A stretch of DNA of 64,000 nt, taken from Candidatus Manganitrophus morganii. GTDB taxonomy: Bacteria; Nitrospirota; Nitrospiria; SBBL01; Manganitrophaceae. A program made the translations under genes and the position numbers. This document shows positions 1 through 64,000 of this stretch, piece by piece; the first letter of the stretch is position 1, and every line of letters begins with the position of its first letter. The stretch lies in NCBI GenBank assembly GCA_021651055.1, contig JAJHOH010000001.1, positions 2,542,001-2,606,000 of the forward strand, given 5' to 3'. The notes beneath the pieces were generated by a model. It made no database searches, had not been told where the DNA came from, and saw only the letters and a list, made by a program, of their open reading frames with translations.

Positions 1-1
1 C

Positions 2-385
2 ATTGCGGCGCAGCGGCTGGTTCGAAAAGTCTGCAATGCCTGCAAGAAGTCCTACGCCGCCACCCCCCAGCTTTTAAGCGATCTCGGCCTCTCGCATCTC
101 GTGAACGGGAAGCGGGAGATCACCTTTGCCCGGGGCGAGGGATGTCCCGACTGCCGGGGGAGCGGGTATTCCGGGCGGATCGCCATTTATGAGCTGCTGA
201 TGGCCGACGATCCAATCCGCCAGCTCGTCGTGACGCGCGCCGCCTCCAACGAGGTCCGCAAGTATGCGGCGAACATGAAATTTAAATCGCTTCGCGTCGA
301 AGGCCTTTTCAAGGCAGTCCAGGGAATGACGAGCGTGGAAGAGGTTTTCCGCGTCACCCAGGAATTCGACGGCGACCTCACCTAA
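2..385 (+). CDS. pilB: Type IV pilus assembly ATPase PilB, C-terminal part (cut by window edge)
   Basis: This is the 3' end of the cytoplasmic hexameric ATPase that powers pilus extension, of the GspE/PilB secretion ATPase family. The frame is open from base 2 with no start in the window, so the gene begins upstream. The visible 127 residues hold the zinc-binding tetracysteine of the family: a CNAC pair near the start and a CPDC pair about 35 residues later, followed by RGSGYSGRIAIYELL, which is typical of PilB and GspE. The Walker motifs lie outside the window. A GTG at 101 could be taken as a start but lies inside this conserved block. The platform gene pilC follows after a 228-base gap. 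The assignment to PilB rather than GspE rests on the pilus neighbourhood. Confidence 0.93.
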   Translation: MAAQRLVRKVCNACKKSYAATPQLLSDLGLSHLVNGKREITFARGEGCPDCRGSGYSGRIAIYELLMADDPIRQLVVTRAASNEVRKYAANMKFKSLRVEGLFKAVQGMTSVEEVFRVTQEFDGDLT

Positions 386-613
386 AGACTTCCCCTCTTT
401 GAATCACAATCCATGCGGATTTTTCCTGACAAAAAACGGCCCGGTTGGGTCACAGCCTACATAAGTTTAAATTTCTAACGTCCTTCCTTTCTTCGAATCA
501 AGCCGTTAACCGCATGACTTTTATAGTATTTTAGCGACTTCTTTCCAGAATACCCCAAAGGCATATGACTTGCAAAACTGTGCGATGGGATCACCGCAGG
601 TATAGGGAAGGAC
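386..613. other. Intergenic gap between pilB and pilC
   Basis: This 228-base gap is AT-richer than the flanking genes and has no supportable gene. A TATAGT hexamer at 522-527 could be a -10 element, but no good -35 box lies 16-18 bases upstream. A purine-rich ribosome site (GGGAAGGA) sits just before the pilC start at 614. pilB and pilC usually form one operon, so the length of the gap is slightly unusual. Confidence 0.4.
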
Positions 614-1825
614 ATGCCCACTTTTCGGTACAAAGCGAGAGACAAATACGGCGCCCTCTTTATGGGAACGTTTGAGACCCACGGCAAAGAGGCGGTGGCC
701 GGGCATCTTGATAGTCTCGGTTATATCCCCGTTGCGATCGACGAGGAAAAGCCCGGCCTTTCGCTGGCCGAGCTTCTTCCGCAATTCGAGAGGATCTCTT
801 CCGAGGATTTGATCATCTTCTCTCGGCAATTGGCGACGCTGATCGGCGCCGGGATTCCCTTCATGGCGAGTTTCACCGCGCTGGAGGAGCAGACGGAGAA
901 CCCGAAGCTGAAAAAAGTGATCAACCAGGTGCGGCGGGATGTGGAGGGGGGAAGCACCTTTGCCGATGCCCTTGCGAAGCATCCGAAGGTATTCAGTTCT
1001 CTCTATGTCAGCATGATCAAGGCGGGAGAGACGGGGGGTGTGCTTGATGAAATGCTTAATCGTCTGGCACTGCTGGCGGAGCATGAGGCTGAAACGCGCG
1101 CCCGGATCAAAGCGGCGACGCGTTATCCGAAGATTGTTGTGACAGCTTTGGTCGTCGCCTTTGGGATTTTGATTACCTTCGTTATTCCGAAATTTGCTGC
1201 GCTCTTTGCCAACTTTAAAGTCGAGCTGCCGCTGCCGACCCGGATTATGATCGGGATCAACCAGGTGGCCCACCAGTATGGTCTGCTGATCTTGGTTGTC
1301 GTTGCAGCCGCAATCATCGGGTTTCGGAAGCACGTCAACACGGTGTCCGGAAGGCTTTGGTGGGACGGCGTCAAGCTGAAGATCCCGATCTTCGGACCGA
1401 TCTTCATGAAGGTCGCTCTCTCGCGGTTTGCCCGTGTTTTTGGAACCCTCCACCGAGCGGGTCTTCCGATCCTTCAGACGTTGGAGATCGTTTCGGAGAC
1501 GGTCGGCAACGTGATGATTGCGCGGATTGTCGACAATGTTCGGGACTCTGCCCGGCAAGGGCGTGGGATCGTCCAGCCGATGCGGGTCAGCAAAGTCTTC
1601 CCGCCGATCGTTCTGCAGATGGTGGCGGTTGGAGAGGAGAGCGGCAAAACCGAAGAGATGATGATGAAGGTGTCCGAATATTATGACCGGGATGTCGATT
1701 ATGCAATCAAGAACCTCTCGAGCAGCCTAGAACCGGTACTTCTCGTCGTCATTGGCGGCGCGGTGCTCCTTCTTGCCCTCGCGATCTTTTTACCCTGGTG
1801 GAACCTGATCAATGTGGTCAAATGA
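614..1825 (+). CDS. pilC: Type IV pilus inner-membrane platform protein PilC
   Basis: PilC is the polytopic inner-membrane platform that couples the PilB motor to pilin insertion. The protein has 403 residues, the usual family length. Two T2SSF domains are visible (about 68-190 and 271-393), each with its signature (MIKAGETGG in the first, MVAVGEESGKT in the second). Hydrophobic segments lie near 173-195, 222-243 and 374-395. The ATG at 614 is preceded by GGGAAGGA. The stop overlaps the next gene by 14 bases, which suggests translational coupling with the pilin cluster downstream. GspF is the homologous type II secretion protein; the pil genes nearby favour PilC. Confidence 0.96.
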   Translation: MPTFRYKARDKYGALFMGTFETHGKEAVAGHLDSLGYIPVAIDEEKPGLSLAELLPQFERISSEDLIIFSRQLATLIGAGIPFMASFTALEEQTENPKLKKVINQVRRDVEGGSTFADALAKHPKVFSSLYVSMIKAGETGGVLDEMLNRLALLAEHEAETRARIKAATRYPKIVVTALVVAFGILITFVIPKFAALFANFKVELPLPTRIMIGINQVAHQYGLLILVVVAAAIIGFRKHVNTVSGRLWWDGVKLKIPIFGPIFMKVALSRFARVFGTLHRAGLPILQTLEIVSETVGNVMIARIVDNVRDSARQGRGIVQPMRVSKVFPPIVLQMVAVGEESGKTEEMMMKVSEYYDRDVDYAIKNLSSSLEPVLLVVIGGAVLLLALAIFLPWWNLINVVK

Positions 1826-2240
1826 GGATAAATCGACGCGGGCCGCCAAACTATTTCAAAACGAAGAGGGGAAAGGGGCTCTAGACACACTACTGGTATG
1901 TATTCTGATCGGTATTATGATAACCGTTATCTTTTCTTATTACTCTATGACAGTGCAAGTGGCGAAGGAAGTGACATTGCAGGCAGGGTTGGTCAATCTC
2001 CGAAAGACAATTCAACTCTACCATTTTATGGAACATCAGTATCCGTCGGATCTGGGAAGCCTAGTTCAGAAGCGGCTGGTGTTTCCGGCACGTGAAGATA
2101 CGTTCTTCAAAGAGGAATATCTCAGCTCAGTGACAGCTGATCCGGAGGGACATCTGCTGGATCCGTTCGGAAATCGATATCGGTATGACCCGAGAAACGG
2201 GCGGATCTCTTCGAGAACCCCCGGTTATGAAACATGGTAA
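1812..2240 (+). CDS. Degenerate prepilin-like protein (GspG-like C-terminal region)
   Basis: This 142-residue protein starts inside the end of pilC. It has a single hydrophobic helix at about residues 25-48, preceded by charged residues and the sequence EEGKGALDTLLV. That is the place where a prepilin would carry G/FTLxE, but the Glu at position +5 and the Phe at +1 are missing. The C-terminal half (PSDLGSL, then DPFGNRYRYDP) resembles the C-terminal region of GspG-type pseudopilins, where the DPWGNPY-like motif belongs to the calcium-binding part. It probably joins or regulates the pilus as a minor subunit. Whether PilD can cleave it is uncertain. The ATG at 1812 is inferred from the overlap and the preceding GGTGG. 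Confidence 0.7.
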   Translation: MWSNEDKSTRAAKLFQNEEGKGALDTLLVCILIGIMITVIFSYYSMTVQVAKEVTLQAGLVNLRKTIQLYHFMEHQYPSDLGSLVQKRLVFPAREDTFFKEEYLSSVTADPEGHLLDPFGNRYRYDPRNGRISSRTPGYETW

Positions 2241-2290
2241 CAAGAAGCAAGTCAGTCAACGGCAATCAATCCATAAGGAGGAGAAGGTTC

Positions 2291-2743
2291 ATGAAGACAC
2301 TGAAGAATGAAAAGGGTTTCACCTTGGTCGAGTTGGTGGTCGTCATTGTCGTCCTTGGCCTATTGGCGGCATTTGCGGTTCCAAGGTTTATCGACATCAC
2401 AACTGCGGCCAGAACCTCCAGCGTCAACGGTTTTGCAGGTGGGCTCCGTGCGGCGGTCGCTGTCGTGAAGGCGCAGTACATGATTAATGGAACAGGCACT
2501 TCTCCGGTTACAATGGCAGATGGAACGACGGTTGCCGTGGGGACAGCGGGTACAGCGGCGGGTGTTCCGACTGGATCGGTGGCTGGGATTCAAAGCGCCA
2601 TGAATGACATCGGCGGGTTTACGCCTACCTACGTGCTGGGTGGGACCAGTCTTTTTGTGCCCAGTGGCGGAGGCGCAACATGTCGGGTCGAATACAATGA
2701 CACAACCGGCCTGGTCACTGCGTTGACGGGCGACTGTAGTTAA
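2291..2743 (+). CDS. Type IV major pilin, MSHA-like
   Basis: This is a type IV pilin of 150 residues with a short leader (MKTLKNEKG), then FTLVELVVVIVVLGLLAAFAVPR, the canonical cleavage site, Glu+5 and N-terminal helix. The globular domain is rich in Gly, Ala and Thr. It ends with two cysteines (residues about 139 and 149) that would close a disulfide D-loop as in MshA and PilA pilins. The frame is open further upstream to 2234, but AAGGAGGAGAAGG at 2275-2287 sits exactly before the ATG at 2291, and the leader length fits this start. It is the most canonical pilin in the cluster and so the best candidate for the fibre subunit. Confidence 0.88.
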   Translation: MKTLKNEKGFTLVELVVVIVVLGLLAAFAVPRFIDITTAARTSSVNGFAGGLRAAVAVVKAQYMINGTGTSPVTMADGTTVAVGTAGTAAGVPTGSVAGIQSAMNDIGGFTPTYVLGGTSLFVPSGGGATCRVEYNDTTGLVTALTGDCS

Positions 2744-2836
2744 TCATAGGGCTGTAATTCGATTGATGGGGGCCGTAGCCGGTTAAAAGGACCGCCCTAT
2801 TTTTCCGGCGCACCTCGCCTGGAAGAGAGGACAACC

Positions 2837-3376
2837 GTGGCCAGACCGCGCGGAGAAGCCGGTTTCACGCTGGTGGAAGTAGTGATCATCATCGTTCTGC
2901 TCATGATCCTCGCTGCGGGGGCACTTCCCCGCGCGGGGAACATGGCCGGGACGAAGGCGGCCGCCGCCGCCCGAAAGCTCCAATCGGATATCGCCTATGC
3001 CCAGCAGTTGGCGATGATCCAAAACCTGCGGTATCGGGTCTATTTCAACACCCCGCCGCAGACCCCGGCAAGCGGTTATGCCGTGGTGAATGACGTCAGC
3101 GGCAACGGTTCATGGGGAACGGAGGCGGGAGAGGTTGCACCGGATCCGGCGAACAGCGGGGCTAATCTTTCATTTACACTCAACACCGGTAATTACGCCG
3201 GGATCACGATCTCTGCAGTCGGTTTTACAGGGTCGTACGTTGAGTTCAGCACCCTCGGCGTTCCATTTGATGGGGGTGGAGCCTTGGCAGCAACAAAGTC
3301 AGTTAGTGTGACCGGGGGCGGGGTTACCCGTTCTGTGACCGTAGCCATGGAGACGGGAAAGGTCAGTTTACCGTGA
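2837..3376 (+). CDS. Prepilin-type pseudopilin, GspH/MshC-like
   Basis: This 179-residue protein has a short basic leader (MARPRGEAG) and the cleavage-site sequence FTLVEVVIIIVLLMILAAGALPR, so PilD should process it. The helix is followed by KLQSDIAYAQQLAMIQNLRYRVYF, the pattern of GspH/FimT and MshC pseudopilins. The remainder looks like a beta-rich head. The start is a GTG at 2837 with GGAAGAGAGGA just upstream. It follows the major pilin gene by 93 bases and precedes three further prepilin-type genes with almost no gaps, as in MSHA-type loci. A minor-subunit role in priming pilus assembly is inferred from the family. Confidence 0.85.
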   Translation: MARPRGEAGFTLVEVVIIIVLLMILAAGALPRAGNMAGTKAAAAARKLQSDIAYAQQLAMIQNLRYRVYFNTPPQTPASGYAVVNDVSGNGSWGTEAGEVAPDPANSGANLSFTLNTGNYAGITISAVGFTGSYVEFSTLGVPFDGGGALAATKSVSVTGGGVTRSVTVAMETGKVSLP

Positions 3377-3382
3377 GGGCCA

Positions 3383-3811
3383 ATGCGTTTGACTTTGATC
3401 AGATCGAGTTTGATGTTGGAGCGGGGCTTTACACTGATTGAGATCGTCGTCTTCATCGTTGTTCTCGGCTTTCTCGGCGGCGTGTTGATTCCATTCACCG
3501 TGAGCCTTCGAGGAAGCTCGCAGCCAACGTCGACACAGCAAGCGCTCGCCTTGGCGCAGGCGGAACTCGAACAGGCGGTCGCCCAGAGACGGGCGAGCGG
3601 TTTCGCCGGTGTGACCGCCGGCTGTACCCTGGGATTGATGCCGTCTCCTGCATTTACCTGTACTCGGACTGTCTGTTATGTCCCGGCGGGAAATTTGAAC
3701 GATACAACCTGTGGTCCAACGCCGACCGATTACAAAAGGGTTGAGGTTACGATCAGCCATGCAGCCATCGGAAGTCTGACGGCGGTGACGCTCTTTACCA
3801 ATTACTCATAA
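3383..3811 (+). CDS. Prepilin-type minor pilin, PilV/MshD-like
   Basis: This 142-residue prepilin carries ERGFTLIEIVVFIVVLGFLGGVLIPFTV after an N-terminal leader of about 14 residues. After the helix comes QQALALAQAELEQAVAQRRASGFAG, which is typical of PilV/GspI and MshD-type minor pilins. Four cysteines lie in the second half, so disulfides are likely. The gene starts 6 bases after the stop of its upstream neighbour and ends 9 bases before the next gene, which indicates one operon. The role is a minor pilus subunit in the inner-membrane priming complex or at the tip. The family is clear, but which named minor pilin it matches is not. Confidence 0.82.
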   Translation: MRLTLIRSSLMLERGFTLIEIVVFIVVLGFLGGVLIPFTVSLRGSSQPTSTQQALALAQAELEQAVAQRRASGFAGVTAGCTLGLMPSPAFTCTRTVCYVPAGNLNDTTCGPTPTDYKRVEVTISHAAIGSLTAVTLFTNYS

Positions 3812-3820
3812 GGATGAACG

Positions 3821-4402
3821 GTGTTGGATCAGCAGTATCGAGAAGGATATCGAAAAGGGGAAGATCTCTCAGGCCGGAGAACGCGATCGGCCGGAGCTGG
3901 TTTGCTGATTGCAGACCAGCGAGGGTTCACCCTCATCGAGCTGGTTCTCACGATCATTCTGGTCGGCATTATTGCCGGGATGGCATCGGTTTTCCTCCGG
4001 CAAGGATTGAATGCGTTTGTTGCGGAGGATGCGCGGGCCGACATCACAAACCAGGGACGGCTTGCCATTGAGCGAATGGCGCGCGAGATGCGGATGATTC
4101 GAAGCCGAACCGCCGCCGATCTTCCCGGTTGCTGTACCAATCCTTCAACGACATTTAATTTTATTGACATGTCGGGGAGCAACATCACTTATTCTTTGAC
4201 TGGAAACACGATCACTCGGAACCTGATCCCTCTGGCGGCGGGCGATGTGGTCACTGTGGATTTTAGACATTACCAGCAGGATGGGGTGACGTTAGCGACG
4301 ACCGCGGCGCAGGTTTGGAGCATCCAAGTCGATCTGACCGTCACAAAGAGCGGCGAATCGCAGGCGTATCGGGTTCGGGTTCACCCAAGGAATTTCGTAT
4401 GA
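3821..4402 (+). CDS. Prepilin-type minor pilin, PilW/MshO-like
   Basis: The 193-residue protein has an unusually long leader (about 34 residues) before RGFTLIELVLTIILVGIIAGMA, the prepilin cleavage site and helix. It continues with DITNQGRLAIERMAREMRMIRS, the pattern of PilW/GspJ and MshO minor pilins. Two adjacent cysteines (GCCTN) lie near residue 104. The start is a GTG at 3821 after AAGGATGAACG. A shorter leader from an internal start is possible, but I see no better candidate. The stop overlaps the start of the next gene (ATGA), so the two are probably translationally coupled. A minor pilus subunit is the likely role. Confidence 0.82.
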   Translation: MLDQQYREGYRKGEDLSGRRTRSAGAGLLIADQRGFTLIELVLTIILVGIIAGMASVFLRQGLNAFVAEDARADITNQGRLAIERMAREMRMIRSRTAADLPGCCTNPSTTFNFIDMSGSNITYSLTGNTITRNLIPLAAGDVVTVDFRHYQQDGVTLATTAAQVWSIQVDLTVTKSGESQAYRVRVHPRNFV

Positions 4403-6159
4403 GCCACTTCTTGATTCTGGAGACGGAACGGGGAATCGCGCTGATCGCGGCGGTTTTTCTGATTGTCGTCTTCGGTTTTCTCGGTGTCTCCGTCGTCTCG
4501 CTGGTCGGCACGCAGGGATTCTCTGCGATGAACGAGGTGAGATCGGATCAGGCCTTTTTCATCGCCGCGGGGGGGATGCAGATGGCCCGGTATCAGTTCG
4601 AAACGGGAACCCCTTGCGCCGGGCTGACCAACGCCGTTCCGACGGCGCTGGGAGCAGGAAGCTTTACCACTGTCGGGACGGCCTACAATCCGGTGTCCAC
4701 CCTTGTCGATCAGGCCGGCGGGATCACTAGTTCCGTGGCGACGATTCCGGTCGACGCCATCGCGGGTTATGCGCCGCACGGACGCATCCGCATTGATGCG
4801 GAGTCGATCGATTATACCGGAACGTCCACGGACGCGCTGGTCTGCGGCGCCCCGGCCTGTTTCACCGGCGCGGAGCGGGGCGCGGACGGAACGACGGCCG
4901 CCGCCCATGCAAACAATGCCCAGGTGACTCAGAGCCAATGCCTGATCCGCTCGATCGGAACGGTCGGCGGACCGCTCGGCAACAGCCAACGGGTTATCGA
5001 GGTGGGTCTGTCTAACAGCGGTCCCTCGGTTCAAACCGGCGAGAACACGATTTCGGGTCATCCCTCGGACACCGTAACGCTGGACATCCCGTTACCGACT
5101 CCCGTCGATCCGACGCGCTCCTTTCTTCTTTTCAATACCCGTCACAATCACAACGAGCCGACCGGCGCAATGCTCCGCGGCCAGATCCTCGATGCGAATA
5201 CGATCCGGTTTCAACAGAGGACAAACGCGTCCCGGCCGATCACAATCCGGTGGTATGTGGTGGCGTACCCCGCCGGTGTCAACGTGCAGCGCGGCTCCAT
5301 TACCCAAAGCAACGCGGTGGTGAATGTCGGCGCTGCACAAGGTTTTGCAGGGGTATCCTCTTTAAGTCAGGCCTTCGTGACCTGGTCGAAAACGCCCGAC
5401 CCGGACCATGTCACTTGGGATAACAATGACCCGATTCTCGGGGAGCTGACGAGTCCGACCAATCTTCAATTTCGGGCGACGGATGCCGATAATACCCATA
5501 CCGTCTGGTGGCAGGTGATCGAGTTTACCAACCCGGCCGACATTTTTGTCCAGAAGGGGACCATCGGTCCAACGGCGATGAATCAAGGGGGGCCTACTGC
5601 TCAAACCGTTACGGCGACACTTCCGATCGCAGTCGATGTCAGCAAGACATTCGTGTTGGTGGGATATCGGACGTCGAGGGGCCAAGACGAAGACGACATC
5701 GTCGGGGCCCGGATGCTGCGGGCACAATTGACCGGCCCGACCACCATCACCATCGATCGCGCCACAAGGCGGACCGCCAGAATCGAAGAGATCACCTGGC
5801 AGGCGATCGAACTGAGAGATGGCTCCAACGTTCAACACGGAAGCGAGACCTTTCCCAACAGCGATCCACTGGAGACCGTCAACTTGGCGACCCCGGTCGA
5901 CGTGACCCGTTCCGTTGCCTTCGCGTCGGTTCAACCGGCGGCGGGACAGAGCATGGGCCGCTCTCCGTATGCTCCGAACAACGGTTCCGATTCCGATTTT
6001 GTCGGCGTCGGCTCGGTCACCATGGCCTTGTCTCCGACCCAGATCACGATGCAGCGAAGCAATACCAATTCGTCGGCCGACATCGGCTGGTTTGTCGTCG
6101 AGTTCGGGTCGGGCGGCGGGGGGCAGCCTCGGATCGATTGGATCGAGCGGTTTCAGTAG
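4399..6159 (+). CDS. PilX/MshP-like minor pilin with four tandem beta modules
   Basis: This 586-residue protein begins with ERGIALIAAVFLIVVFGFLG, a PilX/MshP-type membrane helix that lacks the standard G/FTLxE site. Residues about 127-176 form a small motif (DAESIDYTG, FTGAERGADGTTAAAH). From residue 211 to 569 the sequence is a tandem array of four modules of 85-94 residues. Each opens with VQxG (211, 296, 384, 478) and closes with a Trp-containing strand (WYVVAY, WQVIEF, WQAIEL, WFVVEF). Most PilX/MshP proteins are far shorter. The head is therefore a repeat stalk or ligand-binding array, plausibly exposed at the pilus tip. The ATG at 4399 overlaps the preceding stop; an open frame further upstream is coincidental. 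Confidence 0.85.
   Translation: MSHFLILETERGIALIAAVFLIVVFGFLGVSVVSLVGTQGFSAMNEVRSDQAFFIAAGGMQMARYQFETGTPCAGLTNAVPTALGAGSFTTVGTAYNPVSTLVDQAGGITSSVATIPVDAIAGYAPHGRIRIDAESIDYTGTSTDALVCGAPACFTGAERGADGTTAAAHANNAQVTQSQCLIRSIGTVGGPLGNSQRVIEVGLSNSGPSVQTGENTISGHPSDTVTLDIPLPTPVDPTRSFLLFNTRHNHNEPTGAMLRGQILDANTIRFQQRTNASRPITIRWYVVAYPAGVNVQRGSITQSNAVVNVGAAQGFAGVSSLSQAFVTWSKTPDPDHVTWDNNDPILGELTSPTNLQFRATDADNTHTVWWQVIEFTNPADIFVQKGTIGPTAMNQGGPTAQTVTATLPIAVDVSKTFVLVGYRTSRGQDEDDIVGARMLRAQLTGPTTITIDRATRRTARIEEITWQAIELRDGSNVQHGSETFPNSDPLETVNLATPVDVTRSVAFASVQPAAGQSMGRSPYAPNNGSDSDFVGVGSVTMALSPTQITMQRSNTNSSADIGWFVVEFGSGGGGQPRIDWIERFQ
5029..6105 (+). repeat. Four tandem protein modules encoded in the PilX-like gene
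   Basis: The modules cover residues 211-295, 296-383, 384-477 and 478-569 of the protein that starts at 4399. Shared marks are VQxG at the start, a central strand with Ser and aromatic residues (SFLLF, AFVTW, TFVLVGY), an acidic stretch before a GxL or RxQL turn, and the closing Trp strand. Divergence between copies is large, so the array is old and not a recent slippage product. Confidence 0.8.
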
Positions 6160-6175
6160 AAGAAGGATTTTCTTC

Positions 6176-7060
6176 ATGGGTCATTCGGTATTAAAGACGG
6201 AGCGTGGAATCGCCCTCATCGCGGCGGTCTTCTTGATCGTCGTCTTCGGCTTCCTCGGCATTGCCGTTGTCTCCCTGGTCGGCACGCAGGGATTCTCCGC
6301 AATGAACGAGGTGAAATCGGACCAAGCCTTTTTTGTCGCGGAGGGAGGAACGGAATTTAGCCAGCGCTTCCTGGCGCAGAACCTTCAGTGGTATCGGAGC
6401 ACGGTCGATCCGATTCTCATCCCGGCCACGAATTTGGGAGCCGGGTCTTTTAATGTGAGTGTGAACCTGCCGGCGACGATGCTGAGAACCCGCATCCCAG
6501 ATGACACTTCGATCGCGCCGATCCGCGTTTATACCACAAACCGGTTCCCGGCAAGCGGATTTTTACAGATCGAGGAGGACCTCACCGGGGACGCAGAATT
6601 CGTCTTCTACAGTGGGATTGTCGGAAACACCTTCACCGGAATATCACGGGGACAGACGGTCGACGGGGTGTCAAACGGCGCTTCGGCCCACGAACGGGGC
6701 CACCGGGTTTATCCGGTGACGACCCTCACCGTCGCGCTGGCCAACAGTTGCGCAGCCCCCGCATCATTCACGGTGGCTGCTCATCCAAAGTTTCTCGGCG
6801 CGGGAACGGTCAACATCGACGAGGAAGAGATCAGTTACACAGGGTCGACGATCGCCGGAGGCACGATGACCTTCACCGGCGTAACGCGCTGCCAGAATGG
6901 GACCGCCTCCGCCCCCCATAACAACGGCAGGCCGGTGACGCCGCTGTTGGCGGAGGGGACCCTCCCCGATCTTGAAGCGGAGATTATTTCGACCGGAACG
7001 GTCAGTCTGGCCGCAGTGGGGAACGCGGCCCGATCGGTTCGCAAAACAGTGCAACGATAA
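6176..7060 (+). CDS. PilX/MshP-like minor pilin, paralogue of the preceding gene
   Basis: This 294-residue protein shares its first 58 residues almost exactly with the upstream gene (TERGIALIAAVFLIVVFGFL, then SLVGTQGFSAMNEV), so the two N-termini are duplicates. The heads differ. Here two copies of a short motif occur at about residues 118-180 and 203-254, each with an E-x-x-YTG or FYSG strand, FTGxxR, and a Gly/His-rich end. The first gene has one copy of the same motif. No four-module array is present. The ATG at 6176 gives the conserved N-terminus; the open frame upstream of it overlaps the previous gene and is rejected. It is probably another minor pilus subunit. Confidence 0.83.
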   Translation: MGHSVLKTERGIALIAAVFLIVVFGFLGIAVVSLVGTQGFSAMNEVKSDQAFFVAEGGTEFSQRFLAQNLQWYRSTVDPILIPATNLGAGSFNVSVNLPATMLRTRIPDDTSIAPIRVYTTNRFPASGFLQIEEDLTGDAEFVFYSGIVGNTFTGISRGQTVDGVSNGASAHERGHRVYPVTTLTVALANSCAAPASFTVAAHPKFLGAGTVNIDEEEISYTGSTIAGGTMTFTGVTRCQNGTASAPHNNGRPVTPLLAEGTLPDLEAEIISTGTVSLAAVGNAARSVRKTVQR

Positions 7061-8772
7061 TGGACGAAAGAACCCGAATAAGGGTGACACTGATCATGTT
7101 GATGACGGCAGGCTTATTTTTCTCCTTTGGGCAGAGCGCGGCCGAGGCGGCTTACAACTTCACATCGACCATGACTAATGCGCCGACCCCGGTCGAGTTT
7201 ACCATGGGAGATCCCGCTTCGATGACGTTTCAGATTACGAACAGCAGCACGGGGGGAGAAGTGGATCAGCGGATCTATCAGATGCGGTTTCGCCTGACCA
7301 GCGCCACTGGAGGGACCGTTTTCTCAAACACGACCGCGGCCCCGGCGGGATGGACCCGGACCTCTTTTTCCACCACCTCGATCACCTTCCGGGCCAACAC
7401 GGCGAACGATGCCATCGTCTGCACGATCGGCGGATGTCCCGCGGGACCGTCCACGTCAAAGACATTTACGTTAAACATCGTCGCCGGGCGGTATTCATCG
7501 GACGTCACCCACGACTTGCGGGATGTCCGGGCCTATTTTCAGGATTCGACCAGCCGCTGGCCTCCCTCCAGGTCGGATTCAACGGTCACCAAAAGCAGCG
7601 GAACGAGCGTCGGGCTCTGGACCCTTAAATCTCTCTTGATGACCCTGGTGCCGTCTACGACGGCAGTGCCTGTGGGCGGCACCTTCACTTTGACGATGAC
7701 CGTGACCAATCGGTCGACGTCCAACTTAACAGGCGTGACCTCGAACCCGAAGCCGCCGACACGGCAGTATAATCACTTCAACAATCCCCCGACGCCGGTC
7801 GCAGTCGCGACCACTTCGAATCCGGCCAACTTGAATCTTAATGCGGGTGCCACGGGAACCATGGTCTGGAGCTACACGACTGCGGGGTCCGGCCCCGGTA
7901 CGGTCACATTCCAGGCCTATGCCGGTGTCGGCACGAGAACGTCTAAAACCGTGATCTCCGTCCCGGTGTCGATCGGCGTTATTTCAGGAATCTTTTCGAT
8001 CACACCGACCTGCCTCTTTTCGGGGAACGTTGCGACCTTTGTCTTGACGGTGACGAATGTGACAGGAGGGACGGTGAACAACATTGTTCCCTCTGCGCTC
8101 ACGAGAGGGGGGACTGCGACGATCGGCGCCTTCACCGGACCGGCCCCGGTATCCATCGCCTCCCTCGCCAACAATAGCTCCGGCACCTTTACCTGGACCG
8201 CGACCGTCACAGGAGCGGTCGGTTCGACCTTTTCTGTCACAGGTTCTGCGACCGGCAATGGCGGGAACAGCACCGGTCCGGTTGTCTCCGGTACGGAGGA
8301 TGTGGGTGGATACGTGATCAATCTCGATGTCACCGAAACAAATCTTTCCAGCACCAACCAACCATTGACATGGTCGATTACGAATCAAGGTTGCGCGCCG
8401 GCCCAGAGCGTTTCGATCTCAGTTCCATCCGGCTGGGTATGGGGAGGAGGGGCGGAAGATGGTTACGCATTGGTAACGAACGCGGTTGGAAGTCAGGTCG
8501 AGTCGTGGGTTGCCTCCGGTCCGACCTTCGGCCCCGTTCAGTTTGCTTCTCCTTCCGCCGCCGATCGGATTCCGTTGACCGAGGGAGGAGACTTCGAACT
8601 GGTTTTTTCAGCGGTGCCGACCGCTGGAGCGAGCAGCACATTCACCGTCACGGTGACCGACGAGAATGGGGTCGCCAGTCCGCCGCAATCACAAGTTGTG
8701 AATCTGAACGCATTTAATTTTAACTCATTGAATGAGGCGAACACCGAATCGTACCGCGAGGAGTTTCGCTGA
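7060..8772 (+). CDS. Secreted multi-domain Ig-like protein of the pilus cluster
   Basis: The 570-residue protein has a signal peptide (hydrophobic stretch LIMLMTAGLFFSFG, then AAEAAYNF near residue 30) and no other membrane segment. The rest is Thr/Ser/Gly-rich and consists of repeated beta-sandwich stretches, about 35-165, 195-300, 305-400 and 415-550, each with TLTMTVTN- or FVLTVTN-like strands that recall CARDB, DUF11 and other Ig-like folds. Cysteines are few (near 128, 133, 320, 438). The start codon shares one base with the previous stop, so it belongs to the pilin operon. An adhesin or pilus-associated surface protein, in the genomic position of MshQ or PilY1, is the likely role. I do not recognise a named family. 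Confidence 0.7.
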   Translation: MDERTRIRVTLIMLMTAGLFFSFGQSAAEAAYNFTSTMTNAPTPVEFTMGDPASMTFQITNSSTGGEVDQRIYQMRFRLTSATGGTVFSNTTAAPAGWTRTSFSTTSITFRANTANDAIVCTIGGCPAGPSTSKTFTLNIVAGRYSSDVTHDLRDVRAYFQDSTSRWPPSRSDSTVTKSSGTSVGLWTLKSLLMTLVPSTTAVPVGGTFTLTMTVTNRSTSNLTGVTSNPKPPTRQYNHFNNPPTPVAVATTSNPANLNLNAGATGTMVWSYTTAGSGPGTVTFQAYAGVGTRTSKTVISVPVSIGVISGIFSITPTCLFSGNVATFVLTVTNVTGGTVNNIVPSALTRGGTATIGAFTGPAPVSIASLANNSSGTFTWTATVTGAVGSTFSVTGSATGNGGNSTGPVVSGTEDVGGYVINLDVTETNLSSTNQPLTWSITNQGCAPAQSVSISVPSGWVWGGGAEDGYALVTNAVGSQVESWVASGPTFGPVQFASPSAADRIPLTEGGDFELVFSAVPTAGASSTFTVTVTDENGVASPPQSQVVNLNAFNFNSLNEANTESYREEFR

Positions 8773-8779
8773 TCTAAAC

Positions 8780-8833
8780 AATGTTTTTAGCGCAACATTA
8801 GAAAAATAAATCTATCACTTTTTAGAACGATAG
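8780..8833. promoter_or_regulatory. Possible operator region upstream of the MerR-type gene
   Basis: Two small inverted repeats lie in the 76-base gap before the regulator gene: AATGTT/AACATT at 8780-8785 and 8794-8799, and CTATC/GATAG at 8812-8816 and 8829-8833. MerR-type proteins bind dyads, so either could be an operator. Both arms are short, and no confident promoter boxes accompany them. Confidence 0.25.
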
Positions 8834-8848
8834 GTAAACGACAGCTGG

Positions 8849-9136
8849 ATGAAGACATCGGAGATTTTACAAGAGATCGATATCCCCAGGCACAAACTCT
8901 ACTACCTGGAGCAGAAGGGATATGTCACGCCGAAACGGATTCCGATGGGAGACCTTGAAGCCCGGGAGTACAGCCGGGAAGATCTGCTCAAGATCAAATT
9001 TATCTGGAAATATTTAAGCAAGGGATTCAAACACAAGGTCGCTTACGAGATGGCGATGGAGGAGTTAAATGCCGGGGTCGGTGTCGGGCGCCAGGGATCG
9101 GAGAAGGGAGAAATTAATGGGGTGGCTGCCGTTTAA
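8849..9136 (+). CDS. Small MerR-type DNA-binding regulator
   Basis: This 95-residue protein is a winged helix-turn-helix of the MerR superfamily: TSEILQEIDIPRHKLYYLEQKGYVTPKR is the recognition region, followed by REYSREDLLKIKFIWKYLSKGFK. It ends soon after and lacks the long dimerisation helix and effector domain of full-length MerR proteins. Its last 20 bases overlap pilM, so it is translated with the pilMNOPQ operon. By position it may control pilus genes, but this is inference. No metal-binding cysteines are present. MerR-like minimal proteins also occur as recombination directionality or accessory factors; nothing here suggests a phage. Confidence 0.75.
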   Translation: MKTSEILQEIDIPRHKLYYLEQKGYVTPKRIPMGDLEAREYSREDLLKIKFIWKYLSKGFKHKVAYEMAMEELNAGVGVGRQGSEKGEINGVAAV

Positions 9137-10139
9137 AAAGCCATTTTGGGCGATTGATATCGGGGCGAGCTCGGTGAAGGTGGTCCGGCTTGGCCGGACG
9201 CGGCAAGGGATGAAGCTGCTCGACATCGGACTCAAAGAGCTTCCGATGGAGCAGGAGTTCCGGCAGGAGAATATCACCGCGGCGCTGGACGAGTTGATCA
9301 AAGAGAAAAAGCGGCCGAAGGCGGTCATTAATTTTTCCGGCCAGGCGCCTCTTATTCGATATTTAACCCTCCCCGCCATGCCGAAAGAGGAGCTTGCGGA
9401 GGCGGTGAAGTGGGAGGCGAAAAAGCTGGTTTCCATTCCGATGGAGGAGATGATCCTCGATTTTATCATCGCGGGGGGGCGGCAGGAGCGGGAAACGAAG
9501 CGATACGATTTGATTCTGGTGGTGGCTGAGAGGAACTCCCTCCGCGAGCAGTGGGCGATGATGCAGCGGGCGGGACTCGACATTGTCGCCATCGATGTGA
9601 ACCCCCTCTCTCTGCTGAATACGATTCGGATGAGCTATGGGAAAGAGCTGACGGGGAATTTCATCTATATCGACATCGGCGCCGTGAAAACCGATATGAC
9701 GATTTTGAAAGATGGTGTCCTGCGATTTACCCGGCGATTGGAAATGGGGGGGGAGCAGATTACCCGCCGACTCGAACGGGAAATGGGCCTTCCGTATGAC
9801 GAGGCGGAAAAGCTGAAACGCGAAAAAGGGCTCGGCGCGGAAGAGGGGCCGCAGGCGATCATCAAAAATGAAATCGACCGGTTTATCGTTGAAATCCAGC
9901 GGTCGATCGATTATTACCGGGCTCAGTTCCGGGAAGGGGTTTTCAAGAAGGTGATCTTGATGGGGGGAGGGGCGCTTCTTCCCGGCTTCTCCGATTATTT
10001 TGGTAGTTATTTTGATGCCGAGATGGAAATTGATGATCCCCTTGCGGAGATCATCGGAACGGAATCGGTCGGCGCGATCCGGGCAATCGCCCCTCGCTTC
10101 TCGAGCGGGATTGGGTTGGCCCTCCGTTCTCACAATTAA
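9117..10139 (+). CDS. pilM: Type IV pilus assembly protein PilM
   Basis: PilM is the actin-like cytoplasmic protein that binds the PilN N-terminus and links the motor to the alignment complex. The 340-residue protein shows the ATP-binding fold: WAIDIGASSVKVVRLG near residues 11-26, FIYIDIGAVKTDMTI near 182, and VILMGGGALLPGFSDYF near 284. The ATG at 9117 is preceded by GAGAAGGGAG and gives the normal N-terminus (MGWLPFKKPFWAIDIG). An in-frame ATG at 9069 lies inside the regulator gene and is unlikely. It heads the set pilM-N-O-P-Q. Confidence 0.95.
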   Translation: MGWLPFKKPFWAIDIGASSVKVVRLGRTRQGMKLLDIGLKELPMEQEFRQENITAALDELIKEKKRPKAVINFSGQAPLIRYLTLPAMPKEELAEAVKWEAKKLVSIPMEEMILDFIIAGGRQERETKRYDLILVVAERNSLREQWAMMQRAGLDIVAIDVNPLSLLNTIRMSYGKELTGNFIYIDIGAVKTDMTILKDGVLRFTRRLEMGGEQITRRLEREMGLPYDEAEKLKREKGLGAEEGPQAIIKNEIDRFIVEIQRSIDYYRAQFREGVFKKVILMGGGALLPGFSDYFGSYFDAEMEIDDPLAEIIGTESVGAIRAIAPRFSSGIGLALRSHN

Positions 10140-10171
10140 GGCCGCTCTTTCCGTTTATTTGGAACGGGCGG

Positions 10172-10744
10172 ATGAGGATGATGAAAGAACATATTAACCT
10201 CTTTCAACCGGATCTCCTTGAAGGATCCGCCAAGGCAAGGACCCCCCGCAAAAAGCAGTGGGCGGTCGCCTCGGCCGGGATATTCCTTGTTCTTTTCATT
10301 CTATTTTATATTCAAGAGGAGAAGAAGCAGATCCTGCTGAAAAGAGAGGTCGATGCAATTTTACAACAGCGCCAAGAACTCGAACAGCAAATGGCGGCGC
10401 TGGCCCCGGGAATCCTCACCCGCAGGGAGGGTTCCTTGACGGAAGAGATGATTTTAAAAGAGCGGATCGCCTGGTCGAGGGTGTTGGTCGAGGTCAGCCG
10501 GGTGGTTCCGGAAGGGGTATGGATCACCGGATTTGAGAACAATGCAGGGGAGGGGGTTCGCTTCGATGGCTTCGCGGTCTCCTATCAGAAAGTGACCGAT
10601 CTTCTGTCCTCACTGGAAGCCTCCCGGATGTTCCAAGATGTGCTGCTTGATTTTTCACGGCAGAATACCGAGCGGAAGGTTGACTTCTCAATCAACACCC
10701 GATTGAAGAAGGTCGATCCGGAAGTCCAATTGGGAAAGAGATGA
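10172..10744 (+). CDS. pilN: Type IV pilus assembly protein PilN
   Basis: PilN is a bitopic inner-membrane protein that pairs with PilO and binds PilM through its cytoplasmic N-terminus. The conserved motif INLFQPDLL (INLLP family) is present at residues about 8-16, followed by a membrane helix (about 31-47), a coiled coil (about 49-75) and a periplasmic ferredoxin-like domain (about 95-180). Length is 190 residues. Starts at 10172, 10178 and 10181 are all in frame. I list the longest, although 10181 gives the usual short leader before INLF. Its stop overlaps the pilO start (ATGA). Confidence 0.93.
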   Translation: MRMMKEHINLFQPDLLEGSAKARTPRKKQWAVASAGIFLVLFILFYIQEEKKQILLKREVDAILQQRQELEQQMAALAPGILTRREGSLTEEMILKERIAWSRVLVEVSRVVPEGVWITGFENNAGEGVRFDGFAVSYQKVTDLLSSLEASRMFQDVLLDFSRQNTERKVDFSINTRLKKVDPEVQLGKR

Positions 10745-11292
10745 GCGCATTGACCCAACTACAATGGTCAAAATTATCAAAAAGAGAGCGAATTCTCTTC
10801 GTCTCCACCTTATTTGCGCTCCTCTATTCGTTTGTCTTCTTTTTCCTGCAGCCGAGGATGGCGGAACGGCAGAGACTCGATGAGCAAAAGAAAACCCTTC
10901 AACAAGAAATTTCGATGCTTTCCTCCACGATCCCCGTGCTGATGCGAAGAGCCGAAGCCGCCAACCCCTCTGAATCCGAGCCGGCGCCGGTCCTTTCGGA
11001 TGCGTCGCTCTCGATGATCTTGGAAGAGCTCAGCCGGCAGGCGCGGATCAAGGAGGTCCAACTGATGGAGCTCAAACCAAGTCCGGCTGAAAAGAAAGAG
11101 GGCTATGAAATTTTGCAGATTCAGATCAAGAGCCGCTCCCGATTTTTCAATCTGGGAGATTATATTTCGGCGCTGGAGCGTCTCCCGCGCCCCATTGTGA
11201 TCGAACGTCTCAAAATTGAATCAACCGCCGAGACCAGTCCCGACGTCATCGCCGAGATGGTCCTACAGGTTTATAAGGGAGGAGGCGTATGA
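10741..11292 (+). CDS. pilO: Type IV pilus assembly protein PilO
   Basis: PilO forms the periplasmic alignment complex with PilN and PilP. The protein has 183 residues: a cytoplasmic start, a membrane helix at about residues 20-37 (ILFVSTLFALLYSFVFFFL), a coiled coil at about 40-62, and a periplasmic domain with two beta-alpha-beta units. A Pro/Glu-rich linker at about 75-85 separates coil and domain. The ATG at 10741 overlaps the pilN stop and the TGA overlaps the pilP start, so the three are coupled. Sequence conservation in this family is low; the assignment rests on topology and position. Confidence 0.92.
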   Translation: MSALTQLQWSKLSKRERILFVSTLFALLYSFVFFFLQPRMAERQRLDEQKKTLQQEISMLSSTIPVLMRRAEAANPSESEPAPVLSDASLSMILEELSRQARIKEVQLMELKPSPAEKKEGYEILQIQIKSRSRFFNLGDYISALERLPRPIVIERLKIESTAETSPDVIAEMVLQVYKGGGV

Positions 11293-11690
11293 AGAAAATG
11301 GCTGTTGTCATCCTGTCCATTTGTTTACTCCTTCTCACGCTGCCTGTTTTCTCGGCCCAGAATGCCCCTTCATTGATCGACATGAATCGCGCTTTTCTTG
11401 AAGAGAAGCAGAGTGCGACCGATTGGGGAAGGGATCCGTTTATTCTTCCGGCCCCACTCCCCGAGCAGGCGCTGTTGAACAGTGTCGAGAACGATGCCGG
11501 AAAAGCATTTTCTTTGAGCGCGATCATCTACCGGGATGGGGAAGGGGCGGCGATCATCAATCACCGTATTCTTCGTCTGGGGGATCGGATTGAAGGGATG
11601 ATGGTGCAAGAAATTCTCTCCGATCGGGTAGTTCTCAGAGAAGGTTCTAAGATAATGGAATTGAAAGTAGACCAATTTTTAGCGAAGTAA
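11289..11690 (+). CDS. pilP: Type IV pilus assembly protein PilP
   Basis: PilP links the PilN-PilO inner-membrane complex to the PilQ secretin. The 133-residue protein has a signal sequence (KKMAVVILSICLLLLTLPVFSA) without a lipobox cysteine, so it is not an obvious lipoprotein, unlike PilP of Pseudomonas or Neisseria. After a linker with the typical WGRDPFILP element (about residues 46-54) comes a beta-sandwich domain (about 70-130) with AIINHRILRLGDRIEGM and VVLREGSKIMELKV. Its position between pilO and pilQ supports the call. Confidence 0.88.
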   Translation: MKKMAVVILSICLLLLTLPVFSAQNAPSLIDMNRAFLEEKQSATDWGRDPFILPAPLPEQALLNSVENDAGKAFSLSAIIYRDGEGAAIINHRILRLGDRIEGMMVQEILSDRVVLREGSKIMELKVDQFLAK

Positions 11691-11715
11691 TGAACGCTTA
11701 TGCGGAGGATATTCG

Positions 11716-13125
11716 ATGAACGCATTTTTCACGGCCCGGCCTAGAGGGGCTCTCATCAATGTAGCGATATACTTTTCCCTCTTCCTGATTTTTGTCCCCG
11801 CAGCGATGCGGGCGGATGCACAGGAAGCGGCCGAGCGCGCGTCCATCTCGCTTAAAAAAGATGATTCCCTCTTTTCGATGGAATTCCGAAATGCCGAGTT
11901 GAAGGATGTCCTTCGCGCCCTGGGTCAAGAGAATCATCTCAATATCATTATCAGTGACGATGTCGACGGGAAGTTGACCCTCAGCTTCCGGGAGGTCACG
12001 TTCGAGGAGGCGCTCGAATCGATTTTGAAAATCAACAACCTGACCTCTTTCCGGGAGGGAGACATTATCCGCGTGATGAAATCTCCTTTCGGAGAAGGAG
12101 AGGCTGATCTTGCGACGAAGATCATCCCGATCCATTTCGGGAGTGCCAAAGAGATGCAGGAGAGCGTGAAAGGGCTGCTGACCAAAAAAGGAAGCCTTAC
12201 GATCGATGTCCGAACCAATGCTTTGGTTGTCCGTGATTATGCCTGGAACATGGCGAAAATTAATGAGGTGGTGAAGGAACTCGACAGCAAGACCCCTCAA
12301 GTCATGATCGAAGCGCGGATCGTCGAGGTGAATGCCAATTTTACCCGAGAGTTGGGCGTCCAGTGGGGAGGAGCGTACGAGTCGGATCGGTTTCAGGTGA
12401 CTGGAGCGACGAGGGGAACGACCTCAACAACCGGTTCAAATGCCCTGACCGGGGGAGCCGGTCTTTCCGGGAATAACTTTGCAGTCAATCTTCCGGCGGC
12501 GGTCGGCATCGGCTCGGGCGGGGGGCTGGGTTTTACCTTCGCCAATGCGGGATCGAGCCTCCAGCTGGATCTTCAGCTCTCCGCAATGGAAGATACCGGG
12601 CGGGGGAAGATCTTATCCAATCCCCGTGTTCTCACTTTAAATAATAAAGAAGCGAAAATTTCCAGCGGAACAGAAATCCTCATACCGACAACTTCAATTT
12701 TATCGACGGCAACCTCGGCGACGGAAACAACAGCCGGCGCCACAACGACAACAGGGGTTACTGTCATCGATGCGAAATTAGAGCTCACCGTAACGCCCCA
12801 CATTACACCGGACAATCAAATTTTGCTTCATGTGAAGACCGAAAAAAAAGATCCCGATTTTAACCGCCAAGTCCAGAACATCCCCCCCCTGACGACTCGC
12901 ACCGCCGAGACCGATCTCTTAGTCGGAGACAATGAGACCGTCGTAATCGGCGGAATTTATACCCGTAACGAGTCGCACGGAGAGAAGAGCGTTCCCTGGC
13001 TCTCAAAGATTCCCATCTTAGGCTGGTTATTCAAAAAAGAAACAAAAATGGACATCCAAAATGAACTCTTGATTTTCATTACGCCGACCGTCTATAAAGG
13101 AGGGAACGAGGTCGCCCGGCAGTAA
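11716..13125 (+). CDS. pilQ: Type IV pilus outer-membrane secretin PilQ
   Basis: PilQ forms the outer-membrane channel for the pilus. The 469-residue protein has a signal peptide (about 1-36), an N0-like domain (about 55-118, MEFRNAELKDVLRALGQ), an N1 or secretin_N domain (about 130-190), and the secretin domain to the end. The signature VGDNETVVIGGIYTR is followed by VPWLSKIPILGWLFK. It is shorter than proteobacterial PilQ (about 700) because the N-terminal AMIN domains are missing, so it resembles MshL in size. A Thr/Ala-rich insert near 325-350 may be the gate or beta-hairpin lip. It ends the pil operon. AGGAG lies at 11704-11708, ahead of the ATG. Confidence 0.95.
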   Translation: MNAFFTARPRGALINVAIYFSLFLIFVPAAMRADAQEAAERASISLKKDDSLFSMEFRNAELKDVLRALGQENHLNIIISDDVDGKLTLSFREVTFEEALESILKINNLTSFREGDIIRVMKSPFGEGEADLATKIIPIHFGSAKEMQESVKGLLTKKGSLTIDVRTNALVVRDYAWNMAKINEVVKELDSKTPQVMIEARIVEVNANFTRELGVQWGGAYESDRFQVTGATRGTTSTTGSNALTGGAGLSGNNFAVNLPAAVGIGSGGGLGFTFANAGSSLQLDLQLSAMEDTGRGKILSNPRVLTLNNKEAKISSGTEILIPTTSILSTATSATETTAGATTTTGVTVIDAKLELTVTPHITPDNQILLHVKTEKKDPDFNRQVQNIPPLTTRTAETDLLVGDNETVVIGGIYTRNESHGEKSVPWLSKIPILGWLFKKETKMDIQNELLIFITPTVYKGGNEVARQ

Positions 13126-13184
13126 GATACCCGGGCCGACGAAACCGCCTCGCCGTTTATTTTCTCGCCGAATCGAATTGTCCT

Positions 13185-13502
13185 ATGGATGAAATCGTCG
13201 TTCTGATGACCACCTCTTCCAAAGAAGAAGGGGAGAAGATCGGGCGGGCGCTTGTTGAAATGAAGCTGGCCGCCTGCGCGAATATCTTCTCTCCGATTTC
13301 ATCGATTTTCTCGTGGGAGGGGAAAATATGTCAGGAGCAGGAAGCGCTGGTGATCCTAAAATCGAGAAGAGAGTGCTTCGCCCGGCTGGCGGAAGAAGTG
13401 AAAAGACGCCATTCTTATTCCGTGCCGGAGATTATCGCCCTTCCCCTGGTGGAAGGTTCTTCGGACTATCTCAATTGGATTCGAGAGAATACTCAGCCGT
13501 GA
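13185..13502 (+). CDS. cutA: CutA family protein (divalent-cation tolerance)
   Basis: CutA proteins are small soluble trimers with a ferredoxin-like fold. In E. coli a cutA mutation causes copper sensitivity, but the molecular role is unresolved. The 105-residue sequence fits the family over its whole length: VLMTTSSKEEGEKIGRALVEMKLAACANI, then SIFSWEGKICQEQEALVILKSR, and HSYSVPEIIALPLVEGSSDYLNWI at the end. The gene sits 59 bases after pilQ and before an AT-rich gap; it has no obvious functional link to the pilus genes. Confidence 0.95.
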   Translation: MDEIVVLMTTSSKEEGEKIGRALVEMKLAACANIFSPISSIFSWEGKICQEQEALVILKSRRECFARLAEEVKRRHSYSVPEIIALPLVEGSSDYLNWIRENTQP

Positions 13503-13753
13503 CATTTCTCCTGCCTTGAACTTTGGAAAAGGAGTCTAAAACTTTCGAAAATCAATCAAAAAGGTATCTTCTTCCGGCATCACTTTATAAGATAAAAACG
13601 GGTCACTTCCCGATACCGCTCTTCACGTCGAGTCGAGATAAAATATTAAATAAATATCGTATTGTTATTATTATGATTTTTAATAAAAAATATCCCAAAA
13701 AATGAAATAAAAATTATGTCACAAATGGCTAGGCATAATGCCTTACTTTTGTC

Positions 13754-13781
13754 TTGACAAGAGGTTAAAAGCTGCTAGATT
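13754..13781 (+). promoter_or_regulatory. Promoter, sigma-70 type, upstream of the M23 peptidase gene
   Basis: TTGACA at 13754-13759 is followed after 16 bases by TAGATT at 13776-13781. The -35 box is perfect and the -10 box matches four of six positions. It lies about 125 bases before the gene start. Confidence 0.5.
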
Positions 13782-13848
13782 TAAGTGCTGTAGAGAGGCG
13801 ATAAAACGTGTCGCGGCCCGGGATTTATGATTTCGGGGGATATCCAGC

Positions 13849-13876
13849 TTGACAAAGCGGAAATGGCTGTGATACC
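13849..13876 (+). promoter_or_regulatory. Possible second promoter upstream of the M23 peptidase gene
   Basis: A second perfect TTGACA at 13849-13854 is followed after 16 bases by GATACC at 13871-13876, a weak -10 match. A start near 13883 would leave a leader of about 20 bases with the ribosome site AGGAG. The tandem arrangement suggests two modes of control. Confidence 0.35.
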
Positions 13877-13904
13877 ATCCCGGCCAAATTTTTAGGAGAG
13901 AGTG

Positions 13905-14801
13905 ATGGGGAAGACGGACGACTCCTATACGGTTGTAATTCTCCCAAGTCCCACATCAGAGCCATACCGATTTTCGCTCAGTAAAAAAACCTGCAAATAT
14001 TTAATCGGATTTTCATCGGTCCTCATATTAGTTCTTGCCGGTTTTTTCGTACAATACTTCTTAATGTTAGGCCAAATCACAGAACTAAAAGACCTTCGAA
14101 AAGAAACAAAAACCCAAAAAATCCAAATCCAGAGCTTTTTGACGAGCATTGATGATTTGAAGAATCAGATGAACCGTCTGATCGAGTTGGACCAGAAATT
14201 GCGCGTCATTACCGACATCGGACCGAGGAAAGAAGTGGGCGTCATGGGGTTAGGGGGGCAGGAAGAGGTCGATCTGTCTCATCCAGATTCCTCAAAGTTA
14301 ATGACGTCGATTCAGCTCGATTTAGGAGATCTCCAAGCCAAAGCGATCGCGCAAGAAAAGAGTTTCCAGGAATTGACCGAAGCAGTCCAGAGTCGCCAAT
14401 CTTTGTGGGCATCGACCCCCTCGATCTGGCCGACGACCGGTTGGTTGACATCTGGTTATGGTAATCGCGTCTCCCCTTTTACGGGGAGAGTGAGTAAGCA
14501 CAACGGTATTGATATCGCATCCCGCCAAGATACCCCTGTCATTGCACCGGCAGCCGGTGTGGTGAGTTATACCGGATTTGATAGTGGACTCGGAAAGCTG
14601 ATCAAGATCAATCACGGGTATGGGATTATGACCTATTATGGCCATCTGGCGAAGGCGGCAGTGAAAGTCGGACAAAAAGTAAAGCGGGGAGATGTCATCG
14701 CTTACGTTGGAAGCACCGGCCTCTCCACCGGACCTCACCTCCATTATGAAATTTATGTCAATGACGTACCCGTCAATCCAATGAGATATATTTTGAATTA
14801 A
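13905..14801 (+). CDS. Membrane-anchored M23 (LytM-type) metallopeptidase
   Basis: This 298-residue protein probably cleaves or remodels peptidoglycan in the periplasm. It has a cytoplasmic start, one membrane helix (about 34-53), a coiled coil (about 56-100 and 130-165) and a C-terminal M23 domain (about 180-296). The zinc ligands and catalytic residues are intact: H199 and D203 in HNGID, H247 in YGHL, and H278 and H280 in GPHLHYE. So it should be an active enzyme, unlike EnvC or NlpD. The ATG at 13905 has AGGAG six bases upstream; a GTG directly before it is in frame too. Similar proteins help in cell division or cell shape. Confidence 0.92.
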   Translation: MGKTDDSYTVVILPSPTSEPYRFSLSKKTCKYLIGFSSVLILVLAGFFVQYFLMLGQITELKDLRKETKTQKIQIQSFLTSIDDLKNQMNRLIELDQKLRVITDIGPRKEVGVMGLGGQEEVDLSHPDSSKLMTSIQLDLGDLQAKAIAQEKSFQELTEAVQSRQSLWASTPSIWPTTGWLTSGYGNRVSPFTGRVSKHNGIDIASRQDTPVIAPAAGVVSYTGFDSGLGKLIKINHGYGIMTYYGHLAKAAVKVGQKVKRGDVIAYVGSTGLSTGPHLHYEIYVNDVPVNPMRYILN

Positions 14802-14809
14802 GAAAGCTC

Positions 14810-14833
14810 AAGAGAAGGAGATCTCCTTCTCTT
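14810..14833 (+). terminator. Perfect 24-base palindrome after the M23 peptidase gene, possible terminator
   Basis: Bases 14810-14821 and 14822-14833 are exact reverse complements (arm AAGAGAAGGAGA). It lies 9 bases after the stop codon. Only three T residues follow, so it is a poor intrinsic terminator and may instead be a transcript-end stabiliser or a protein-binding dyad. Confidence 0.4.
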
Positions 14834-14940
14834 TGAAGGGGGGAGAGACTGCGCGGGTTTCTCTCTGGATTATCAACACCCCATCCTGGTTCGGGCCGGG
14901 GAGGCTGATCAAGATGGGCAGCAGGAGGGTTTGAGGTCAG

Positions 14941-15144
14941 ATGGCGGTGAAAGGGAAAGTCAAGTGGTTCAACGAAAAGAAGGGGTATGGTTTTATTGAA
15001 AGGGAAGATGGGGGAGATGTGTTTGTCCATTTTTCAGCGATCAAGGGGGAGGGGTTCAAGACATTGGCTGAAGGACAAACGGTCGAGTTTGAGATTATCC
15101 AGGGTGAGAAGGGTCCGCAGGCTGCCAACGTGATAAAGGAATAG
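14941..15144 (+). CDS. csp: Cold-shock domain protein (CspA family)
   Basis: This 67-residue protein is a complete cold-shock domain. It contains RNP1 (GYGFIE, residues 15-20) and RNP2 (VFVHFSAI, about 27-34) and the conserved start [11 protein letters not shown]. It binds single-stranded RNA and DNA and melts RNA structure. It has 139 bases of upstream sequence with several complementary stretches (CCCATC at 14880-14885 and GATGGG at 14913-14918), which would suit a structured leader as in cold-inducible csp genes. AGGAGGGTTTGAGG precedes the ATG. A strong terminator follows, so it is probably a single-gene transcript. Confidence 0.96.
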
Positions 15145-15160
15145 AATGGAGCGGTTTCAA

Positions 15161-15195
15161 CCCCGACAAGAAAGGTCTTGTCGGGGTTTTTTTTT
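15161..15195 (+). terminator. Strong intrinsic terminator after the cold-shock gene
   Basis: A perfect 10-base stem (CCCCGACAAG at 15161-15170, CTTGTCGGGG at 15177-15186) with a six-base loop is followed by nine T residues (15187-15195). This is a textbook Rho-independent terminator. Confidence 0.95.
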
Positions 15196-15224
15196 GGGGG
15201 CAGATAGTAACGGTGAATGTTCTA

Positions 15225-15233
15225 TGATATAAT
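15225..15233 (+). promoter_or_regulatory. Extended -10 promoter for secA
   Basis: TGATATAAT at 15225-15233 is a perfect extended -10 element (TG-n-TATAAT). No clear -35 box is present, which is common for this class. Transcription would start near 15240, about 37 bases before the secA ATG, directly after the strong cold-shock terminator. Confidence 0.6.
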
Positions 15234-15276
15234 CAAAACATTTTGAGAAGTACTCTCTTAGGTTAAGGGAATTGCA

Positions 15277-17934
15277 ATGCTAGATATTCTATTAAAGAAG
15301 GTCATCGGGAGCAGAAATGACCGGGAGCTCAAGCGGCTTTGGCCCGTCGTAGCCAAAGTGAATGAGCTTGAGGAGTCGATTTCCCCGCTCTCGGACGATG
15401 GGCTCCGTGAGAAAACAGCCGCCTTCCGTCAACAACTTGCGGAGGGGACGCCGACCAACGAAGAATTATCCAAACGACTCGAAGCCATTCTGCCGGAAGC
15501 CTTTGCCGTGGTTCGTGAGGGATCGAAACGCGTCCTCGGGATGCGCCATTTTGACGTACAGATTGTAGGAGGGATGGCCCTGCACGAGGGGAAGATCGCC
15601 GAGATGAAGACGGGGGAGGGGAAGACGTTGGTCGCGACGCTTCCCGTTTATCTTAATGCGCTGACGGGACGCGGCGTTCATGTGATTACGGTGAACGACT
15701 ATCTGGCGAGAAGAGACTCGCAATGGATGGGCGAGCTTTATCGATTCCTCGGACTGACGGTGGGAACCATCCAGCACGATTCGACCGACCGCGAACGCCA
15801 GATCGCCTATGGATCGGACGTAACTTATGGGACCAACAACGAGTTCGGATTTGATTACCTCAGAGACAATATGAAATTTGACCCGCAGAGTTTCGTCCAG
15901 CGGGAATTGAATTATGCCATTGTCGATGAGGTCGACAGCATCTTAATCGACGAGGCGCGAACCCCGCTGATCATCTCGGGTCCGTCTGAAGATTCAACCG
16001 ACCTCTACTATCGGGTCAATCAGGTCATCCCCTCTTTGAAACAGGATAAAGATTATACGATTGAAGAGAAGTCGAAGACGGCGACCCTGACCGAGGAGGG
16101 CAATGCCAAGGTCGAAAAACTGCTCGGTGTCGACAACCTCTACGACATCACAAACATGTCTTTGGTGCACCATGTGCTCCAGGCGCTGAAGGCGCATACC
16201 CTTTTTAAGGCGGATGTCGATTATGTGGTCAAGGACGGCGAGGTCCTCATTGTCGATGAGTTTACCGGTCGCTTGATGCCGGGCCGTCGTTGGAGCGACG
16301 GCCTGCACCAGGCGGTGGAGGCGAAAGAGGGGGTGAAGATCGCCAATGAGAATCAAACCCTCGCTTCCATTACTTTCCAGAATTATTTTCGCATTTACAA
16401 GAAATTGGCCGGGATGACGGGGACGGCCGATACGGAAGCGGCCGAGTTCTCGAAAATTTATAATTTGGAGGTCTTGATCATTCCGCCGAATCGACAAATG
16501 ATCCGGAAGGACTTCTCCGATGTCATCTATCGGACCGAGCGGGAGAAATTCGATGCCATCGTCGAGGAGATCATCGAGTTGAACAAGACCGGTCATCCCG
16601 CCTTGGTGGGAACGATCTCCATCGAGAAATCGGAGCGCCTATCCGCTCTGTTGAAGCGGAAGGGGGTTCCCCACGCGGTGTTGAATGCGAAGTATCACGA
16701 GAAGGAGGCGGAAATCGTCGCGCAGGCGGGGCGCAAAGGGGCCGTGACGATTGCGACCAACATGGCCGGACGCGGGACCGACATCCTTCTCGGAGGCAAT
16801 CCGGAATTCTTGTTCAAGCAATATCATGCGCAACATCCCGACGCGGAGCCGCAGGTCCTTGAAGCGGCGAAGGAAAAAATAAAGAAGACATGCGAGAGCG
16901 AGAAACAGGAGGTCATCGCCTTGGGCGGGCTTCACATCATCGGGACGGAGCGGCACGAGTCGCGGCGGATCGATAATCAGCTGCGGGGCCGGTCGGGACG
17001 GCAGGGTGATCCCGGCTCTTCACGATTTTATCTTGCCCTGGAAGATGATCTTCTCCGTATCTTCGGATCGGATCGGATCTCCAACTTGATGGGCCGTCTT
17101 GGAATGGAAGAGGGGGTTCCGATCGAGCATCGGATGGTCACCCGCGCCATTGAGAACGCCCAGAAACGGGTGGAATCGCACAACTTCGACATTCGAAAAC
17201 AGCTGCTCGAATATGACGACGTGATGAACAAGCAGCGGACCGTCATCTACAATCGCCGCAGGGAGGTCCTCTTTGGTGAACAGGTCAAAGAGGACTTGAA
17301 GGAGATCAGAGAAGAGCAGGTCGATGAGATCTTGGGGCTCTATTGCCCGGAGGGGGCCTATCCCGAGGAATGGGATACCGACGGCCTTCTGGAAACCCTC
17401 TCTCACCAGTTTAATCTCCCCTTCACCAAAGACGAATTGGGTCTGCCCTCCGTTGGAAGAGAGGCTCTGAAAGAGGAAGTCGTCCGGCGGGTGGAGGAGG
17501 CCTACGGCCGAAAAGAATCGGAGATCGGGTCCGAACTATTGCGGCATCTGGAGCGGCAGATCTTTTTGCGGATGATCGACACCCATTGGAAAGATCATCT
17601 CCTTGGAATGGACTACCTGAAGGAAGGAATCGGCCTGCGCGGGTATGGACAGAAAGATCCTCTCAGCGAATACAAGCGGGAGGGTTTTGAAATGTTCTCC
17701 GCAATGATCGACCGGATCAAGCGGGATACCATTGAGCATCTTCTGCGCGTGCAAGTGATGCGGGAGGAGAAGAAACCGATCGCTCAGGTTTTCCCCAAGG
17801 CGCAAGAGATGCAGATGAACCGGGGAGATTCGGCGCCGGTTCGGACCGTTCAACGTTCCGAGAAAAAGATCGGAAGGAACGATCTCTGCAGTTGCGGGAG
17901 CGGGAAAAAATATAAGAAGTGCCACGGAAGATAA
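15277..17934 (+). CDS. secA: Preprotein translocase ATPase SecA
   Basis: SecA drives proteins through SecYEG using ATP. At 885 residues it has the usual length and domain order: NBD1 with Walker A (MKTGEGKTL, about 104-112) and the DEVD motif ([20 protein letters not shown]), the preprotein-crosslinking domain, NBD2 with the GRGTDI motif, the helical scaffold and wing, and a C-terminal zinc site (C871, C873, C882, H883 in [13 protein letters not shown]) that binds SecB and phospholipid in other bacteria. The ATG at 15277 follows AAGGGA. The next gene begins at or just after the stop. Confidence 0.98.
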
Positions 17935-17936
17935 GT

Positions 17937-19070
17937 GTGAAGAAAAGAAACACCGAAATCCGATCAGGCCGCAAAACATCTATTTCACGCAAAACGTCTA
18001 TTTCAAATGATCCTCCTCTTCGCCTTCTGGCTCAAGAAAATGCCCGCCTAAAACAAGAGCTCCGCCAAAAAACGAGAGAGCTGGCCTATTTCATCAGTGT
18101 CGGGAAGGCCCTCACCTCGACCCTTGAACTCAAGAAAATGCTCCGCGTCATTATGAGCACCGCTCAGAAAATGGTCCGAGGCGAATCGTGGTCGCTTCTC
18201 TTGAGCGATGAGATGAAGGATGAACTTTATTTCGAGTTGACGAAGGGGATCAATCCGAAGTCGATCAAGGGGGTTCGTTACAAATGGGGGGAGGGACCGG
18301 TCGGCTGGGTCGCGGAGAAGGGAATTCCCCTGCTCATCACCGATTTCTCCAAGGAGACGCAATTCCAGCGAAGTGAGTTTTATCCTCATACAAAAGTGAA
18401 ATCGGTCCTCTCCGTGCCGATCATCAGCAAACGGAAAGTGATCGGCGTGATTCAGATGATCAACCGGTCGGACCGAAGAGCGTTTGATCAGAACGATCTC
18501 GATCTTTTGTTAAAGTTGGTCGACCAGGCGGCCCTGGCGATCGAGCGCTCCTCGCTCTACCAGAAGATGTCCGATCTTGCAACGACCGACGACCTGACCC
18601 GCCTCTACAATTTCCGATTTTTGGATCAGACGCTCGATATCGAGATCAAGCGATGCCAGCGCTATGGCTCGTGTATCTCGCTGATCTTCCTCGATATGGA
18701 TCATTTCAAATTGGTTAATGATCAATACGGCCACCTGATGGGAAGTCAGGTTTTGATCGAGGTGGCCCAGATCCTCCGAAAGACGCTTCGGGAGGTCGAT
18801 ATCATCGCGCGGTATGGAGGGGACGAGTTTGTCGTCGTTCTTCCGGAGACCAACGTGGAGACCTCTTCCCGGATCGCCCATCGGGTTCGAAACGCCATTC
18901 GCACCCATGAATTCCTAAAGCGGGAGGGACTTTCCATTCACCTTTCCGCCAGCTTCGGCATCGCCGGATTTCCGGAGCATGCCAAGAATAAGACCGATCT
19001 GATCCGCCTCGCCGACCAAGCGATGTACAAGGCAAAGGTCATGGGGCGAGATAAGATCTTCCTGGCGTGA
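17937..19070 (+). CDS. GAF-GGDEF diguanylate cyclase
   Basis: This 377-residue protein makes cyclic di-GMP from GTP. It has a basic, Ser/Arg-rich start, a coiled coil (about residues 20-48), a GAF sensor domain (about 55-200) and a GGDEF domain (about 210-375). The active motif RYGGDEF is intact, and REVD sits exactly five residues before it, the product-inhibition I-site. No membrane segment is present, so it is cytoplasmic. The GTG at 17937 follows GGAAG and starts right after secA; another GTG at 17919 overlaps secA and is less likely. Cyclic di-GMP often controls type IV pili, so a link to the pil genes here is plausible but not shown. Confidence 0.93.
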   Translation: MKKRNTEIRSGRKTSISRKTSISNDPPLRLLAQENARLKQELRQKTRELAYFISVGKALTSTLELKKMLRVIMSTAQKMVRGESWSLLLSDEMKDELYFELTKGINPKSIKGVRYKWGEGPVGWVAEKGIPLLITDFSKETQFQRSEFYPHTKVKSVLSVPIISKRKVIGVIQMINRSDRRAFDQNDLDLLLKLVDQAALAIERSSLYQKMSDLATTDDLTRLYNFRFLDQTLDIEIKRCQRYGSCISLIFLDMDHFKLVNDQYGHLMGSQVLIEVAQILRKTLREVDIIARYGGDEFVVVLPETNVETSSRIAHRVRNAIRTHEFLKREGLSIHLSASFGIAGFPEHAKNKTDLIRLADQAMYKAKVMGRDKIFLA

Positions 19071-19074
19071 AAAA

Positions 19075-19107
19075 ATCGTTAAATGTTATTCGTCAATCGT
19101 TAAATGT
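19075..19107. repeat. Two copies of a dispersed ATCGTTAAATGT element
   Basis: ATCGTTAAATGT occurs at 19075-19086 and again at 19096-19107, between two convergent genes. Close variants occur at 46104-46173 and 59041-59053, always between genes. See the finding on dispersed repeats. Confidence 0.65.
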
Positions 19108-19119
19108 AAAGCCAGCCGA

Positions 19120-19147
19120 TGAACCGTCTTGTTTCTTTTACGGTTCA
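19120..19147. terminator. Possible bidirectional hairpin between convergent genes
   Basis: TGAACCGT at 19120-19127 and ACGGTTCA at 19140-19147 form an 8-base stem with a 12-base loop. It lies between the ends of the diguanylate cyclase gene and the minus-strand gene and could end transcription in either direction. The flanking T and A runs are short. Confidence 0.3.
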
Positions 19148-19176
19148 CTTTTGACGTTGAACGAAGAACGATCCGC

Positions 19177-21762
19177 TCAGAACGGGAATCCCGCTGCGAT
19201 GTAATAATGGGGTTTCTTTTCGGCCTTGATCGTGGAGCCGATCGGGATCGCCACATCAAACCGGAAAATAATGGGATAGAACCCCAGCGTGTCGACATGC
19301 CACCGAATCCCCGCGCCGACATCGGCCTCGTATTCGTCGAACTGAAAGACGTTGTGGGAGTCGGTTACCATGCCGGTGTCGGCGAAAAGCGCCCCCTGCA
19401 AGGTATGGGTTAACGCCAGCCCGGCGAGGTTGATGTCGCTGTCGTAGACGAGCGGGAAACGGTGTTCCACCGAAATCAGCGCGATATTATCCCCCTCGAA
19501 TCGAAGCGGCGTGAAACCGCGCATCCCTTCATCTCCTCCTAAGAAAAACCGGCTGTTCTCGAAAAGCGAACCGAACGATTGGCCGATCAGAAAGCGCCCC
19601 GCGAATTCGTGATAATTCGAGAAGGAGAAAACGCGGCGCAGATCGAGGGTGACCTGGAAGAGATTTTCATATTTCCCCCCGGTAAAACGTTGATCATAAC
19701 CGAGGTTAATGTTGAATTTGGGGAATCGTCCCGTCAGCCGCTGGATGTTTAAGTTGGCAAGAAGCGGGATATTCGGGTAGCTGAGGGAGTAGCCGACGTG
19801 AACGGTCCCCGCCCGGTCCTCCGGCGGCTTGTCTTTCGGCACTTGCGGACCTTGATAGGAAAGCCCGACCGTGACGGTGTGGTTGTTCTTAAAGATGTGG
19901 CTGAACTCCACCCGGGCGGTGTCTCCTTCCTCTTTGTGAGAAAAATCGAATCCGATCCGATTCTCCCTGTCATAAACGGGCTGGAAGAGAAGCCCCGCCT
20001 TGTAGCTCAGTTGACCCGTGTTGACATCGTAGCTGGCGCCGTACCGATTCAGAAGGATCTTCCAGAGTTTCGGGTCGCGGTTGTTCAACCGATTCGGATC
20101 GCTGGAGTTCTTGTCCGGATCGAGTTCGATCACGCTGATCGGGGACGGGGTGATTAAAACCTCCTGATGAACCTCTCCATCCCCCTCCCAGACAAGCGGA
20201 ATTCTGGAGCCGTTTTCTTCGATCGCGAGGATCTCCACCGGCTCCACCCCTTCCCCATGTTTTCGAAGAGTGATCGTGGTTTTGTAAGCCTCTCCGACCT
20301 GCTCTCGATCGATTTCCTCTATTCCAAAGTCGAGCGCCGGATTCGACATCAACCACTGCTCGAAAAACCAGTCGTGTGTATGCCCGGAGGCGCGATAAAG
20401 AACCTTTCTGAAAGGGGTTTGCCCGCCCGTTTGGATTTCCTTGCGATAATCCTCTACGACCCTTCTGATCGTCTCGTGGCCCAAGAGGTTTTCCAGCTTG
20501 GAAAAGATCGCGGTCCCTTCCGGACGGGGGTGATTGAAAAACTGGATATCCTCGTTCATGATCGGCGCCACCTTCTCTTTAAAGTAACTTTGCCGAAACG
20601 GAAGATCTTTTGAATAGAGAATTTCGTCGATGACGGGGATGAATCCGATCGGCCGAAGCCACTTTTCAAGATTCGGTTTGTCCCCGTATGTTTTCTCAAG
20701 GAATCTTTCCATTTCAAGATCGGCCATTCCTTCAATGAGCCAAGCTTCTTCCCAGGGAAGCTTCTCTCGCCAAAGCAGGAGGAAAATCCCTCGGGCGACG
20801 CTGGCTTCATGGAACCGTTTCAACAACGGAAAGACTTTAAAAAGCCGGTTGTTCAAAAAGAGGAGCTTGGCGCCTGCAGTGACGAAATCTTGGTAAAGGT
20901 AGGCCTCGGCCATCTGCAGTCGCGTCGGAGGGAGCGGACCGGAATGTTCTAGAAAATGAGAGACCGCCTTCCGGGCGGCCTTCATCACCTGGTTCGCATA
21001 GGCGCGATCTCGCGGTAGGAAATGGTAGACAAGGTCAACCTGGTCAATCTTTTTCTCTTTTTTGGCAAGCTTCTTTCCAATGGAGAGTGAAAAGTAAGGA
21101 AGGAGATCGGCCTGTAATGAATAGGTCACATCCCCCCCCTCCCGGCTTTCGAATTCCGGCGGAGAAGAGGCAAGAAGATCAAGATGCTCACTCAAGGTGA
21201 GACGGATTTGAAATCGGCTGATGGGAGGGGGAAGGAGAAAATCCCACTTTCCTTCGGAGAACTGCGGCAAATAGGGATGCCAACCTCCTTGAAGCGTGAC
21301 GAGATTCCAATGATAACCGAAGACGCCGTACTTCTGCGGAATCACAGTAATGAAATGAACCAGAAACTCGAATGTCTCCTGGGGAGGAATCGGGGTCGGG
21401 AGGCGGATCTTCATCAGAATCCGTTTTTTAAAAAGCTCCGGGAAATAGGGGAGGTTTTGACCTTTCAAGTCTTGGACGGAGGTGATGATCTGCTCCCCCG
21501 GATTAAAATCGACCGGGTAGGCCCGCTTATATAGATTTTGATCGATGTCCGGATCTCTTTCAAGATAGAGGTTCGGATAAAGAAAGAGGTAAAGCTCCGA
21601 GAGAGGTTCGTCGCCGGTGTTCGTGAAGGCGATTTTCTCCGAGCCGTAGATGCGGTGCTCTTCCTCGGAATAGGCGGCTACAATATCGTATCGAGGGGTA
21701 GATGCCGAAGCGTGGGCGGGGTTCGCGATGAGCAGGAGAAGGGGGAATAATAGAATGATCAT
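19177..21762 (-). CDS. M1-peptidase-like protein fused to an Omp85-type outer-membrane barrel
   Basis: The 861-residue protein starts with a signal peptide (about 1-19, ending AHA). Residues about 24-480 follow the M1 aminopeptidase plan: an N-terminal beta domain, a YGVFGYHWN and GWHPYLPQF segment, then EEAWLIEGMADLEMERF, which matches the WLxEGxA part of M1 active sites. The zinc motif HExxH is missing; the expected positions are S321, V322 and G325, so catalysis is unlikely. Residues about 570-861 are beta strands with GGDEGMRGFTPLRFEGDN and ISVEHRFPLVYD, the Bac_surface_Ag (BamA/TamA) barrel signature, and the chain ends in Phe. No POTRA repeats are obvious. It is the only minus-strand gene here. 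Confidence 0.85.
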   Translation of the reverse strand: MIILLFPLLLLIANPAHASASTPRYDIVAAYSEEEHRIYGSEKIAFTNTGDEPLSELYLFLYPNLYLERDPDIDQNLYKRAYPVDFNPGEQIITSVQDLKGQNLPYFPELFKKRILMKIRLPTPIPPQETFEFLVHFITVIPQKYGVFGYHWNLVTLQGGWHPYLPQFSEGKWDFLLPPPISRFQIRLTLSEHLDLLASSPPEFESREGGDVTYSLQADLLPYFSLSIGKKLAKKEKKIDQVDLVYHFLPRDRAYANQVMKAARKAVSHFLEHSGPLPPTRLQMAEAYLYQDFVTAGAKLLFLNNRLFKVFPLLKRFHEASVARGIFLLLWREKLPWEEAWLIEGMADLEMERFLEKTYGDKPNLEKWLRPIGFIPVIDEILYSKDLPFRQSYFKEKVAPIMNEDIQFFNHPRPEGTAIFSKLENLLGHETIRRVVEDYRKEIQTGGQTPFRKVLYRASGHTHDWFFEQWLMSNPALDFGIEEIDREQVGEAYKTTITLRKHGEGVEPVEILAIEENGSRIPLVWEGDGEVHQEVLITPSPISVIELDPDKNSSDPNRLNNRDPKLWKILLNRYGASYDVNTGQLSYKAGLLFQPVYDRENRIGFDFSHKEEGDTARVEFSHIFKNNHTVTVGLSYQGPQVPKDKPPEDRAGTVHVGYSLSYPNIPLLANLNIQRLTGRFPKFNINLGYDQRFTGGKYENLFQVTLDLRRVFSFSNYHEFAGRFLIGQSFGSLFENSRFFLGGDEGMRGFTPLRFEGDNIALISVEHRFPLVYDSDINLAGLALTHTLQGALFADTGMVTDSHNVFQFDEYEADVGAGIRWHVDTLGFYPIIFRFDVAIPIGSTIKAEKKPHYYIAAGFPF

Positions 21763-21769
21763 TTAAGCC

Positions 21770-21778
21770 ATTATAACA
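21770..21778 (-). promoter_or_regulatory. Extended -10 promoter of the M1-like/Omp85 gene, near-leaderless
   Basis: On the minus strand TGTTATAAT (21778 down to 21770) is a perfect extended -10 element. The ATG begins seven bases after it, so transcription would start at or one base before the start codon. No ribosome site is present. The -35 position has only a weak match. Confidence 0.55.
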
Positions 21779-21904
21779 TTTTTCTACGAGGCGATGAATC
21801 GAAACGCTTGCAGTATATGCGATTTGTGGTTGTATCGCCAGCCCCTGACGGAAACGAAACCGGACTTATTGATTCTTCCGGCTCGTTTCGGTAGAGTAAG
21901 GACC

Positions 21905-23077
21905 ATGTCGAAACCCGAATTGATTGCCTTCCTTCGTGAAGAAATCGTGAAACAGGGGCCGATCCCGTTTTCCCGCTTCATGGAGGAGGCCCTTTATCAC
22001 CCTGTCTTCGGCTACTACACTTCTCCCGGCGAGAAGATCGGTCCCCAAGGAGATTATTACACGAGCAGTTCGGTCCACCCCATTTTCGGGGAACTTCTTG
22101 CCAAGCAATTCCATCAGATGCTCCTCCCCCTCGGTGAGGGTGAATCGGGTTATATGCTGGTCGAAATGGGGGCCGGAAAGGGAAGCCTCTGCTTCGATAT
22201 TCTCAGCTATTTTCAGAGAGAATCCCCCCCCTTTTTCAGCCGCCTGAAATATATCATCATCGAAAAAAGCCCCGCGCTCAGAGAACGGCAGAGGGAGCGA
22301 TTGAATTCCTCTTTCCCGAATCAGGTTCGATGGGAAAATGAAATCCCCGATCGGCTCGTGGGTCTCCTCTTCTCGAACGAACTGCTCGATGCGATGCCGG
22401 TCCATCGTCTTCGGGTCGAGCAACAATCGGTTCAGGAGATCTATGTCGACTGGAAGGGCGACCGGTTTGTCGAAACACTCGGCCCCCCCTCCACGCCGAG
22501 GCTTCTCGATTATCTTAAAAAGATCGAAGTCCAGTTTGATCGACCGACCGAAATCGAAATCAATCTCCAAGCGGTCGATTGGATGCGCCAGGTCGGACAA
22601 TCGCTGGCGCGGGGGTATGTCGTCACAATCGATTACGGCTATCCGGCGGAAATGCTTTATACTTCCCGCCGCCCCCAGGGAACCTTCCTCTGTTATTACC
22701 GGCATGCAACCAACGAGAATCCTTACGATCATGTGGGGGAGCAAGATATGACCGCCCACATTGATTTTACTTCGCTGGCCAAAGCGGGAGAGGAGGCCGG
22801 GCTCTCCGTGATCGGATTCACCGATCAAACCCATTTTCTCATGGGGCTCGGAATTGCACAGCGAATGGAGCCGTACGCGATGGAGATGGATCGGTCGGAA
22901 AAGGCCAAGAAAGAGTTCCTCGCAATGAAGCAGTTGATGGCCCCGGAACGGATGGGACGGGTCTTCAAAATCTTAATTCAGGGGAAAAATATCCCACCCG
23001 GGCCTTCATTGGACGGACTCCAATTTAAACCTTTTTTTAAGCTCTTGACATTAATTTTTTTCTTCTTTATGATGTGA
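21905..23077 (+). CDS. SAM-dependent methyltransferase of the MidA/NDUFAF7 family
   Basis: This 390-residue protein belongs to the DUF185/COG1565 family, whose human member NDUFAF7 dimethylates an arginine of NDUFS2 (NuoD) during complex I assembly. It shows GPIPFSRFMEEALYHPVFGYY at the start, the SAM-binding VEMGAGKGSLCFDIL, and FSNELLDAMPVHRL, the family signature. The ATG at 21905 follows GTAAGGA; an in-frame ATG at 21794 adds an unrelated leader. The last 15 residues (KPFFKLLTLIFFFFMM) look non-functional because the DNA there is the nuo promoter. The gene sits 33 bases before nuoA. Confidence 0.9.
   Translation: MSKPELIAFLREEIVKQGPIPFSRFMEEALYHPVFGYYTSPGEKIGPQGDYYTSSSVHPIFGELLAKQFHQMLLPLGEGESGYMLVEMGAGKGSLCFDILSYFQRESPPFFSRLKYIIIEKSPALRERQRERLNSSFPNQVRWENEIPDRLVGLLFSNELLDAMPVHRLRVEQQSVQEIYVDWKGDRFVETLGPPSTPRLLDYLKKIEVQFDRPTEIEINLQAVDWMRQVGQSLARGYVVTIDYGYPAEMLYTSRRPQGTFLCYYRHATNENPYDHVGEQDMTAHIDFTSLAKAGEEAGLSVIGFTDQTHFLMGLGIAQRMEPYAMEMDRSEKAKKEFLAMKQLMAPERMGRVFKILIQGKNIPPGPSLDGLQFKPFFKLLTLIFFFFMM
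23045..23073 (+). promoter_or_regulatory. Near-consensus promoter of the nuo operon
   Basis: TTGACA at 23045-23050, a 17-base spacer and TATGAT at 23068-23073 match a sigma-70 promoter in 11 of 12 positions. It overlaps the last codons of the upstream methyltransferase gene. Transcription would start near 23080, about 30 bases before nuoA, leaving the GGAGG at 23094-23098 in the leader. Confidence 0.8.
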
Positions 23078-23110
23078 AACCTGCTGTCTTTTTGGAGGTT
23101 TCAGACGACG

Positions 23111-23482
23111 GTGTCGACCGATCTTTTACCGGCCAATTACCTTCCCATTGTTGTCTTTATCGCCATTGCTTTCGGCTTCGGCGCGGTCACCATTTTAGTC
23201 GGATACCTCGTTCGTCCCAGCAACCCTTATAAAGAAAAACTCTACGCGTATGAGAGCGGCATCCATCCGCTGACTGATGCGCGTCAGATGTTTCCTCTTC
23301 GTTATTATATGATCGCCATGCTCTTCGTGATCTTCGACATCGAGGTGGTTTTCCTCTATCCGTGGGCGGTGGCCTTCCAACAGCTCGGTCTTTTTGCCCT
23401 TGTAGAAATGGTTTTATTTCTTTCGATTTTGTTTGTCGGTTACTTTTACGCTTGGAAAAAAGGAGCCCTGGAATGGGATTGA
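23111..23482 (+). CDS. nuoA: NADH-quinone oxidoreductase subunit A
   Basis: NuoA is a three-helix membrane subunit of complex I at the junction of the peripheral and membrane arms. The 123-residue protein has helices at about 11-33, 65-85 and 92-113 and the conserved loop [40 protein letters not shown]. The acidic FDIE motif is intact. The start is a GTG at 23111; GGAGG lies 12 bases upstream, a slightly long spacing, but the frame and length fit the family. Its stop overlaps the nuoB start. Confidence 0.97.
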
Positions 23483-23952
23483 TGGATCGGCAGTTCGAGT
23501 CGAATATTGTGACCGCCTCGCTCGATTCGTTGGTGAACTGGGCTCGCAAATCGGCCTTATGGCCGATGACGTTCGGGCTTGCGTGTTGTGCGATTGAAAT
23601 GATCGCCTCCGTTTCCTCTCGATATGATATCGACCGATTCGGGGCCGGTGTTTTTCGGGCCTCCCCTCGGCAGTCGGACCTGATGATTGTCGCGGGAACG
23701 GTCTGCCGTAAGATGGCTCCGGTGATCCGGAGAATTTACGACCAGATGCCGGAGCCGCGTTATGTGATTTCGATGGGCTCCTGCGCCACATCGGGGAACA
23801 TTTACAACAGCTACAGCGTGGTGCAGGGGGTCGATCGCTTCGTTCCGGTTGATATCTACGTGCCAGGATGCCCGCCACGTCCTGAGGCCCTCTTTGCAGG
23901 AATCTTACGGCTTCAGGAAAAAATCATGGAACAAAAAGTCTTTACCAAGTAG
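23473..23952 (+). CDS. nuoB: NADH-quinone oxidoreductase subunit B
   Basis: NuoB carries iron-sulfur cluster N2, the last electron donor to quinone. The 159-residue protein has the four ligands C38, C39, C104 and C133, with [17 protein letters not shown] and [11 protein letters not shown] around them. The ATG at 23473 has AGGAG at 23461-23465. It overlaps nuoA by ten bases, and an ATG at 23482 is a shorter alternative. The open frame further upstream lies in nuoA and is rejected. The protein contacts NuoD at the quinone site. Confidence 0.97.
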
Positions 23953-24019
23953 AAGCGTGCCGGTGGCGCGCCTGAGATCGTCAGGGGCCGCTCGGTTTAC
24001 ACCCTACAGAGCCGTTATT

Positions 24020-24508
24020 ATGCATCCGATTGCCCAAAAAATTCAGGAGAAATTTCCCGACGCCTTCGTCGGGTCGATCGAGGCCCTCGGGGAGGTGTCC
24101 GTTTCGGTCAAGCGGGAGAAGATCGTCGCGATTTGCCGGTTTCTTCACGACGATCCGGCCCTTTCCTTCGACATGATCACCGATATCTGCTCGGTCGACT
24201 TTCCGAACGAAGAGCTTCGGTTCGAGATGATCTATCAATTTTATTCGATTCAGCGGAACCACCGCATCCGGATCAAGGCCCGTGTCCCCGAAGAGGACTG
24301 CACGATCGATTCGGTCACCGGCATCTGGCAGGGGGCGAATTTTATGGAGCGGGAGGTTTATGACATGATGGGGATCGTCTTCAACAACCATCCCGACCTC
24401 CGCCGCATCCTAATGACCGAAGATTACGATGAAGGTTTCCCCCTTCGAAAAGATTTTCCGGTGGAGGGAAAAGGATGGCGGGACACCTTTGAGTTTATGC
24501 CCTCATAA
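24020..24508 (+). CDS. nuoC: NADH-quinone oxidoreductase subunit C
   Basis: NuoC is the 30-kDa-type peripheral-arm subunit. The 162-residue protein shows FDMITDICSVDFPN near residue 52, ARVPEEDCTIDSVTGIWQGANFMEREVYDMMGI, and the C-terminal HPDLRRILMTEDYDEGFPLRKDFPVEG that marks the family. It is separate from NuoD, unlike the NuoCD fusion of E. coli. The ATG at 24020 is chosen because the frame above it is unlike any NuoC. A 67-base gap separates it from nuoB and contains no other signal. Confidence 0.96.
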   Translation: MHPIAQKIQEKFPDAFVGSIEALGEVSVSVKREKIVAICRFLHDDPALSFDMITDICSVDFPNEELRFEMIYQFYSIQRNHRIRIKARVPEEDCTIDSVTGIWQGANFMEREVYDMMGIVFNNHPDLRRILMTEDYDEGFPLRKDFPVEGKGWRDTFEFMPS

Positions 24509-24564
24509 ACAGAACAATCGGTATTCGGCCCGTTGCGATAGAAGCGGGCTATTTTAGGGTAGTA

Positions 24565-25842
24565 ATGGAAGAGCTTGATCAGAAAAAGAAGATGGAAGCC
24601 GCCCCCCCCGAAATCATCCGGTATGATGACGACGACGATTTCGATCAGGTTCTCGTTCCCGAAAAGGGGGTGAAGCGGGTCGAAGACATGCTCCTTAACA
24701 TGGGGCCGCAGCATCCTTCCACCCATGGGGTGCTCCGGATTGTCCTCGATCTCGAAGGGGAGACGATCGTCAAGGCGACCCCTCATCTCGGCTACCTCCA
24801 TCGGGGCGTCGAGAAACTCTCCGAGAATTCGACCTATCCCCAGATCATCCCCTTGACCGACCGGCTCGATTACGTCTGCGCCATGACCAACAACTATGCC
24901 TTCGTCCGGACGGTCGAGAAGCTCCTCCAGGTGCAGGTGCCGGAGCGGGCGGAGTATATCCGGACGATCGTCGCCGAAGTGCAGCGGCTCGCCGGCCATC
25001 TCTTCTGGCTGGGAACACAGGCGCTCGATATCGGCGCGATGACCGTCTTCTTCTATACCTTCCGCGAGCGGGAGGTTCTGCTCGATCTCTTTGAATTGAT
25101 CTGCGGCGCACGCCTCACGATGAGCTACTATCGTGTCGGCGGGGTCGACCGCGATTTCACCCCGGAGATCATCGATCGGCTCTACAAGTTCCTGGAGACC
25201 TTTCCGGAGAAAGTGGTCGAGTACAATACCCTCCTTGAGACCAATCGGATCTGGATCGCCCGAACCAAGAACATCGCCGTCATCTCGGCGGAAGATGCAA
25301 TCAACTTCGGCCTCACCGGCCCGGTGCTCCGGGGATCGGGGGTCAGTTACGATATCCGGAAGGCTGAGCCGTACGGGGTTTACGACAAGGTGGAGTGGGA
25401 AGTTCCGCTCGGGAAAAACGGCGACACCTATGACCGTTACTGGATCCGCGTCGAGGAGATGCGGCAGAGCGCGAAGATCGTCAAGCAGTGTCTCGACCAG
25501 CTCCCGCAGGGGCCGATCATCGCCAATCTCCCGACGATCACCTATCCTCCGCGCGACAAGGTTATGACCGATATGGAAAGTCTCATCCACCATTTTATGA
25601 TCGCCACCCGCGGATTCGACGTGCCGGAAGGGGAGGTCTACTGCGGGACGGAAGCCCCGAAGGGAGAGCTCGGCTTTTATATCCGGAGCCTGGGGGGGAA
25701 CAAGCCGTATCGTCTACGCATTCGTCCGCCGTCGTTCATTCATATGGGCGCCTTCGATCACATGGCGCGGGGTTATATGATCGCCGACATCGTCACGATC
25801 TTCGGAACCTACGACATCGTGATGGGAGAATGCGACAGGTAA
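24565..25842 (+). CDS. nuoD: NADH-quinone oxidoreductase subunit D
   Basis: NuoD (49-kDa subunit) forms the quinone site with NuoB and descends from the [NiFe] hydrogenase large subunit. The 425-residue protein has MGPQHPSTHGVLRIVLDLEGE, then LGYLHRGVEKL and TDRLDYVCAM. R80 (in HRG) and R100 (in DRLDY) match the two conserved arginines of the N2 region; the first is the methylated one in mitochondria. The hydrogenase cysteines are absent, as expected. The N-terminus carries a short acidic run (DDDDD, 21-25). The end, YDIVMGECDR, is canonical. The methyltransferase at 21905 is a candidate modifier. Confidence 0.97.
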   Translation: MEELDQKKKMEAAPPEIIRYDDDDDFDQVLVPEKGVKRVEDMLLNMGPQHPSTHGVLRIVLDLEGETIVKATPHLGYLHRGVEKLSENSTYPQIIPLTDRLDYVCAMTNNYAFVRTVEKLLQVQVPERAEYIRTIVAEVQRLAGHLFWLGTQALDIGAMTVFFYTFREREVLLDLFELICGARLTMSYYRVGGVDRDFTPEIIDRLYKFLETFPEKVVEYNTLLETNRIWIARTKNIAVISAEDAINFGLTGPVLRGSGVSYDIRKAEPYGVYDKVEWEVPLGKNGDTYDRYWIRVEEMRQSAKIVKQCLDQLPQGPIIANLPTITYPPRDKVMTDMESLIHHFMIATRGFDVPEGEVYCGTEAPKGELGFYIRSLGGNKPYRLRIRPPSFIHMGAFDHMARGYMIADIVTIFGTYDIVMGECDR

Positions 25843-25871
25843 GGTCGTTTGAGTAAAGGGAAACAAAGAAC

Positions 25872-26411
25872 ATGAGACTCAAAGTTTTATCCGATAAAGC
25901 CAAAGCAGCCATCGAAGCGGAGTTTCCAAAATATCCCGACAAGCGATCGGTTCTCCTTTCTGCGCTTCATATCGCTCAGAAAGAGGTTGGCTATCTTTCT
26001 GAGGCGGCGATGGTCGATGTCGCCGAGCTCCTGGAATTGACGCCGGTCCAGGTCTACGATGTCGCGACCTTCTATACCCTCTATAATCTCAAGCCGGTCG
26101 GCAAACATGTTATCCAGGTTTGCAAAACCCTCTCCTGCGCGCTGGTTGGTGCGGGGCAGATCATCGAACACCTTCAAAGCCGCCTTGGAATCCGGATCGG
26201 CGAGACCACCCCGGACGGCCTCTTCAGCCTCAAGTTGGTTGAATGCCTCGCCTCGTGCGGAACCGCTCCGATGGTCCAGATCAACAACCGCTATTATGAA
26301 AACCTGACCGCCGAGAAGGTCGACCGGATCTTGGATGATCTCAAGCGGGAGGGAAAAAGTGCCATGGCCTCCGGGCCGTTCCAGCTGCCGGTGCTAGGAG
26401 GAAAGGCCTGA
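25872..26411 (+). CDS. nuoE: NADH-quinone oxidoreductase subunit E
   Basis: NuoE (24-kDa subunit) is a thioredoxin-like protein of the NADH-dehydrogenase module and carries cluster N1a. The 179-residue sequence has the four ligands C84, C89, C125 and C129 (VCKTLSCAL and VECLASCGTAPMVQIN). The N-terminal helical part (SVLLSALHIAQKEVGYLSEAAM) is typical. The TGA overlaps the nuoF ATG. The C-terminal 15 residues, rich in Gly and Pro, have no counterpart I know and are probably flexible. Confidence 0.96.
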   Translation: MRLKVLSDKAKAAIEAEFPKYPDKRSVLLSALHIAQKEVGYLSEAAMVDVAELLELTPVQVYDVATFYTLYNLKPVGKHVIQVCKTLSCALVGAGQIIEHLQSRLGIRIGETTPDGLFSLKLVECLASCGTAPMVQINNRYYENLTAEKVDRILDDLKREGKSAMASGPFQLPVLGGKA

Positions 26412-27718
26412 TGCCGAAATACGAACTGGTGTTATTGAAAAACATGTCCCAGCCCGGCTACACCGGTACGCTCGATGAATACCGGAAGACCGGCGGCTAC
26501 ACCGCCTTCGAGAAGGTCCTCAAAGGAATTCCCCCGGCGGAAGTCATCGAGATGGTCAAGAAGTCGGGGCTGCGGGGAAGAGGGGGGGCCGGGTTCCCGA
26601 CGGGGATGAAGTGGAGCTTTATTCCGAAGGACCATCCGGGACCGAAGTATCTCTGCTGCAACGCCGACGAGAGCGAGCCGGGAACGTACAAAGATCGGCA
26701 ATTGATTGAAAACGACCCGCATCAGATGCTGGAAGGAATCGGGATCGCCTGCTACGCGATCGGCTCTCACAATGCATATGTCTACATCCGCGGAGAATTT
26801 GATTTAGGGGCGGAGATCATCCAACGGGCGATCGAAGAGGCGTACGAAGCGAACCTTTTCGGAAAGAACATCTTCGGGACCGGGTTCGATCTCGACGTCG
26901 TCCTGCACCGCGGCGCCGGCGCCTATATCTGCGGCGAGGAGACGGCGCTGCTGGAGTCGATCGAGGGAAAGCGGGGGAAGCCGAGAACCAAGCCGCCTTT
27001 TCCCGCGACGCATGGACTTTATCAAAAGCCGACGGTGGTTAACAACGTCGAAACCCTGGCGAACATTCCCTACATCATCAATCGCGGGCCGGAGTGGTTC
27101 GCCGCTCTCGGCACCCCGAAGAGCGCCGGCATGCGGGTCTTCTGCGTCAGCGGCCATGTCAACCGGCCCGGCAATTATGAAGTTCCGATGGGGATTACCC
27201 TCCGCGAGATGATCTACGAGCATGCCGGGGGAATGCGGGGCAATAAACAGTTGAAGGCGATCATCCCCGGGGGGGCCTCGGCGCCGTTTTTGACACAGGC
27301 CCATCTTGATGTGAAGATGGATTTTGAATCGATCGCGCAGGCCGGCTCGATGCTCGGATCGGGGGCGGTCACGGTGATGGATGAAGATACCTGCATGGTC
27401 TGGGCGGCGATGAACCTGATGGAGTTCTTCCATCATGAGTCGTGCGGCAAGTGCACCCCCTGCCGCGAGGGGAGCGCCTGGTTGCTGAAGATTCTGCAGC
27501 GGATTGAATATGGTCAGGGGCGGATGGAAGACCTCGATCTGCTGGTCAGCCTCTCCAAGCGGATCGAGGGGCGGACCGTCTGCGCCTTCGGCGACGCGGA
27601 AGTCGCGCCGGCCCTCTCCACGTTGAAACATTTTAGGGAAGAATACGAGACCCACATCCAAGAGCGGCGCTGTCCGTTCCGTCCCAACGTGGTACTGGCG
27701 ATGGCGGGGGGTCATTAA
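26411..27718 (+). CDS. nuoF: NADH-quinone oxidoreductase subunit F
   Basis: NuoF (51-kDa subunit) binds FMN, NADH and cluster N3, and is the entry point for electrons. The 435-residue protein shows the FMN/NADH motif GRGGAGFPTG (56-65), YICGEETALLESIEG, and the N3 cysteines in ESCGKCTPCREGS plus a later Cys in RTVCAFGD. No cysteine-rich N-terminal extension is present, so it is a plain NuoF and not a bifurcating hydrogenase HydB or NAD-formate dehydrogenase subunit. Its start overlaps the nuoE stop. Confidence 0.97.
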   Translation: MPKYELVLLKNMSQPGYTGTLDEYRKTGGYTAFEKVLKGIPPAEVIEMVKKSGLRGRGGAGFPTGMKWSFIPKDHPGPKYLCCNADESEPGTYKDRQLIENDPHQMLEGIGIACYAIGSHNAYVYIRGEFDLGAEIIQRAIEEAYEANLFGKNIFGTGFDLDVVLHRGAGAYICGEETALLESIEGKRGKPRTKPPFPATHGLYQKPTVVNNVETLANIPYIINRGPEWFAALGTPKSAGMRVFCVSGHVNRPGNYEVPMGITLREMIYEHAGGMRGNKQLKAIIPGGASAPFLTQAHLDVKMDFESIAQAGSMLGSGAVTVMDEDTCMVWAAMNLMEFFHHESCGKCTPCREGSAWLLKILQRIEYGQGRMEDLDLLVSLSKRIEGRTVCAFGDAEVAPALSTLKHFREEYETHIQERRCPFRPNVVLAMAGGH

Positions 27719-30297
27719 TGAGCAATTTAATTAAAATCAAATTTAACGGCGTCGAAATCGAGGTCGAAAAGGGGACCCTCCTGATCGAGGCGGCCAAGCG
27801 CGCGGGGATCGAGATCCCTCATTTCTGCTATCACCCGAAGCTGAAGCCCGATGCCAACTGCCGGATGTGCCTGGTGGAAGTGGAGAAGATGCCGAAGCTG
27901 CAGACCTCCTGCAGCACCCCCGCGACGGAGGGGATGGTCGTCTCATCGGTCTCCGACCGGGTGAAGGATGCGCAGTTCGGCGTGATGGAATTTCTCCTTG
28001 GCAATCATCCCCTCGACTGTCCCGAGTGCGATCAAGGGGGAGAATGCCAGCTTCAAGATTTCGCCCACGCCTACTCCCCGACCACGAGCCGGTTCACCGA
28101 GGAGAAGCGGGTCTTCGAGAAGACCTATTTCGGGCCGCTGGTCGAGAAGGAGATGAATCGCTGTGTCTCCTGCCTTCGCTGCGTCCGCTACTGCGATGAA
28201 GTGATCGACTCCAATGCGCTCGGCTCGATCGACCGGAGCACCTACCACCAAATCGGCGCTTTTGCCCAGCACGAGCTCGATTGCGAATTCTGCGGCGGCT
28301 GCATCCAGATCTGCCCCGTGGGCGCCTTGACCAGCCGGCTGGCGATGTACGACTACCGCCCCTGGCAGCTCAAGAAGACCGAGACGATCTGCAACTACTG
28401 CGGCGACGGCTGTCTGATGACGATTGAGGCGGTGAAAGACGACGTGAAGCGGGTCAGCTCGGAGTTGGGAACCGGGCGAAACGAAGGAGATCTCTGCGCC
28501 CGCGGCTTCTTCGGTTATGGAACGATCAATCACCCCGATCGTCTGACCCGTCCGACCGTCCGGGTGCAAGGTCGGCCGCTCCAGACCACCTGGGAAGGGG
28601 CGACCGACAAGATCGTCGCCGGTCTGAAGCACATCAAAGCCCAATACGGACCGCAAGCGATCGGCGGGATGATTTCGCCCCATTGCACCAATGAAGAGAT
28701 TTACCTCTTCCAGAAACTGATGCGCAAGGTCATTGGAACTCCGAACATCGACAGCGGCGCCCGCTACGGCCACATCAATGCCGTCGCCGGCCTCAACGAT
28801 GTTTTCGGGACCACACGGCTGGCGCGGTATGAAGACATCGTCGAAGCCGACGTTCTCCTCGCCTTTGCCGGGGAGTTGACCGAGTCGAATCCGATTACCG
28901 GCCTCAAAGTGAAGGAGGCGATCAAGAAGCGGGGAGCGAAGGTGATCGCGGTCGATGCCTTCAACCGGCAGAGCGATGCTTATCGAAGCCACCTGCCGCG
29001 GTTGGCGGCGCAGCATCTTCAGATCAAAATGGGGAGCGAGGGAACGGCGATTCTTGGGCTGACCAAGGCGCTGGTCGAAGGAAGTGCCCCTCTTTCCGCG
29101 CCCGCCCCCTTTATCGAGAAGATGAAGCAGTCGGCGGCCGCAGTTTCTTTCGCACAGATCGAGGCGGCCACTGGCGTTTCCGAATCGGCTTACAAGGCCG
29201 CAGCGGCACTTTATGCCGGGGCGAAGCGCGGGGTGTTGCTCTTCGGCCGGGCGATCACCCGAAGCGAGAACGGCTATCAGAATGTGGTGGCGCTCGCCGA
29301 GTTGGCGATCTTGGCCGGACAGGTCAACAAGCCCGGTGCAGGCATCCTTGCCCTGGCGAAGGAGAACAACGCGCAGGGGGCGGTTGAGATGGGGGGTGTC
29401 ACCGAATACCTTCCCGGTTTAACGCCGACCTCCGGCGGTCTGACCCTCAGCGAAATGATCGATGCGGCGGCGCGGGGAGAGATCAAGGCGCTCTATCTGG
29501 TCGGAGAGAACCCGCTTCGGTCGCTTCCCCAGAAAAAGGTGGAAGAGGCGCTGCGTAAGCTCGATCTGTTGATCTGCCAGGAGCTCTTCCCGAATGAGAC
29601 GACGGCGCTGGCGCACATCGTCCTCCCGGCGACGAGCTACGCCGAAAAAGAGGGTCGCTTCACCAACCATGAAGGGGAGATCCAGAAGGTTCGGAAAGCG
29701 ATCGAGCCGCTCGGGAACGCGAAGCCCGATTGGGAGATCTTCTCCCTTCTCGGAAAGAAGTTTGGGGGAGCAGAGTCGTTTAATTACAAAGATGCCGATG
29801 CGATCTGGAAAGAGATCGTCATGGCCCTGCCGGCCGGATGGCCGTCTTCTTCACCGGAAGGGGTGGCCGCCAGAATTTCGGCGCATGCGCAGGGAGCGAC
29901 CCGGCGGCTGTCGGCTCCGGCCCCTTCAGCGACGAACGGGCATTTCGATCTTCAAATCGGCCAGATTCTCTTCCATTCGGGGAAAATGTCGACCTATGCC
30001 GGCGGACTTTTGGGGCTCTTCCCGAAAGAGGCGGTGTTGATGCATCCCGACGACGGGGAGCGGTTGGGTCTGGAGGATGGAGAGGTCGTCGAGATTTCCG
30101 CCGACGGCGGGGAAGCGGCGGTCCAGGCGCCTGTGAAATTAAGCAAGAAGGTGGCAATCGGAACGCTCCTCTTCCCGGAGCATTTCGGGATGGAGATCAA
30201 GCGGCTGCTTCCTGTGTCGACAGACCCGAAAACACGGGCCCTCTACACCGAACGGGGAAGAGTCACCCTCTCGAAGGTGTCGGTCTCGGTAAAATAA
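27718..30297 (+). CDS. nuoG: NADH-quinone oxidoreductase subunit G
   Basis: NuoG is the large iron-sulfur subunit. The 859-residue protein carries N1b (C37, C48, C51, C65), N5 (H97, C101, C104, C110), N4 (two CxxCxxCxxxC blocks, C149-C159 and C189-C199) and a formate-dehydrogenase-like N7 site (C225, C228, C232, C260). A molybdopterin-oxidoreductase-type domain fills the rest, with a C-terminal dinucleotide-binding-like domain (about 740-855). N7 occurs in E. coli and Thermus but not in mitochondria. Its ATG shares one base with the nuoF stop. Confidence 0.96.
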   Translation: MSNLIKIKFNGVEIEVEKGTLLIEAAKRAGIEIPHFCYHPKLKPDANCRMCLVEVEKMPKLQTSCSTPATEGMVVSSVSDRVKDAQFGVMEFLLGNHPLDCPECDQGGECQLQDFAHAYSPTTSRFTEEKRVFEKTYFGPLVEKEMNRCVSCLRCVRYCDEVIDSNALGSIDRSTYHQIGAFAQHELDCEFCGGCIQICPVGALTSRLAMYDYRPWQLKKTETICNYCGDGCLMTIEAVKDDVKRVSSELGTGRNEGDLCARGFFGYGTINHPDRLTRPTVRVQGRPLQTTWEGATDKIVAGLKHIKAQYGPQAIGGMISPHCTNEEIYLFQKLMRKVIGTPNIDSGARYGHINAVAGLNDVFGTTRLARYEDIVEADVLLAFAGELTESNPITGLKVKEAIKKRGAKVIAVDAFNRQSDAYRSHLPRLAAQHLQIKMGSEGTAILGLTKALVEGSAPLSAPAPFIEKMKQSAAAVSFAQIEAATGVSESAYKAAAALYAGAKRGVLLFGRAITRSENGYQNVVALAELAILAGQVNKPGAGILALAKENNAQGAVEMGGVTEYLPGLTPTSGGLTLSEMIDAAARGEIKALYLVGENPLRSLPQKKVEEALRKLDLLICQELFPNETTALAHIVLPATSYAEKEGRFTNHEGEIQKVRKAIEPLGNAKPDWEIFSLLGKKFGGAESFNYKDADAIWKEIVMALPAGWPSSSPEGVAARISAHAQGATRRLSAPAPSATNGHFDLQIGQILFHSGKMSTYAGGLLGLFPKEAVLMHPDDGERLGLEDGEVVEISADGGEAAVQAPVKLSKKVAIGTLLFPEHFGMEIKRLLPVSTDPKTRALYTERGRVTLSKVSVSVK

Positions 30298-30305
30298 TTT
30301 AATTC

Positions 30306-30340
30306 TATAGGTCCGATAGGACCTATAAGTCGTATAGGTC
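30306..30340. repeat. Three TATAGGTC units, two forming a 9-base inverted repeat
   Basis: In the 53-base gap between nuoG and nuoH, TATAGGTCC (30306-30314) and GGACCTATA (30319-30327) form a perfect hairpin with a GATA loop. A third unit TATAGGTC lies at 30333-30340. The gap is otherwise AT-rich and contains no promoter that I can support. Confidence 0.75.
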
Positions 30341-30350
30341 ATATAAAAAC

Positions 30351-31370
30351 ATGGATGTAATGTTAAAATTGGTCGTCATTCTGGTTCAGATCGGCGGCGT
30401 GCTCGGGGTGGTCCTGCTGCATGTGGCTTATTTGACCTATCTTGAGCGGAAGGTTTTGGGCGATATGCAGGATCGCTTGGGACCAATGGAGGTCGGCCCC
30501 CACGGATTGCTGCAGCCGATCGCCGACGGCTTGAAGCTCTTCTTCAAAGAAGATATTATCCCCGCCGGCGCCAATAAAATTATCTTCTCGGCGGCTCCGA
30601 TTCTTGTCCTCATTCCGGCGCTCATCGGGTTTGCCGTGGTTCCGTTCGGAAGAGACAGCCTTCATATCGGCCCGCTTGAATTGAAACCGGTGATCACCGA
30701 CATCAACGTCGGCATCCTCTACATCCTGGCCTTTGCTTCGCTCGGCGCCTATGGCATCTTGCTCGGCGGGTGGGCTTCCAACAGCAAATACTCGCTCCTC
30801 GGTGGACTTCGCTCGGCGGCGCAGGTGATCAGCTACGAGCTGTCGCTCGGATTGGCGCTGGTCGGTCCGATCCTGCTTTCCCAGTCGCTTTCGATGGTGA
30901 AGATGACCGAGGCGCAGGGGGGAGGCTTCTGGAAGTGGTTCATCATCGTCCAGCCGATCGCCTTCGTGATCTACCTGATCTGCGCCATCGCGGAAACGAA
31001 CCGGCTTCCGTTCGACCTGCCGGAAGCGGAGAGCGAGTTGGTCGCCGGCTTTTTTACCGAATATTCCGGGATGCGCTTCGCCTTTTTCTTCCTGGCCGAA
31101 TATGCCAACATGATTCTGGTCTCCTGTATTGCGACGGTGGCGTTCCTCGGCGGCTGGCACGCGCCGCTCCCGTTTTTGGAGTTTATCCCGCCGGTCGTCT
31201 GGTTTATCGGCAAGGTCTATCTCTTCCTCTTCTTTTACATCTGGCTTCGCGCGACGGTGCCACGCCTCCGCTTCGATCAGCTGATGGCATTCGGTTGGAA
31301 GATTATGCTTCCGTTGTCCTTGGCGAATATTTTGGTGACATCGACAGTTGTTTATTTCCTTAATCGCTAG
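30351..31370 (+). CDS. nuoH: NADH-quinone oxidoreductase subunit H
   Basis: NuoH (ND1) is the membrane subunit that forms the quinone entry channel. The 339-residue protein has about eight helices. It contains [41 protein letters not shown], then [44 protein letters not shown], the two most conserved loops. The Glu residues of the [18 protein letters not shown] loop are intact. A hairpin-forming repeat separates it from nuoG. No clear ribosome site precedes the ATG at 30351. Confidence 0.97.
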
Positions 31371-31378
31371 AGGGAATC

Positions 31379-31930
31379 ATGCCTAATTTAGTCGACTGGG
31401 TTAAGAAGGTGTCGTTTGCGGAGATCGCAAAAGGACTCGGCTTGACCTTCAAACATATGTTCGTGAAGCCGATCACCAATCAGTATCCGCACCAAAAGCG
31501 GAATCTACCCGACGGCTACCGGGGGGTGATCGTCCACCTCCGCTACGACGACATGACCGAGAAGTGCGTCGGCTGCGCCCTCTGCGAAGCGGCCTGCCCC
31601 TCGCACTGCATCACGGTGGAGAGCGCCGAGCGGGAGGATATGCCGCAAAAGCGTTATGCGAAACAATATATCCTCGATGTGACGAAATGTGTCTTCTGCG
31701 GTTTCTGCGTCCAGGCCTGTCCGGTCGACGCGCTGGCGTCGAGCAAAGAGTATGAAATGGCGACCGGCAACAAGCGAAGCCTGATCATGGACAAAGAGAT
31801 GATGCTGGTGCTGGGGGATAAATATTTCCCGAACCGCCAGAAGCGTCCGAAGTATACCGAAGAGCGGCTGGCCTTCTTCAATCAGGTGAAGGAAGAAGGA
31901 TTCCCGACCGCAAAGAAGGGGGCGGCTTAG
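31379..31930 (+). CDS. nuoI: NADH-quinone oxidoreductase subunit I
   Basis: NuoI (TYKY subunit) carries two [4Fe-4S] clusters, N6a and N6b, between NuoG and NuoB. The 183-residue protein has ligands C63, C66, C69, C73 and C104, C107, C110, C114 (CVGCALCEAACP and CVFCGFCVQACP). An amphipathic N-terminus (about 1-30) sits at the membrane. The C-terminal 70 residues are charged and typical. It lies 8 bases after nuoH, and its TAG overlaps the GTG start of nuoJ. Confidence 0.97.
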   Translation: MPNLVDWVKKVSFAEIAKGLGLTFKHMFVKPITNQYPHQKRNLPDGYRGVIVHLRYDDMTEKCVGCALCEAACPSHCITVESAEREDMPQKRYAKQYILDVTKCVFCGFCVQACPVDALASSKEYEMATGNKRSLIMDKEMMLVLGDKYFPNRQKRPKYTEERLAFFNQVKEEGFPTAKKGAA

Positions 31931-32571
31931 TGACGGCGCAACTTCTCTTCCTTTATTTTGCGGCAATGATTCTGGCCGGTGCGATTGTGGCGGTGGCGTC
32001 GCCGAGCCTCATCTACAGCGCCCTGGCCCTTCTGGTGACTTTTATTCATGTCGCCGGTATTTATGTTCTTTTAAACGCCGAGTTTATTGCGGCGGTCCAG
32101 ATTATCGTCTATGCGGGGGCCATTCTCGTTCTCTATCTTTTCGTCCTGATGCTCTTTAATCCCAAGCAGGAACGATTTTATCTCCACCGACAGCTCCCGG
32201 TGGGGATCTTTCTGGGAGGGGTTATTCTCGGCCTGATGTTTTTGGCTGCCTTCAAGACCGAGCTCATCGCCCAGAAGGGGACCTTTACGGTTGAGTCGGT
32301 GAGAGCGGCCGGGCATACCCAGTCGATTGGAAAGGTCCTTTACACCGACTTTATTTTCCCGTTTGAAATCGCTTCATTTATCTTGCTGGTCGCGATGTTC
32401 GGCGCCATTCTTCTTGCGGGAAGGCGAGGCGCTCCTCAGAAGAAATCTGCATCCAATGGAATGGCGGAAAACGGGAAAGCCGTCCACGCCCAATCGTCCT
32501 CCTCTCGTGAAACGGTGAAGGAGGATGAATCTCTGACCGTTCAAGCGCGCCGCATTGTGAATGAAGGATAG
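31930..32571 (+). CDS. nuoJ: NADH-quinone oxidoreductase subunit J
   Basis: NuoJ (ND6) is a five-helix subunit with a pi-bulge helix that is thought to relay conformational change. The 213-residue protein shows FIHVAGIYVLLNAEFIAAVQIIVYAGAILVLYLFVLMLF, the conserved helix 3 region. The C-terminal 49 residues after the last helix (about 165-213) are hydrophilic, Ser/Glu/Lys-rich and longer than in most NuoJ. The start is a GTG that overlaps the nuoI stop. This tail would lie outside the membrane and is not explained by known structures. Confidence 0.95.
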   Translation: MTAQLLFLYFAAMILAGAIVAVASPSLIYSALALLVTFIHVAGIYVLLNAEFIAAVQIIVYAGAILVLYLFVLMLFNPKQERFYLHRQLPVGIFLGGVILGLMFLAAFKTELIAQKGTFTVESVRAAGHTQSIGKVLYTDFIFPFEIASFILLVAMFGAILLAGRRGAPQKKSASNGMAENGKAVHAQSSSSRETVKEDESLTVQARRIVNEG

Positions 32572-32623
32572 AAGTCGCTGAAACGATTATCTGGCAATAA
32601 TTCGGATTTGATGGTGTAATCAG

Positions 32624-32926
32624 ATGGTTCCTTTAGAGTGGTATCTTCTTCTCGCGTTTGCCCTGTTCGCCATCGGCGTGACGGGGGTTTTGATTCGACG
32701 AAACATCATCATGGTGCTTCTATCGATCGAGTTGATTTTGAATTCGGCCAATATCACCTTCGTCGCCTATTCGTATTATCTTCAATCGATCACCGGCCAG
32801 GTCGTTGTCTTTTTCGTCTTGACGATGGCCGCGGCGGAGGTGGCGCTGGGACTGGCCTTGGTGATCGCGCTCTATCGCGTTCGGGCCGTCATGAATGTCG
32901 ACGAAATCAACCTGATGCGATGGTAA
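32624..32926 (+). CDS. nuoK: NADH-quinone oxidoreductase subunit K
   Basis: NuoK (ND4L) is the smallest antiporter-like membrane subunit. The 100-residue protein has three helices and the two conserved membrane glutamates: one in LLSIELILNSANITF and one in AAAEVALGLALVIALYR. Length and hydropathy are normal. It starts 52 bases after nuoJ and lies 52 bases before nuoL; neither gap has any clear signal. Confidence 0.97.
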   Translation: MVPLEWYLLLAFALFAIGVTGVLIRRNIIMVLLSIELILNSANITFVAYSYYLQSITGQVVVFFVLTMAAAEVALGLALVIALYRVRAVMNVDEINLMRW

Positions 32927-32978
32927 TTCGAAGAATTTTTCTCCCGTCTCATCTTCATCGAAAGTAGGACGATTTAGA

Positions 32979-34937
32979 ATGATTCAGCTTGCATGGCTTA
33001 TTCCGATCTTCCCCGCGCTGGGAGCCCTGATTAACGGGCTCTTCGGGAAGACCCATACCAAAGAGCGCGCCCATCTGGTCGCCATCGGGGCGGTTGCGGC
33101 GTCGTTCCTGATCTCATGCTTGGTTTTCATCTCGATGGCGACGGGCGCTCCTGCCACGACCATTACCCTCTATGAGTGGATCGCCTCGGCCAATTTCCGG
33201 GTCAACATCGCTTTCCTCATCGATCCGCTCACCTCGATCATGCTGATGGTGGTGACCGGGGTCGGGTTGCTGGTCCATATCTACTCCGCCGGCTACATGC
33301 ATCATGACGAGGGGTACGCCCGCTTCTTCACCTATCTGAACCTCTTCATGTTCTCGATGTTGATCTTGATCCTCGGCGATAACTATCTTTTGATGTTCGT
33401 CGGCTGGGAAGGGGTGGGGCTCTGCTCGTATCTGCTGATCGGCTTTTGGTACCAGAAGCCTTCGGCCACCACGGCCGGCAACAAGGCGTTCATCGTCAAC
33501 CGAATCGGCGACGCCGGTTTCCTGATGGGCATCTTTACTATTTTCGTGACGTATGGCTCGGTCCGTTATCTCGATGTTTTTCCGAACGCAAACCTCGCCA
33601 CGGAGTCGGTCGCCACGGCGATTACCCTCTTTCTCTTCATCGGGGCGATGGGGAAATCGGCTCAGGTTCCCCTTTATGTCTGGCTTCCCGATGCGATGGA
33701 AGGGCCGACCCCGGTCTCGGCCCTGATTCATGCCGCGACGATGGTGACGGCGGGGATCTATATGGTCGTTCGCTCGAACGCCCTCTTCGCCCTCGCCCCT
33801 TTTTCCATGGAGGTGGTCGCGGTGGTCGGGGCGATCACGGCGATTTTCGCCGCGTCGATCGGACTGGTGCAGACCGATATCAAACGGGTCTTGGCCTACT
33901 CCACCGTCAGCCAGCTCGGTTATATGTTTCTGGCCTGCGGTGTGGGGGCGTATGTCTCGGGCGTGTTCCATCTCTTCACGCATGCTTTCTTCAAGGGGCT
34001 TCTCTTTCTCGGCTCCGGAAGTGTGATCCATGCGCTTTCCGGGGAGCAGGACATGCGGAAGATGGGGGGACTCTATAACAAGATTCCAATTACCTATAAG
34101 ACGTTTTTGATCGGAACCATCGCCATCGCCGGAATCCCGCCGCTTGCCGGATTTTGGAGCAAGGATGAGATCCTCGTATCGACCTTCGTGGGGGGGCATT
34201 ATCTTCTCTGGGGGGTCGCCGTCATTACCGCCCTGATGACCTCGTTTTATATGTTCCGCCTTCTCTTCATGACCTTCCACGGTCAATCACGGGTCGACCA
34301 TGAGGTGGCGCATCATATCCATGAGTCCCCTTCGACGATGACAATCCCTTTGATGATTCTCGCCGCCTTTTCCCTGCTGATCGGGATGGTGGTCGGTTTC
34401 CCCCCCGAGTCGGGATGGATCCACCATTTCCTCTCCCCGATTATCGCGAAGGGGGGCCACGAGGCGCATCATCCCTCTCTCGCCGTAGGGCTGGGGCTGA
34501 TGGCGCTTTCCACGGTGATCGCCGTGGCCGGATGGGCGTTGGCCCGCCACTTTTACATCAAGGAACCGCAGCTCCCTAAAATGCTGGCAGAGCGGGCACA
34601 CGGACTTTATACGGTCCTCGTTAACAAATATTGGGTGGATGAGATCTATCAGGCGGTGATCGTTCGGCCGCTCCTTTGGTTCGCGAATTTCCTCTGGACC
34701 TTCGATCAATGGGTCCTCGACGGTTTGGTGAACGCCTCCGGCTGGATCACGCTCATGGAGAGTAAGATTTCGGAAATTTTTGATATCTATATTGTCGACG
34801 GCACGGTGAACGGTGTTTCGGCCACCCTCGATGTCGGTGCGCGGGGGTTGCGGCGGCTGCAGACCGGCGCGGTTCAAAATTATGTCCTGGCGATGGTGAT
34901 GGGGATTGTGGTCCTTGCCGTCGTTTTCATGTTTTAG
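32979..34937 (+). CDS. nuoL: NADH-quinone oxidoreductase subunit L
   Basis: NuoL (ND5) is the distal proton-pumping, antiporter-like subunit. The 652-residue protein has about 14 core helices with FVGWEGVGLCSYLLIGFWY, MGKSAQVPLYVWLPDAMEGPTPVSALIHAATMVTAGIY and SIGLVQTDIKRVLAYSTVSQLGYMF, which hold the pump Glu and Lys residues. The long lateral helix and final anchor lie in the C-terminal part (about 530-650). His-rich stretches (HHIHES, GGHEAHHP) occur in the loops near 440-490. Size is normal. Confidence 0.97.
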   Translation: MIQLAWLIPIFPALGALINGLFGKTHTKERAHLVAIGAVAASFLISCLVFISMATGAPATTITLYEWIASANFRVNIAFLIDPLTSIMLMVVTGVGLLVHIYSAGYMHHDEGYARFFTYLNLFMFSMLILILGDNYLLMFVGWEGVGLCSYLLIGFWYQKPSATTAGNKAFIVNRIGDAGFLMGIFTIFVTYGSVRYLDVFPNANLATESVATAITLFLFIGAMGKSAQVPLYVWLPDAMEGPTPVSALIHAATMVTAGIYMVVRSNALFALAPFSMEVVAVVGAITAIFAASIGLVQTDIKRVLAYSTVSQLGYMFLACGVGAYVSGVFHLFTHAFFKGLLFLGSGSVIHALSGEQDMRKMGGLYNKIPITYKTFLIGTIAIAGIPPLAGFWSKDEILVSTFVGGHYLLWGVAVITALMTSFYMFRLLFMTFHGQSRVDHEVAHHIHESPSTMTIPLMILAAFSLLIGMVVGFPPESGWIHHFLSPIIAKGGHEAHHPSLAVGLGLMALSTVIAVAGWALARHFYIKEPQLPKMLAERAHGLYTVLVNKYWVDEIYQAVIVRPLLWFANFLWTFDQWVLDGLVNASGWITLMESKISEIFDIYIVDGTVNGVSATLDVGARGLRRLQTGAVQNYVLAMVMGIVVLAVVFMF

Positions 34938-34946
34938 GGAGGATTC

Positions 34947-36554
34947 ATGAACAGTTTCGGTTTTCCCATCTTATCCTTGGTCGCCTATATCCCGCTCATC
35001 GGCTGCCTTATCCTATTGTTCTTGAACAAGGATGATCACAAGAAGATCATGTACACCGCCTTCGGCGTCACGATCGTCGATATGCTGGTTTCCTTTCTTC
35101 TTTTGTTCGGTTTTGATTCTTCCCGGGCCGAGATGCAGTTCGTCGAGAAGGGGTCATGGATTCCGACCTTGGGGGTCGAATACCACTTCGGAATCGACGG
35201 GATCAGCCTCCTCTTGATTTTGATGTCGACGATCCTCTGCGCCATCGCCGTTGTCAGCTCTTTTACCGCCGTTCACGAGCGGGTCAAAGAATATTATGTT
35301 TCGCTCCTCTTTCTCCAGACCGGCATGTTGGGGGTCTTCATGTCGCTCGATCTCTTCCTTTTTTATATCTTCTGGGAGGTCATGCTGGTGCCGATGTATT
35401 TCCTCATCGGGATCTGGGGCGGGGGGCGCCGGCTTTATTCGGCGATCAAGTTCTTTCTCTATACCCTTTTCGGCAGTCTCTTTATGCTCCTGGCGATTTT
35501 GGCCCTCTATTTCCTCAACCGGAATCCCGAATACGGAACCGGGGAATTTACATTCAATCTGATCGAGCTCTCGAAAATGAACCTTCCCCTCTGGCCTTTC
35601 CAGTTCTGGCTTTTCCTCGCCTTCTTTCTCGGTTTTGCGGTCAAGGTGCCGATGTTTCCCTTCCATACCTGGCTTCCCGACGCGCACACCGACGCGCCGA
35701 CGGCGGGGAGCGTTTTGCTGGCGGGTGTCCTTCTGAAAATGGGGACCTACGGCTTCGTCCGCTTCTGCCTCCCCCTCTTTCCGGCGGCGAGCCATTACTT
35801 TGTCCCGCTCATCGCGATTCTGTCACTTGTCGGGATTGTGTATGGAGGGCTGGTGGCGCTGGCGCAAAAAGACATCAAGCGGCTGGTCGCCTATTCTTCG
35901 GTCAGTCATTTGGGCTTCGTGATGTTGGGGATGTTCGCGCTGAATCCCCAAGGGATTACCGGGAGCGTCCTTCAGATGATCAACCATGGGATCTCGACCG
36001 GCGCCCTCTTCCTGATCGTCGGCATGATCTATGAGCGCCGCCATACCCGTCTGATCGCCGATTTCGGCGGGCTCTCTTATCAAATGCCGATCTTCGCCGT
36101 ATTTTTTGCCATCACGATGTTTTCCTCAATCGGACTTCCCGGCTTGAACGGTTTCGTCGGGGAGTTCCTCATCCTGGTCGGCGCTTTTCAATACAATAAA
36201 ATTTATGCCGCCGTGGCCCTGCTCGGGATTATTCTCGGGGCGGCCTACATGCTCTGGCTTTTCCAGAGAATGATGTTCGGCACGATCGACAAAGCGGAGA
36301 ACAGAAACCTCCTCGACATGAACCGGCGCGAAATCGCCTACATGGTTCCGCTGGTTGTTTTCATGTTCTGGATCGGACTCTACCCCAAGCCGTTTATCCG
36401 AATCATGGAGCCGGCGGTCCTCAACATCGTTCAAAAGGTGAATCCGAATTGGGAGAATAAACCGATGGCGGCGGAAAAGGAAAAAGCGCCGGTCGCTCCC
36501 GCCGTGGCCGAGCTCCCGGCTGCCGAGACGGCCCTTGAGGTAGAGAAACCATGA
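34947..36554 (+). CDS. nuoM: NADH-quinone oxidoreductase subunit M
   Basis: NuoM (ND4) is the second antiporter-like pump subunit. The 535-residue protein has FYIFWEVMLVPMYFLIGIWGG with the pump Glu, FAVKVPMFPFHTWLPDAHTDAPTAGSVLLAGVLLKMGTYG, and ALAQKDIKRLVAYSSVSHLGFVMLG. After the last helix, about 45 residues form an Ala/Pro/Glu/Lys-rich tail (KEKAPVAPAVAELPAAET) that most NuoM lack. Only one NuoM gene is present, so this is not the two-NuoM arrangement found in some Nitrospira. Its stop overlaps the nuoN start. Confidence 0.96.
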   Translation: MNSFGFPILSLVAYIPLIGCLILLFLNKDDHKKIMYTAFGVTIVDMLVSFLLLFGFDSSRAEMQFVEKGSWIPTLGVEYHFGIDGISLLLILMSTILCAIAVVSSFTAVHERVKEYYVSLLFLQTGMLGVFMSLDLFLFYIFWEVMLVPMYFLIGIWGGGRRLYSAIKFFLYTLFGSLFMLLAILALYFLNRNPEYGTGEFTFNLIELSKMNLPLWPFQFWLFLAFFLGFAVKVPMFPFHTWLPDAHTDAPTAGSVLLAGVLLKMGTYGFVRFCLPLFPAASHYFVPLIAILSLVGIVYGGLVALAQKDIKRLVAYSSVSHLGFVMLGMFALNPQGITGSVLQMINHGISTGALFLIVGMIYERRHTRLIADFGGLSYQMPIFAVFFAITMFSSIGLPGLNGFVGEFLILVGAFQYNKIYAAVALLGIILGAAYMLWLFQRMMFGTIDKAENRNLLDMNRREIAYMVPLVVFMFWIGLYPKPFIRIMEPAVLNIVQKVNPNWENKPMAAEKEKAPVAPAVAELPAAETALEVEKP

Positions 36555-38002
36555 AGACCCCGATGCCCGATCTCGGAATGATCGCGATTCTTCCCGAGTT
36601 GGTCCTGGCGCTACTGGCCTGTCTGGTTTTTGTGATGGTCCCTTTTGTGCCGAAAGAGAAGCGGGATCTGCTCGGTTATTTCTCGATCGGAGCGCTGGTC
36701 GTCTCCGGTCTCTTGATCATTCCCCTTTGGGGAAAAACCGTCTCGGCCTTCTCGGGGATGATCGCACTCGATTCGTATGCCATCTTTTTCAAAGTCCTCT
36801 TTCTGATCATCGCGCTCCTCGTGATCCTTGTCTCGACCCTTTATCTCAAGATCGAGCGGGTTCATCTGGGAGAATATTACGGTTTGGTTCTCTTCGCGAC
36901 GGTCGGAATGATGTTGATGCCGGCGTCGACCGACCTCCTCTCCTTTTACCTTTCGTTGGAGCTGATGTCGATGTCGTTTTATATCCTCGCCGCCTTTATG
37001 CGAAAAGACGCGAAGTCGGTCGAAGCGGGGATGAAGTATTTTCTGACCGGCGTCTTCACCTCCGGCCTGATCCTCTATGGAATTGCATTTCTCTACGGCG
37101 CCGCGGGAACGACGAACCTGAAGGCGATCCAAGCCTTTCTGTCGCAAGCGAATATCAGCGGGAGCCCGACCCTCATCCTCGGGCTGATCTTGCTTACCGC
37201 CGGGTTTGCCTTTAAGATCGCCGCCGTCCCCTTCCACATGTGGGCGCCCGATGTGTACGAAGGCGCCCCGACCACGGTGACCGCTTTTCTTTCGACCGGT
37301 TCTAAGGCGGCGACGCTGGCGGCGATGTTGCGCGTTTTTATCTCGGGGCTGTCGTTCAGTTACGGTACCTGGTGGCAGTTTCTTTGGATCATCGCGGTCT
37401 TGACGATGACCGTCGGCAACGTGGCCGCCCTGCTCCAGACCAATGTGAAACGGCTGCTTGCCTATTCGTCTATTGCGCACGCCGGCTATATTCTGATCGG
37501 ACTGATCGCCGCCTCGAAGGTCGGATTCGCATCGATCCTCATCTATCTGGTCGCCTATATCTTTATGACGATCGGCGCTTTTACGATGGTCATTCTCCTC
37601 TGCAGAATCAATTCGCGGGGGGATCAGATCAGCGACTTTAAAGGATTGGCCCGGACCCATCCGGCGGTCGCGGCCGCCTTCGTCCTCTTTGCCCTTTCAT
37701 TGATCGGAATTCCTCCGACGGCCGGCTTTATCGGAAAACTCTTTTTATTTAACGCGGCGATTCAGGGCGGATTTTACTGGCTCGCCATCATCGGCATTCT
37801 CAACAGCACGATCTCTCTTTACTATTATTTCAAGATCGTCATGGCGATGTATATGGAAGAGCCGCAGGGGAGCACCCCCCTCTCTTTTTCTCCGCCGCTG
37901 ACCGTGGCGCTCGGGGTCACCGCTTTTGCGACGCTTTTTATCGGCCTTTATCCCGAACCGCTCATCCGCGCCGCGCTCCACTCCATCCAAATCTTTTTGT
38001 AA
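36551..38002 (+). CDS. nuoN: NADH-quinone oxidoreductase subunit N
   Basis: NuoN (ND2) is the third antiporter-like pump subunit, nearest to the quinone module. The 483-residue protein has about 14 helices with LSLELMSMSFYILAAFMRKD, FKIAAVPFHMWAPDVYEGAPTTVTAFLSTGSKAA and LLQTNVKRLLAYSSIAHAGYILIG. It ends the nuo operon; the ATP synthase cluster begins about 200 bases later with its own promoter. A clear intrinsic terminator is not visible after the stop at 38002. Confidence 0.96.
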   Translation: MKTPMPDLGMIAILPELVLALLACLVFVMVPFVPKEKRDLLGYFSIGALVVSGLLIIPLWGKTVSAFSGMIALDSYAIFFKVLFLIIALLVILVSTLYLKIERVHLGEYYGLVLFATVGMMLMPASTDLLSFYLSLELMSMSFYILAAFMRKDAKSVEAGMKYFLTGVFTSGLILYGIAFLYGAAGTTNLKAIQAFLSQANISGSPTLILGLILLTAGFAFKIAAVPFHMWAPDVYEGAPTTVTAFLSTGSKAATLAAMLRVFISGLSFSYGTWWQFLWIIAVLTMTVGNVAALLQTNVKRLLAYSSIAHAGYILIGLIAASKVGFASILIYLVAYIFMTIGAFTMVILLCRINSRGDQISDFKGLARTHPAVAAAFVLFALSLIGIPPTAGFIGKLFLFNAAIQGGFYWLAIIGILNSTISLYYYFKIVMAMYMEEPQGSTPLSFSPPLTVALGVTAFATLFIGLYPEPLIRAALHSIQIFL

Positions 38003-38121
38003 GATCCAACAGAAGGGACCGGATCCGTTTTTTGTAAGGGTTTATCGTGTTGAACCTCTTACGACCTCCTCCATTCTTGACGGCCCCCCCCACTTTGATC
38101 TAAGATTCACGGCGGAATCTC

Positions 38122-38151
38122 TTGACATTCGGTGGATGGATGATCTATATT
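38122..38151 (+). promoter_or_regulatory. Promoter of the first ATP synthase gene block
   Basis: TTGACA at 38122-38127 and TATATT at 38146-38151 are 18 bases apart. The -35 box is perfect and the -10 matches five of six. Transcription would start near 38158, about 44 bases before the atpZ start. It lies between nuoN and atpZ, so the two respiratory operons can be expressed separately. Confidence 0.6.
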
Positions 38152-38201
38152 TCCAAGAATTTGTCTGCTGCACGCGGGTGTCGCCGACCCGCTCTAATTT
38201 A

Positions 38202-38441
38202 ATGAACGGTCCGGACCCGAAATACGACGGATGGCGGCAGGTAGCGTTGCTGACCAGCATCCCGATGATCCTCTTGTTCGGACCGCTCGTCGGGTATTTT
38301 ATCGGCGATTTTTTAGATCAACTGTTTGGCACCTCCCCTTGGCTCATGATCATTTTTACTGCAATGGGCGCTCTTTCGGGGGTGAAACAAACGATTACCT
38401 TAATCAAGAGAGCGACAGATCAAGGGTCCCATGGGTCTTAA
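38202..38441 (+). CDS. AtpZ/AtpI-type ATP synthase accessory protein
   Basis: This 79-residue protein has two membrane helices (about 18-40 and 48-68) with GYFIGDFLDQLFGTSPW in the loop, the signature of the AtpZ/AtpI small protein family that precedes F1Fo genes and has been linked to Mg2+ handling and complex assembly. The frame is open much further upstream and an ATG at 38136 is in frame, but that region is the promoter. The ATG at 38202 has only a weak ribosome site. Its end overlaps the next gene by 11 bases. Confidence 0.82.
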   Translation: MNGPDPKYDGWRQVALLTSIPMILLFGPLVGYFIGDFLDQLFGTSPWLMIIFTAMGALSGVKQTITLIKRATDQGSHGS

Positions 38442-38826
38442 TTTCATTGATCGGACAATTCAGCTCTCGTGGGTGACGGGGGCGGTCCTTTTTGTCTTTC
38501 TTACCCCGTATTCGCCGATCCCCGTGACCTGGGGGGTCTCGATCGGAGTTTTTCTGAGCGGGTTGAATCTCTGGATCCTGCGAACGCTCTTCGGATCGAT
38601 TTTTGAGGGATCTTCCAAGGTGAAGACGGTCTCTTATCTCGGGATGAAGTTTCCCATCTTCTACGGTCTGTTGCTTCTGGTTTTGGTTTTTATTCCTGTT
38701 TCTCTCGGCGCCTTTTTCATCGGATTCATCTTGCCATTTGTTGTTATCGTCTTGAAGACGGCGGGGCAGGTCTCGTTCGGAAAGCGACCTTCTTCAATGG
38801 CACATACGGAGCGATCATGTTTGTAG
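38431..38826 (+). CDS. atpI: ATP synthase subunit I
   Basis: This 131-residue membrane protein has four hydrophobic segments (about 10-27, 30-48, 73-90, 92-112) and fits the ATP_synt_I family. AtpI helps the c-ring assemble in several bacteria but is not part of the finished enzyme. Conservation is low, and position decides the call: it overlaps the AtpZ-type gene in front and atpB behind. The two accessory genes together are usual for AtpZ-AtpI pairs. Confidence 0.8.
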   Translation: MGLNFIDRTIQLSWVTGAVLFVFLTPYSPIPVTWGVSIGVFLSGLNLWILRTLFGSIFEGSSKVKTVSYLGMKFPIFYGLLLLVLVFIPVSLGAFFIGFILPFVVIVLKTAGQVSFGKRPSSMAHTERSCL

Positions 38827-39644
38827 GCGTAGCACAAGCGGCGGAAGCCGCCGGCGGCGGGGCAGCGAGTTTAGAGCCGCCTAATATTATCCTGTTGCTC
38901 CATCACTATTTTCCGCATTCCCCCATCGTTGAGTTTTTACATCACTTTGAGAACCCGTTTTTTTCGGCGATTGTGATCTTTATTTTGGTGTTTGTCGCCA
39001 GACAGGCGACGCGCAAAACGCAATTAATCCCGGGGAAACTCCAAAATCTCGTTGAAACGGCGGTCGAGTCATTGGATGATTTCGTCACCGGCGTGATGGG
39101 TCCGGCCGGCAGAAGATTCACCCCTTTCATCGGGACCCTCTTTCTCTACATTCTTGTCCAGAATCTGATCGGGATCGTGCCGGGAATGAAGGCCCCCACC
39201 TCCAGCATCAACACCACGGTCGCGCTGGCGCTGACCGTTTTTTTCTATGTCCAATATACCGCCATCCGGATGAACGGGATCCTCGGCTATTTGGATCATC
39301 TGGCCGGAAGCCCCCGTCCGCACGGGGTGATCGGTTTTCTGATCGCGCTCGTGTCGGTGCCGTTTAATTTTGTCCTTCATACGTTGGGTGAATTGACGAA
39401 ACCGCTGAGCCTCTCGCTTCGTCTTTTCGGAAATATTTTCGGAGAGGATGTCCTCATCGGTCAGATGCTGGTCCTGGGGGTCGCCGCGCTCGCCTTCATG
39501 CACAGCCCGGTCGGGCTTCCGCTCCAATTTCCATTTTATCTTCTGGCGATTTTGACCAGCACCATACAGGCGCTTGTTTTTTCGCTGCTTTCGACGATCT
39601 ATATTTTCTTGATGTTCCCTCACGCGGAGGAAGGACATCATTAA
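38817..39644 (+). CDS. atpB: ATP synthase subunit a
   Basis: Subunit a forms the two half-channels for ions beside the c-ring in the membrane. The 275-residue protein has the essential Arg, R202, in LTKPLSLSLRLFGNIFGED. Two His-rich stretches lie near the N-terminus (HHYF and LHHFENPF), and the C-terminal helices contain LQFPFYLLAILTSTIQALVFSLLSTIYI. The ATG at 38817 overlaps the atpI end by ten bases. No sodium signature is seen. The N-terminus (VAQAAEAAGGGAAS) is longer than in E. coli. Confidence 0.97.
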   Translation: MFVGVAQAAEAAGGGAASLEPPNIILLLHHYFPHSPIVEFLHHFENPFFSAIVIFILVFVARQATRKTQLIPGKLQNLVETAVESLDDFVTGVMGPAGRRFTPFIGTLFLYILVQNLIGIVPGMKAPTSSINTTVALALTVFFYVQYTAIRMNGILGYLDHLAGSPRPHGVIGFLIALVSVPFNFVLHTLGELTKPLSLSLRLFGNIFGEDVLIGQMLVLGVAALAFMHSPVGLPLQFPFYLLAILTSTIQALVFSLLSTIYIFLMFPHAEEGHH

Positions 39645-39648
39645 CCCG

Positions 39649-39665
39649 ACGGGAAAAGTTCCCGT
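39649..39665 (+). promoter_or_regulatory. Intercistronic hairpin before atpE
   Basis: ACGGGAA at 39649-39655 and TTCCCGT at 39659-39665 form a perfect 7-base stem with a 3-base loop, in the 45-base gap between atpB and atpE. The ribosome site AAAAAGGAGAGA follows it. It could protect or regulate the atpE message. Confidence 0.5.
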
Positions 39666-39689
39666 TACTATCTAAAAAAGGAGAGACAC

Positions 39690-39926
39690 ATGACACCTGC
39701 AGTTGCGTTAGGTTTTGCACTTCCTTTGGCTGTTGCTTTGGCTGCGATCGGTTCAGCGTACGGATTGGGTAAAGCGGTCAGCGCCGCCATGGAAGCGATC
39801 GGCCGGCAGCCGGAAGCAGCGCCGAGAATTCAGCTCGCGATGGTCATCGGAGCCGCGTTTATCGAAGCGTTGACCATCTACGCCTTGTTGACCGTCTTTA
39901 TTCTTCAGGGCCGTATCACCGGATAA
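39690..39926 (+). CDS. atpE: ATP synthase subunit c
   Basis: Subunit c forms the rotating ring. The 78-residue hairpin has E59 as the ion-binding carboxylate in GAAFIEALTIYALL, and the polar loop is EAIGRQPEA. No Gln lies on helix 1 and no Ser/Thr follows E59, so the sodium-binding pattern is absent and protons are the likely ion. The ribosome site AAGGAGAGA is strong, which suits the need for many copies per complex. A hairpin lies just upstream. Confidence 0.97.
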   Translation: MTPAVALGFALPLAVALAAIGSAYGLGKAVSAAMEAIGRQPEAAPRIQLAMVIGAAFIEALTIYALLTVFILQGRITG

Positions 39927-40010
39927 AGAGGTTTGCCGGGACGGTGGATAGAGAATCAATCACTGCCGACCGAGCCCGGGAGCAGGCTCTGATGTTTTAG
40001 GGGGAATGAA

Positions 40011-40496
40011 GTGGATATTCAAATTCAACAGGTCTTAACCCAGATCGTCGGTTTTCTTCTCCTCCTCTGGTTATTGAAAAAATACGCGTGGATCCCCTTG
40101 CTCGGCGTTTTAGATGAACGGCGAACAAAGATTGTCACTGAGCTCGAAGAGATCCGAAAGGGAAAAGAGTCTTTGGCGCAGATAAAGACGGAGTATGATA
40201 CAAAGCTTTCGGAGATCGAAAACCAGGCGCGCTTGAGGATTCAAGAGGCGGTGGTGGAGGGGCAGCGGATGGCGAGAGAGATCGCCGAAGGGGCTCGAGA
40301 AGAGGCGCACCAGATTCTGGAAAAGGCAAAAGAAGATATCCAACGTGAAATGGCGAAGGCGAAGGCCCAGCTTCGAGATGAGATCGCCACCATTGCGGTC
40401 TCCGCCGCCGGGAAAATCGTCCGTCAGGAAATGAACAAGCAGAAGGACAAAGAGCTGGTCTTGCAGTACATCGACGAATTGAAGGGTTTTAAATAA
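40011..40496 (+). CDS. atpF: ATP synthase subunit b
   Basis: Subunit b is the peripheral stalk that holds the F1 head. The 161-residue protein has one N-terminal membrane helix (about 5-25) and a long charged coiled coil (about 30-150; EEIRKGKESLAQIKTEYDTK). The start is a GTG at 40011 with GGGGAATGAA upstream; an overlapping ATG at 40006 is out of frame. Only one b gene exists here, so a b/b' pair is absent and a homodimer is expected. Its stop precedes atpH directly. Confidence 0.95.
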   Translation: MDIQIQQVLTQIVGFLLLLWLLKKYAWIPLLGVLDERRTKIVTELEEIRKGKESLAQIKTEYDTKLSEIENQARLRIQEAVVEGQRMAREIAEGAREEAHQILEKAKEDIQREMAKAKAQLRDEIATIAVSAAGKIVRQEMNKQKDKELVLQYIDELKGFK

Positions 40497-41045
40497 ATGA
40501 AAAGCGAGGTCACGGCGGAACGGTATGCGCAAGCCCTGTTGGAGGTCGCGGAGGGGCATGCCCTCGGGGAGTCGATCCTGGAGCAGATCGATCGATTCCG
40601 CCAGGCGGCCGCCCACTATCCGGAGTTGAGCCGCTTTCTTGGGAGTCCCCGCGTTCCTGAGGAGAAGAAAGAAGCGTTGATCGGCCGGATCTTCGAGGGA
40701 GAGGCGAAAAAAGTGATGATCCACTTTGTCCGTCTTCTTCTCCGCAAGGGGCGGATCGACTATCTGGAAGATATCCTCGCTCTCTACCCGAAGCTTCACG
40801 ATGCCAAGCGCGGGGTGTTGAAGGGAACGCTGACGACGGTTCACCCGCTCGACCCGGAGGTGCTCGCCCGGTTAAAATCAAAACTCGAAGCCGAAGTCGG
40901 CCGTACATTGGAGTTGACCTACTTGGAGGACCCGGAGATTCTCGGCGGATTTGTCTTCTCGACCGGAACCACCCTCATCGATGCCAGCGTTCAACGACAA
41001 TTGGACGAATTGGGAGAGAGGTTAAGAACCCTCCCGGTTGCCTAA
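40497..41045 (+). CDS. atpH: ATP synthase subunit delta
   Basis: Subunit delta joins the b stalk to the top of the alpha-beta head. The 182-residue protein has the helical N-terminal domain (about 5-105, with AERYAQALLEVAEGHALG) and the C-terminal domain ending in YLEDPEILGGFVFSTGTTLIDASVQRQLDELGERL, the family signature. It starts directly at the atpF stop (TAAATG). Unlike the usual order, atpA does not follow; a receiver-domain gene and about 500 non-coding bases lie between. Confidence 0.96.
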   Translation: MKSEVTAERYAQALLEVAEGHALGESILEQIDRFRQAAAHYPELSRFLGSPRVPEEKKEALIGRIFEGEAKKVMIHFVRLLLRKGRIDYLEDILALYPKLHDAKRGVLKGTLTTVHPLDPEVLARLKSKLEAEVGRTLELTYLEDPEILGGFVFSTGTTLIDASVQRQLDELGERLRTLPVA

Positions 41046-41319
41046 TCATCGGGTGAACAGGTTCCCCGACCCGCCTTTCTCACTGACCTTATAAAGACCT
41101 CCTTCCGTATCGGGCATCCTCCACGAGAGGATTGAATTGCTATAAGGAAGTGTGTATCCTTGCAGGAGGATTTCTTGACGGCCGAACCTGAGCTGTCCCT
41201 CCACTCAACCGGGAAAGTTCCTTGCCGCAGATTCATCGGAGCGTCGGTTTGATTATGACGGAGGCTGTTCGGAGAGTAAGGATAGACTCCCTGCTTGCAG
41301 GGAGAAGGTGGAGTGATTC
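41046..41319. promoter_or_regulatory. Gap before the receiver-phosphoacceptor gene, with possible promoter and hairpin
   Basis: The 274-base gap has no gene. TTGAAT (41132-41137) and TATCCT (41155-41160) with a 17-base spacer form a weak promoter candidate. CTCCCTGC (41287-41294) and GCAGGGAG (41297-41304) can pair just before the ribosome site (GGAGAAGGTGGAG, 41301-41313) and would cover part of it. This could give translational control of the next gene. Confidence 0.35.
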
Positions 41320-41997
41320 ATGAAAGGAAAAAAGAAAGTCCTCGTCGTCGACGATAATCGGGACACCGTCCGGATTATCCGGGATGCATTGGAAGGGGCC
41401 GGTTTTTCCGTCGCTTCCGCTTATGACGGCAGAGAGGCGCTGGAACGCGTTCGCGAAGAGGCGCCGGACCTGATGATCCTCGATTTGATGATGCCGAAGA
41501 TGAGCGGTTACGAGGTCTGCAACGAAATTCGAAAAGACCCCAAGACAAAAGAGCTGATTGTGTTGATGCTCACCGCCCGATCGGATATCGACGCCAAGAT
41601 TCAGGGGATTGAAGGGGGCGCCAACGATTATCTGGTCAAGCCGGTCGAGCCGCGCGAAGTCGTCTCCCGGGTCCGCCGCTTTCTTGCCACCGAAGGGGCC
41701 TACCAGGAAAAGGTCCTGCTGGAACGACTCGAGGCGATCGGGCAGATCAGCCTGACGGTTCGACACGAGATCAACAATCCGTTGGCCGTGATCTGCGGGC
41801 AGGCGCAGCTGCTTCTTCAACGAAAAGACCTCCCGGAGGAGGTCCGGAGCAAGCTTAAGATCATGTATGAAATGGGCCTTCGGATCAGCGAAATCATTAA
41901 ACAGCTCGATCAGGTTCAGGATAAGACGCTGGAGTATATCCGTGGAGAAAAAATGATCGATATCCGACCTCCCAAGAAACGCTCCGCAGGTGCGTAA
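41320..41997 (+). CDS. Receiver domain fused to a histidine phosphoacceptor (HisKA) domain, no ATPase domain
   Basis: The 225-residue soluble protein has a complete receiver domain (about 5-122): acidic pair D11-D12, phospho-acceptor D55, T85 and K107. It is followed by a HisKA-type dimerisation helix pair (about 135-200) with H149 in RHEINNPLAVICGQAQLLL. The chain then ends with a short basic tail, so the ATP-binding domain of a histidine kinase is absent. It may pass phosphate between Asp and His sites, like a phosphotransferase such as Spo0B, or be a dimeric response regulator. It sits between atpH and atpA. No DNA-binding domain is seen. Confidence 0.85.
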   Translation: MKGKKKVLVVDDNRDTVRIIRDALEGAGFSVASAYDGREALERVREEAPDLMILDLMMPKMSGYEVCNEIRKDPKTKELIVLMLTARSDIDAKIQGIEGGANDYLVKPVEPREVVSRVRRFLATEGAYQEKVLLERLEAIGQISLTVRHEINNPLAVICGQAQLLLQRKDLPEEVRSKLKIMYEMGLRISEIIKQLDQVQDKTLEYIRGEKMIDIRPPKKRSAGA

Positions 41998-42082
41998 CCC
42001 GGTTCACGTCCCCATACGCTGCCGGCGAACGAATTTCCTCTTGTTTGTCCGTATTTAATTCCAGAAATGCTCCCACACAATC

Positions 42083-42112
42083 TTGACAACCGATTTGAAA
42101 AAAGTTTATAGT
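42083..42112 (+). promoter_or_regulatory. Promoter of the second ATP synthase block (atpA)
   Basis: TTGACA at 42083-42088 and TATAGT at 42107-42112 are 18 bases apart, with ten of twelve or better matches to consensus. The leader before atpA would be about 107 bases. The sequence CTTGACAACCGA is shared with the porin promoter at 46470. So atpA-G-D-C can be made from its own start. Confidence 0.7.
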
Positions 42113-42225
42113 ATACAGTCTTTTGCCTTGAGCCGTTCGAATTGTCTCTTATACATCGCTCAAGGTCCTTCAGTGTGTTTCTTTTATTTACTTTATATTT
42201 AGATGACGACTAAGGAGAATGTGGC

Positions 42226-43746
<1,521 letters not shown>

Positions 43747-43748
43747 AG

Positions 43749-44606
43749 ATGCCGGTTCTGACCCTTCGGCAGCTCCGCGAGCGAATTCGCGGCGCCCAGA
43801 AGACGAAGCAGATCACCAGGACCATGCAGATGGTCGCCGCTTCCCGCCTCAAGAAGTCCGAGGAGAAATTCCGGCAGGCCAAGCCGTTCGCTAAAAAGAT
43901 GGAGATGATCCTTTCCCATCTTCAGCAGTTCAGCGAGGAGTTTACGCATCCTTTCTTCGAGAGCCGGGAGGTCAAGTCGATCGGCCTGGTGGTCGTCACG
44001 TCGGATCGGGGCCTCTGCGGCGCTTACAACGGCAACGTAATCGCGCGGGCGGAAGAGTTTCTTGCCGAGCACAAGGCGCAGACCGTCAAGTTGATGCTGA
44101 TTGGAAAGAAGGGGTACGACTATTTCAAAAAACGGGATTGGCCGATCCATCTGAATGCGCTCGATATCGCCGGCAAGGGGGACTTCCAACGAATTTCCGA
44201 GATTACCCAGCAGATTATCCAGGCCTACCTCTCGCGCGAGGTCGACGCGGTCTATCTGATTTTTACGAGCTATATTTCGGCCCTGTCGGTCAAACCGATC
44301 TGCGTGAAGTTCCTCAACCTTCAGCAGGAAGGGGAGGTCAAGCCGATCCAGACGATTTTGGAGCCGAGTCTTCCTGAAATCCTCGATCAGTTCCTGCCGC
44401 AGTTTGTGACGTCCAAGATGTATATCTCTCTGATGGAGGCATTCACGGCGGAGAACTCGGCGCGGATGATCGCCATGAAAACGGCGACCGATAACGCGAA
44501 GGAGATGATCGAGCGACTCACCCTCCAGCGCAACAAAGCGCGACAGGCGGCGATTACGAAAGAGATTTTGGAAATTGTCACGGCGGGTGAGGCGCTGAAG
44601 GCTTAG
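43749..44606 (+). CDS. atpG: ATP synthase subunit gamma
   Basis: Subunit gamma is the central shaft that turns inside the alpha-beta ring. The 285-residue protein starts TLRQLRERIRGAQKTKQITRTMQMVAASRLKK, has SDRGLCGAYNGNVI near residue 80 and ends with MIAMKTATDNAKEMIERLTLQRNKARQAAITKEILEIVTAGEALKA, the conserved end helix. The ATG at 43749 lies two bases after the atpA stop; an in-frame upstream ATG inside atpA is rejected. No redox-regulatory insertion is present. Confidence 0.97.
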   Translation: MPVLTLRQLRERIRGAQKTKQITRTMQMVAASRLKKSEEKFRQAKPFAKKMEMILSHLQQFSEEFTHPFFESREVKSIGLVVVTSDRGLCGAYNGNVIARAEEFLAEHKAQTVKLMLIGKKGYDYFKKRDWPIHLNALDIAGKGDFQRISEITQQIIQAYLSREVDAVYLIFTSYISALSVKPICVKFLNLQQEGEVKPIQTILEPSLPEILDQFLPQFVTSKMYISLMEAFTAENSARMIAMKTATDNAKEMIERLTLQRNKARQAAITKEILEIVTAGEALKA

Positions 44607-44615
44607 CACCGGTGA

Positions 44616-46079
<1,464 letters not shown>

Positions 46080-46103
46080 GGGGAACGTTATTCGTGAATT
46101 GTT

Positions 46104-46173
46104 ATTCGTTAAACGTAAATTTAAGATCCGAATCCTCACACGTTTAACGAATCGCGAGCCACGTTTAACGAAT
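46104..46173. repeat. Three copies of ATTCGTTAAACGT between atpD and atpC, two inverted
   Basis: ATTCGTTAAACGT lies at 46104-46116 and its reverse complement at 46140-46152 and 46161-46173. The first two can form a 13-base hairpin with a 23-base loop. The third copy ends 6 bases before the atpC start. The same unit occurs in other gaps of the window. Confidence 0.8.
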
Positions 46174-46178
46174 AGACA

Positions 46179-46463
46179 ATGGCTGAAAAAACATTTCATC
46201 TCACCGTGATTACACCCGATCGGGTCTTTTTCGACGGCCCGGTTCGATCGATCGTGGCCCCCGGAGGCGACGGAAGCCTGGGGGTCTTGGTCGATCATGC
46301 CCCGCTCATCACCACCCTCCAGACCGGCCGGCTTTCGGTCACCTCTCCCGAAGGAAAAGTGCAGTCCTTCCTCATCGGTCCCGGCTTTCTCGATATTCTC
46401 AAAAACGAGGTCGTCCTCCTGACCGAGTCCGCCAAGGCGGACCATCCGACAAATTTGTCTTAA
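46179..46463 (+). CDS. atpC: ATP synthase subunit epsilon, short form without C-terminal domain
   Basis: Subunit epsilon joins gamma to the c-ring. The 94-residue protein is the complete N-terminal beta-sandwich: FHLTVITPDRVFFDGPVRSIVAPGGDGSLGVLVDHAPLITTLQTGRL, ending LLTESAK. The C-terminal helical hairpin (about 45-50 residues), which can inhibit ATP hydrolysis in most bacteria, is missing. The stop is not due to an obvious frameshift, since no continuation is visible in another frame, and a promoter begins 8 bases later. Short epsilon forms exist in some lineages. Confidence 0.92.
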   Translation: MAEKTFHLTVITPDRVFFDGPVRSIVAPGGDGSLGVLVDHAPLITTLQTGRLSVTSPEGKVQSFLIGPGFLDILKNEVVLLTESAKADHPTNLS

Positions 46464-46470
46464 AAAAACC

Positions 46471-46500
46471 TTGACAACCGAATGACGTAAGTGATATAGT
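46471..46500 (+). promoter_or_regulatory. Promoter of the porin gene
   Basis: TTGACA at 46471-46476 and TATAGT at 46495-46500 are 18 bases apart; TGA precedes the -10 box as an extended -10. The hexamers and spacing are the same as in the atpA promoter, and both start CTTGACAACCGA. Transcription would start near 46507. Confidence 0.75.
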
Positions 46501-46698
46501 CGGGCCGGTTTTTTTAAATCTATTGCCAGTATATTTCCGCTTAAGTATATTTAAACTACTTATCAAATCTGATTGAAAGGGGGTGACGGGGTTACCAAGG
46601 CATCACTCTATTTGCTTGTTCGTTAATATCTCTATATCTCTATTCGGTTGTGAATCTGTTTAGTTCTACTCTGGTTAATTCGGAAAAGGAGGTTACGA
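46501..46698 (+). promoter_or_regulatory. Long leader of the porin gene
   Basis: About 190 bases separate the predicted start of transcription from the ATG. TAAGTA (46542-46547) and TACTTA (46557-46562) pair with a 9-base loop, and GGTGAC (46582-46587) can pair with GTTACC (46591-46596) with one G-U. The rest is AU-rich. A strong ribosome site AAAGGAGGT ends it. No known riboswitch motif is recognised. Confidence 0.45.
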
Positions 46699-48063
46699 AT
46701 GAAGAAGTTATGGGTCATGGCCTTAGGAACGGCGTTTCTTCTACAGACCGCGTCACTCTATGCAGCAGATGTTAAATTCGAAGGGGACTTCCGCGTCCGC
46801 GGGATTTATGCCGACGACCTCGACGCGAACGAGGATGTCGACGATCAGCAGGCGTTTGCGGATGGACGTTTTAGATTAAGAACCTCTGCGACGGCTGGAA
46901 TTACCTCCGGGGTCGTGGTGGTTGACTTCACCAGCTCTTTCAGCGATCCGAGACAAACCGGAGCTGGCGGCGCCGCTGATTGTACTGCGACAGGTTGCAC
47001 GACCGGAAACTATCGCTTCGGCTCGGCCAACTTCGGCGGGAGCTACAACATCGTCGGTGTCCGGGAAGCCTACCTCAAGCTTGATCTCAACATGGTAAAA
47101 CTCGCCTTCGGCCGTAAGCCATTCAGACTCGGACATAGCCTCATCCTGGATGATACGATGGATGCAATCGTCGGAAAATTCATGGTCGGCGGGTTCGAGG
47201 TGACGTTGGCGAATGGAAAATTGCTTGACACCAATTCGACGGTTGCCCCCACAGGCGGAGGAACAGGGAGCGATACCGATCTTTACATTGCGAAAACCGG
47301 CTTCACTCATGGCGACATGCATAATATCGGCGTTTTCGCGACCTATCTTAAAGATCGTGGTCCTTTCTTCTTGCCCGCCGGTCCAGGAGCGGATAAGACC
47401 GATCTGATGGTTTTCGGTATCACCGCCGACGGAAAATTCGGTGCGATCAACCTTGGAGCCGAGTTTAATTATCTGACCGGCAGCGCGGATGTAACAGCCG
47501 GAGATGGTGTCGATCTGGAAGGAATGAACGTTTTGGTGGGAATCGGACTCGATGTGGCCGCCGTTGATGTCGGCGTCACCGCTCTTTATACGACCGGTCA
47601 GGATGCTGATGGTGATGAAACAAATATCAACGGGCTCTCCGGCAATTTCGTTCTCGGCAATATCTTGGTGAATGACAATATCCTCAGCGATCGGGAAGGA
47701 CAGTGTGCCAGCATCGGCGGGGCCCGCATCGGTTCCGGGGGCTCCTCCTGTGTCGGCGGGTTGGGTATTATGGCGTTGAAGGTCTCGGCTGGACTTGAGG
47801 GCGTTCCCTTCGGCAAGACCTGCCACACCGAGTTGGCAGCCATTTGGGCCCAGACGTCGGAAGATCCGGTTGATGGGACTGGTACCGCTGGGGACAGCGA
47901 CCTCGGGATTGAGATCGACCTGAACCACAAACACAAACTGGATGACAACGTCGCCGTGGCCGTCAACCTCGGCTATCTTCTCTCCGGTGATGCTTGGCAG
48001 ACCCTCACCGGCGGCGATGACAATCAGCTCAAAGGGATCATTGCCCTCAATTACATGTTCTAA
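46699..48063 (+). CDS. Outer-membrane beta-barrel porin-like protein
   Basis: The 454-residue protein has a signal peptide (MKKLWVMALGTAFLLQTASLYA, cleavage after about 22). The mature part alternates amphipathic beta strands, for example FEGDFRVRGIYADDL, VREAYLKLDLNMVKLAFGRKPFRLG and AINLGAEFNYLTGSADV, and ends with ALNYMF, a terminal Phe that guides outer-membrane insertion. FGRKPFRLG resembles the Phe-Gly-Arg element found in several general porins and in OprP- or OmpA-like barrels. It has two close cysteine pairs (near 95-100 and 338-351), so disulfides may form in loops. It has its own promoter and terminator. The substrate is unknown. Confidence 0.85.
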   Translation: MKKLWVMALGTAFLLQTASLYAADVKFEGDFRVRGIYADDLDANEDVDDQQAFADGRFRLRTSATAGITSGVVVVDFTSSFSDPRQTGAGGAADCTATGCTTGNYRFGSANFGGSYNIVGVREAYLKLDLNMVKLAFGRKPFRLGHSLILDDTMDAIVGKFMVGGFEVTLANGKLLDTNSTVAPTGGGTGSDTDLYIAKTGFTHGDMHNIGVFATYLKDRGPFFLPAGPGADKTDLMVFGITADGKFGAINLGAEFNYLTGSADVTAGDGVDLEGMNVLVGIGLDVAAVDVGVTALYTTGQDADGDETNINGLSGNFVLGNILVNDNILSDREGQCASIGGARIGSGGSSCVGGLGIMALKVSAGLEGVPFGKTCHTELAAIWAQTSEDPVDGTGTAGDSDLGIEIDLNHKHKLDDNVAVAVNLGYLLSGDAWQTLTGGDDNQLKGIIALNYMF

Positions 48064-48088
48064 CTCTCCTCAAATTCTCCGAATGAAA

Positions 48089-48120
48089 AGCCCCCCGGTT
48101 CTCAGCCGGGGGGCTTTTTT
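48089..48120 (+). terminator. Strong intrinsic terminator after the porin gene
   Basis: AGCCCCCCGG at 48089-48098 and CCGGGGGGCT at 48106-48115 form a 10-base stem with a 7-base loop; six T residues end at 48120. A clear Rho-independent terminator. Confidence 0.95.
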
Positions 48121-48225
48121 ATTGGTCGTTCAGGAAACAGGGCGCTATTCCTTGCCGCGGAAGTTTGATAAAATGGGCCTGGATCGGCGGCATTTCCGGC
48201 CTGGAATAGAAAGAAGAAAGAATAG

Positions 48226-50031
48226 ATGGAACTGAAGCAAAAAATAGAAGCCCTTCCCCATACCCCGGGTGTTTACCTCATGAAGGGAAAAAAGGGTGAG
48301 GTCCTCTACGTCGGCAAGGCGAAAGAGCTGGCGAGCCGTGTGCGGAGCTATTTTCGTCCCAATGCCGATGTGACCCCGAAGATCCGATCGATGGTCTCGC
48401 AGGTGGCCGACCTGGAATATATCGTCACCGTCAGTAACCTCGAGGCGCTGATTCTGGAGAGCAACCTCATCAAGAAACATCGCCCGAAGTACAATGTCGT
48501 TCTTCGGGACGATAAAAATTACCCGCTCCTTCGCCTCTCGATGAAGGACGACTATCCGCGGCTTGAGATCGTCCGCCGGGTGAAGCGGGACGGCGCGCTT
48601 TACTTCGGCCCGTATGTCCCGACCGGCGGACTTTATGAAATGCTCCGGCTGCTGAGGAAGATCTTCCCCCTTCCGAACTGCACGATCGACATTGATGGCA
48701 ACGCCGAGCGGGCCTGCATCGAATTCGAGATTAAAAGATGTCTGGCCCCCTGCACCGGAAATCAATCGAAGGAAGATTACCGCCAGATGATCCAGCAGGT
48801 CCGCCTCTTCCTCGAAGGGAAGGACAAGGTCCTCCTCACGGCGATGCGGGCGCTGATGGAGAAGAAGGCGGGCGAGCTCAACTTTGAGGCGGCGGCCCGG
48901 CTTCGCGATCAGATCGCCAAGATCGAGCGGGCGTTGGAGCAGCAACGGGTCACCTCGACGCAGATCGAGGATCACGATGTGATCGCCCTGGCACGGGAAG
49001 GGGAGGCGGCCGACCTTCAGATCCTTTTCATCCGCGGCGGGATGATGGTCGGTCGAAAAGACTTCTTCTTCGAAAATGTCGGGGAAACGCTCGATGAGGA
49101 GCTCTGCGCCACCTTCATTCAGCAGTTCTACAATAAGGAAGGGCTGATTCCGAGGGAGATCTTCCTTCCGATTCCGCTGACGGAAGCCTCCGTCCTGGAA
49201 GAGTGGCTCTCGGAGCGGCGCGGCGGGCCGGTTCATCTTGTCTTTCCCTCGCGCGGGAGAAGGGCGCATCTGCTCGATTTGGCCCTTGAGAATGCGCGCG
49301 CCTCCCTGACGAACCACGTTCAGATCCGCGAGGGGGGAGAGGCGACGCTGGAGAAACTGAAAGATCTTTTGCAACTCTCCCGTCTTCCCCGCCGGATCGA
49401 GGGATACGACATCTCCAATATCATGGGGACCAGCGCCGTCGGGTCGATGGTCGTTTTTGAAGAGGCCAAGGCGAAGAAATCGGATTACCGCCACTTCCGG
49501 ATCAAAACGATCGAGGGGGCAAACGACTTCGGGATGATGGCGGAGGTTCTGACGCGGAGATTAAATTCGTTAAAAGAGAAGGGGGAGGCGCCTCCCGACC
49601 TCTTCCTGATCGACGGCGGAAAGGGGCAGATCTCGGCGGTGCGGGAGGTGATGGAGAAATTCGATCTCGGATCGGTCGATCTGATCGGGTTGGCGAAGGA
49701 GCGGGAAGACCGATGGGAGCGGGTCTATCTGCCCGATCTTTCAGATCCGATCGCGCTTCCGGTCGGCTCCCCGGCAACCCATCTGCTTCAGCAGATCCGC
49801 GATGAAGCGCACCGCTTTGCGGTCTCCTATCATCGGAAGATTCGGGACAAGAAGATGTTAGAGTCGCCGCTGCAGGAAATTGAGGGAATTGGGAAGACCC
49901 GGCGGCTGGCGCTGCTGAAGCATTTTGGAAGTGTCTCAAAGATTCGCGAGGCAAGTCTGGAGGAGCTCGAAGCGGCCCCCTCCATGAACAAGGCGGTCGC
50001 CCAAAAAGTATTTGAGTCGCTTCATTCCTAA
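48226..50031 (+). CDS. uvrC: UvrABC excinuclease subunit C
   Basis: UvrC makes both incisions in nucleotide excision repair. The 601-residue protein has the GIY-YIG nuclease domain (TPGVYLMKGKKGEVLYVGKA, about 10-90), a Cys-rich region (CTIDIDGNAERACIEFEIKRCLAPC), the UVR domain (about 200-240), the RNase H-like 5' nuclease (IEGYDISNIMGTSAVGSMVVF and DLFLIDGGKGQI), and a helix-hairpin-helix C-terminus (about 535-600). Length is normal. It is separated from the porin gene by a terminator; I see no good promoter for it. Confidence 0.98.
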   Translation: MELKQKIEALPHTPGVYLMKGKKGEVLYVGKAKELASRVRSYFRPNADVTPKIRSMVSQVADLEYIVTVSNLEALILESNLIKKHRPKYNVVLRDDKNYPLLRLSMKDDYPRLEIVRRVKRDGALYFGPYVPTGGLYEMLRLLRKIFPLPNCTIDIDGNAERACIEFEIKRCLAPCTGNQSKEDYRQMIQQVRLFLEGKDKVLLTAMRALMEKKAGELNFEAAARLRDQIAKIERALEQQRVTSTQIEDHDVIALAREGEAADLQILFIRGGMMVGRKDFFFENVGETLDEELCATFIQQFYNKEGLIPREIFLPIPLTEASVLEEWLSERRGGPVHLVFPSRGRRAHLLDLALENARASLTNHVQIREGGEATLEKLKDLLQLSRLPRRIEGYDISNIMGTSAVGSMVVFEEAKAKKSDYRHFRIKTIEGANDFGMMAEVLTRRLNSLKEKGEAPPDLFLIDGGKGQISAVREVMEKFDLGSVDLIGLAKEREDRWERVYLPDLSDPIALPVGSPATHLLQQIRDEAHRFAVSYHRKIRDKKMLESPLQEIEGIGKTRRLALLKHFGSVSKIREASLEELEAAPSMNKAVAQKVFESLHS

Positions 50032-50044
50032 TGGCCCTTCCACA

Positions 50045-50074
50045 TTGACACTTTGCGTTCAATTATGCTAAAAA
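50045..50074 (+). promoter_or_regulatory. Promoter for yebC-ruvCAB
   Basis: TTGACA at 50045-50050 is followed after 18 bases by TAAAAA at 50069-50074, with TG-n directly before it (extended -10). The predicted leader is about 34 bases. The -35 is perfect, the -10 moderate. Confidence 0.5.
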
Positions 50075-50113
50075 TACGCAGATTATTTAAATGTCTATAC
50101 AATTGGAGAAGCC

Positions 50114-50866
50114 ATGTCCGGACATTCTAAATGGGCGACGACCAAACATAAAAAGGCGGCGGCGGACTCGAAGCGGGGGAAAATTTTCACCAAGATCATC
50201 CGCGAGATCACCGTTGCGGCAAAGATCGGGGGAGGAGACCCGGAAGGAAATCCCCGCCTTCGGACGGCGATCCTCAAAGCCAAAGAAAACAACATGCCGG
50301 CCGATAACATCAAAAAGGCGGTTCAAAAGGGGACCGGCGAGCTTCCCGGCGTCTCGTATGAGGAGATGACCTATGAGGGTTACGGGCCGGGCGGGGTGGC
50401 GATCATCATCCAGCTCCTGTCGGACAACAAGAACCGGACGGTTTCCGAAATCCGCCACCTCCTCTCCAAGAGCGGCGGCAACATGGGAGAGTCGGGCTCC
50501 GTCGCCTGGATGTTTCAGAAGAAGGGATACCTCTCGATCGAGAAGCAGAAGGCCGACGAAGATAAGTTGATGTCGGTGGCGCTCGATGCGGGTGCGGAGG
50601 ATATCCGCTCGGACGATCCGACGATTTTTGAAGTCATCGCTGCGCCGGCCGATTTCGAAAAGGTCAAAAAGGCGATGACCGACGCCGGCCTCACCCCGTC
50701 CTATGCCGAAGTGACCTTACTCCCGCAGACCTATATCCGGCTCGATGGGAAAGAGGCGGAGCAGATGCTCCGGTTGATGGAAGCGCTCGAAGATCACGAC
50801 GATGTTCAGAACGTCTACGCGAACTTCGATATCCCCGATGAGGTGATGGCGAAGGTGGCCGGGTAA
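50114..50866 (+). CDS. yebC: YebC/PmpR family regulator
   Basis: This 250-residue protein belongs to the YebC/TACO1 family (COG0217), which has been linked to transcription control and to translation of proline-rich sequences. Sequence marks are [36 protein letters not shown] at the start, [38 protein letters not shown], and [42 protein letters not shown]. It heads the ruv genes, which is a common neighbourhood for yebC. Confidence 0.97.
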
Positions 50867-50877
50867 TTTAACCCAAT

Positions 50878-51405
50878 ATGCCGATTTTAGGAATCGATCC
50901 GGGAATGGGTGCCACAGGATATGCGATCCTGGAAGAAGCCCCCGCAGGCCGTCTGATCTTGAAAGGATCGGGCGAGATCCGGACGATTCCAAAACACCCC
51001 TTTCCGAAACGACTCAAACATCTCTTCGACGACCTCTTGCAGGTGATTCAGAAAGAGCTTCCGACCGCCGTCGCTATCGAAGATACCTTTCTCGCCAAAA
51101 ATTTCAAGTCGGCCCTCAAGCTCGGACAGGCCCGCGGGGCGGCGCTGCTGGCGGCCGAGTTCCATCAGATCCCGGTCTTTGAATACACGCCGACGGCGGT
51201 GAAGATGGCGGTGGTCGGTTATGGGGGAGCGACCAAGGATCAAATCCAGCAGATGGTCGGCCGGCTGCTACAGCTTCCGAGCCTCCTGACCTCGGAGCAT
51301 GCCGCCGATGCCGCCGCGGTCGCGATTTGCCACATCCACTCCGCTCAATTTCACGCGAAGGTCGGAGCGGCCGAGAAGAGATCGGACGAATTCACGCGAT
51401 ATTAA
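50878..51405 (+). CDS. ruvC: Holliday junction endonuclease RuvC
   Basis: RuvC cuts Holliday junctions after RuvAB branch migration. The 175-residue dimeric nuclease has D7 in LGIDPGMGATGYAI, the second acidic residue in VAIEDTFLAKNFKSALKLGQARG, and the acidic pair in SEHAADAAAVAICH. All four catalytic carboxylates seem present. It starts 11 bases after yebC. Length and order, yebC-ruvC-ruvA-ruvB, are canonical. Confidence 0.97.
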   Translation: MPILGIDPGMGATGYAILEEAPAGRLILKGSGEIRTIPKHPFPKRLKHLFDDLLQVIQKELPTAVAIEDTFLAKNFKSALKLGQARGAALLAAEFHQIPVFEYTPTAVKMAVVGYGGATKDQIQQMVGRLLQLPSLLTSEHAADAAAVAICHIHSAQFHAKVGAAEKRSDEFTRY

Positions 51406-51418
51406 ATGCGGTTGAAAG

Positions 51419-52030
51419 ATGATTGCATTCCTCACCGGAACGATTCTTGAGAAAACCCCCAGCGCCCTGATTGTCGAGGTGCATGGGATCGGATATCAGA
51501 TCTCTATCCCGCTGAATACTTTTTATCGACTCCCCGAGGTGAAGGAGAGTGTCTCGCTTCACATTCACACGCACGTTCGGGAAGATGCCCTTCAACTCTA
51601 CGGGTTTCTCTCGCCGCTCGAAAAGGAACTCTTTCTGCTTCTTTTGGGGATCTCCGGCGTCGGACCGAAGGTGGCCCTGGGAATCCTCTCCGGAATGGAA
51701 TTGACCGAATTGGTTCAGGCCTTGCGGGACGGGAACGTCGACCGGCTCCGGGCCATCCCGGGGGTCGGGCCGAAGACGGCCGGGCGGCTGGTCCTGGAGT
51801 TGAGAGAGAAGGTCAACGCCCTGAGTCTGGCGGGCCTTCAAACCCCGGTCTCGGCCGGTTCGGAATCGGATAAGACCAAAGAGGACGCCCTCTCGGCATT
51901 GGTCAACTTGGGTTATCATCGAACCGAAGCGAAGCGGACCGTCGATAAAATCGCCGAAGAAACTGCCGACTCCGAGTCGGTGGAGGGGCTGATCAAGAAA
52001 GCGCTGAAGAAATTAGCAAAGGTGGGTTAG
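51419..52030 (+). CDS. ruvA: Holliday junction DNA helicase subunit RuvA
   Basis: RuvA tetramers bind Holliday junctions and load RuvB. The 203-residue protein has the OB-fold start ([28 protein letters not shown]), two helix-hairpin-helix motifs ([17 protein letters not shown] and [19 protein letters not shown]), and a C-terminal domain III (about 155-203, [23 protein letters not shown]) that contacts RuvB. Length and domains are complete. It lies 13 bases after ruvC. Confidence 0.97.
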
Positions 52031-52040
52031 CGGGCGGGTC

Positions 52041-53060
52041 ATGATGGATCGTATTTTATCGACGCAATTGAATGACGAAGAAAAGCGGATGGAGGCGAGC
52101 CTTCGACCCGCCTCGCTCGATGAATATGTCGGCCAGACGCGGATCAAGGAGAATCTCCGGATCTATATCGAGGCGGCGAAGAAGCGGGGCGATGTCCTCG
52201 ACCATGTCATCTTCTACGGTCCTCCCGGTCTCGGCAAGACGACCCTGGCCAACATCATCGCGCGGGAATTGGGGGTGAATCTCAAGGCGACCTCCGGCCC
52301 GGCGGTGGAGCATCCCGGCGACTTGGCGGCGATCCTCAGCAACCTCTCCGAGGGGGATGTTTTCTTCATCGATGAAATCCACCGGCTCCACCCGGCGGTG
52401 GAAGAGGTCTTGTATCCCGCCATGGAAGATTTTCAGCTCGACCTGATCATCGGCCAGGGCCCCTCGGCCCGGACGCTGAAATTCAATCTGCCGAGATTTA
52501 CGCTCATCGGCGCCACCACCCGCGCCGGTCTTCTTACCTCGCCGCTGCGCGAGCGATTCGGCGTCATCAGCCGCCTCGAATTCTACCGCCCCGAGGAGCT
52601 GGAGCAGATCGTCCTCCGCTCCGCCAAGTTGCTGAACATTACGATTGAACAGACGGCCGCGTATGAAATTGCCGCCCGGACGCGGGGAACCCCCCGGATC
52701 GCCAACCGGATCTTGCGGCGGGTCCGCGATTTTGCCGAGGTGAAATCGGACGGCCGCATTCTCCTGGAGGTCGCCCGCCAGGCGTTGTCGCAGATGGAGA
52801 TCGACGCCGCCGGATTCGACGCGATGGACCGAAAATATCTTCTCCTCATGATCGAGAAATTCGGCGGCGGGCCGGTCGGCGTCGAAACCTTGGCGACCGC
52901 CCTCGGTGAAGAGCGCGAGACGCTCGAAGATGTCTACGAGCCGTTTTTGATCCAAGGGGGGTATCTCGACCGGACCGCCCGCGGGCGAATGGCGACCGAC
53001 CTGGCCTATCAACATTTCGGAGTGAAGCGCCCCGAGAACACTCAGCCGAGGCTTTGGTAA
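52041..53060 (+). CDS. ruvB: Holliday junction DNA helicase subunit RuvB
   Basis: RuvB is the AAA+ motor for branch migration. The 339-residue protein has [19 protein letters not shown], Walker A ([13 protein letters not shown], about 58-70), Walker B ([16 protein letters not shown]), sensor and arginine-finger sequences ([15 protein letters not shown]) and the winged-helix end ([17 protein letters not shown]). Two ATG codons in a row open the gene; either could be used. The next gene starts at the stop with no gap. Confidence 0.98.
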
Positions 53061-53585
53061 ATGGAAAGAGGAACTGTGTTTACAGTCGGTATTCTGACCA
53101 TCAGCGACAAGGGCTCGGCCGGAAAACGGGAAGACGCCAGCGGCCTGCTTCTCCACCAACTGGTCGATCAGCTTCCGGGTAAGGTGACGGTTTACCAGGT
53201 CATCCCGGATGAGAAGGAGGCGATCCAAAATCAGCTGATCTCCTTTTCCGATCGATGGAAGGTCGATCTGGTCTTGACGACCGGAGGAACCGGCGTTTCT
53301 CCCCGCGATGTCACCCCGGAGGCGACGATGCAAGTCCTCGATCGCCTGATTCCCGGCATGGGGGAGGTCATGCGCATGGAAGGATATCGAAAGAACCCCA
53401 AGGCGATCATCTCCCGCGGCATCGCCGGCGTCCGCAAGCAGACCCTCATCGTAAACCTCCCCGGCAGCCCCCGCGCCGTCCGGGAGAATTTTGAGATCCT
53501 CCTCCCGGCCCTCCCTCATGCCATTGAGAAAATGAAAGGGGATGAAGAAGATTGCGGAATCCCTCCGCGCAATGAGAGGGTCTAG
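53061..53585 (+). CDS. moaB: Molybdenum cofactor biosynthesis protein, MoaB/Mog family
   Basis: This 174-residue protein belongs to the MoaB/Mog family, which adenylylates molybdopterin before metal insertion. It has VGILTISDKGSAGKREDASG at the start, LVLTTGGTGVSPRDVTPEATMQVLDRLIPGMGEVMRMEGYRKNPKAIISRGIAGV, and IVNLPGSPRAVRENFEILLPALPHAIEKM. Mog and MoaB cannot be separated on sequence alone; the single protein of this length resembles both. No other cofactor genes lie in the window. It is adjacent to ruvB without a gap. Confidence 0.9.
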   Translation: MERGTVFTVGILTISDKGSAGKREDASGLLLHQLVDQLPGKVTVYQVIPDEKEAIQNQLISFSDRWKVDLVLTTGGTGVSPRDVTPEATMQVLDRLIPGMGEVMRMEGYRKNPKAIISRGIAGVRKQTLIVNLPGSPRAVRENFEILLPALPHAIEKMKGDEEDCGIPPRNERV

Positions 53586-53685
53586 TTTTCCAAATTCTCT
53601 TCTTTTCCTTCGATGGCTCTTGTAGTATACTCTCAAGGGATCGAGTCTTTCCGGTTTTCCCGGAATCGAGCATCCGAGGTCGCGT

Positions 53686-55653
53686 TTGGAAGAAGGGATC
53701 CTTTTTCGTCTGGCGTTTGATCAAGCCTCCGTCGGCATGGTGGTGCTGGCCATGGATCCGCTCGGCCAGTTTATCCAGGTCAATCCGGCATTCTGCCGGA
53801 TGACCGGATATTCCCGGGAAGAGCTGTTGGCGCGCGATTTTCAAAGCATTACCGCCCCCCAAGACCTGGAAAAAAACCTCAAAGGGATACGCTCCCTTCT
53901 CGAACAGCCGATCCCGTCCCTGCAGATTGAAAAGCGCTACATCCGAAAAGACGGCCGTCCCTTTTGGGTCCGTCTGAATGCTTCTCTGCTTCGGGACGAC
54001 CGGGCAAGGCCGACCTGCATCGTTGTCGAAGTGGAAGACATCGAAACCCATAAGAAAACGGAAGAGGCGTTGCGGGAGACCGACCAGACGCTCCGTCCGC
54101 TGATTCAAGCGTCTCCTCTGGCCATCGTGACCATCGACCTCGAGCTGAATGTGAAGATGTGGAACCCGGCGGCCGAACACCTCTTCGGATGGCGCACCGA
54201 GGAGATCCTCGGCCGCCCCCTTCCGATTATCCCGCGGGAAAAGCAGGAGGAGTTTCAGCTTTACGTCGACCGTTTGGTGGAGGATGGACCGACGTTTGTG
54301 AATACCCCCAAGCGGCGGGTCCGAAAAGACGGCACGGTGATCGACGTTCGGGTTTCGACCGCGCTCCTGCGCAATGCCGACGGCAAGGTCAACGGCATCA
54401 TGGGAATCTTCACCGATATCACCGAGGAGAAGCGCCTGGAAGCGGAGCTTCGCCACGCTCAAAAGCTGGAGGGGATCGGTCAATTGGCCGGCGGGATCGC
54501 CCATGAGTTCAACAACCTCCTGACGGCGATCATCGGCAATATCGAATTGGTGCTGGGGGAGACCGTGTCGGGATCACGTCTGCACGCCACCCTGTCCCGG
54601 GTCGATCAGGCGGCGCAACGGGCGGCGGTGCTCACGCAGCAGCTTTTGACCTTCAGCCGGCGATCGAGGATCGATTTGAAACCGCTCCATCTGCAGGTCG
54701 TGGCCGAGGAGGTGGTCTGTCTCCTCGGCCAGACGTTCGATCGGCGCATCCGTCTCCGCGTCGAATCGGTCGAAGGGGTCTGGCCGGTTTTTGCCGATGC
54801 AGGTCAGATGAACCAAATCCTGATGAATCTCTGCGTGAACGCGCGGGATGCCCTCCTGGAGCGGTTGGGGGAGACGGAGAACCCAAGAGAGCCGGCCGAT
54901 TGGGAGCCCCGGATCGTCATCGGGATAGAAAATGCCCCTTGTGATGAAGACTTCTTTCGCGCTCACCCGAAGGTCAAACCGGGGGAGTATGTCTGCCTGT
55001 CGGTTTCCGACAACGGCATCGGGATCGACGAAGCGATCCGGCACCGGATTTTCGAGCCCTTCTTCACCACGAAAGAGGTGGGGCGCGGCACCGGCCTGGG
55101 CTTGGCCGCTGTCTATGGGATTATCCGGCAGCATCTGGGATGGATCGAGCTGCAGACCGTAAAGAGCGAGGGGACGGTTTTCAAAATCTATCTCCCAGCA
55201 GGACAGAATGCGCAGGTCCTCGATCAACAGGCGGGCCGGCCGAAGCGGGTCGCCGGCGGGGATGAAACGATCCTTTTTATTGACGACGAGGTGGCCATCC
55301 GACAATTGGCCAAGACGGTTTTGGAGCAGTATGGATACCGTGTCCTCCTGGCGGGAGACGGGGTCGAGGCGGTGGGGATTTTTCAGCGCGAGATTGATCG
55401 GGTTCACCTCGTCGTTCTCGATCTGATGATGCCGCGCCGGTCGGGAGAAGAGGTGTTCCGGGAATTGAGAGCCCTCGCCCCCGGCGTGAAGATCCTCATT
55501 TCAAGCGGCCACCCTCCGGCCGGCGGCGATTTGTCCGCGCTCGGCGGCCCTGCCGCCGGGTTCATCTCCAAACCCTACCATCCGGACGATCTGGCCCGGA
55601 AGGTGAGGGCTCTGCTCGACCGATCGGGCGGAAAAGGACCATCCTCTCACTGA
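53686..55653 (+). CDS. Hybrid histidine kinase: PAS-PAS-HisKA-HATPase-receiver
   Basis: The 655-residue cytoplasmic protein has two PAS domains (about 5-120 and 130-250), a HisKA domain with the phospho-acceptor His in [17 protein letters not shown], an HATPase domain with the N box ([10 protein letters not shown]), DNGIGI and [13 protein letters not shown], and a C-terminal receiver (about 528-650) with DDE at its start and the acceptor Asp in [12 protein letters not shown]. No membrane segment is visible, so it senses an internal signal, perhaps through a PAS-bound cofactor. The start is a TTG at 53686 with GAGGT upstream. A possible -10 (TATACT, 53626-53631) lies upstream without a good -35. 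No partner regulator is adjacent. Confidence 0.92.
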
Positions 55654-55820
55654 TTGAGGCCCGATATTCTGTTTTTCTTTCCCTCCCATCGGTTCAGATC
55701 ATTTATAAAGAATCATCCCTCCCGGTCCGATTTGAATCTGGGACAGCCTACAAAAGCGCTTGAAAAACAGGCTTAAATGGGCTATACTCCTAAAATTTCC
55801 CTGAATGGAGGTAGCCTCGT
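55654..55820. promoter_or_regulatory. Gap with the promoter of the aromatic amino acid cluster
   Basis: TTGAAA at 55760-55765, a 17-base spacer and TATACT at 55783-55788 give a strong sigma-70 promoter (ten of twelve matches). Transcription would start near 55795. The leader of about 26 bases has GGAGGT (55807-55812) and no room for an attenuator or riboswitch. Nothing else is recognised in this gap. Confidence 0.75.
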
Positions 55821-56918
55821 TTGTCCGAAACAGATCCCCTGGTCCCGCTTCGTCGGAAGATCGACGAAATCGATGAGCGGATTCTTGCGCTTTTAAACGA
55901 TCGGGCCCGCATCGTCCAAGATGTCGGAAAGATCAAAAAAAATCAGCAGGCCGATTTTTACGCCCCCTCCCGCGAGCAGGCGATCTATGATCGATTGACC
56001 CATCTCAATCCCGGGCCGTTTCCGAACGAAGCGCTCAAGAGCGTCTTCCGAGAAATCATCTCAGCCTCCCTCTCCCTTGAAGGGCCGATCAAGGTCGCCT
56101 ACTTGGGGCCTCGCGCGACCTTCACGCACCTGGCCACCATGCAGCGCTTCGGTTTTTCGGCCACCGACATCCCGGTCAACAGCATCAAGGAGGTCTTCGA
56201 TGAGGTCGAGCGGGGACGGACCGATTTCGGCGTGGTGCCGATTGAGAATTCGACCGAGGGGGTCGTCAATCATACGCTCGACCTTTTCGTCGATTCCCCG
56301 CTGAAGATCTTCGGAGAAATCCTGCAAGAGGTCTCGCATCACCTCATGTCGAAGACCGGTCAGATCGGGGATCTCCGCCGGATCTACTCTCACTCGCACG
56401 CCATCGCGCAGTGTAAAAACTTTTTGGAGACGAACTTGCCGCGGATTCAGGTGACCGAGACCTCCAGCACCGCGCGGGCGGCCGAGCTGGCGCAGGAAGA
56501 TCCGACCGCCGGGGCGATCGCTTCCGAGCTGGCGGCCAAGCTTTATAATCTGGTCGTCATCAAGCGGCGGATCGAGGACAACATCAATAATTTCACCCGG
56601 TTCTTGGTGGTCTCTCAGAAAGGGGCGCCGCGGAGCGGACGGGACAAAACCTCGGTGATGTTCTCGATCAAGGATCGGGTCGGCGCCCTCTATGAGATGC
56701 TCCGTCCTTTTTCCGCCCAACAGATCAACCTGACGAAGATCGAATCGCGGCCGTCGAAGAAGAAGGCGTGGGAGTATATCTTCTACATCGATATGATCGG
56801 CCATCTGGAAGACGAGATGATCCGGACCGCCATCGAAGAGCTCCGGGGCCAGGCGGTTTTTCTGAAGGTCCTCGGCTCCTATCCGATGGCGGAAGAGATG
56901 AAAAACGAGAAGAAATGA
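55821..56918 (+). CDS. pheA: Bifunctional chorismate mutase / prephenate dehydratase (P-protein)
   Basis: It converts chorismate to prephenate and then to phenylpyruvate. The 365-residue protein has an AroQ chorismate mutase domain (about 8-90, PLVPLRRKIDEIDERILALLNDRARIVQDVGKIKK), a prephenate dehydratase domain (about 92-275, VAYLGPRATFTHLA and VVPIENSTEGVVNHTLDLF) and a C-terminal ACT domain (about 285-360) with the Phe-binding ESRP motif, so feedback inhibition by phenylalanine is expected. The start is a TTG after GGAGGT. It leads the aromatic cluster, and its stop overlaps the next start. Confidence 0.96.
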   Translation: MSETDPLVPLRRKIDEIDERILALLNDRARIVQDVGKIKKNQQADFYAPSREQAIYDRLTHLNPGPFPNEALKSVFREIISASLSLEGPIKVAYLGPRATFTHLATMQRFGFSATDIPVNSIKEVFDEVERGRTDFGVVPIENSTEGVVNHTLDLFVDSPLKIFGEILQEVSHHLMSKTGQIGDLRRIYSHSHAIAQCKNFLETNLPRIQVTETSSTARAAELAQEDPTAGAIASELAAKLYNLVVIKRRIEDNINNFTRFLVVSQKGAPRSGRDKTSVMFSIKDRVGALYEMLRPFSAQQINLTKIESRPSKKKAWEYIFYIDMIGHLEDEMIRTAIEELRGQAVFLKVLGSYPMAEEMKNEKK

Positions 56919-58006
56919 TTAAAGTCAGCCCCGATATCGCCGGCATCATTCCTTATCCTCCCGGCAAGCCGATGGAGGAGCTCGAGCGGGAGCTCGGGAT
57001 CAAAGGATCGATCAAGCTTGCGTCGAACGAGAATCCGCTCGGGCCTTCGCCGAAGGCGGTGGCGGCGATCCGAAAAGGGATGGAGAAGATCCAGCGCTAT
57101 CCCGACGGGGCCGGTTATTATCTGAGGGAAGCGTTGGCCGAAAAATGGAAGGTCGAGCCCTCGCAGGTGATCATCGGGAACGGCTCGAACGAGATCATCG
57201 AATTGCTTGTCCGAACGTTCATCCTGCCGGGGGATGAGGCGATCATGGCCGATCCGAGCTTCTCGCTTTATTCATTGGTGGTTACCACCGGCCACGGCAA
57301 GCCGGTTCAGATTCCGCTGAAAGAGGGGAGACACGATCTTGCCCAGATGGCGAAGGCGATCACCCCGAAGACCAAGCTGGTTTTTGTCTGCAACCCGAAC
57401 AACCCCACCGGGACAATTGTCGACAAAAGAGAGGTCGCCCGGTTTCTGCTGCGGGTTCCGAGGCGGATCTTGGTGATTTTCGACGAGGCCTATGCCGAAT
57501 ATGCCACCGACCCCGATTTTCCTCAGACGATCGATTCCCTCCGAGAAGGGGCGTCGGTGATTTTTCTTCGGACCTTTTCGAAGATTTACGGCCTTGCCGG
57601 TCTTCGGATCGGTTATGGGATCAGCCGGCCGGAGGTGATCGACTACATGAACCGGGTGCGGCAGCCGTTTAATACCAATCTGCCGGCGCAGCAGGGGGCG
57701 CTCGCGGCCCTTTCGGATGAGGCCCACCTCTCCAAGTCGCTTCGGATCAACCAGGAGGGAAAGGAGTCTCTCTGTCGGCAGTTTGATGAGATGGGACTTT
57801 CCTATTTCCCATCCGAGACGAATTTTATTTATTTTAATCTCAACGGCTCCGACCTTTCGCTCGGCAAGAAAGTTTTTACCGCGCTCCTCCACAAGGGGGT
57901 GATTATCCGGCATCTGGAGGGGCTCCATCTTCGGGTGACCATCGGCCTTCCGAAGGAGAATCGGCGATTCATTCAATCGCTGAAAGAAGTTTTGTCTTTA
58001 AAGTAG
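56915..58006 (+). CDS. hisC: HisC-type aminotransferase in the aromatic cluster
   Basis: This 363-residue PLP enzyme of fold type I resembles histidinol-phosphate aminotransferase. It has [42 protein letters not shown] and the PLP lysine in [18 protein letters not shown]. No other histidine genes are present. Its place between pheA and aroF suggests it can transaminate phenylpyruvate and hydroxyphenylpyruvate; HisC of Bacillus subtilis is known to serve both roles. The ATG at 56915 overlaps the pheA stop. Upstream in-frame extension lies inside pheA and is rejected. Confidence 0.93.
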
Positions 58007-58019
58007 TAAGGAGTTCAAA

Positions 58020-59033
58020 ATGATCATCGTCTTAAAACCGAGCGCCACCGAGCGGGAGATTGGGCATATCGTCGCCAAGATCAAAGAGGCCGGCTTGAAA
58101 TCGCACATCAGCAAGGGAGAGGAGCGGACGATCATCGGCGTTGTCGGCGATGAACGGGCTCTCCAGAGCCAGCCGCTCTTGGCCTTCCCCGGGGTCGAGG
58201 GGGTTCTGCCGATCCTGGCGCCGTACAAGCTGGTCAGCCGCGAGTTCAAGAAAGAAAACACGGTTCTCGATGTGCAGGGAATCCAGATCGGCGGAAAGCG
58301 GCTGGTGATGATGGCCGGTCCCTGCTCGGTCGAGAAGCAAGATCTCCTCTCCTCGATCGCCCAGGAGGTGAAGGAGGCGGGGGCGGTGATCCTGCGGGGC
58401 GGGGCCTTCAAGCCGAGGACCTCTCCTTATGCTTTCCAGGGATTAGGGGAAGAAGGGCTCGAATATCTGACCGAGGCGAAGAAGAAAACAGGTCTTTTAA
58501 TTATCACCGAAATCATGGACCCGCGCGATATGCCGATGATGCTCAAACACGCCGATATTATTCAGATCGGGGCGCGGAACATGCAAAACTTTCGTCTGCT
58601 GGCGGAAGTCGGCTCTTACAACAAGCCGGTGATGCTCAAACGGGGTCTCTCCGCCACGATCAAAGAGTTTCTTCTCTCGGCCGAGTACATCATGGCGGCC
58701 GGTAATTCTCAGGTCATTCTCTGCGAGCGGGGGATTCGAACTTTCGAGACGGCGACGCGGAACACCCTCGATCTCTCCGCCGTCCCGGTGATCCGGGAGC
58801 TGTCGCATCTCCCGATCATCATCGATCCGAGCCATGCGGTCGGAAAAACAAACCTGGTTGCCCCGATGGCGAAGGCCGCGGTGGCGGCGGGGGCCGACGG
58901 TCTGATCATCGAAGTCCACTCCAATCCGGAGGAGGCCTACTGCGACGGGGAGCAGGCGATGCTGCCGAAGGATTTCAAAACCTTGATGGCGCAGCTGAGG
59001 CGGATCGCGGCGGCAGTAGATAGAGAATTATAA
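58020..59033 (+). CDS. aroF: 3-Deoxy-7-phosphoheptulonate synthase (DAHP synthase, type I beta)
   Basis: It joins phosphoenolpyruvate and erythrose 4-phosphate, the first step of the shikimate route. The 337-residue protein has an N-terminal ferredoxin-like regulatory domain (about 1-68, [21 protein letters not shown]), as in Thermotoga DAHP synthase, which is feedback-controlled by Tyr and Phe. The TIM barrel has [43 protein letters not shown] and [15 protein letters not shown]. It is not fused to chorismate mutase; that activity is in pheA. AGTAAGGAG precedes the ATG. Confidence 0.96.
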
Positions 59034-59040
59034 AAACGTC

Positions 59041-59053
59041 ATTCGTTAAATGT
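59041..59053 (+). repeat. Single copy of the ATTCGTTAAAYGT repeat
   Basis: ATTCGTTAAATGT lies in the 36-base gap between aroF and tyrA. It differs by one base from the units at 46104-46173 and by two from those at 19075-19107. Confidence 0.6.
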
Positions 59054-59069
59054 TTTCACAGGAGTTCCA

Positions 59070-59930
59070 TTGCTCTTCAAACAAATGACCATCATCGGCG
59101 TCGGCCTGATCGGCGGTTCTTTAGGCCTGATCTCCAAGCGGAAGAAGATCGTCGAAAGTGTCGTCGGATACGGCAAGAAACGGGGAAGCCTTCAGAAGGC
59201 GACCGCGATGGGGGTGATCGATCGGTATGTCCTTACCCTCCCGAAGGCGGTCGAGGGGGCCGATCTGGTTGTCCTCGCCACGCCGGTCGGGACCTTTGAG
59301 CGAATCTGCCAGGCGATCGCCCCGCATCTGAAAGAAGGGGCGATCGTGACCGATGTCGGAAGCGTCAAAGGGGCCTGGGTCGCCCGGATGGAATCGCTGA
59401 TGCCGCGCCACGCTTTTTTTGTGGGAGGACATCCGATTGCGGGGCGCGAGAAGTCGGGGGTCGAGGCGGCGACGGCTGAACTCTTTCAGGGAAGCCGCTG
59501 CATTCTGACGCCGACCGCTCAAACCGACCCGAAGGCGCTCAAGAAGGTGGCCGCGCTTTGGGAAAAGGCGGGGGCGCGCGTCTCGGAGATGAACCCTTCC
59601 GACCATGACCAGATTTTGGCGGCGGTCAGCCATCTTCCTCATCTCGTCGCTTATGTGTTGATGGAAACATTAACCCATCCGAAAATCGCGAAGAAAAATC
59701 CGGTCCAGTTCTCGGCAGGGGGGCTGCGCGATTTCACCCGGATCGCGGCGAGCTCCCCGGAGATGTGGCGCGATATTTTTCTGCTCAACCGGGACGCCGT
59801 GGTCGAGATGGTCGATCTCTACCAGGAGTCGCTTGAGAAGGTGAAGAAGAAGATCCTGGAGGGGGACGCGGCGGGCTTGATGGAAATTTTCGAACGGGCC
59901 AAGGCGATCCGCCAGAAAGCGCTGTCATGA
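59070..59930 (+). CDS. tyrA: Prephenate dehydrogenase
   Basis: It converts prephenate to 4-hydroxyphenylpyruvate in tyrosine synthesis. The 286-residue protein has the NAD-binding GVGLIGGSLGL, DVGSVKGAWV, GGHPIAGREKSGVEAA and the dimerisation domain motif HDQILAAVSHLPHLVAYVLMETL. No ACT domain follows, so feedback control may act elsewhere, or through the barrel-domain enzyme AroF. Cyclohexadienyl dehydrogenase using arogenate cannot be excluded. The start is a TTG with AGGAG at 59060-59064. Confidence 0.95.
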   Translation: MLFKQMTIIGVGLIGGSLGLISKRKKIVESVVGYGKKRGSLQKATAMGVIDRYVLTLPKAVEGADLVVLATPVGTFERICQAIAPHLKEGAIVTDVGSVKGAWVARMESLMPRHAFFVGGHPIAGREKSGVEAATAELFQGSRCILTPTAQTDPKALKKVAALWEKAGARVSEMNPSDHDQILAAVSHLPHLVAYVLMETLTHPKIAKKNPVQFSAGGLRDFTRIAASSPEMWRDIFLLNRDAVVEMVDLYQESLEKVKKKILEGDAAGLMEIFERAKAIRQKALS

Positions 59931-59940
59931 ACGTCTGTTT

Positions 59941-60003
59941 GTAGGGGCGAATCTGGTATTCGCCCATGGTACGGGTCAGGGCGATCACAAGGATCGCCCC
60001 TAC
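59941..60003. repeat. REP-like element with two hairpins before aroA
   Basis: GTAGGGGCGA (59941-59950) and TCGCCCCTAC (59994-60003) are perfect inverted ends. Inside lie two hairpins: GGGCGAAT/ATTCGCCC (59944-59951, 59957-59964) and GGGCGATC/GATCGCCC (59979-59986, 59992-59999). It fills most of the gap between tyrA and aroA. A related half-element lies just after aroA. Confidence 0.8.
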
Positions 60004-60020
60004 GAGATAAAAAATTTAGA

Positions 60021-61313
60021 ATGAAAACGCCTGTGAAAAAACGCCCCCTGCGGGGAACGATCACGGTTCCTGGGGATAAATCGATCACCCATCGGGCGGT
60101 GATCTTCTCGGCGCTGGGGGAGGGGTCGAGCGAGGTCATCGGCTATCTTCCTTCTGAAGATTGCGAGCGGACGATCACTGCGTTTCGAGAGATGGGGATT
60201 GCCATTTCCGTCGAGACGGTGAACGGTCTTCCCTCTCTCCATGTGCAAGGGAAAGGGCTCTGGGGACTGACGGAGCCGACAGGGGTCATCGACTGCGGCA
60301 ACTCCGGAACGACGCTGCGCCTTCTGACCGGATTGCTGGCCGGGAAGCCGTTTTTCTCGGTGCTGACGGGAGATGCCTCGCTTCGGAAACGGCCGATGCG
60401 GCGGGTCATCGATCCTCTCCAGACAATGGGGGCGGAAATCCTCGGCCGATCGGGAGGGACGTTGGCTCCGCTGGCGATCTCCGGAAAGAAACTCAACGGA
60501 ATTGATTATCGACTCCCGATCGCAAGCGCCCAGGTGAAATCGGCGATCCTGCTGGCCGGCCTGACCGCCTCGGGGGTGACGACCCTCTCCGAGCCGAGCC
60601 GGTCGCGTGACCACACCGAACGGATGCTGCGTTCCCTGGGTGTCCGGTTCGAGGAAAACAACGGGCGGCTTTCCGTCGTCGGCGGCTCGTCTTATCCCGG
60701 CAAGCGGATCGAGGTTCCGGGGGATCTCTCCTCGGCGGCCTTTTTTCTGGTCGCCGGGGCGATCATCGAAGGTTCGGAGATCACGATCCGAAAAATCGGG
60801 GTCAATCCGACCCGGACCGGTCTCCTGGAAGTATTGAAGGAGATGGGGGCGGAGATCACGGTGACCCCTCTTGAGCCGATGGGAGACGAACCGGTCGCCG
60901 ACCTGACCGTCCGTTCCACCTCACTCCACGGGGCAGTGATCGGGGGGGATCTGATTCCCCGCACGATCGATGAGTTCCCGATCCTCTGCGTCGCGGCGGC
61001 GGCGGCCGAAGGGGAAACGGTGATCCGGGACGCGCAAGAACTACGGGTCAAAGAGAGCGATCGGATCGCCGCGATGGCCCAGGCGTTGCGGGGAATGGGG
61101 ATCGCGGTGGAGGAGTTTCCCGATGGGATGCGGATCGAAGGGAAGAAAAAGTGGAAGGGAACCTTCTGCGAGACACATGGAGACCACCGAATCGCCATGT
61201 CGATGGCGATCGCCGGGCTTGTCGCGGAGGGGGGAAATGAGATCGACGACGTTGCCTGCATCGACACTTCTTTCCCGGGATTTTTGGGGTTGTTGGCAAC
61301 GTTGACAGAATAG
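60021..61313 (+). CDS. aroA: 3-Phosphoshikimate 1-carboxyvinyltransferase (EPSP synthase)
   Basis: It transfers enolpyruvate to shikimate 3-phosphate, the next-to-last step of chorismate synthesis. The 430-residue protein has GDKSITHRAVIFSAL, IDCGNSGTTLRLLTGLLAG, LRKRPMRRVIDPLQ, ASAQVKSAILLAGL and DEFPILCVAAAAAEG. Gly in the GNSGTT block marks the usual glyphosate-binding region; the GxxGTxxR pattern is intact. Length and motifs are ordinary. A REP-like element lies before it and another directly after it. Confidence 0.97.
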   Translation: MKTPVKKRPLRGTITVPGDKSITHRAVIFSALGEGSSEVIGYLPSEDCERTITAFREMGIAISVETVNGLPSLHVQGKGLWGLTEPTGVIDCGNSGTTLRLLTGLLAGKPFFSVLTGDASLRKRPMRRVIDPLQTMGAEILGRSGGTLAPLAISGKKLNGIDYRLPIASAQVKSAILLAGLTASGVTTLSEPSRSRDHTERMLRSLGVRFEENNGRLSVVGGSSYPGKRIEVPGDLSSAAFFLVAGAIIEGSEITIRKIGVNPTRTGLLEVLKEMGAEITVTPLEPMGDEPVADLTVRSTSLHGAVIGGDLIPRTIDEFPILCVAAAAAEGETVIRDAQELRVKESDRIAAMAQALRGMGIAVEEFPDGMRIEGKKKWKGTFCETHGDHRIAMSMAIAGLVAEGGNEIDDVACIDTSFPGFLGLLATLTE

Positions 61314-61334
61314 GGCGGAAACAAAGGTCCGCCC
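61313..61334. repeat. Second, shorter REP-like element after aroA
   Basis: GGGCGGA (61313-61319) and TCCGCCC (61328-61334) form a 7-base stem with an 8-base loop. The bases after the stem (CTACGAGAG) match those after the element at 60003, so they are copies of one family. It overlaps the aroA stop by one base and reaches to the cmk start region. Confidence 0.7.
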
Positions 61335-61350
61335 CTACGAGAGATTGCGT

Positions 61351-62046
61351 GTGCGAAAACTAATCATTGCCATTGACGGTCCGGCGGCGGCCGGTAAGAG
61401 CACTGCGGCGAAGAATTTGGCCAAACGGCTCGGCTATCTCTATCTCGATTCGGGTGCGCTCTATCGCGCCATTGCCTGGAAGCTTCTTCAAGAAAAGATC
61501 AATCCGGAGTCCCAGGAGAACGTCGAGGCGGCGGCCCAATCAATCGAAATCGAGTTCCGACTGAAGGGAGAGCAGACCGAGATCTGGGTCGGGGGGATCG
61601 ATGTTACCCCTTCCCTTCGATTGCCGGAAGTGACCCGGGTCTCTTCGATTGCGTCGACCTATCCGGGCGTTCGAAAGAAGCTCCTCTCCATTCAGCGGTC
61701 GATCGGAAGCGGCGGCGGGGTCGTGATGGAAGGACGCGATATCGGCACGGTCGTTTTTCCCGAGGCCGATCTGAAGTTCTATCTCGATGCGACCACCCCG
61801 GTCCGGGGGCTGCGCCGGCACAAAGAGCTCGAGCAGAAGGGGATCCCGTCCGACCTGGAGAAAACGACCCGGGAGATCGAGGAGCGGGATCTCAAAGACA
61901 GCCGTCGGCACGTTGCCCCGTTAAAAAAGAGCGAGGATGCCATTGTGATCGATTCCACCCCGCTGAACCTGGAGGAGGTGATCGCGCAGATGGTCCAAGA
62001 AGTCGAGAAAAAGCTCACGGCCAAACAGGCGAAGAAACTGAAATAG
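61351..62046 (+). CDS. cmk: Cytidylate kinase
   Basis: It phosphorylates CMP and dCMP with ATP. The 231-residue protein has the P-loop in AIDGPAAAGKSTAAKNLAKRLGYLYLDSGALYRA, the EGRDIGTVVFPEADLKFYLDA motif, and a C-terminal region ending in KKLTAKQAKKLK. Start options are TTG 61345 and GTG 61351. GAGAG at 61339-61343 fits 61351 better. The order aroA-cmk-plsC-ispH-rpsA is found in several phyla. The spacing to plsC is 7 bases. Confidence 0.94.
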   Translation: MRKLIIAIDGPAAAGKSTAAKNLAKRLGYLYLDSGALYRAIAWKLLQEKINPESQENVEAAAQSIEIEFRLKGEQTEIWVGGIDVTPSLRLPEVTRVSSIASTYPGVRKKLLSIQRSIGSGGGVVMEGRDIGTVVFPEADLKFYLDATTPVRGLRRHKELEQKGIPSDLEKTTREIEERDLKDSRRHVAPLKKSEDAIVIDSTPLNLEEVIAQMVQEVEKKLTAKQAKKLK

Positions 62047-62053
62047 TTTCCAA

Positions 62054-62686
62054 ATGATGCTTTATCGAATCGCGCATGTGGTGGTTTGGACCCTGGCGAG
62101 GCTCTTTTTCCGGATCAGAGTGATCGGTGAGTCTTACGTTCCACGGGAAGGGGGGGTGATTGTCGCAGCCAATCACAACAGCTATTTTGATATTCCCCTT
62201 CTCGGCTGTGTCCTCTCCCGCCGGGCCGACAACATTGCGAAGAGCGAGCTTTTCCGAAATCGGCTCCTCGCCGCCCTTTTCAGGACGCTCGGCGGATTTC
62301 CGGTGCGGCGCGGGACAATCGATCGGCAGGCGATCGGCGAGGCGGTGCGGCGATTGAAAGCAGGGCATCTTCTGGCGATGTATCCGGAAGGAACACGCAG
62401 TAAGGACGGCCGGCTCCAGTCTCCGAAGCCGGGGATCGGAATGATGGTGGCGCTCTCGGGGGTGAAGGTCATTCCGGCCTATATCGATGGAACTGCGCCG
62501 GTCCGTCCCTTTCGGCGGGTGACGGTGGTCTTCGGCAAGCCGATCGATTTTAAGGGTCAAATTCAAGAGATTGAAAGGGTTGAAAAAGAAGGTATCAATC
62601 CCAAAATACTTTATGCTACAATTTCACAGGAAATCATGAGCGAGATTGCGGCACTAGAACGGACATTGGCGGAGACCAATCGTTGA
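62054..62686 (+). CDS. plsC: 1-Acyl-sn-glycerol-3-phosphate acyltransferase
   Basis: It makes phosphatidic acid from lysophosphatidic acid at the inner membrane. The 210-residue protein has the NHxxxxD box (NHNSYFDIPLLG), FPVRRGTIDRQAI, the YPEGTRSKDGRLQSPKPG block, and VIPAYIDGT. A hydrophobic N-terminus (about 3-22) anchors it. The family is broad; glycerol-phosphate acylation is the standard role and fits here. Its stop lies just before the ispH start. Confidence 0.92.
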   Translation: MMLYRIAHVVVWTLARLFFRIRVIGESYVPREGGVIVAANHNSYFDIPLLGCVLSRRADNIAKSELFRNRLLAALFRTLGGFPVRRGTIDRQAIGEAVRRLKAGHLLAMYPEGTRSKDGRLQSPKPGIGMMVALSGVKVIPAYIDGTAPVRPFRRVTVVFGKPIDFKGQIQEIERVEKEGINPKILYATISQEIMSEIAALERTLAETNR

Positions 62687-62695
62687 GGGGTGGGG

Positions 62696-63541
62696 ATGGA
62701 AATTTACGTTGCTGAAAATGCAGGCTTCTGTTTCGGGGTGAAGCGGGCGGTGAAGATGGCGTTCGACGCGGCCGAGAGCTATCAAGGAGAGGTCCATAGC
62801 CTCGGGCCATTGATCCATAACCCGCAGGTCGTCGAACGGCTGGCACAAAAGGGGGTTCAAAAGGTCGAGCGTTTGGACCAGATTGAGAATGGAGTGGTCA
62901 TTCTTCGATCGCACGGTGTTTCTTCCCCTCAAGTAGTCCAGGATGCCGAAGCACAGGGGCTGCACATCATCGACGCCACCTGTCCGTTTGTGACCAACGC
63001 GCAGCGATATGCAAAACAACTGGTCGATGAAGGATATCAGGTGGTGATGGTCGGGGATCGGAATCACCCCGAGTCTCAGAGCGTCCTCGGGCATGCCGGG
63101 GGAGAGATCCTGGTGACGGAGGATTTCGACGAGATCAAGCAGATGTTGAACCGGTTCACCCGGAAGCGATTGGGCATCATTTCCCAAACGACGCAAACCT
63201 ATGGAAAATTTTCTGAAATTGTAGTAAAATGCCTCCAAATCTGCGAAGAGGTCAAAATCTTCAACACCATCTGTTACGCTACCGAGGATCGCCAGACGGA
63301 GGCGCAGAGCCTTTCGGAAACGGTGGAAGTGATGGTGGTGGTGGGGGGAAAGAACTCCGCGAACACGACCCATCTGGCCGATATCTGCCGCGAAAAGGGG
63401 GTCCGGGTTTACCACGTTGAGACGGCGCAGGAGATCGATCGGCATTGGTTTGAAGGGGTTCAGAAGACCGGGGTGACGGCGGGGGCCTCAACGCCCGATT
63501 GGATTATTCAAGAGGTGATCAGTTATTTAAAAACGATTTAA
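62696..63541 (+). CDS. ispH: 4-Hydroxy-3-methylbut-2-enyl diphosphate reductase
   Basis: It makes IPP and DMAPP in the last step of the MEP pathway with a [4Fe-4S] cluster. The 281-residue protein has the three ligands C12, C96 and C193 (AGFCFGVKRAV, IDATCPFV, NTICYATEDRQTEA) and substrate residues H41, H74, H124 and TAGASTPDW near the end. The ATG at 62696 is preceded by GAGGGGTGGGG; a GTG two codons before is possible. In some Clostridia ispH is fused to rpsA, which follows here as a separate gene. Confidence 0.97.
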   Translation: MEIYVAENAGFCFGVKRAVKMAFDAAESYQGEVHSLGPLIHNPQVVERLAQKGVQKVERLDQIENGVVILRSHGVSSPQVVQDAEAQGLHIIDATCPFVTNAQRYAKQLVDEGYQVVMVGDRNHPESQSVLGHAGGEILVTEDFDEIKQMLNRFTRKRLGIISQTTQTYGKFSEIVVKCLQICEEVKIFNTICYATEDRQTEAQSLSETVEVMVVVGGKNSANTTHLADICREKGVRVYHVETAQEIDRHWFEGVQKTGVTAGASTPDWIIQEVISYLKTI

Positions 63542-63551
63542 AGGAATCAGA

Positions 63552-63568
63552 GGCGGCCTCAGGCCGCC
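63552..63568 (+). terminator. Possible hairpin after ispH
   Basis: GGCGGC (63552-63557) and GCCGCC (63563-63568) pair with a 5-base loop, followed by GTTTCCGTTG. The T-run is broken, so it is a weak terminator or attenuator between ispH and rpsA. Confidence 0.4.
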
Positions 63569-63678
63569 GTTTCCGTTGTTTGAGAAATGACCAATATAGA
63601 GGCCGGCATCGGAGGGCCTGATTCCACTCCGCACAGGCCGGCCGCTAAATTCGAAGAAGAGGGGAGAGAATAGTTTTT
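63569..63678 (+). promoter_or_regulatory. Leader of rpsA
   Basis: The gap holds a possible -10 (TATAGA, 63595-63600) without a good -35, and a hairpin of GGCCTG (63615-63620) with CAGGCC (63634-63639). GGGGAGAGAA at 63661-63670 is the ribosome site. Leaders of rpsA are known to be self-regulated in E. coli; whether this one is cannot be told. Confidence 0.35.
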
Positions 63679-64000
63679 ATGGCAAAAGGAAAAAGAACGG
63701 TTTTTGATGCCGATGAGATGCTTGACTCCGAGAAGAGCCAGGAGCGGATGGAGCTTGAAGCGCTCTATGCCGAGACGTTCAAAAATCTCCAAGAGGGGAG
63801 CGTCGTAGAAGGGATCATCCTTTCCATTCAAGAAGACGGGATCATGGTCGATATCGGATATAAGTCCGAAGGGATGGTCGCCAGACAGGAATTCACCCCC
63901 GAAGAGATCGGCAAGCTCAAAGCGGGGGAGAAGATCCAGATCTACCTTGAAGAGCGGGAAGACTCCGAGGGAAACATTATCCTCTCGAAGGAAAAAGCCG
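63679..64000 (+). CDS. rpsA: 30S ribosomal protein S1, N-terminal part (cut by window edge)
   Basis: S1 binds mRNA on the small ribosomal subunit and helps start translation. The visible 107 residues start MAKGKRTVFDADEMLDSE and contain the first S1 RNA-binding domain: LQEGSVVEGIILSIQEDGIMVDIGYKSEGMVARQEF. The gene runs on past base 64000. The short acidic N-terminus before domain 1 is like that of S1 outside the Enterobacteria. It follows ispH, as in many genomes. Confidence 0.93.
   Translation, partial: MAKGKRTVFDADEMLDSEKSQERMELEALYAETFKNLQEGSVVEGIILSIQEDGIMVDIGYKSEGMVARQEFTPEEIGKLKAGEKIQIYLEEREDSEGNIILSKEKA

What the first reader, a model, noticed from the sequence alone, without database searches (positions are those of the whole stretch)
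19177..21762. M1-peptidase-like domain fused to an Omp85 barrel, with the zinc motif lost
The protein combines a signal peptide, an M1-type fold with WLxEGxA retained but HExxH replaced (S321, V322, G325), and a BamA-like C-terminal barrel with the GxRGF and terminal Phe signatures. Omp85 barrels usually carry POTRA domains. A peptidase-like domain in that place suggests a new secretion or assembly device in which a dead peptidase binds peptide substrates or guides them into the barrel.
Basis: partly seen in the sequence, partly recalled or inferred. Interest (0 to 1): 0.8.

Follow-up and report, generated by a model that had tools for sequence, protein, structure and literature searches.

The report
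Zinc-less M1 peptidase fused to barrel
A manganese-oxidising bacterium (and relatives in two phyla) makes an outer-membrane protein in which a complete aminopeptidase fold that has lost its zinc-binding site replaces the usual POTRA domains of a BamA-like barrel that itself seems to be two strands short, a layout we found described nowhere.

Summary
Window 19177-21762 (-) encodes an intact 861-aa protein of Ca. Manganitrophus (Nitrospirota): signal peptide, three-domain M1 fold (residues 18-565; ERAP1, Z 25.7), then an Omp85 barrel (567-861; Pfam 46.8 bits against a cut-off of 24; fold Z 20 to F. nucleatum BamA and E. coli TamA). It is a real, old family: full-length fusions in about 30 Nitrospirota genomes (several classes) and 13 of 294 Planctomycetota genomes, one clade (100/99), M1 and barrel equally diverged (23% between phyla), 18-residue linker in 25 of 25. 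No member has HExxH; the catalytic Tyr aligns with a mostly conserved Arg. New: the predicted barrel has 14 strands, apparently lacking the first two BamA/TamA strands (half of the lateral gate). No cargo gene is conserved beside it. Best reading: an outer-membrane-anchored periplasmic pseudo-peptidase binding polypeptide at a barrel mouth. Architecture and loss of the zinc site are well supported; function is inferred. New variant of the Omp85 kind, absent from the published ten-subfamily list and our literature searches.

The parts
21703..21762 (-). signal peptide, residues 1-20 (MIILLFPLLLLIANPAHASA)
   Evidence: hydrophobic core and AxA site read by eye; no signal-peptide program was available; start codon follows an in-frame stop
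21019..21693 (-). M1 N-terminal beta domain, residues 24-248, with near-invariant YPN and GGWHP motifs
   Evidence: AlphaFold model and fold match; conservation
20341..21015 (-). M1 catalytic-like helical domain, residues 250-474, zinc site lost
20731..20811 (-). remnant of the zinc site: H318 (25/25), E319 (15/25), V322 in place of the second His, W341, E344 (24/26)
   Evidence: family alignment
20626..20643 (-). FxPxxD motif, residues 374-379; D379 26/26, P376 25/26; no counterpart in the aligned active M1 proteins
20524..20526 (-). R413, at the position of the M1 catalytic Tyr; Arg in 21 of 26, never Tyr
20122..20328 (-). third (beta) M1 domain, residues 479-547
20065..20121 (-). conserved linker LDP..D.NR...P, residues 548-566; segment 549-566 is 18 residues long in 25 of 25 members
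19180..20064 (-). Omp85-type barrel, residues 567-861; 14 predicted strands; ends in Phe861
19510..19539 (-). loop 6 tip GGDEGMRGFT with RGF/RGY signature, residues 742-751

Best explanation
It is an outer-membrane protein of Omp85 descent whose POTRA domains have been replaced by a complete three-domain M1 aminopeptidase fold that lost its zinc site long ago. The protein is exported by Sec and its C-terminal barrel is put into the outer membrane. Because the strand number is even and the C-terminus is periplasmic, the M1 domain hangs in the periplasm, held rigidly at the barrel mouth by an 18-residue linker of fixed length. It is a pseudo-enzyme: the M1 cleft most likely binds polypeptide or peptide ends without cutting them and presents them at, or retains them near, the barrel, which acts as anchor or narrow conduit rather than as a laterally gated insertase. 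Shown by computation: fusion, both folds, loss of the zinc site in all members, fixed linker, family age. Predicted: 14 strands, periplasmic side. Inferred only: ligand binding and any passage through the barrel.
For: Fusion and folds. Ancient and kept: one clade 100/99 for 23 fusions against 16 active M1s; M1 and barrel equally diverged, 0.23 between phyla; full-length hits in Nitrospirota and Planctomycetota. No HExxH in any member; second His always V/L/I/A in the His318 register; catalytic Tyr position mostly Arg. Linker 18 residues in 25/25 while other loops vary: a fixed, functional junction rather than a loose tether. Precedent for a periplasmic enzyme-like domain on an Omp85 barrel: PlpD, patatin domain shown to stay in the periplasm (PMC11116518).
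Against: Ligand binding has no direct evidence. The residues kept best in the old active site (H318, E344, D379) could be structural, or could still hold a metal. No partner or cargo gene is conserved. The strand count and sidedness rest on predicted models made from 16-18 sequences, with no control prediction of a known Omp85.
Confidence: 0.45

Rival explanations
1. Active OMP-assembly or translocation device: the M1 domain takes the role of POTRA domains, captures unfolded outer-membrane or secreted proteins and hands them to an Omp85 barrel that opens as in BamA, TamA or FhaC.
For: Clear Omp85 descent with the L6 RGF/RGY tip and C-terminal Phe kept; the characterised Omp85 families other than PlpD assemble or move proteins (PMC11116518).
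Against: Predicted loss of the first two strands, so no canonical gate strand; no conserved cargo; the genome already has three POTRA-type Omp85 proteins.
Confidence: 0.2
2. Plain anchor: the barrel only fixes an M1-like binding or adaptor domain to the inner face of the outer membrane; nothing passes through the barrel.
For: Short barrel loops and a fixed linker; PlpD, whose domain stays periplasmic, as precedent (PMC11116518).
Against: The most conserved part of the barrel is L6 and the following strands, more than an anchor alone should need.
Confidence: 0.25
3. Still a metalloenzyme: H318 and E344 plus another ligand bind a metal and hydrolyse something else.
For: H318 25/25 and E344 24/26 conserved, D379 26/26.
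Against: E319 is not kept (15/25); the second His is always V/L/I/A; the catalytic Tyr is gone.
Confidence: 0.1

Closest known systems
PlpD / patatin-like Omp85 (PL-Omp85)
   Same: enzyme-fold domain N-terminal to an Omp85 barrel, domain on the periplasmic side
   Different: PlpD has a patatin domain with a Ser-Asp catalytic dyad plus one POTRA and 16 strands (PMC11116518); here M1 fold, zinc site lost, no POTRA, 14 predicted strands
Omp85 'Metallo' and 'WD40' subfamilies (Heinz and Lithgow 2014, PMC4104836)
   Same: non-POTRA N-terminal domain on an Omp85 barrel; PD40-Omp85 barrels of Nitrospirota gave the strongest of the three barrel profile matches tested (E 9.6e-18)
   Different: 'Metallo' there is PF00149 (calcineurin-like), WD40 is a propeller; neither is M1
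TamA / BamA
   Same: barrel fold, L6 RGF, C-terminal aromatic residue
   Different: no POTRA; alignment begins at BamA residue 450 and TamA 291, after the first two strands
M1 aminopeptidases (ERAP1, PepN, LTA4H)
   Same: three-domain M1 fold, Z 22-26
   Different: no HExxH, no catalytic Tyr; fused to an outer-membrane barrel

Membership tests
Omp85 superfamily | PF01103 profile over its cut-off | tested here: met
   46.8 bits against 24; Planctomycetota member 58.7 bits
Omp85 superfamily | L6 RGF/Y tip and C-terminal aromatic residue | tested here: met
   R748, G749 and F861 at 90% or more
Omp85 superfamily | barrel fold of BamA/TamA | tested here: met
   Z 20.1 to 9ccg, 19.9 to 4c00
Omp85 superfamily | 16-stranded barrel | tested here: not met
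   14 strands in two predictions; no room for two more in the 18-residue linker or, in most members, the loops; prediction only
Omp85 superfamily | one or more POTRA domains | tested here: not met
   no POTRA in Pfam; residues 18-565 are the M1 fold
M1 peptidase family | M1 fold | tested here: met
   Z 25.7 over 445 residues
M1 peptidase family | HExxH plus third-ligand Glu zinc site | tested here: not met
   no HExxH in any member; only E344 and perhaps H318 remain
M1 peptidase family | catalytic Tyr | tested here: not met
   aligned position is Arg in 21/26, never Tyr
M1 peptidase family | peptidase activity | not testable with these tools
   needs an assay
Omp85 'Metallo' subfamily | PF00149 domain | tested here: not met
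   absent in Pfam scan at E up to 1; definition from PMC4104836
PL-Omp85 (PlpD) | patatin domain | tested here: not met
   absent in Pfam scan
WD40-Omp85 | WD40/PD40 propeller repeats | tested here: not met
   absent in P0001, present in other proteins of the phylum

The most novel reading that the evidence does not exclude
A distinct Omp85 lineage with a shortened, gate-less 14-stranded barrel whose periplasmic mouth is capped by a dead M1 peptidase that binds polypeptide ends, forming a dedicated peptide or protein handling device of the outer membrane in Nitrospirota and Planctomycetota.
Probability: 0.3. Interest if true: 0.78.

Novelty: new variant of a known kind. Interest (0 to 1): 0.62.

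Why it matters
Omp85 barrels are usually defined by 16 strands and POTRA domains. A conserved lineage that apparently drops the first two strands and swaps POTRA for a dead peptidase would make two open questions testable: which parts of an Omp85 barrel are needed for insertase or translocase work, and whether pseudo-peptidases serve as substrate receptors at the outer membrane. It also offers a stable natural M1 scaffold without zinc.

Tried and rejected
Pseudogene or frameshift artefact: rejected, intact in most of about 30 genomes; the clearest broken copy is one MAG (GAC4, L032), where secA, midA and nuoC also appear in more than one reading frame, so assembly error is likely; a few others are cut by contig ends. 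Chance similarity to M1: rejected. Cargo or partner gene beside it: none found; the nuo operon and midA on one side and diguanylate cyclase-secA-M23 on the other recur in several Nitrospirota lineages, but the other Manganitrophales families and Planctomycetota have other neighbours. Viral origin: no relative in viral contigs. Nitrospira M1 hits are active-type stand-alone peptidases without a barrel. Exact register of the old HExxH helix: unresolved; sequence alignment puts it at 324-328, counting back from E344 gives 321-325, secondary-structure spacing (own comparison with LTA4H from memory) favours 318-322; all three lack at least the second His. Profile A3 contained one active M1, so the search was repeated without it (A4): the TamA hits stayed significant, the M1 hits fell to E 0.16-0.9, so M1 descent rests on fold and on the comparison with related M1s. 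The search of the phylum of L049 (58 genomes) found nothing, which by itself shows little. Literature: no description of an M1-Omp85 protein in the searches made.

Full report
WHAT IS THERE. Window 19177-21762 on the minus strand encodes one intact 861-aa protein (P0001). The ATG follows an in-frame TAA, so the start is fixed. The window lies in a complete 4.29-Mb genome; the nearest named relatives are Candidatus Manganitrophus and Manganitrophaceae, Nitrospirota. The N-terminus looks like a Sec signal peptide (by eye; no predictor was available).

M1 PART. Pfam gives M1 only 16.1 bits, below its cut-off of 27.7, so the claim needed other evidence. An AlphaFold model from 18 family members (pLDDT 78, pTM 0.76) matches M1 peptidases over residues 18-565: best VIA-align Z 25.7 (ERAP1, 445 residues, rmsd 7.6), with IRAP, LTA4H and PepN at Z 22-25, and the 50 rows shown are all M1. 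The large rmsd probably reflects domain opening. Profile-profile comparison with seven Nitrospirota M1 proteins gives probability 99.5%, E 2.6e-23 over residues 1-551. The model shows an N-terminal beta domain (24-248), a helical catalytic-type domain (250-474) and a third beta domain (479-547).

ZINC SITE. No family member contains HExxH in the M1 part. Across the 26-row alignment, H318 is present in all 25 rows that cover it, E319 in 15 of 25, position 322 is V, L, I or A, and E344 is kept in 24 of 26 (two Gln). Arg413 (21 of 26) stands where active relatives have the catalytic Tyr. Sequence alignment with 16 active-type Planctomycetota M1 proteins suggests 324-328 instead. All registers lose the second zinc His. 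The family has a motif of its own, FxPxxD (374-379), with D379 in 26 of 26.

BARREL. Residues 597-858 match PF01103 with 46.8 bits (cut-off 24). A family profile finds TamA at E 5e-9 to 3e-8 and F. nucleatum BamA at 4e-10. A barrel-only model (pLDDT 80) matches F. nucleatum BamA (9ccg, Z 20.1, 261 residues) and TamA (4c00, Z 19.9). Both models show 14 transmembrane strands, nine before loop 6 and five after. Most alignments start at BamA residue 450 and, for the barrel-only TamA entry, residue 291, after the first two strands of those barrels (strand positions from my own knowledge), so the missing pair would be strands 1-2, which form half of the lateral gate. An independent argument: the linker from the end of the M1 fold to the first strand is 18 residues in 25 of 25 members, and most other loops are too short for two more strands. 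No known Omp85 was predicted as a control, and both models come from shallow alignments, so this is a prediction.

FAMILY. Full-length relatives: together show about 30 Nitrospirota genomes in several classes; one search shows 13 of 294 Planctomycetota genomes (some split by contig ends). Identity between phyla is about 23% in both the M1 part and the barrel, so the two have travelled together. In a tree with 16 active-type M1 proteins the 23 fusions form one group (100/99). Inactivation is therefore most simply ancestral. Closely related genomes can carry two copies (G005: L005 and L030). Other phyla were covered only by the peptide-pattern scan of GTDB contigs and 58 genomes of one further phylum.

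NEIGHBOURHOOD. In Manganitrophaceae and some deeper lineages the gene is divergent to midA-nuoABCDEF and faces diguanylate cyclase-secA-M23; nuoA/nuoB are also next to it in another class. Other families and the Planctomycetota have unrelated neighbours. No cargo gene is conserved, so the linkage looks like inherited synteny rather than a function.

HOW IT MAY WORK. An even number of strands and a periplasmic C-terminus put the M1 domain in the periplasm, as shown for the patatin domain of PlpD (PMC11116518). A fixed linker suggests a rigid dock at the barrel mouth. The simplest reading is a pseudo-peptidase receptor or vestibule on the inner face of the outer membrane. Whether substrates enter the barrel is open. 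A BamA-like insertase is less likely if strands 1-2 are really absent. Rivals: plain anchor, true assembly device, residual metalloenzyme.

COMPARISON. The ten published Omp85 subfamilies (PMC4104836) include 'Metallo' (PF00149), WD40 and patatin forms, but no M1 form was found in the text; searches of the held literature found none. Of three barrel comparisons made, the strongest was with PD40-Omp85 proteins of the same phylum (E 9.6e-18) rather than the genome's own BamA-like (9.7e-10) or TamA-like (9.3e-7) proteins (the last two were single sequences, so the E-values are not strictly comparable). It is of Omp85 descent but fails two usual defining features (16 strands by prediction, POTRA), hence 'new variant'.

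Noticed in passing
L095:556-3450 (+) = G000:C1 about 1180055-1182949; also L083, L084, L085, L089, L096: PD40-propeller Omp85-type proteins of Nitrospirota carry an N-terminal intact HEY[AT]H motif followed by PxW..EG.AT..E, a gluzincin-like site that Pfam does not report; thus a second, apparently active zincin-barrel design in the same genome.
   Followed up: partly
L079:1725-4733, L080:1273-4308: M1 peptidases with intact HEILH fused to a ChaN (haem-binding, PF04187) domain and a PDZ domain in Nitrospirota.
   Followed up: no
L102 (G000:C1:3234751 region): An active-type M1 (HEILH) fused to what looks by eye like an M28 peptidase in the same genome.
   Followed up: no
L032 (Ca. Manganitrophus sp. 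GAC4, CP114561.1): Several neighbouring genes (secA, midA, nuoC, the M1-Omp85 gene) match in more than one reading frame, which points to indel errors in that assembly.
   Followed up: no
window 21794-27718: Divergent midA-nuoABCDEF cluster next to the gene; nuoA/nuoB adjacency is kept in another class of the phylum (L133-L135).
   Followed up: partly
L030 and L005 (genome G005): A related genome of the same genus has two copies of the M1-Omp85 gene; the copies are 54% and 68% identical to the window protein.
   Followed up: no

Follow-up and report, generated by a model that had tools for sequence, protein, structure and literature searches.

The gene that separates atpH from atpA in Candidatus Manganitrophus morganii encodes a 225-residue protein, here called RRH, in which a receiver domain is joined to a DHp helical hairpin that is followed by no kinase ATPase (CA) domain. 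Comparison of protein sequences shows that its DHp half resembles those of a class of DHp proteins that lack CA and share a C-terminal tail of the approximate form EY..G.KM.DL. The parts of RRH are known; the new element here is the bare-DHp class with a tail of its own. We tentatively favor the reading that RRH is a functional protein that, under the control of its receiver, dephosphorylates a partner response regulator or exchanges phosphoryl groups with it in a branched relay. A literature search that covered few subscription journals found no paper on RRH or on the bare-DHp class, and the terms sought were absent from the Manganitrophaceae genome paper (PMC9040806). All coordinates refer to the window, the whole 64,000-nucleotide stretch that was analyzed, unless a locus is named, and the features around RRH are as follows.

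40497..41045, + strand: atpH (delta subunit, OSCP), the upstream neighbor (PF00213, 3e-42)
41132..41160, + strand: promoter-like block in front of the RRH gene, with the window sequence TTGAAT-17-TATCCT (stretch conserved in 6/6 genus genomes)
41287..41304, + strand: hairpin beside the ribosome site (from folding; not conserved in the genus)
41320..41997, + strand: RRH gene, receiver–DHp protein of 225 aa (ORF call, Pfam, genus comparison)
41338..41676, + strand: receiver domain, residues 7–119 (Pfam PF00072, 2e-32; AlphaFold2 fold; Foldseek matches)
41482–41484, + strand: codon of the receiver phospho-acceptor D55
41701..41940, + strand: DHp helical hairpin, residues 128–166 and 173–207 (Pfam PF00512, 2e-10; AlphaFold2 helices; profile against structures)
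41764–41766, + strand: codon of H149 in the DHp
41776–41778, + strand: codon of N153 in the DHp
41932..41964, + strand: C-terminal tail EYIRGEKMIDI, common to other CA-less DHp proteins (sequence comparison)
42083..42112, + strand: atpA promoter, sigma-70-type TTGACA-18-TATAGT (consensus scan; 6/6 genus genomes)
42226..43746, + strand: atpA (alpha subunit), the downstream neighbor (PF00006, PF00306, PF02874)

A Pfam scan of RRH returns Response_reg at residues 7–119 (2e-32) and HisKA at residues 146–197 (2e-10), and nothing else above the family cut-offs: there is no HATPase_c and no DNA-, RNA- or ATP-binding domain. The receiver residues D11, D12, D55, T85, and K107 are invariant in the aligned genus members, and the H-box, HEINNP at residues 149–154, contains H149, E150, and N153. 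Both D55 and H149 are invariant in the RRH proteins of six genus members, in keeping with the original prediction that the two phospho-sites are intact. RRH thus has the DHp and phospho-acceptor histidine of a HisKA histidine kinase and lacks the CA/HATPase domain; it likewise has the receiver and phospho-aspartate of a response regulator and lacks a DNA-binding or enzymatic output domain, only HisKA being found downstream. The protein stops ∼76 residues after H149, 10 residues past EYIRGEKMIDI. An AlphaFold2 model built from a 40-row alignment (a four-sequence alignment had reached a pLDDT of only 47) has a mean pLDDT of 80, a receiver fold and a disordered tail, and in it helices 128–166 and 173–207 likely form a hairpin. 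The Foldseek matches shown for RRH are dominated by the receiver and are informative on that domain, not on the DHp half. The DHp profile match spans positions 8–58 of a 66-position model, and the solved structures nearest to the profile are kinases, with 3a0r the best at 1.8e-13.

The lack of a kinase ATPase domain was part of the original prediction, and a domain overlooked in another frame nearby had been named as what would overturn it. The 228-nt gap between RRH and atpA holds no frame long enough for HATPase. In the whole 4.29 Mb genome, no HATPase match starts closer than 13 kb away; together, these observations exclude a missed domain. Among the 87 HisKA matches in the genome, RRH is the only one without an HATPase start within 900 bp, and 16 HATPase matches lie away from any HisKA. 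Because it has no CA domain, RRH would be unable to autophosphorylate.

RRH occurs in each of the other five genus genomes at 91–100% identity (about 99.6–100% in Candidatus Manganitrophus sp. GAC4, CP114561.1) and always lies between atpH and atpA, so that the broken gene order first seen in the window recurs in 6/6 genus genomes. A tblastn search of 25 atpA loci outside the genus returns no RRH; atpH is recognizable in 17 of these, its match ending about 33–130 bp before atpA. Among the genomes compared, the insertion is found only in Candidatus Manganitrophus. A near full-length ortholog, which if placed elsewhere beside an intact atp operon would have spoken against a link to this locus, was likewise found nowhere outside the genus in a search of 78 related genomes. 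Outside the genus, the best matches reach the receiver only, and the best of these in named genomes, from a member of the Desulfobulbaceae (L022), has no atp context.

The reading frame of RRH contains no internal stop in any of the six genomes. Its dN/dS ratios for G000 against G003, G001, and G005 are 0.030, 0.051, and 0.057, compared with 0.050, 0.044, and 0.056 for atpA and 0.115, 0.172, and 0.170 for atpH; RRH is therefore conserved above atpH and level with atpA and, as judged from these ratios, is under strong purifying selection. In the near-identical relative G004, atpA (locus L141, 4879–3351) is interrupted by in-frame stops, which probably stem from indel errors in the sequencing of this metagenome-assembled genome, and G004 was excluded from the atpA ratios because of them.

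The proposed promoter for atpA passes a consensus scan and is kept in 6/6 genomes. The weaker block before RRH scores below the threshold of the same scan, and has TATTCT in place of TATCCT in three other genus genomes. Strong sigma-70-like promoters, with 11/12 matches, also stand before the first atp genes (38122–38151) and after atpC (46471–46500). The original prediction gave RRH a leader of its own with an RNA hairpin at the ribosome site. This hairpin exists in the window (z-score −1.84) but is not conserved: among four leaders folded, those of G001 and G005 have none and that of G003 has an unrelated one. Comparison of the leader with Rfam yields no known RNA element at E up to 1, and a known RNA element was rejected on this ground and for the lack of conservation of the hairpin.

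When the DHp half alone is used as the query, two proteins are retrieved from a second family in the same taxonomic class: L135 (43%), a 464-residue HAMP–DHp protein that also matches Cache weakly, and L136, one of 479 residues in which the phospho-histidine is replaced. Both of these, and RRH, stop shortly past a G.(K/R)M.D tail. A profile of CA-less proteins (A2) was run on 395 genomes of Nitrospirota and gave matches as strong as 1e-41, among which those that reach the tail are set apart from ordinary kinases, most of which end before it. Roughly 68 matches, as counted by eye, reach at least profile position 97, two of them being RRH. From these, 53 loci in 43 genomes were taken as the class sample, including one that ends at position 96; outside the sample, seven more are CA-less by sequence and about six were left out, of which three, with frames of 660–664 aa, may be ordinary kinases. 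RRH itself combines the features that define the class, namely a DHp, an EY..G.KM.D(L/I)-like tail followed by a stop, and no HATPase in the protein.

The frame ends no more than 27 residues past the profile match in 53/53 class loci, a count that is partly by construction because the loci were chosen for reaching the tail. The histidine is kept in 52/53, a Glu at H+1 in 53/53, and an Asn or Gln at H+4 in 53/53 (the H-box of L194, for example, reads HEMRQP). In the CA-less DHp of L192 (G023, 4709–6148), the histidine is lost (REVHQA), and the Glu at H+1 and the Gln at H+4 are kept. Inputs are varied: the ten proteins scanned with Pfam carry a receiver, HAMP, a weak Cache, GAF, PAS, a Tll0287-like domain, or nothing recognized. 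Receiver matches identify L181, L203, L204, and L233 as receiver–DHp forms like RRH, with 36% identity to RRH for L181 and 32% for L233. The class extends to the Desulfobacterota, to which the Desulfobulbaceae genome G408 belongs: with a cut-off of 1e-20, 37 of 247 genomes of this phylum have a match, and 13 of 15 inspected loci have a CA-less C-end (L252 and L254 are without an H-motif match). One CA-less member was found in a KSB1 genome, among 24 genomes reached via loci of other groups.

Gene neighborhoods were surveyed for 50 of the 53 loci, three being absent from the ORF calls. In the 25 most frequent families of each list (out of 97 and 133), no single partner is constant. HATPase occurs in 5 of 95 downstream neighbors; for the 92 upstream neighbors, the 25 most frequent families do not include it. 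Some members are coupled to partner genes. In L188 and L190, a CA-less GAF–DHp gene lies upstream of a complete kinase gene, abutting or overlapping it, with an NtrC-type regulator next, and in L193, a complete kinase lies two genes downstream of such a gene; these three are possible cassettes of a kinase plus a co-kinase or phosphatase. In L220 and L228, a CA-less GAF–PAS–DHp gene overlaps a receiver–HD gene, with no kinase gene directly beside it, and the receiver–DHp gene of L233 is ∼120 bp from a hybrid kinase. Genes for the ATP synthase adjoin none of the 53 loci. In G190 (L232/L258), atpD and then an atpC-like frame occupy 11037–12786; the class gene of L232 is encoded on the other strand, ∼3.4 kb and four genes away from this atpD, and the proximity is taken as coincidence. 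The class is not characterized by linkage to ATP-synthase genes. RRH has no partner regulator or kinase gene next to it; the hybrid kinase named at 53686 as a possible partner does exist, with HisKA, HATPase, and receiver matches at about 54.5–55.6 kb.

In HisKA kinases, according to one study (PMC3510030), phosphatase activity requires a Thr or Asn at H+4 and kinase activity a Glu or Asp at H+1; to act as a phosphatase, NtrB or EnvZ needs no more than its DHp domain. RRH keeps H149, E150, and N153 but has no CA domain, and it is for this reason that we favor a receiver-controlled phosphatase or phosphotransferase. RRH would form a DHp dimer, and phosphorylation of D55 by a kinase of the genome would change the state of the DHp. 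The DHp could then dock a partner response regulator, from which a phosphoryl group would be removed by the route that involves N153; alternatively, H149 could hand phosphoryl groups on. The Asn or Gln at H+4 in all 53 class loci fits a phosphatase. Phosphatase activity alone does not account for the conservation, as His and Glu are near-invariant and a pure phosphatase should not strictly need either; their near-complete retention speaks for phosphotransfer being in use. A phosphorelay-type element, as originally predicted, is therefore a reasonable description of an intact, CA-less protein with two phospho-sites and a genus-conserved place, whose relatives are in part coupled to kinases or response regulators.

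The main rival, to which we assign a lower but still substantial probability, is that a partner kinase phosphorylates H149: a complete kinase would pair with RRH in a mixed dimer or transient complex, its CA domain would phosphorylate the histidine, and RRH would serve as a co-kinase or histidine phosphotransferase. The retention in nearly all class members of the His and H+1 Glu that serve kinase chemistry in HisKA (PMC3510030) is what this model would predict, the kinase-linked arrangements of L188, L190, and L193 point the same way, and there is a precedent in the CA-inactivated ChrS of Corynebacterium, which heterodimerizes with the kinase HrrS (PMC9491836). Against it, no kinase gene stands beside RRH. 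If instead the DHp half only dimerized under the control of the receiver, the phospho-histidine would go unused. The DHp is a dimerization fold, and L192 has lost the histidine, but the retention of this residue in 52 of 53 class members and in all six RRH proteins makes this reading rather improbable. That RRH derives from a hybrid kinase by loss of the CA domain and is now neutral is strongly disfavored and, in our estimate, very improbable. By-eye comparison does show that the tail corresponds to the DHp–CA linker of ordinary kinases; dN/dS values of about 0.03–0.06, frames free of stops in 6/6 genomes, conservation above that of atpH, and many CA-less relatives in two phyla oppose it. The intact frames, the atpA-like constraint, and the status of RRH as the sole HATPase-less HisKA of 87 indicate that it is not a broken kinase.

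The original prediction went further and suggested that RRH reports energy state or regulates the ATP synthase. We consider it unlikely that RRH reports on or controls the enzyme or expression from atpA onward. The position is fixed in 6/6 genomes with a conserved atpA promoter downstream, and RRH is as conserved as atpA; the site would have left the genes from atpA onward with a promoter of their own. However, RRH has no domain for binding DNA, RNA, or ATP, the promoter-like block in front of it points to a unit of its own, and no class relative adjoins atp genes, with one of the 53 (L232, above) lying ∼3.4 kb from atpD. A regulatory effect on the ATP synthase is possible, but the claim has the gene position as its only basis and is at present unsupported.

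Bare-DHp-output two-component proteins are now a testable class in Nitrospirota, Desulfobacterota, and one KSB1 genome, and such proteins may be passed over as histidine kinases in genome annotation. Should such proteins be dedicated phosphatases or phosphotransferases, then many ‘kinases’ of these phyla act opposite to their name. At its broadest, an interpretation that we regard as improbable, CA-less DHp proteins with the KM.D tail would make up a widespread and so far undescribed class of phosphatases or phosphotransferases that are controlled by receivers or sensors and are never kinases alone, and the receiver-gated member between atpH and atpA would link the phosphorelay network of a manganese-oxidizing autotroph to expression from atpA onward or to the state of the ATP synthase. 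RRH of Manganitrophus offers a first handle on signaling at the ATP-synthase locus in manganese chemolithoautotrophs.

RRH is distinct from the known systems that it most resembles. Like the HisKA kinases NtrB, EnvZ, HK853, and CrdS, it has a DHp with His, Glu at H+1, and Asn at H+4, but it differs from them in lacking the CA/HATPase domain and a sensor and in carrying a receiver in front. Spo0B and ChpT are dimeric DHp-type proteins that pass phosphoryl groups and are not kinases, and both retain a degenerate CA-like domain. They have no receiver, whereas RRH has one and stops at the DHp–CA linker, its short stretch after H149 containing no such domain. The receiver–ANTAR antiterminators of the EutV type also place helices after a receiver, and EutV is among the Foldseek matches over ∼200 columns; however, the rmsd is about 13 Å, and in Pfam RRH matches HisKA, not ANTAR. 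ChrS of Corynebacterium glutamicum (PMC9491836) is a kinase whose CA domain is not functional and which acts via a paralogous kinase. It is a laboratory-evolved frameshift in a single protein, whereas the CA-less DHp class is conserved.
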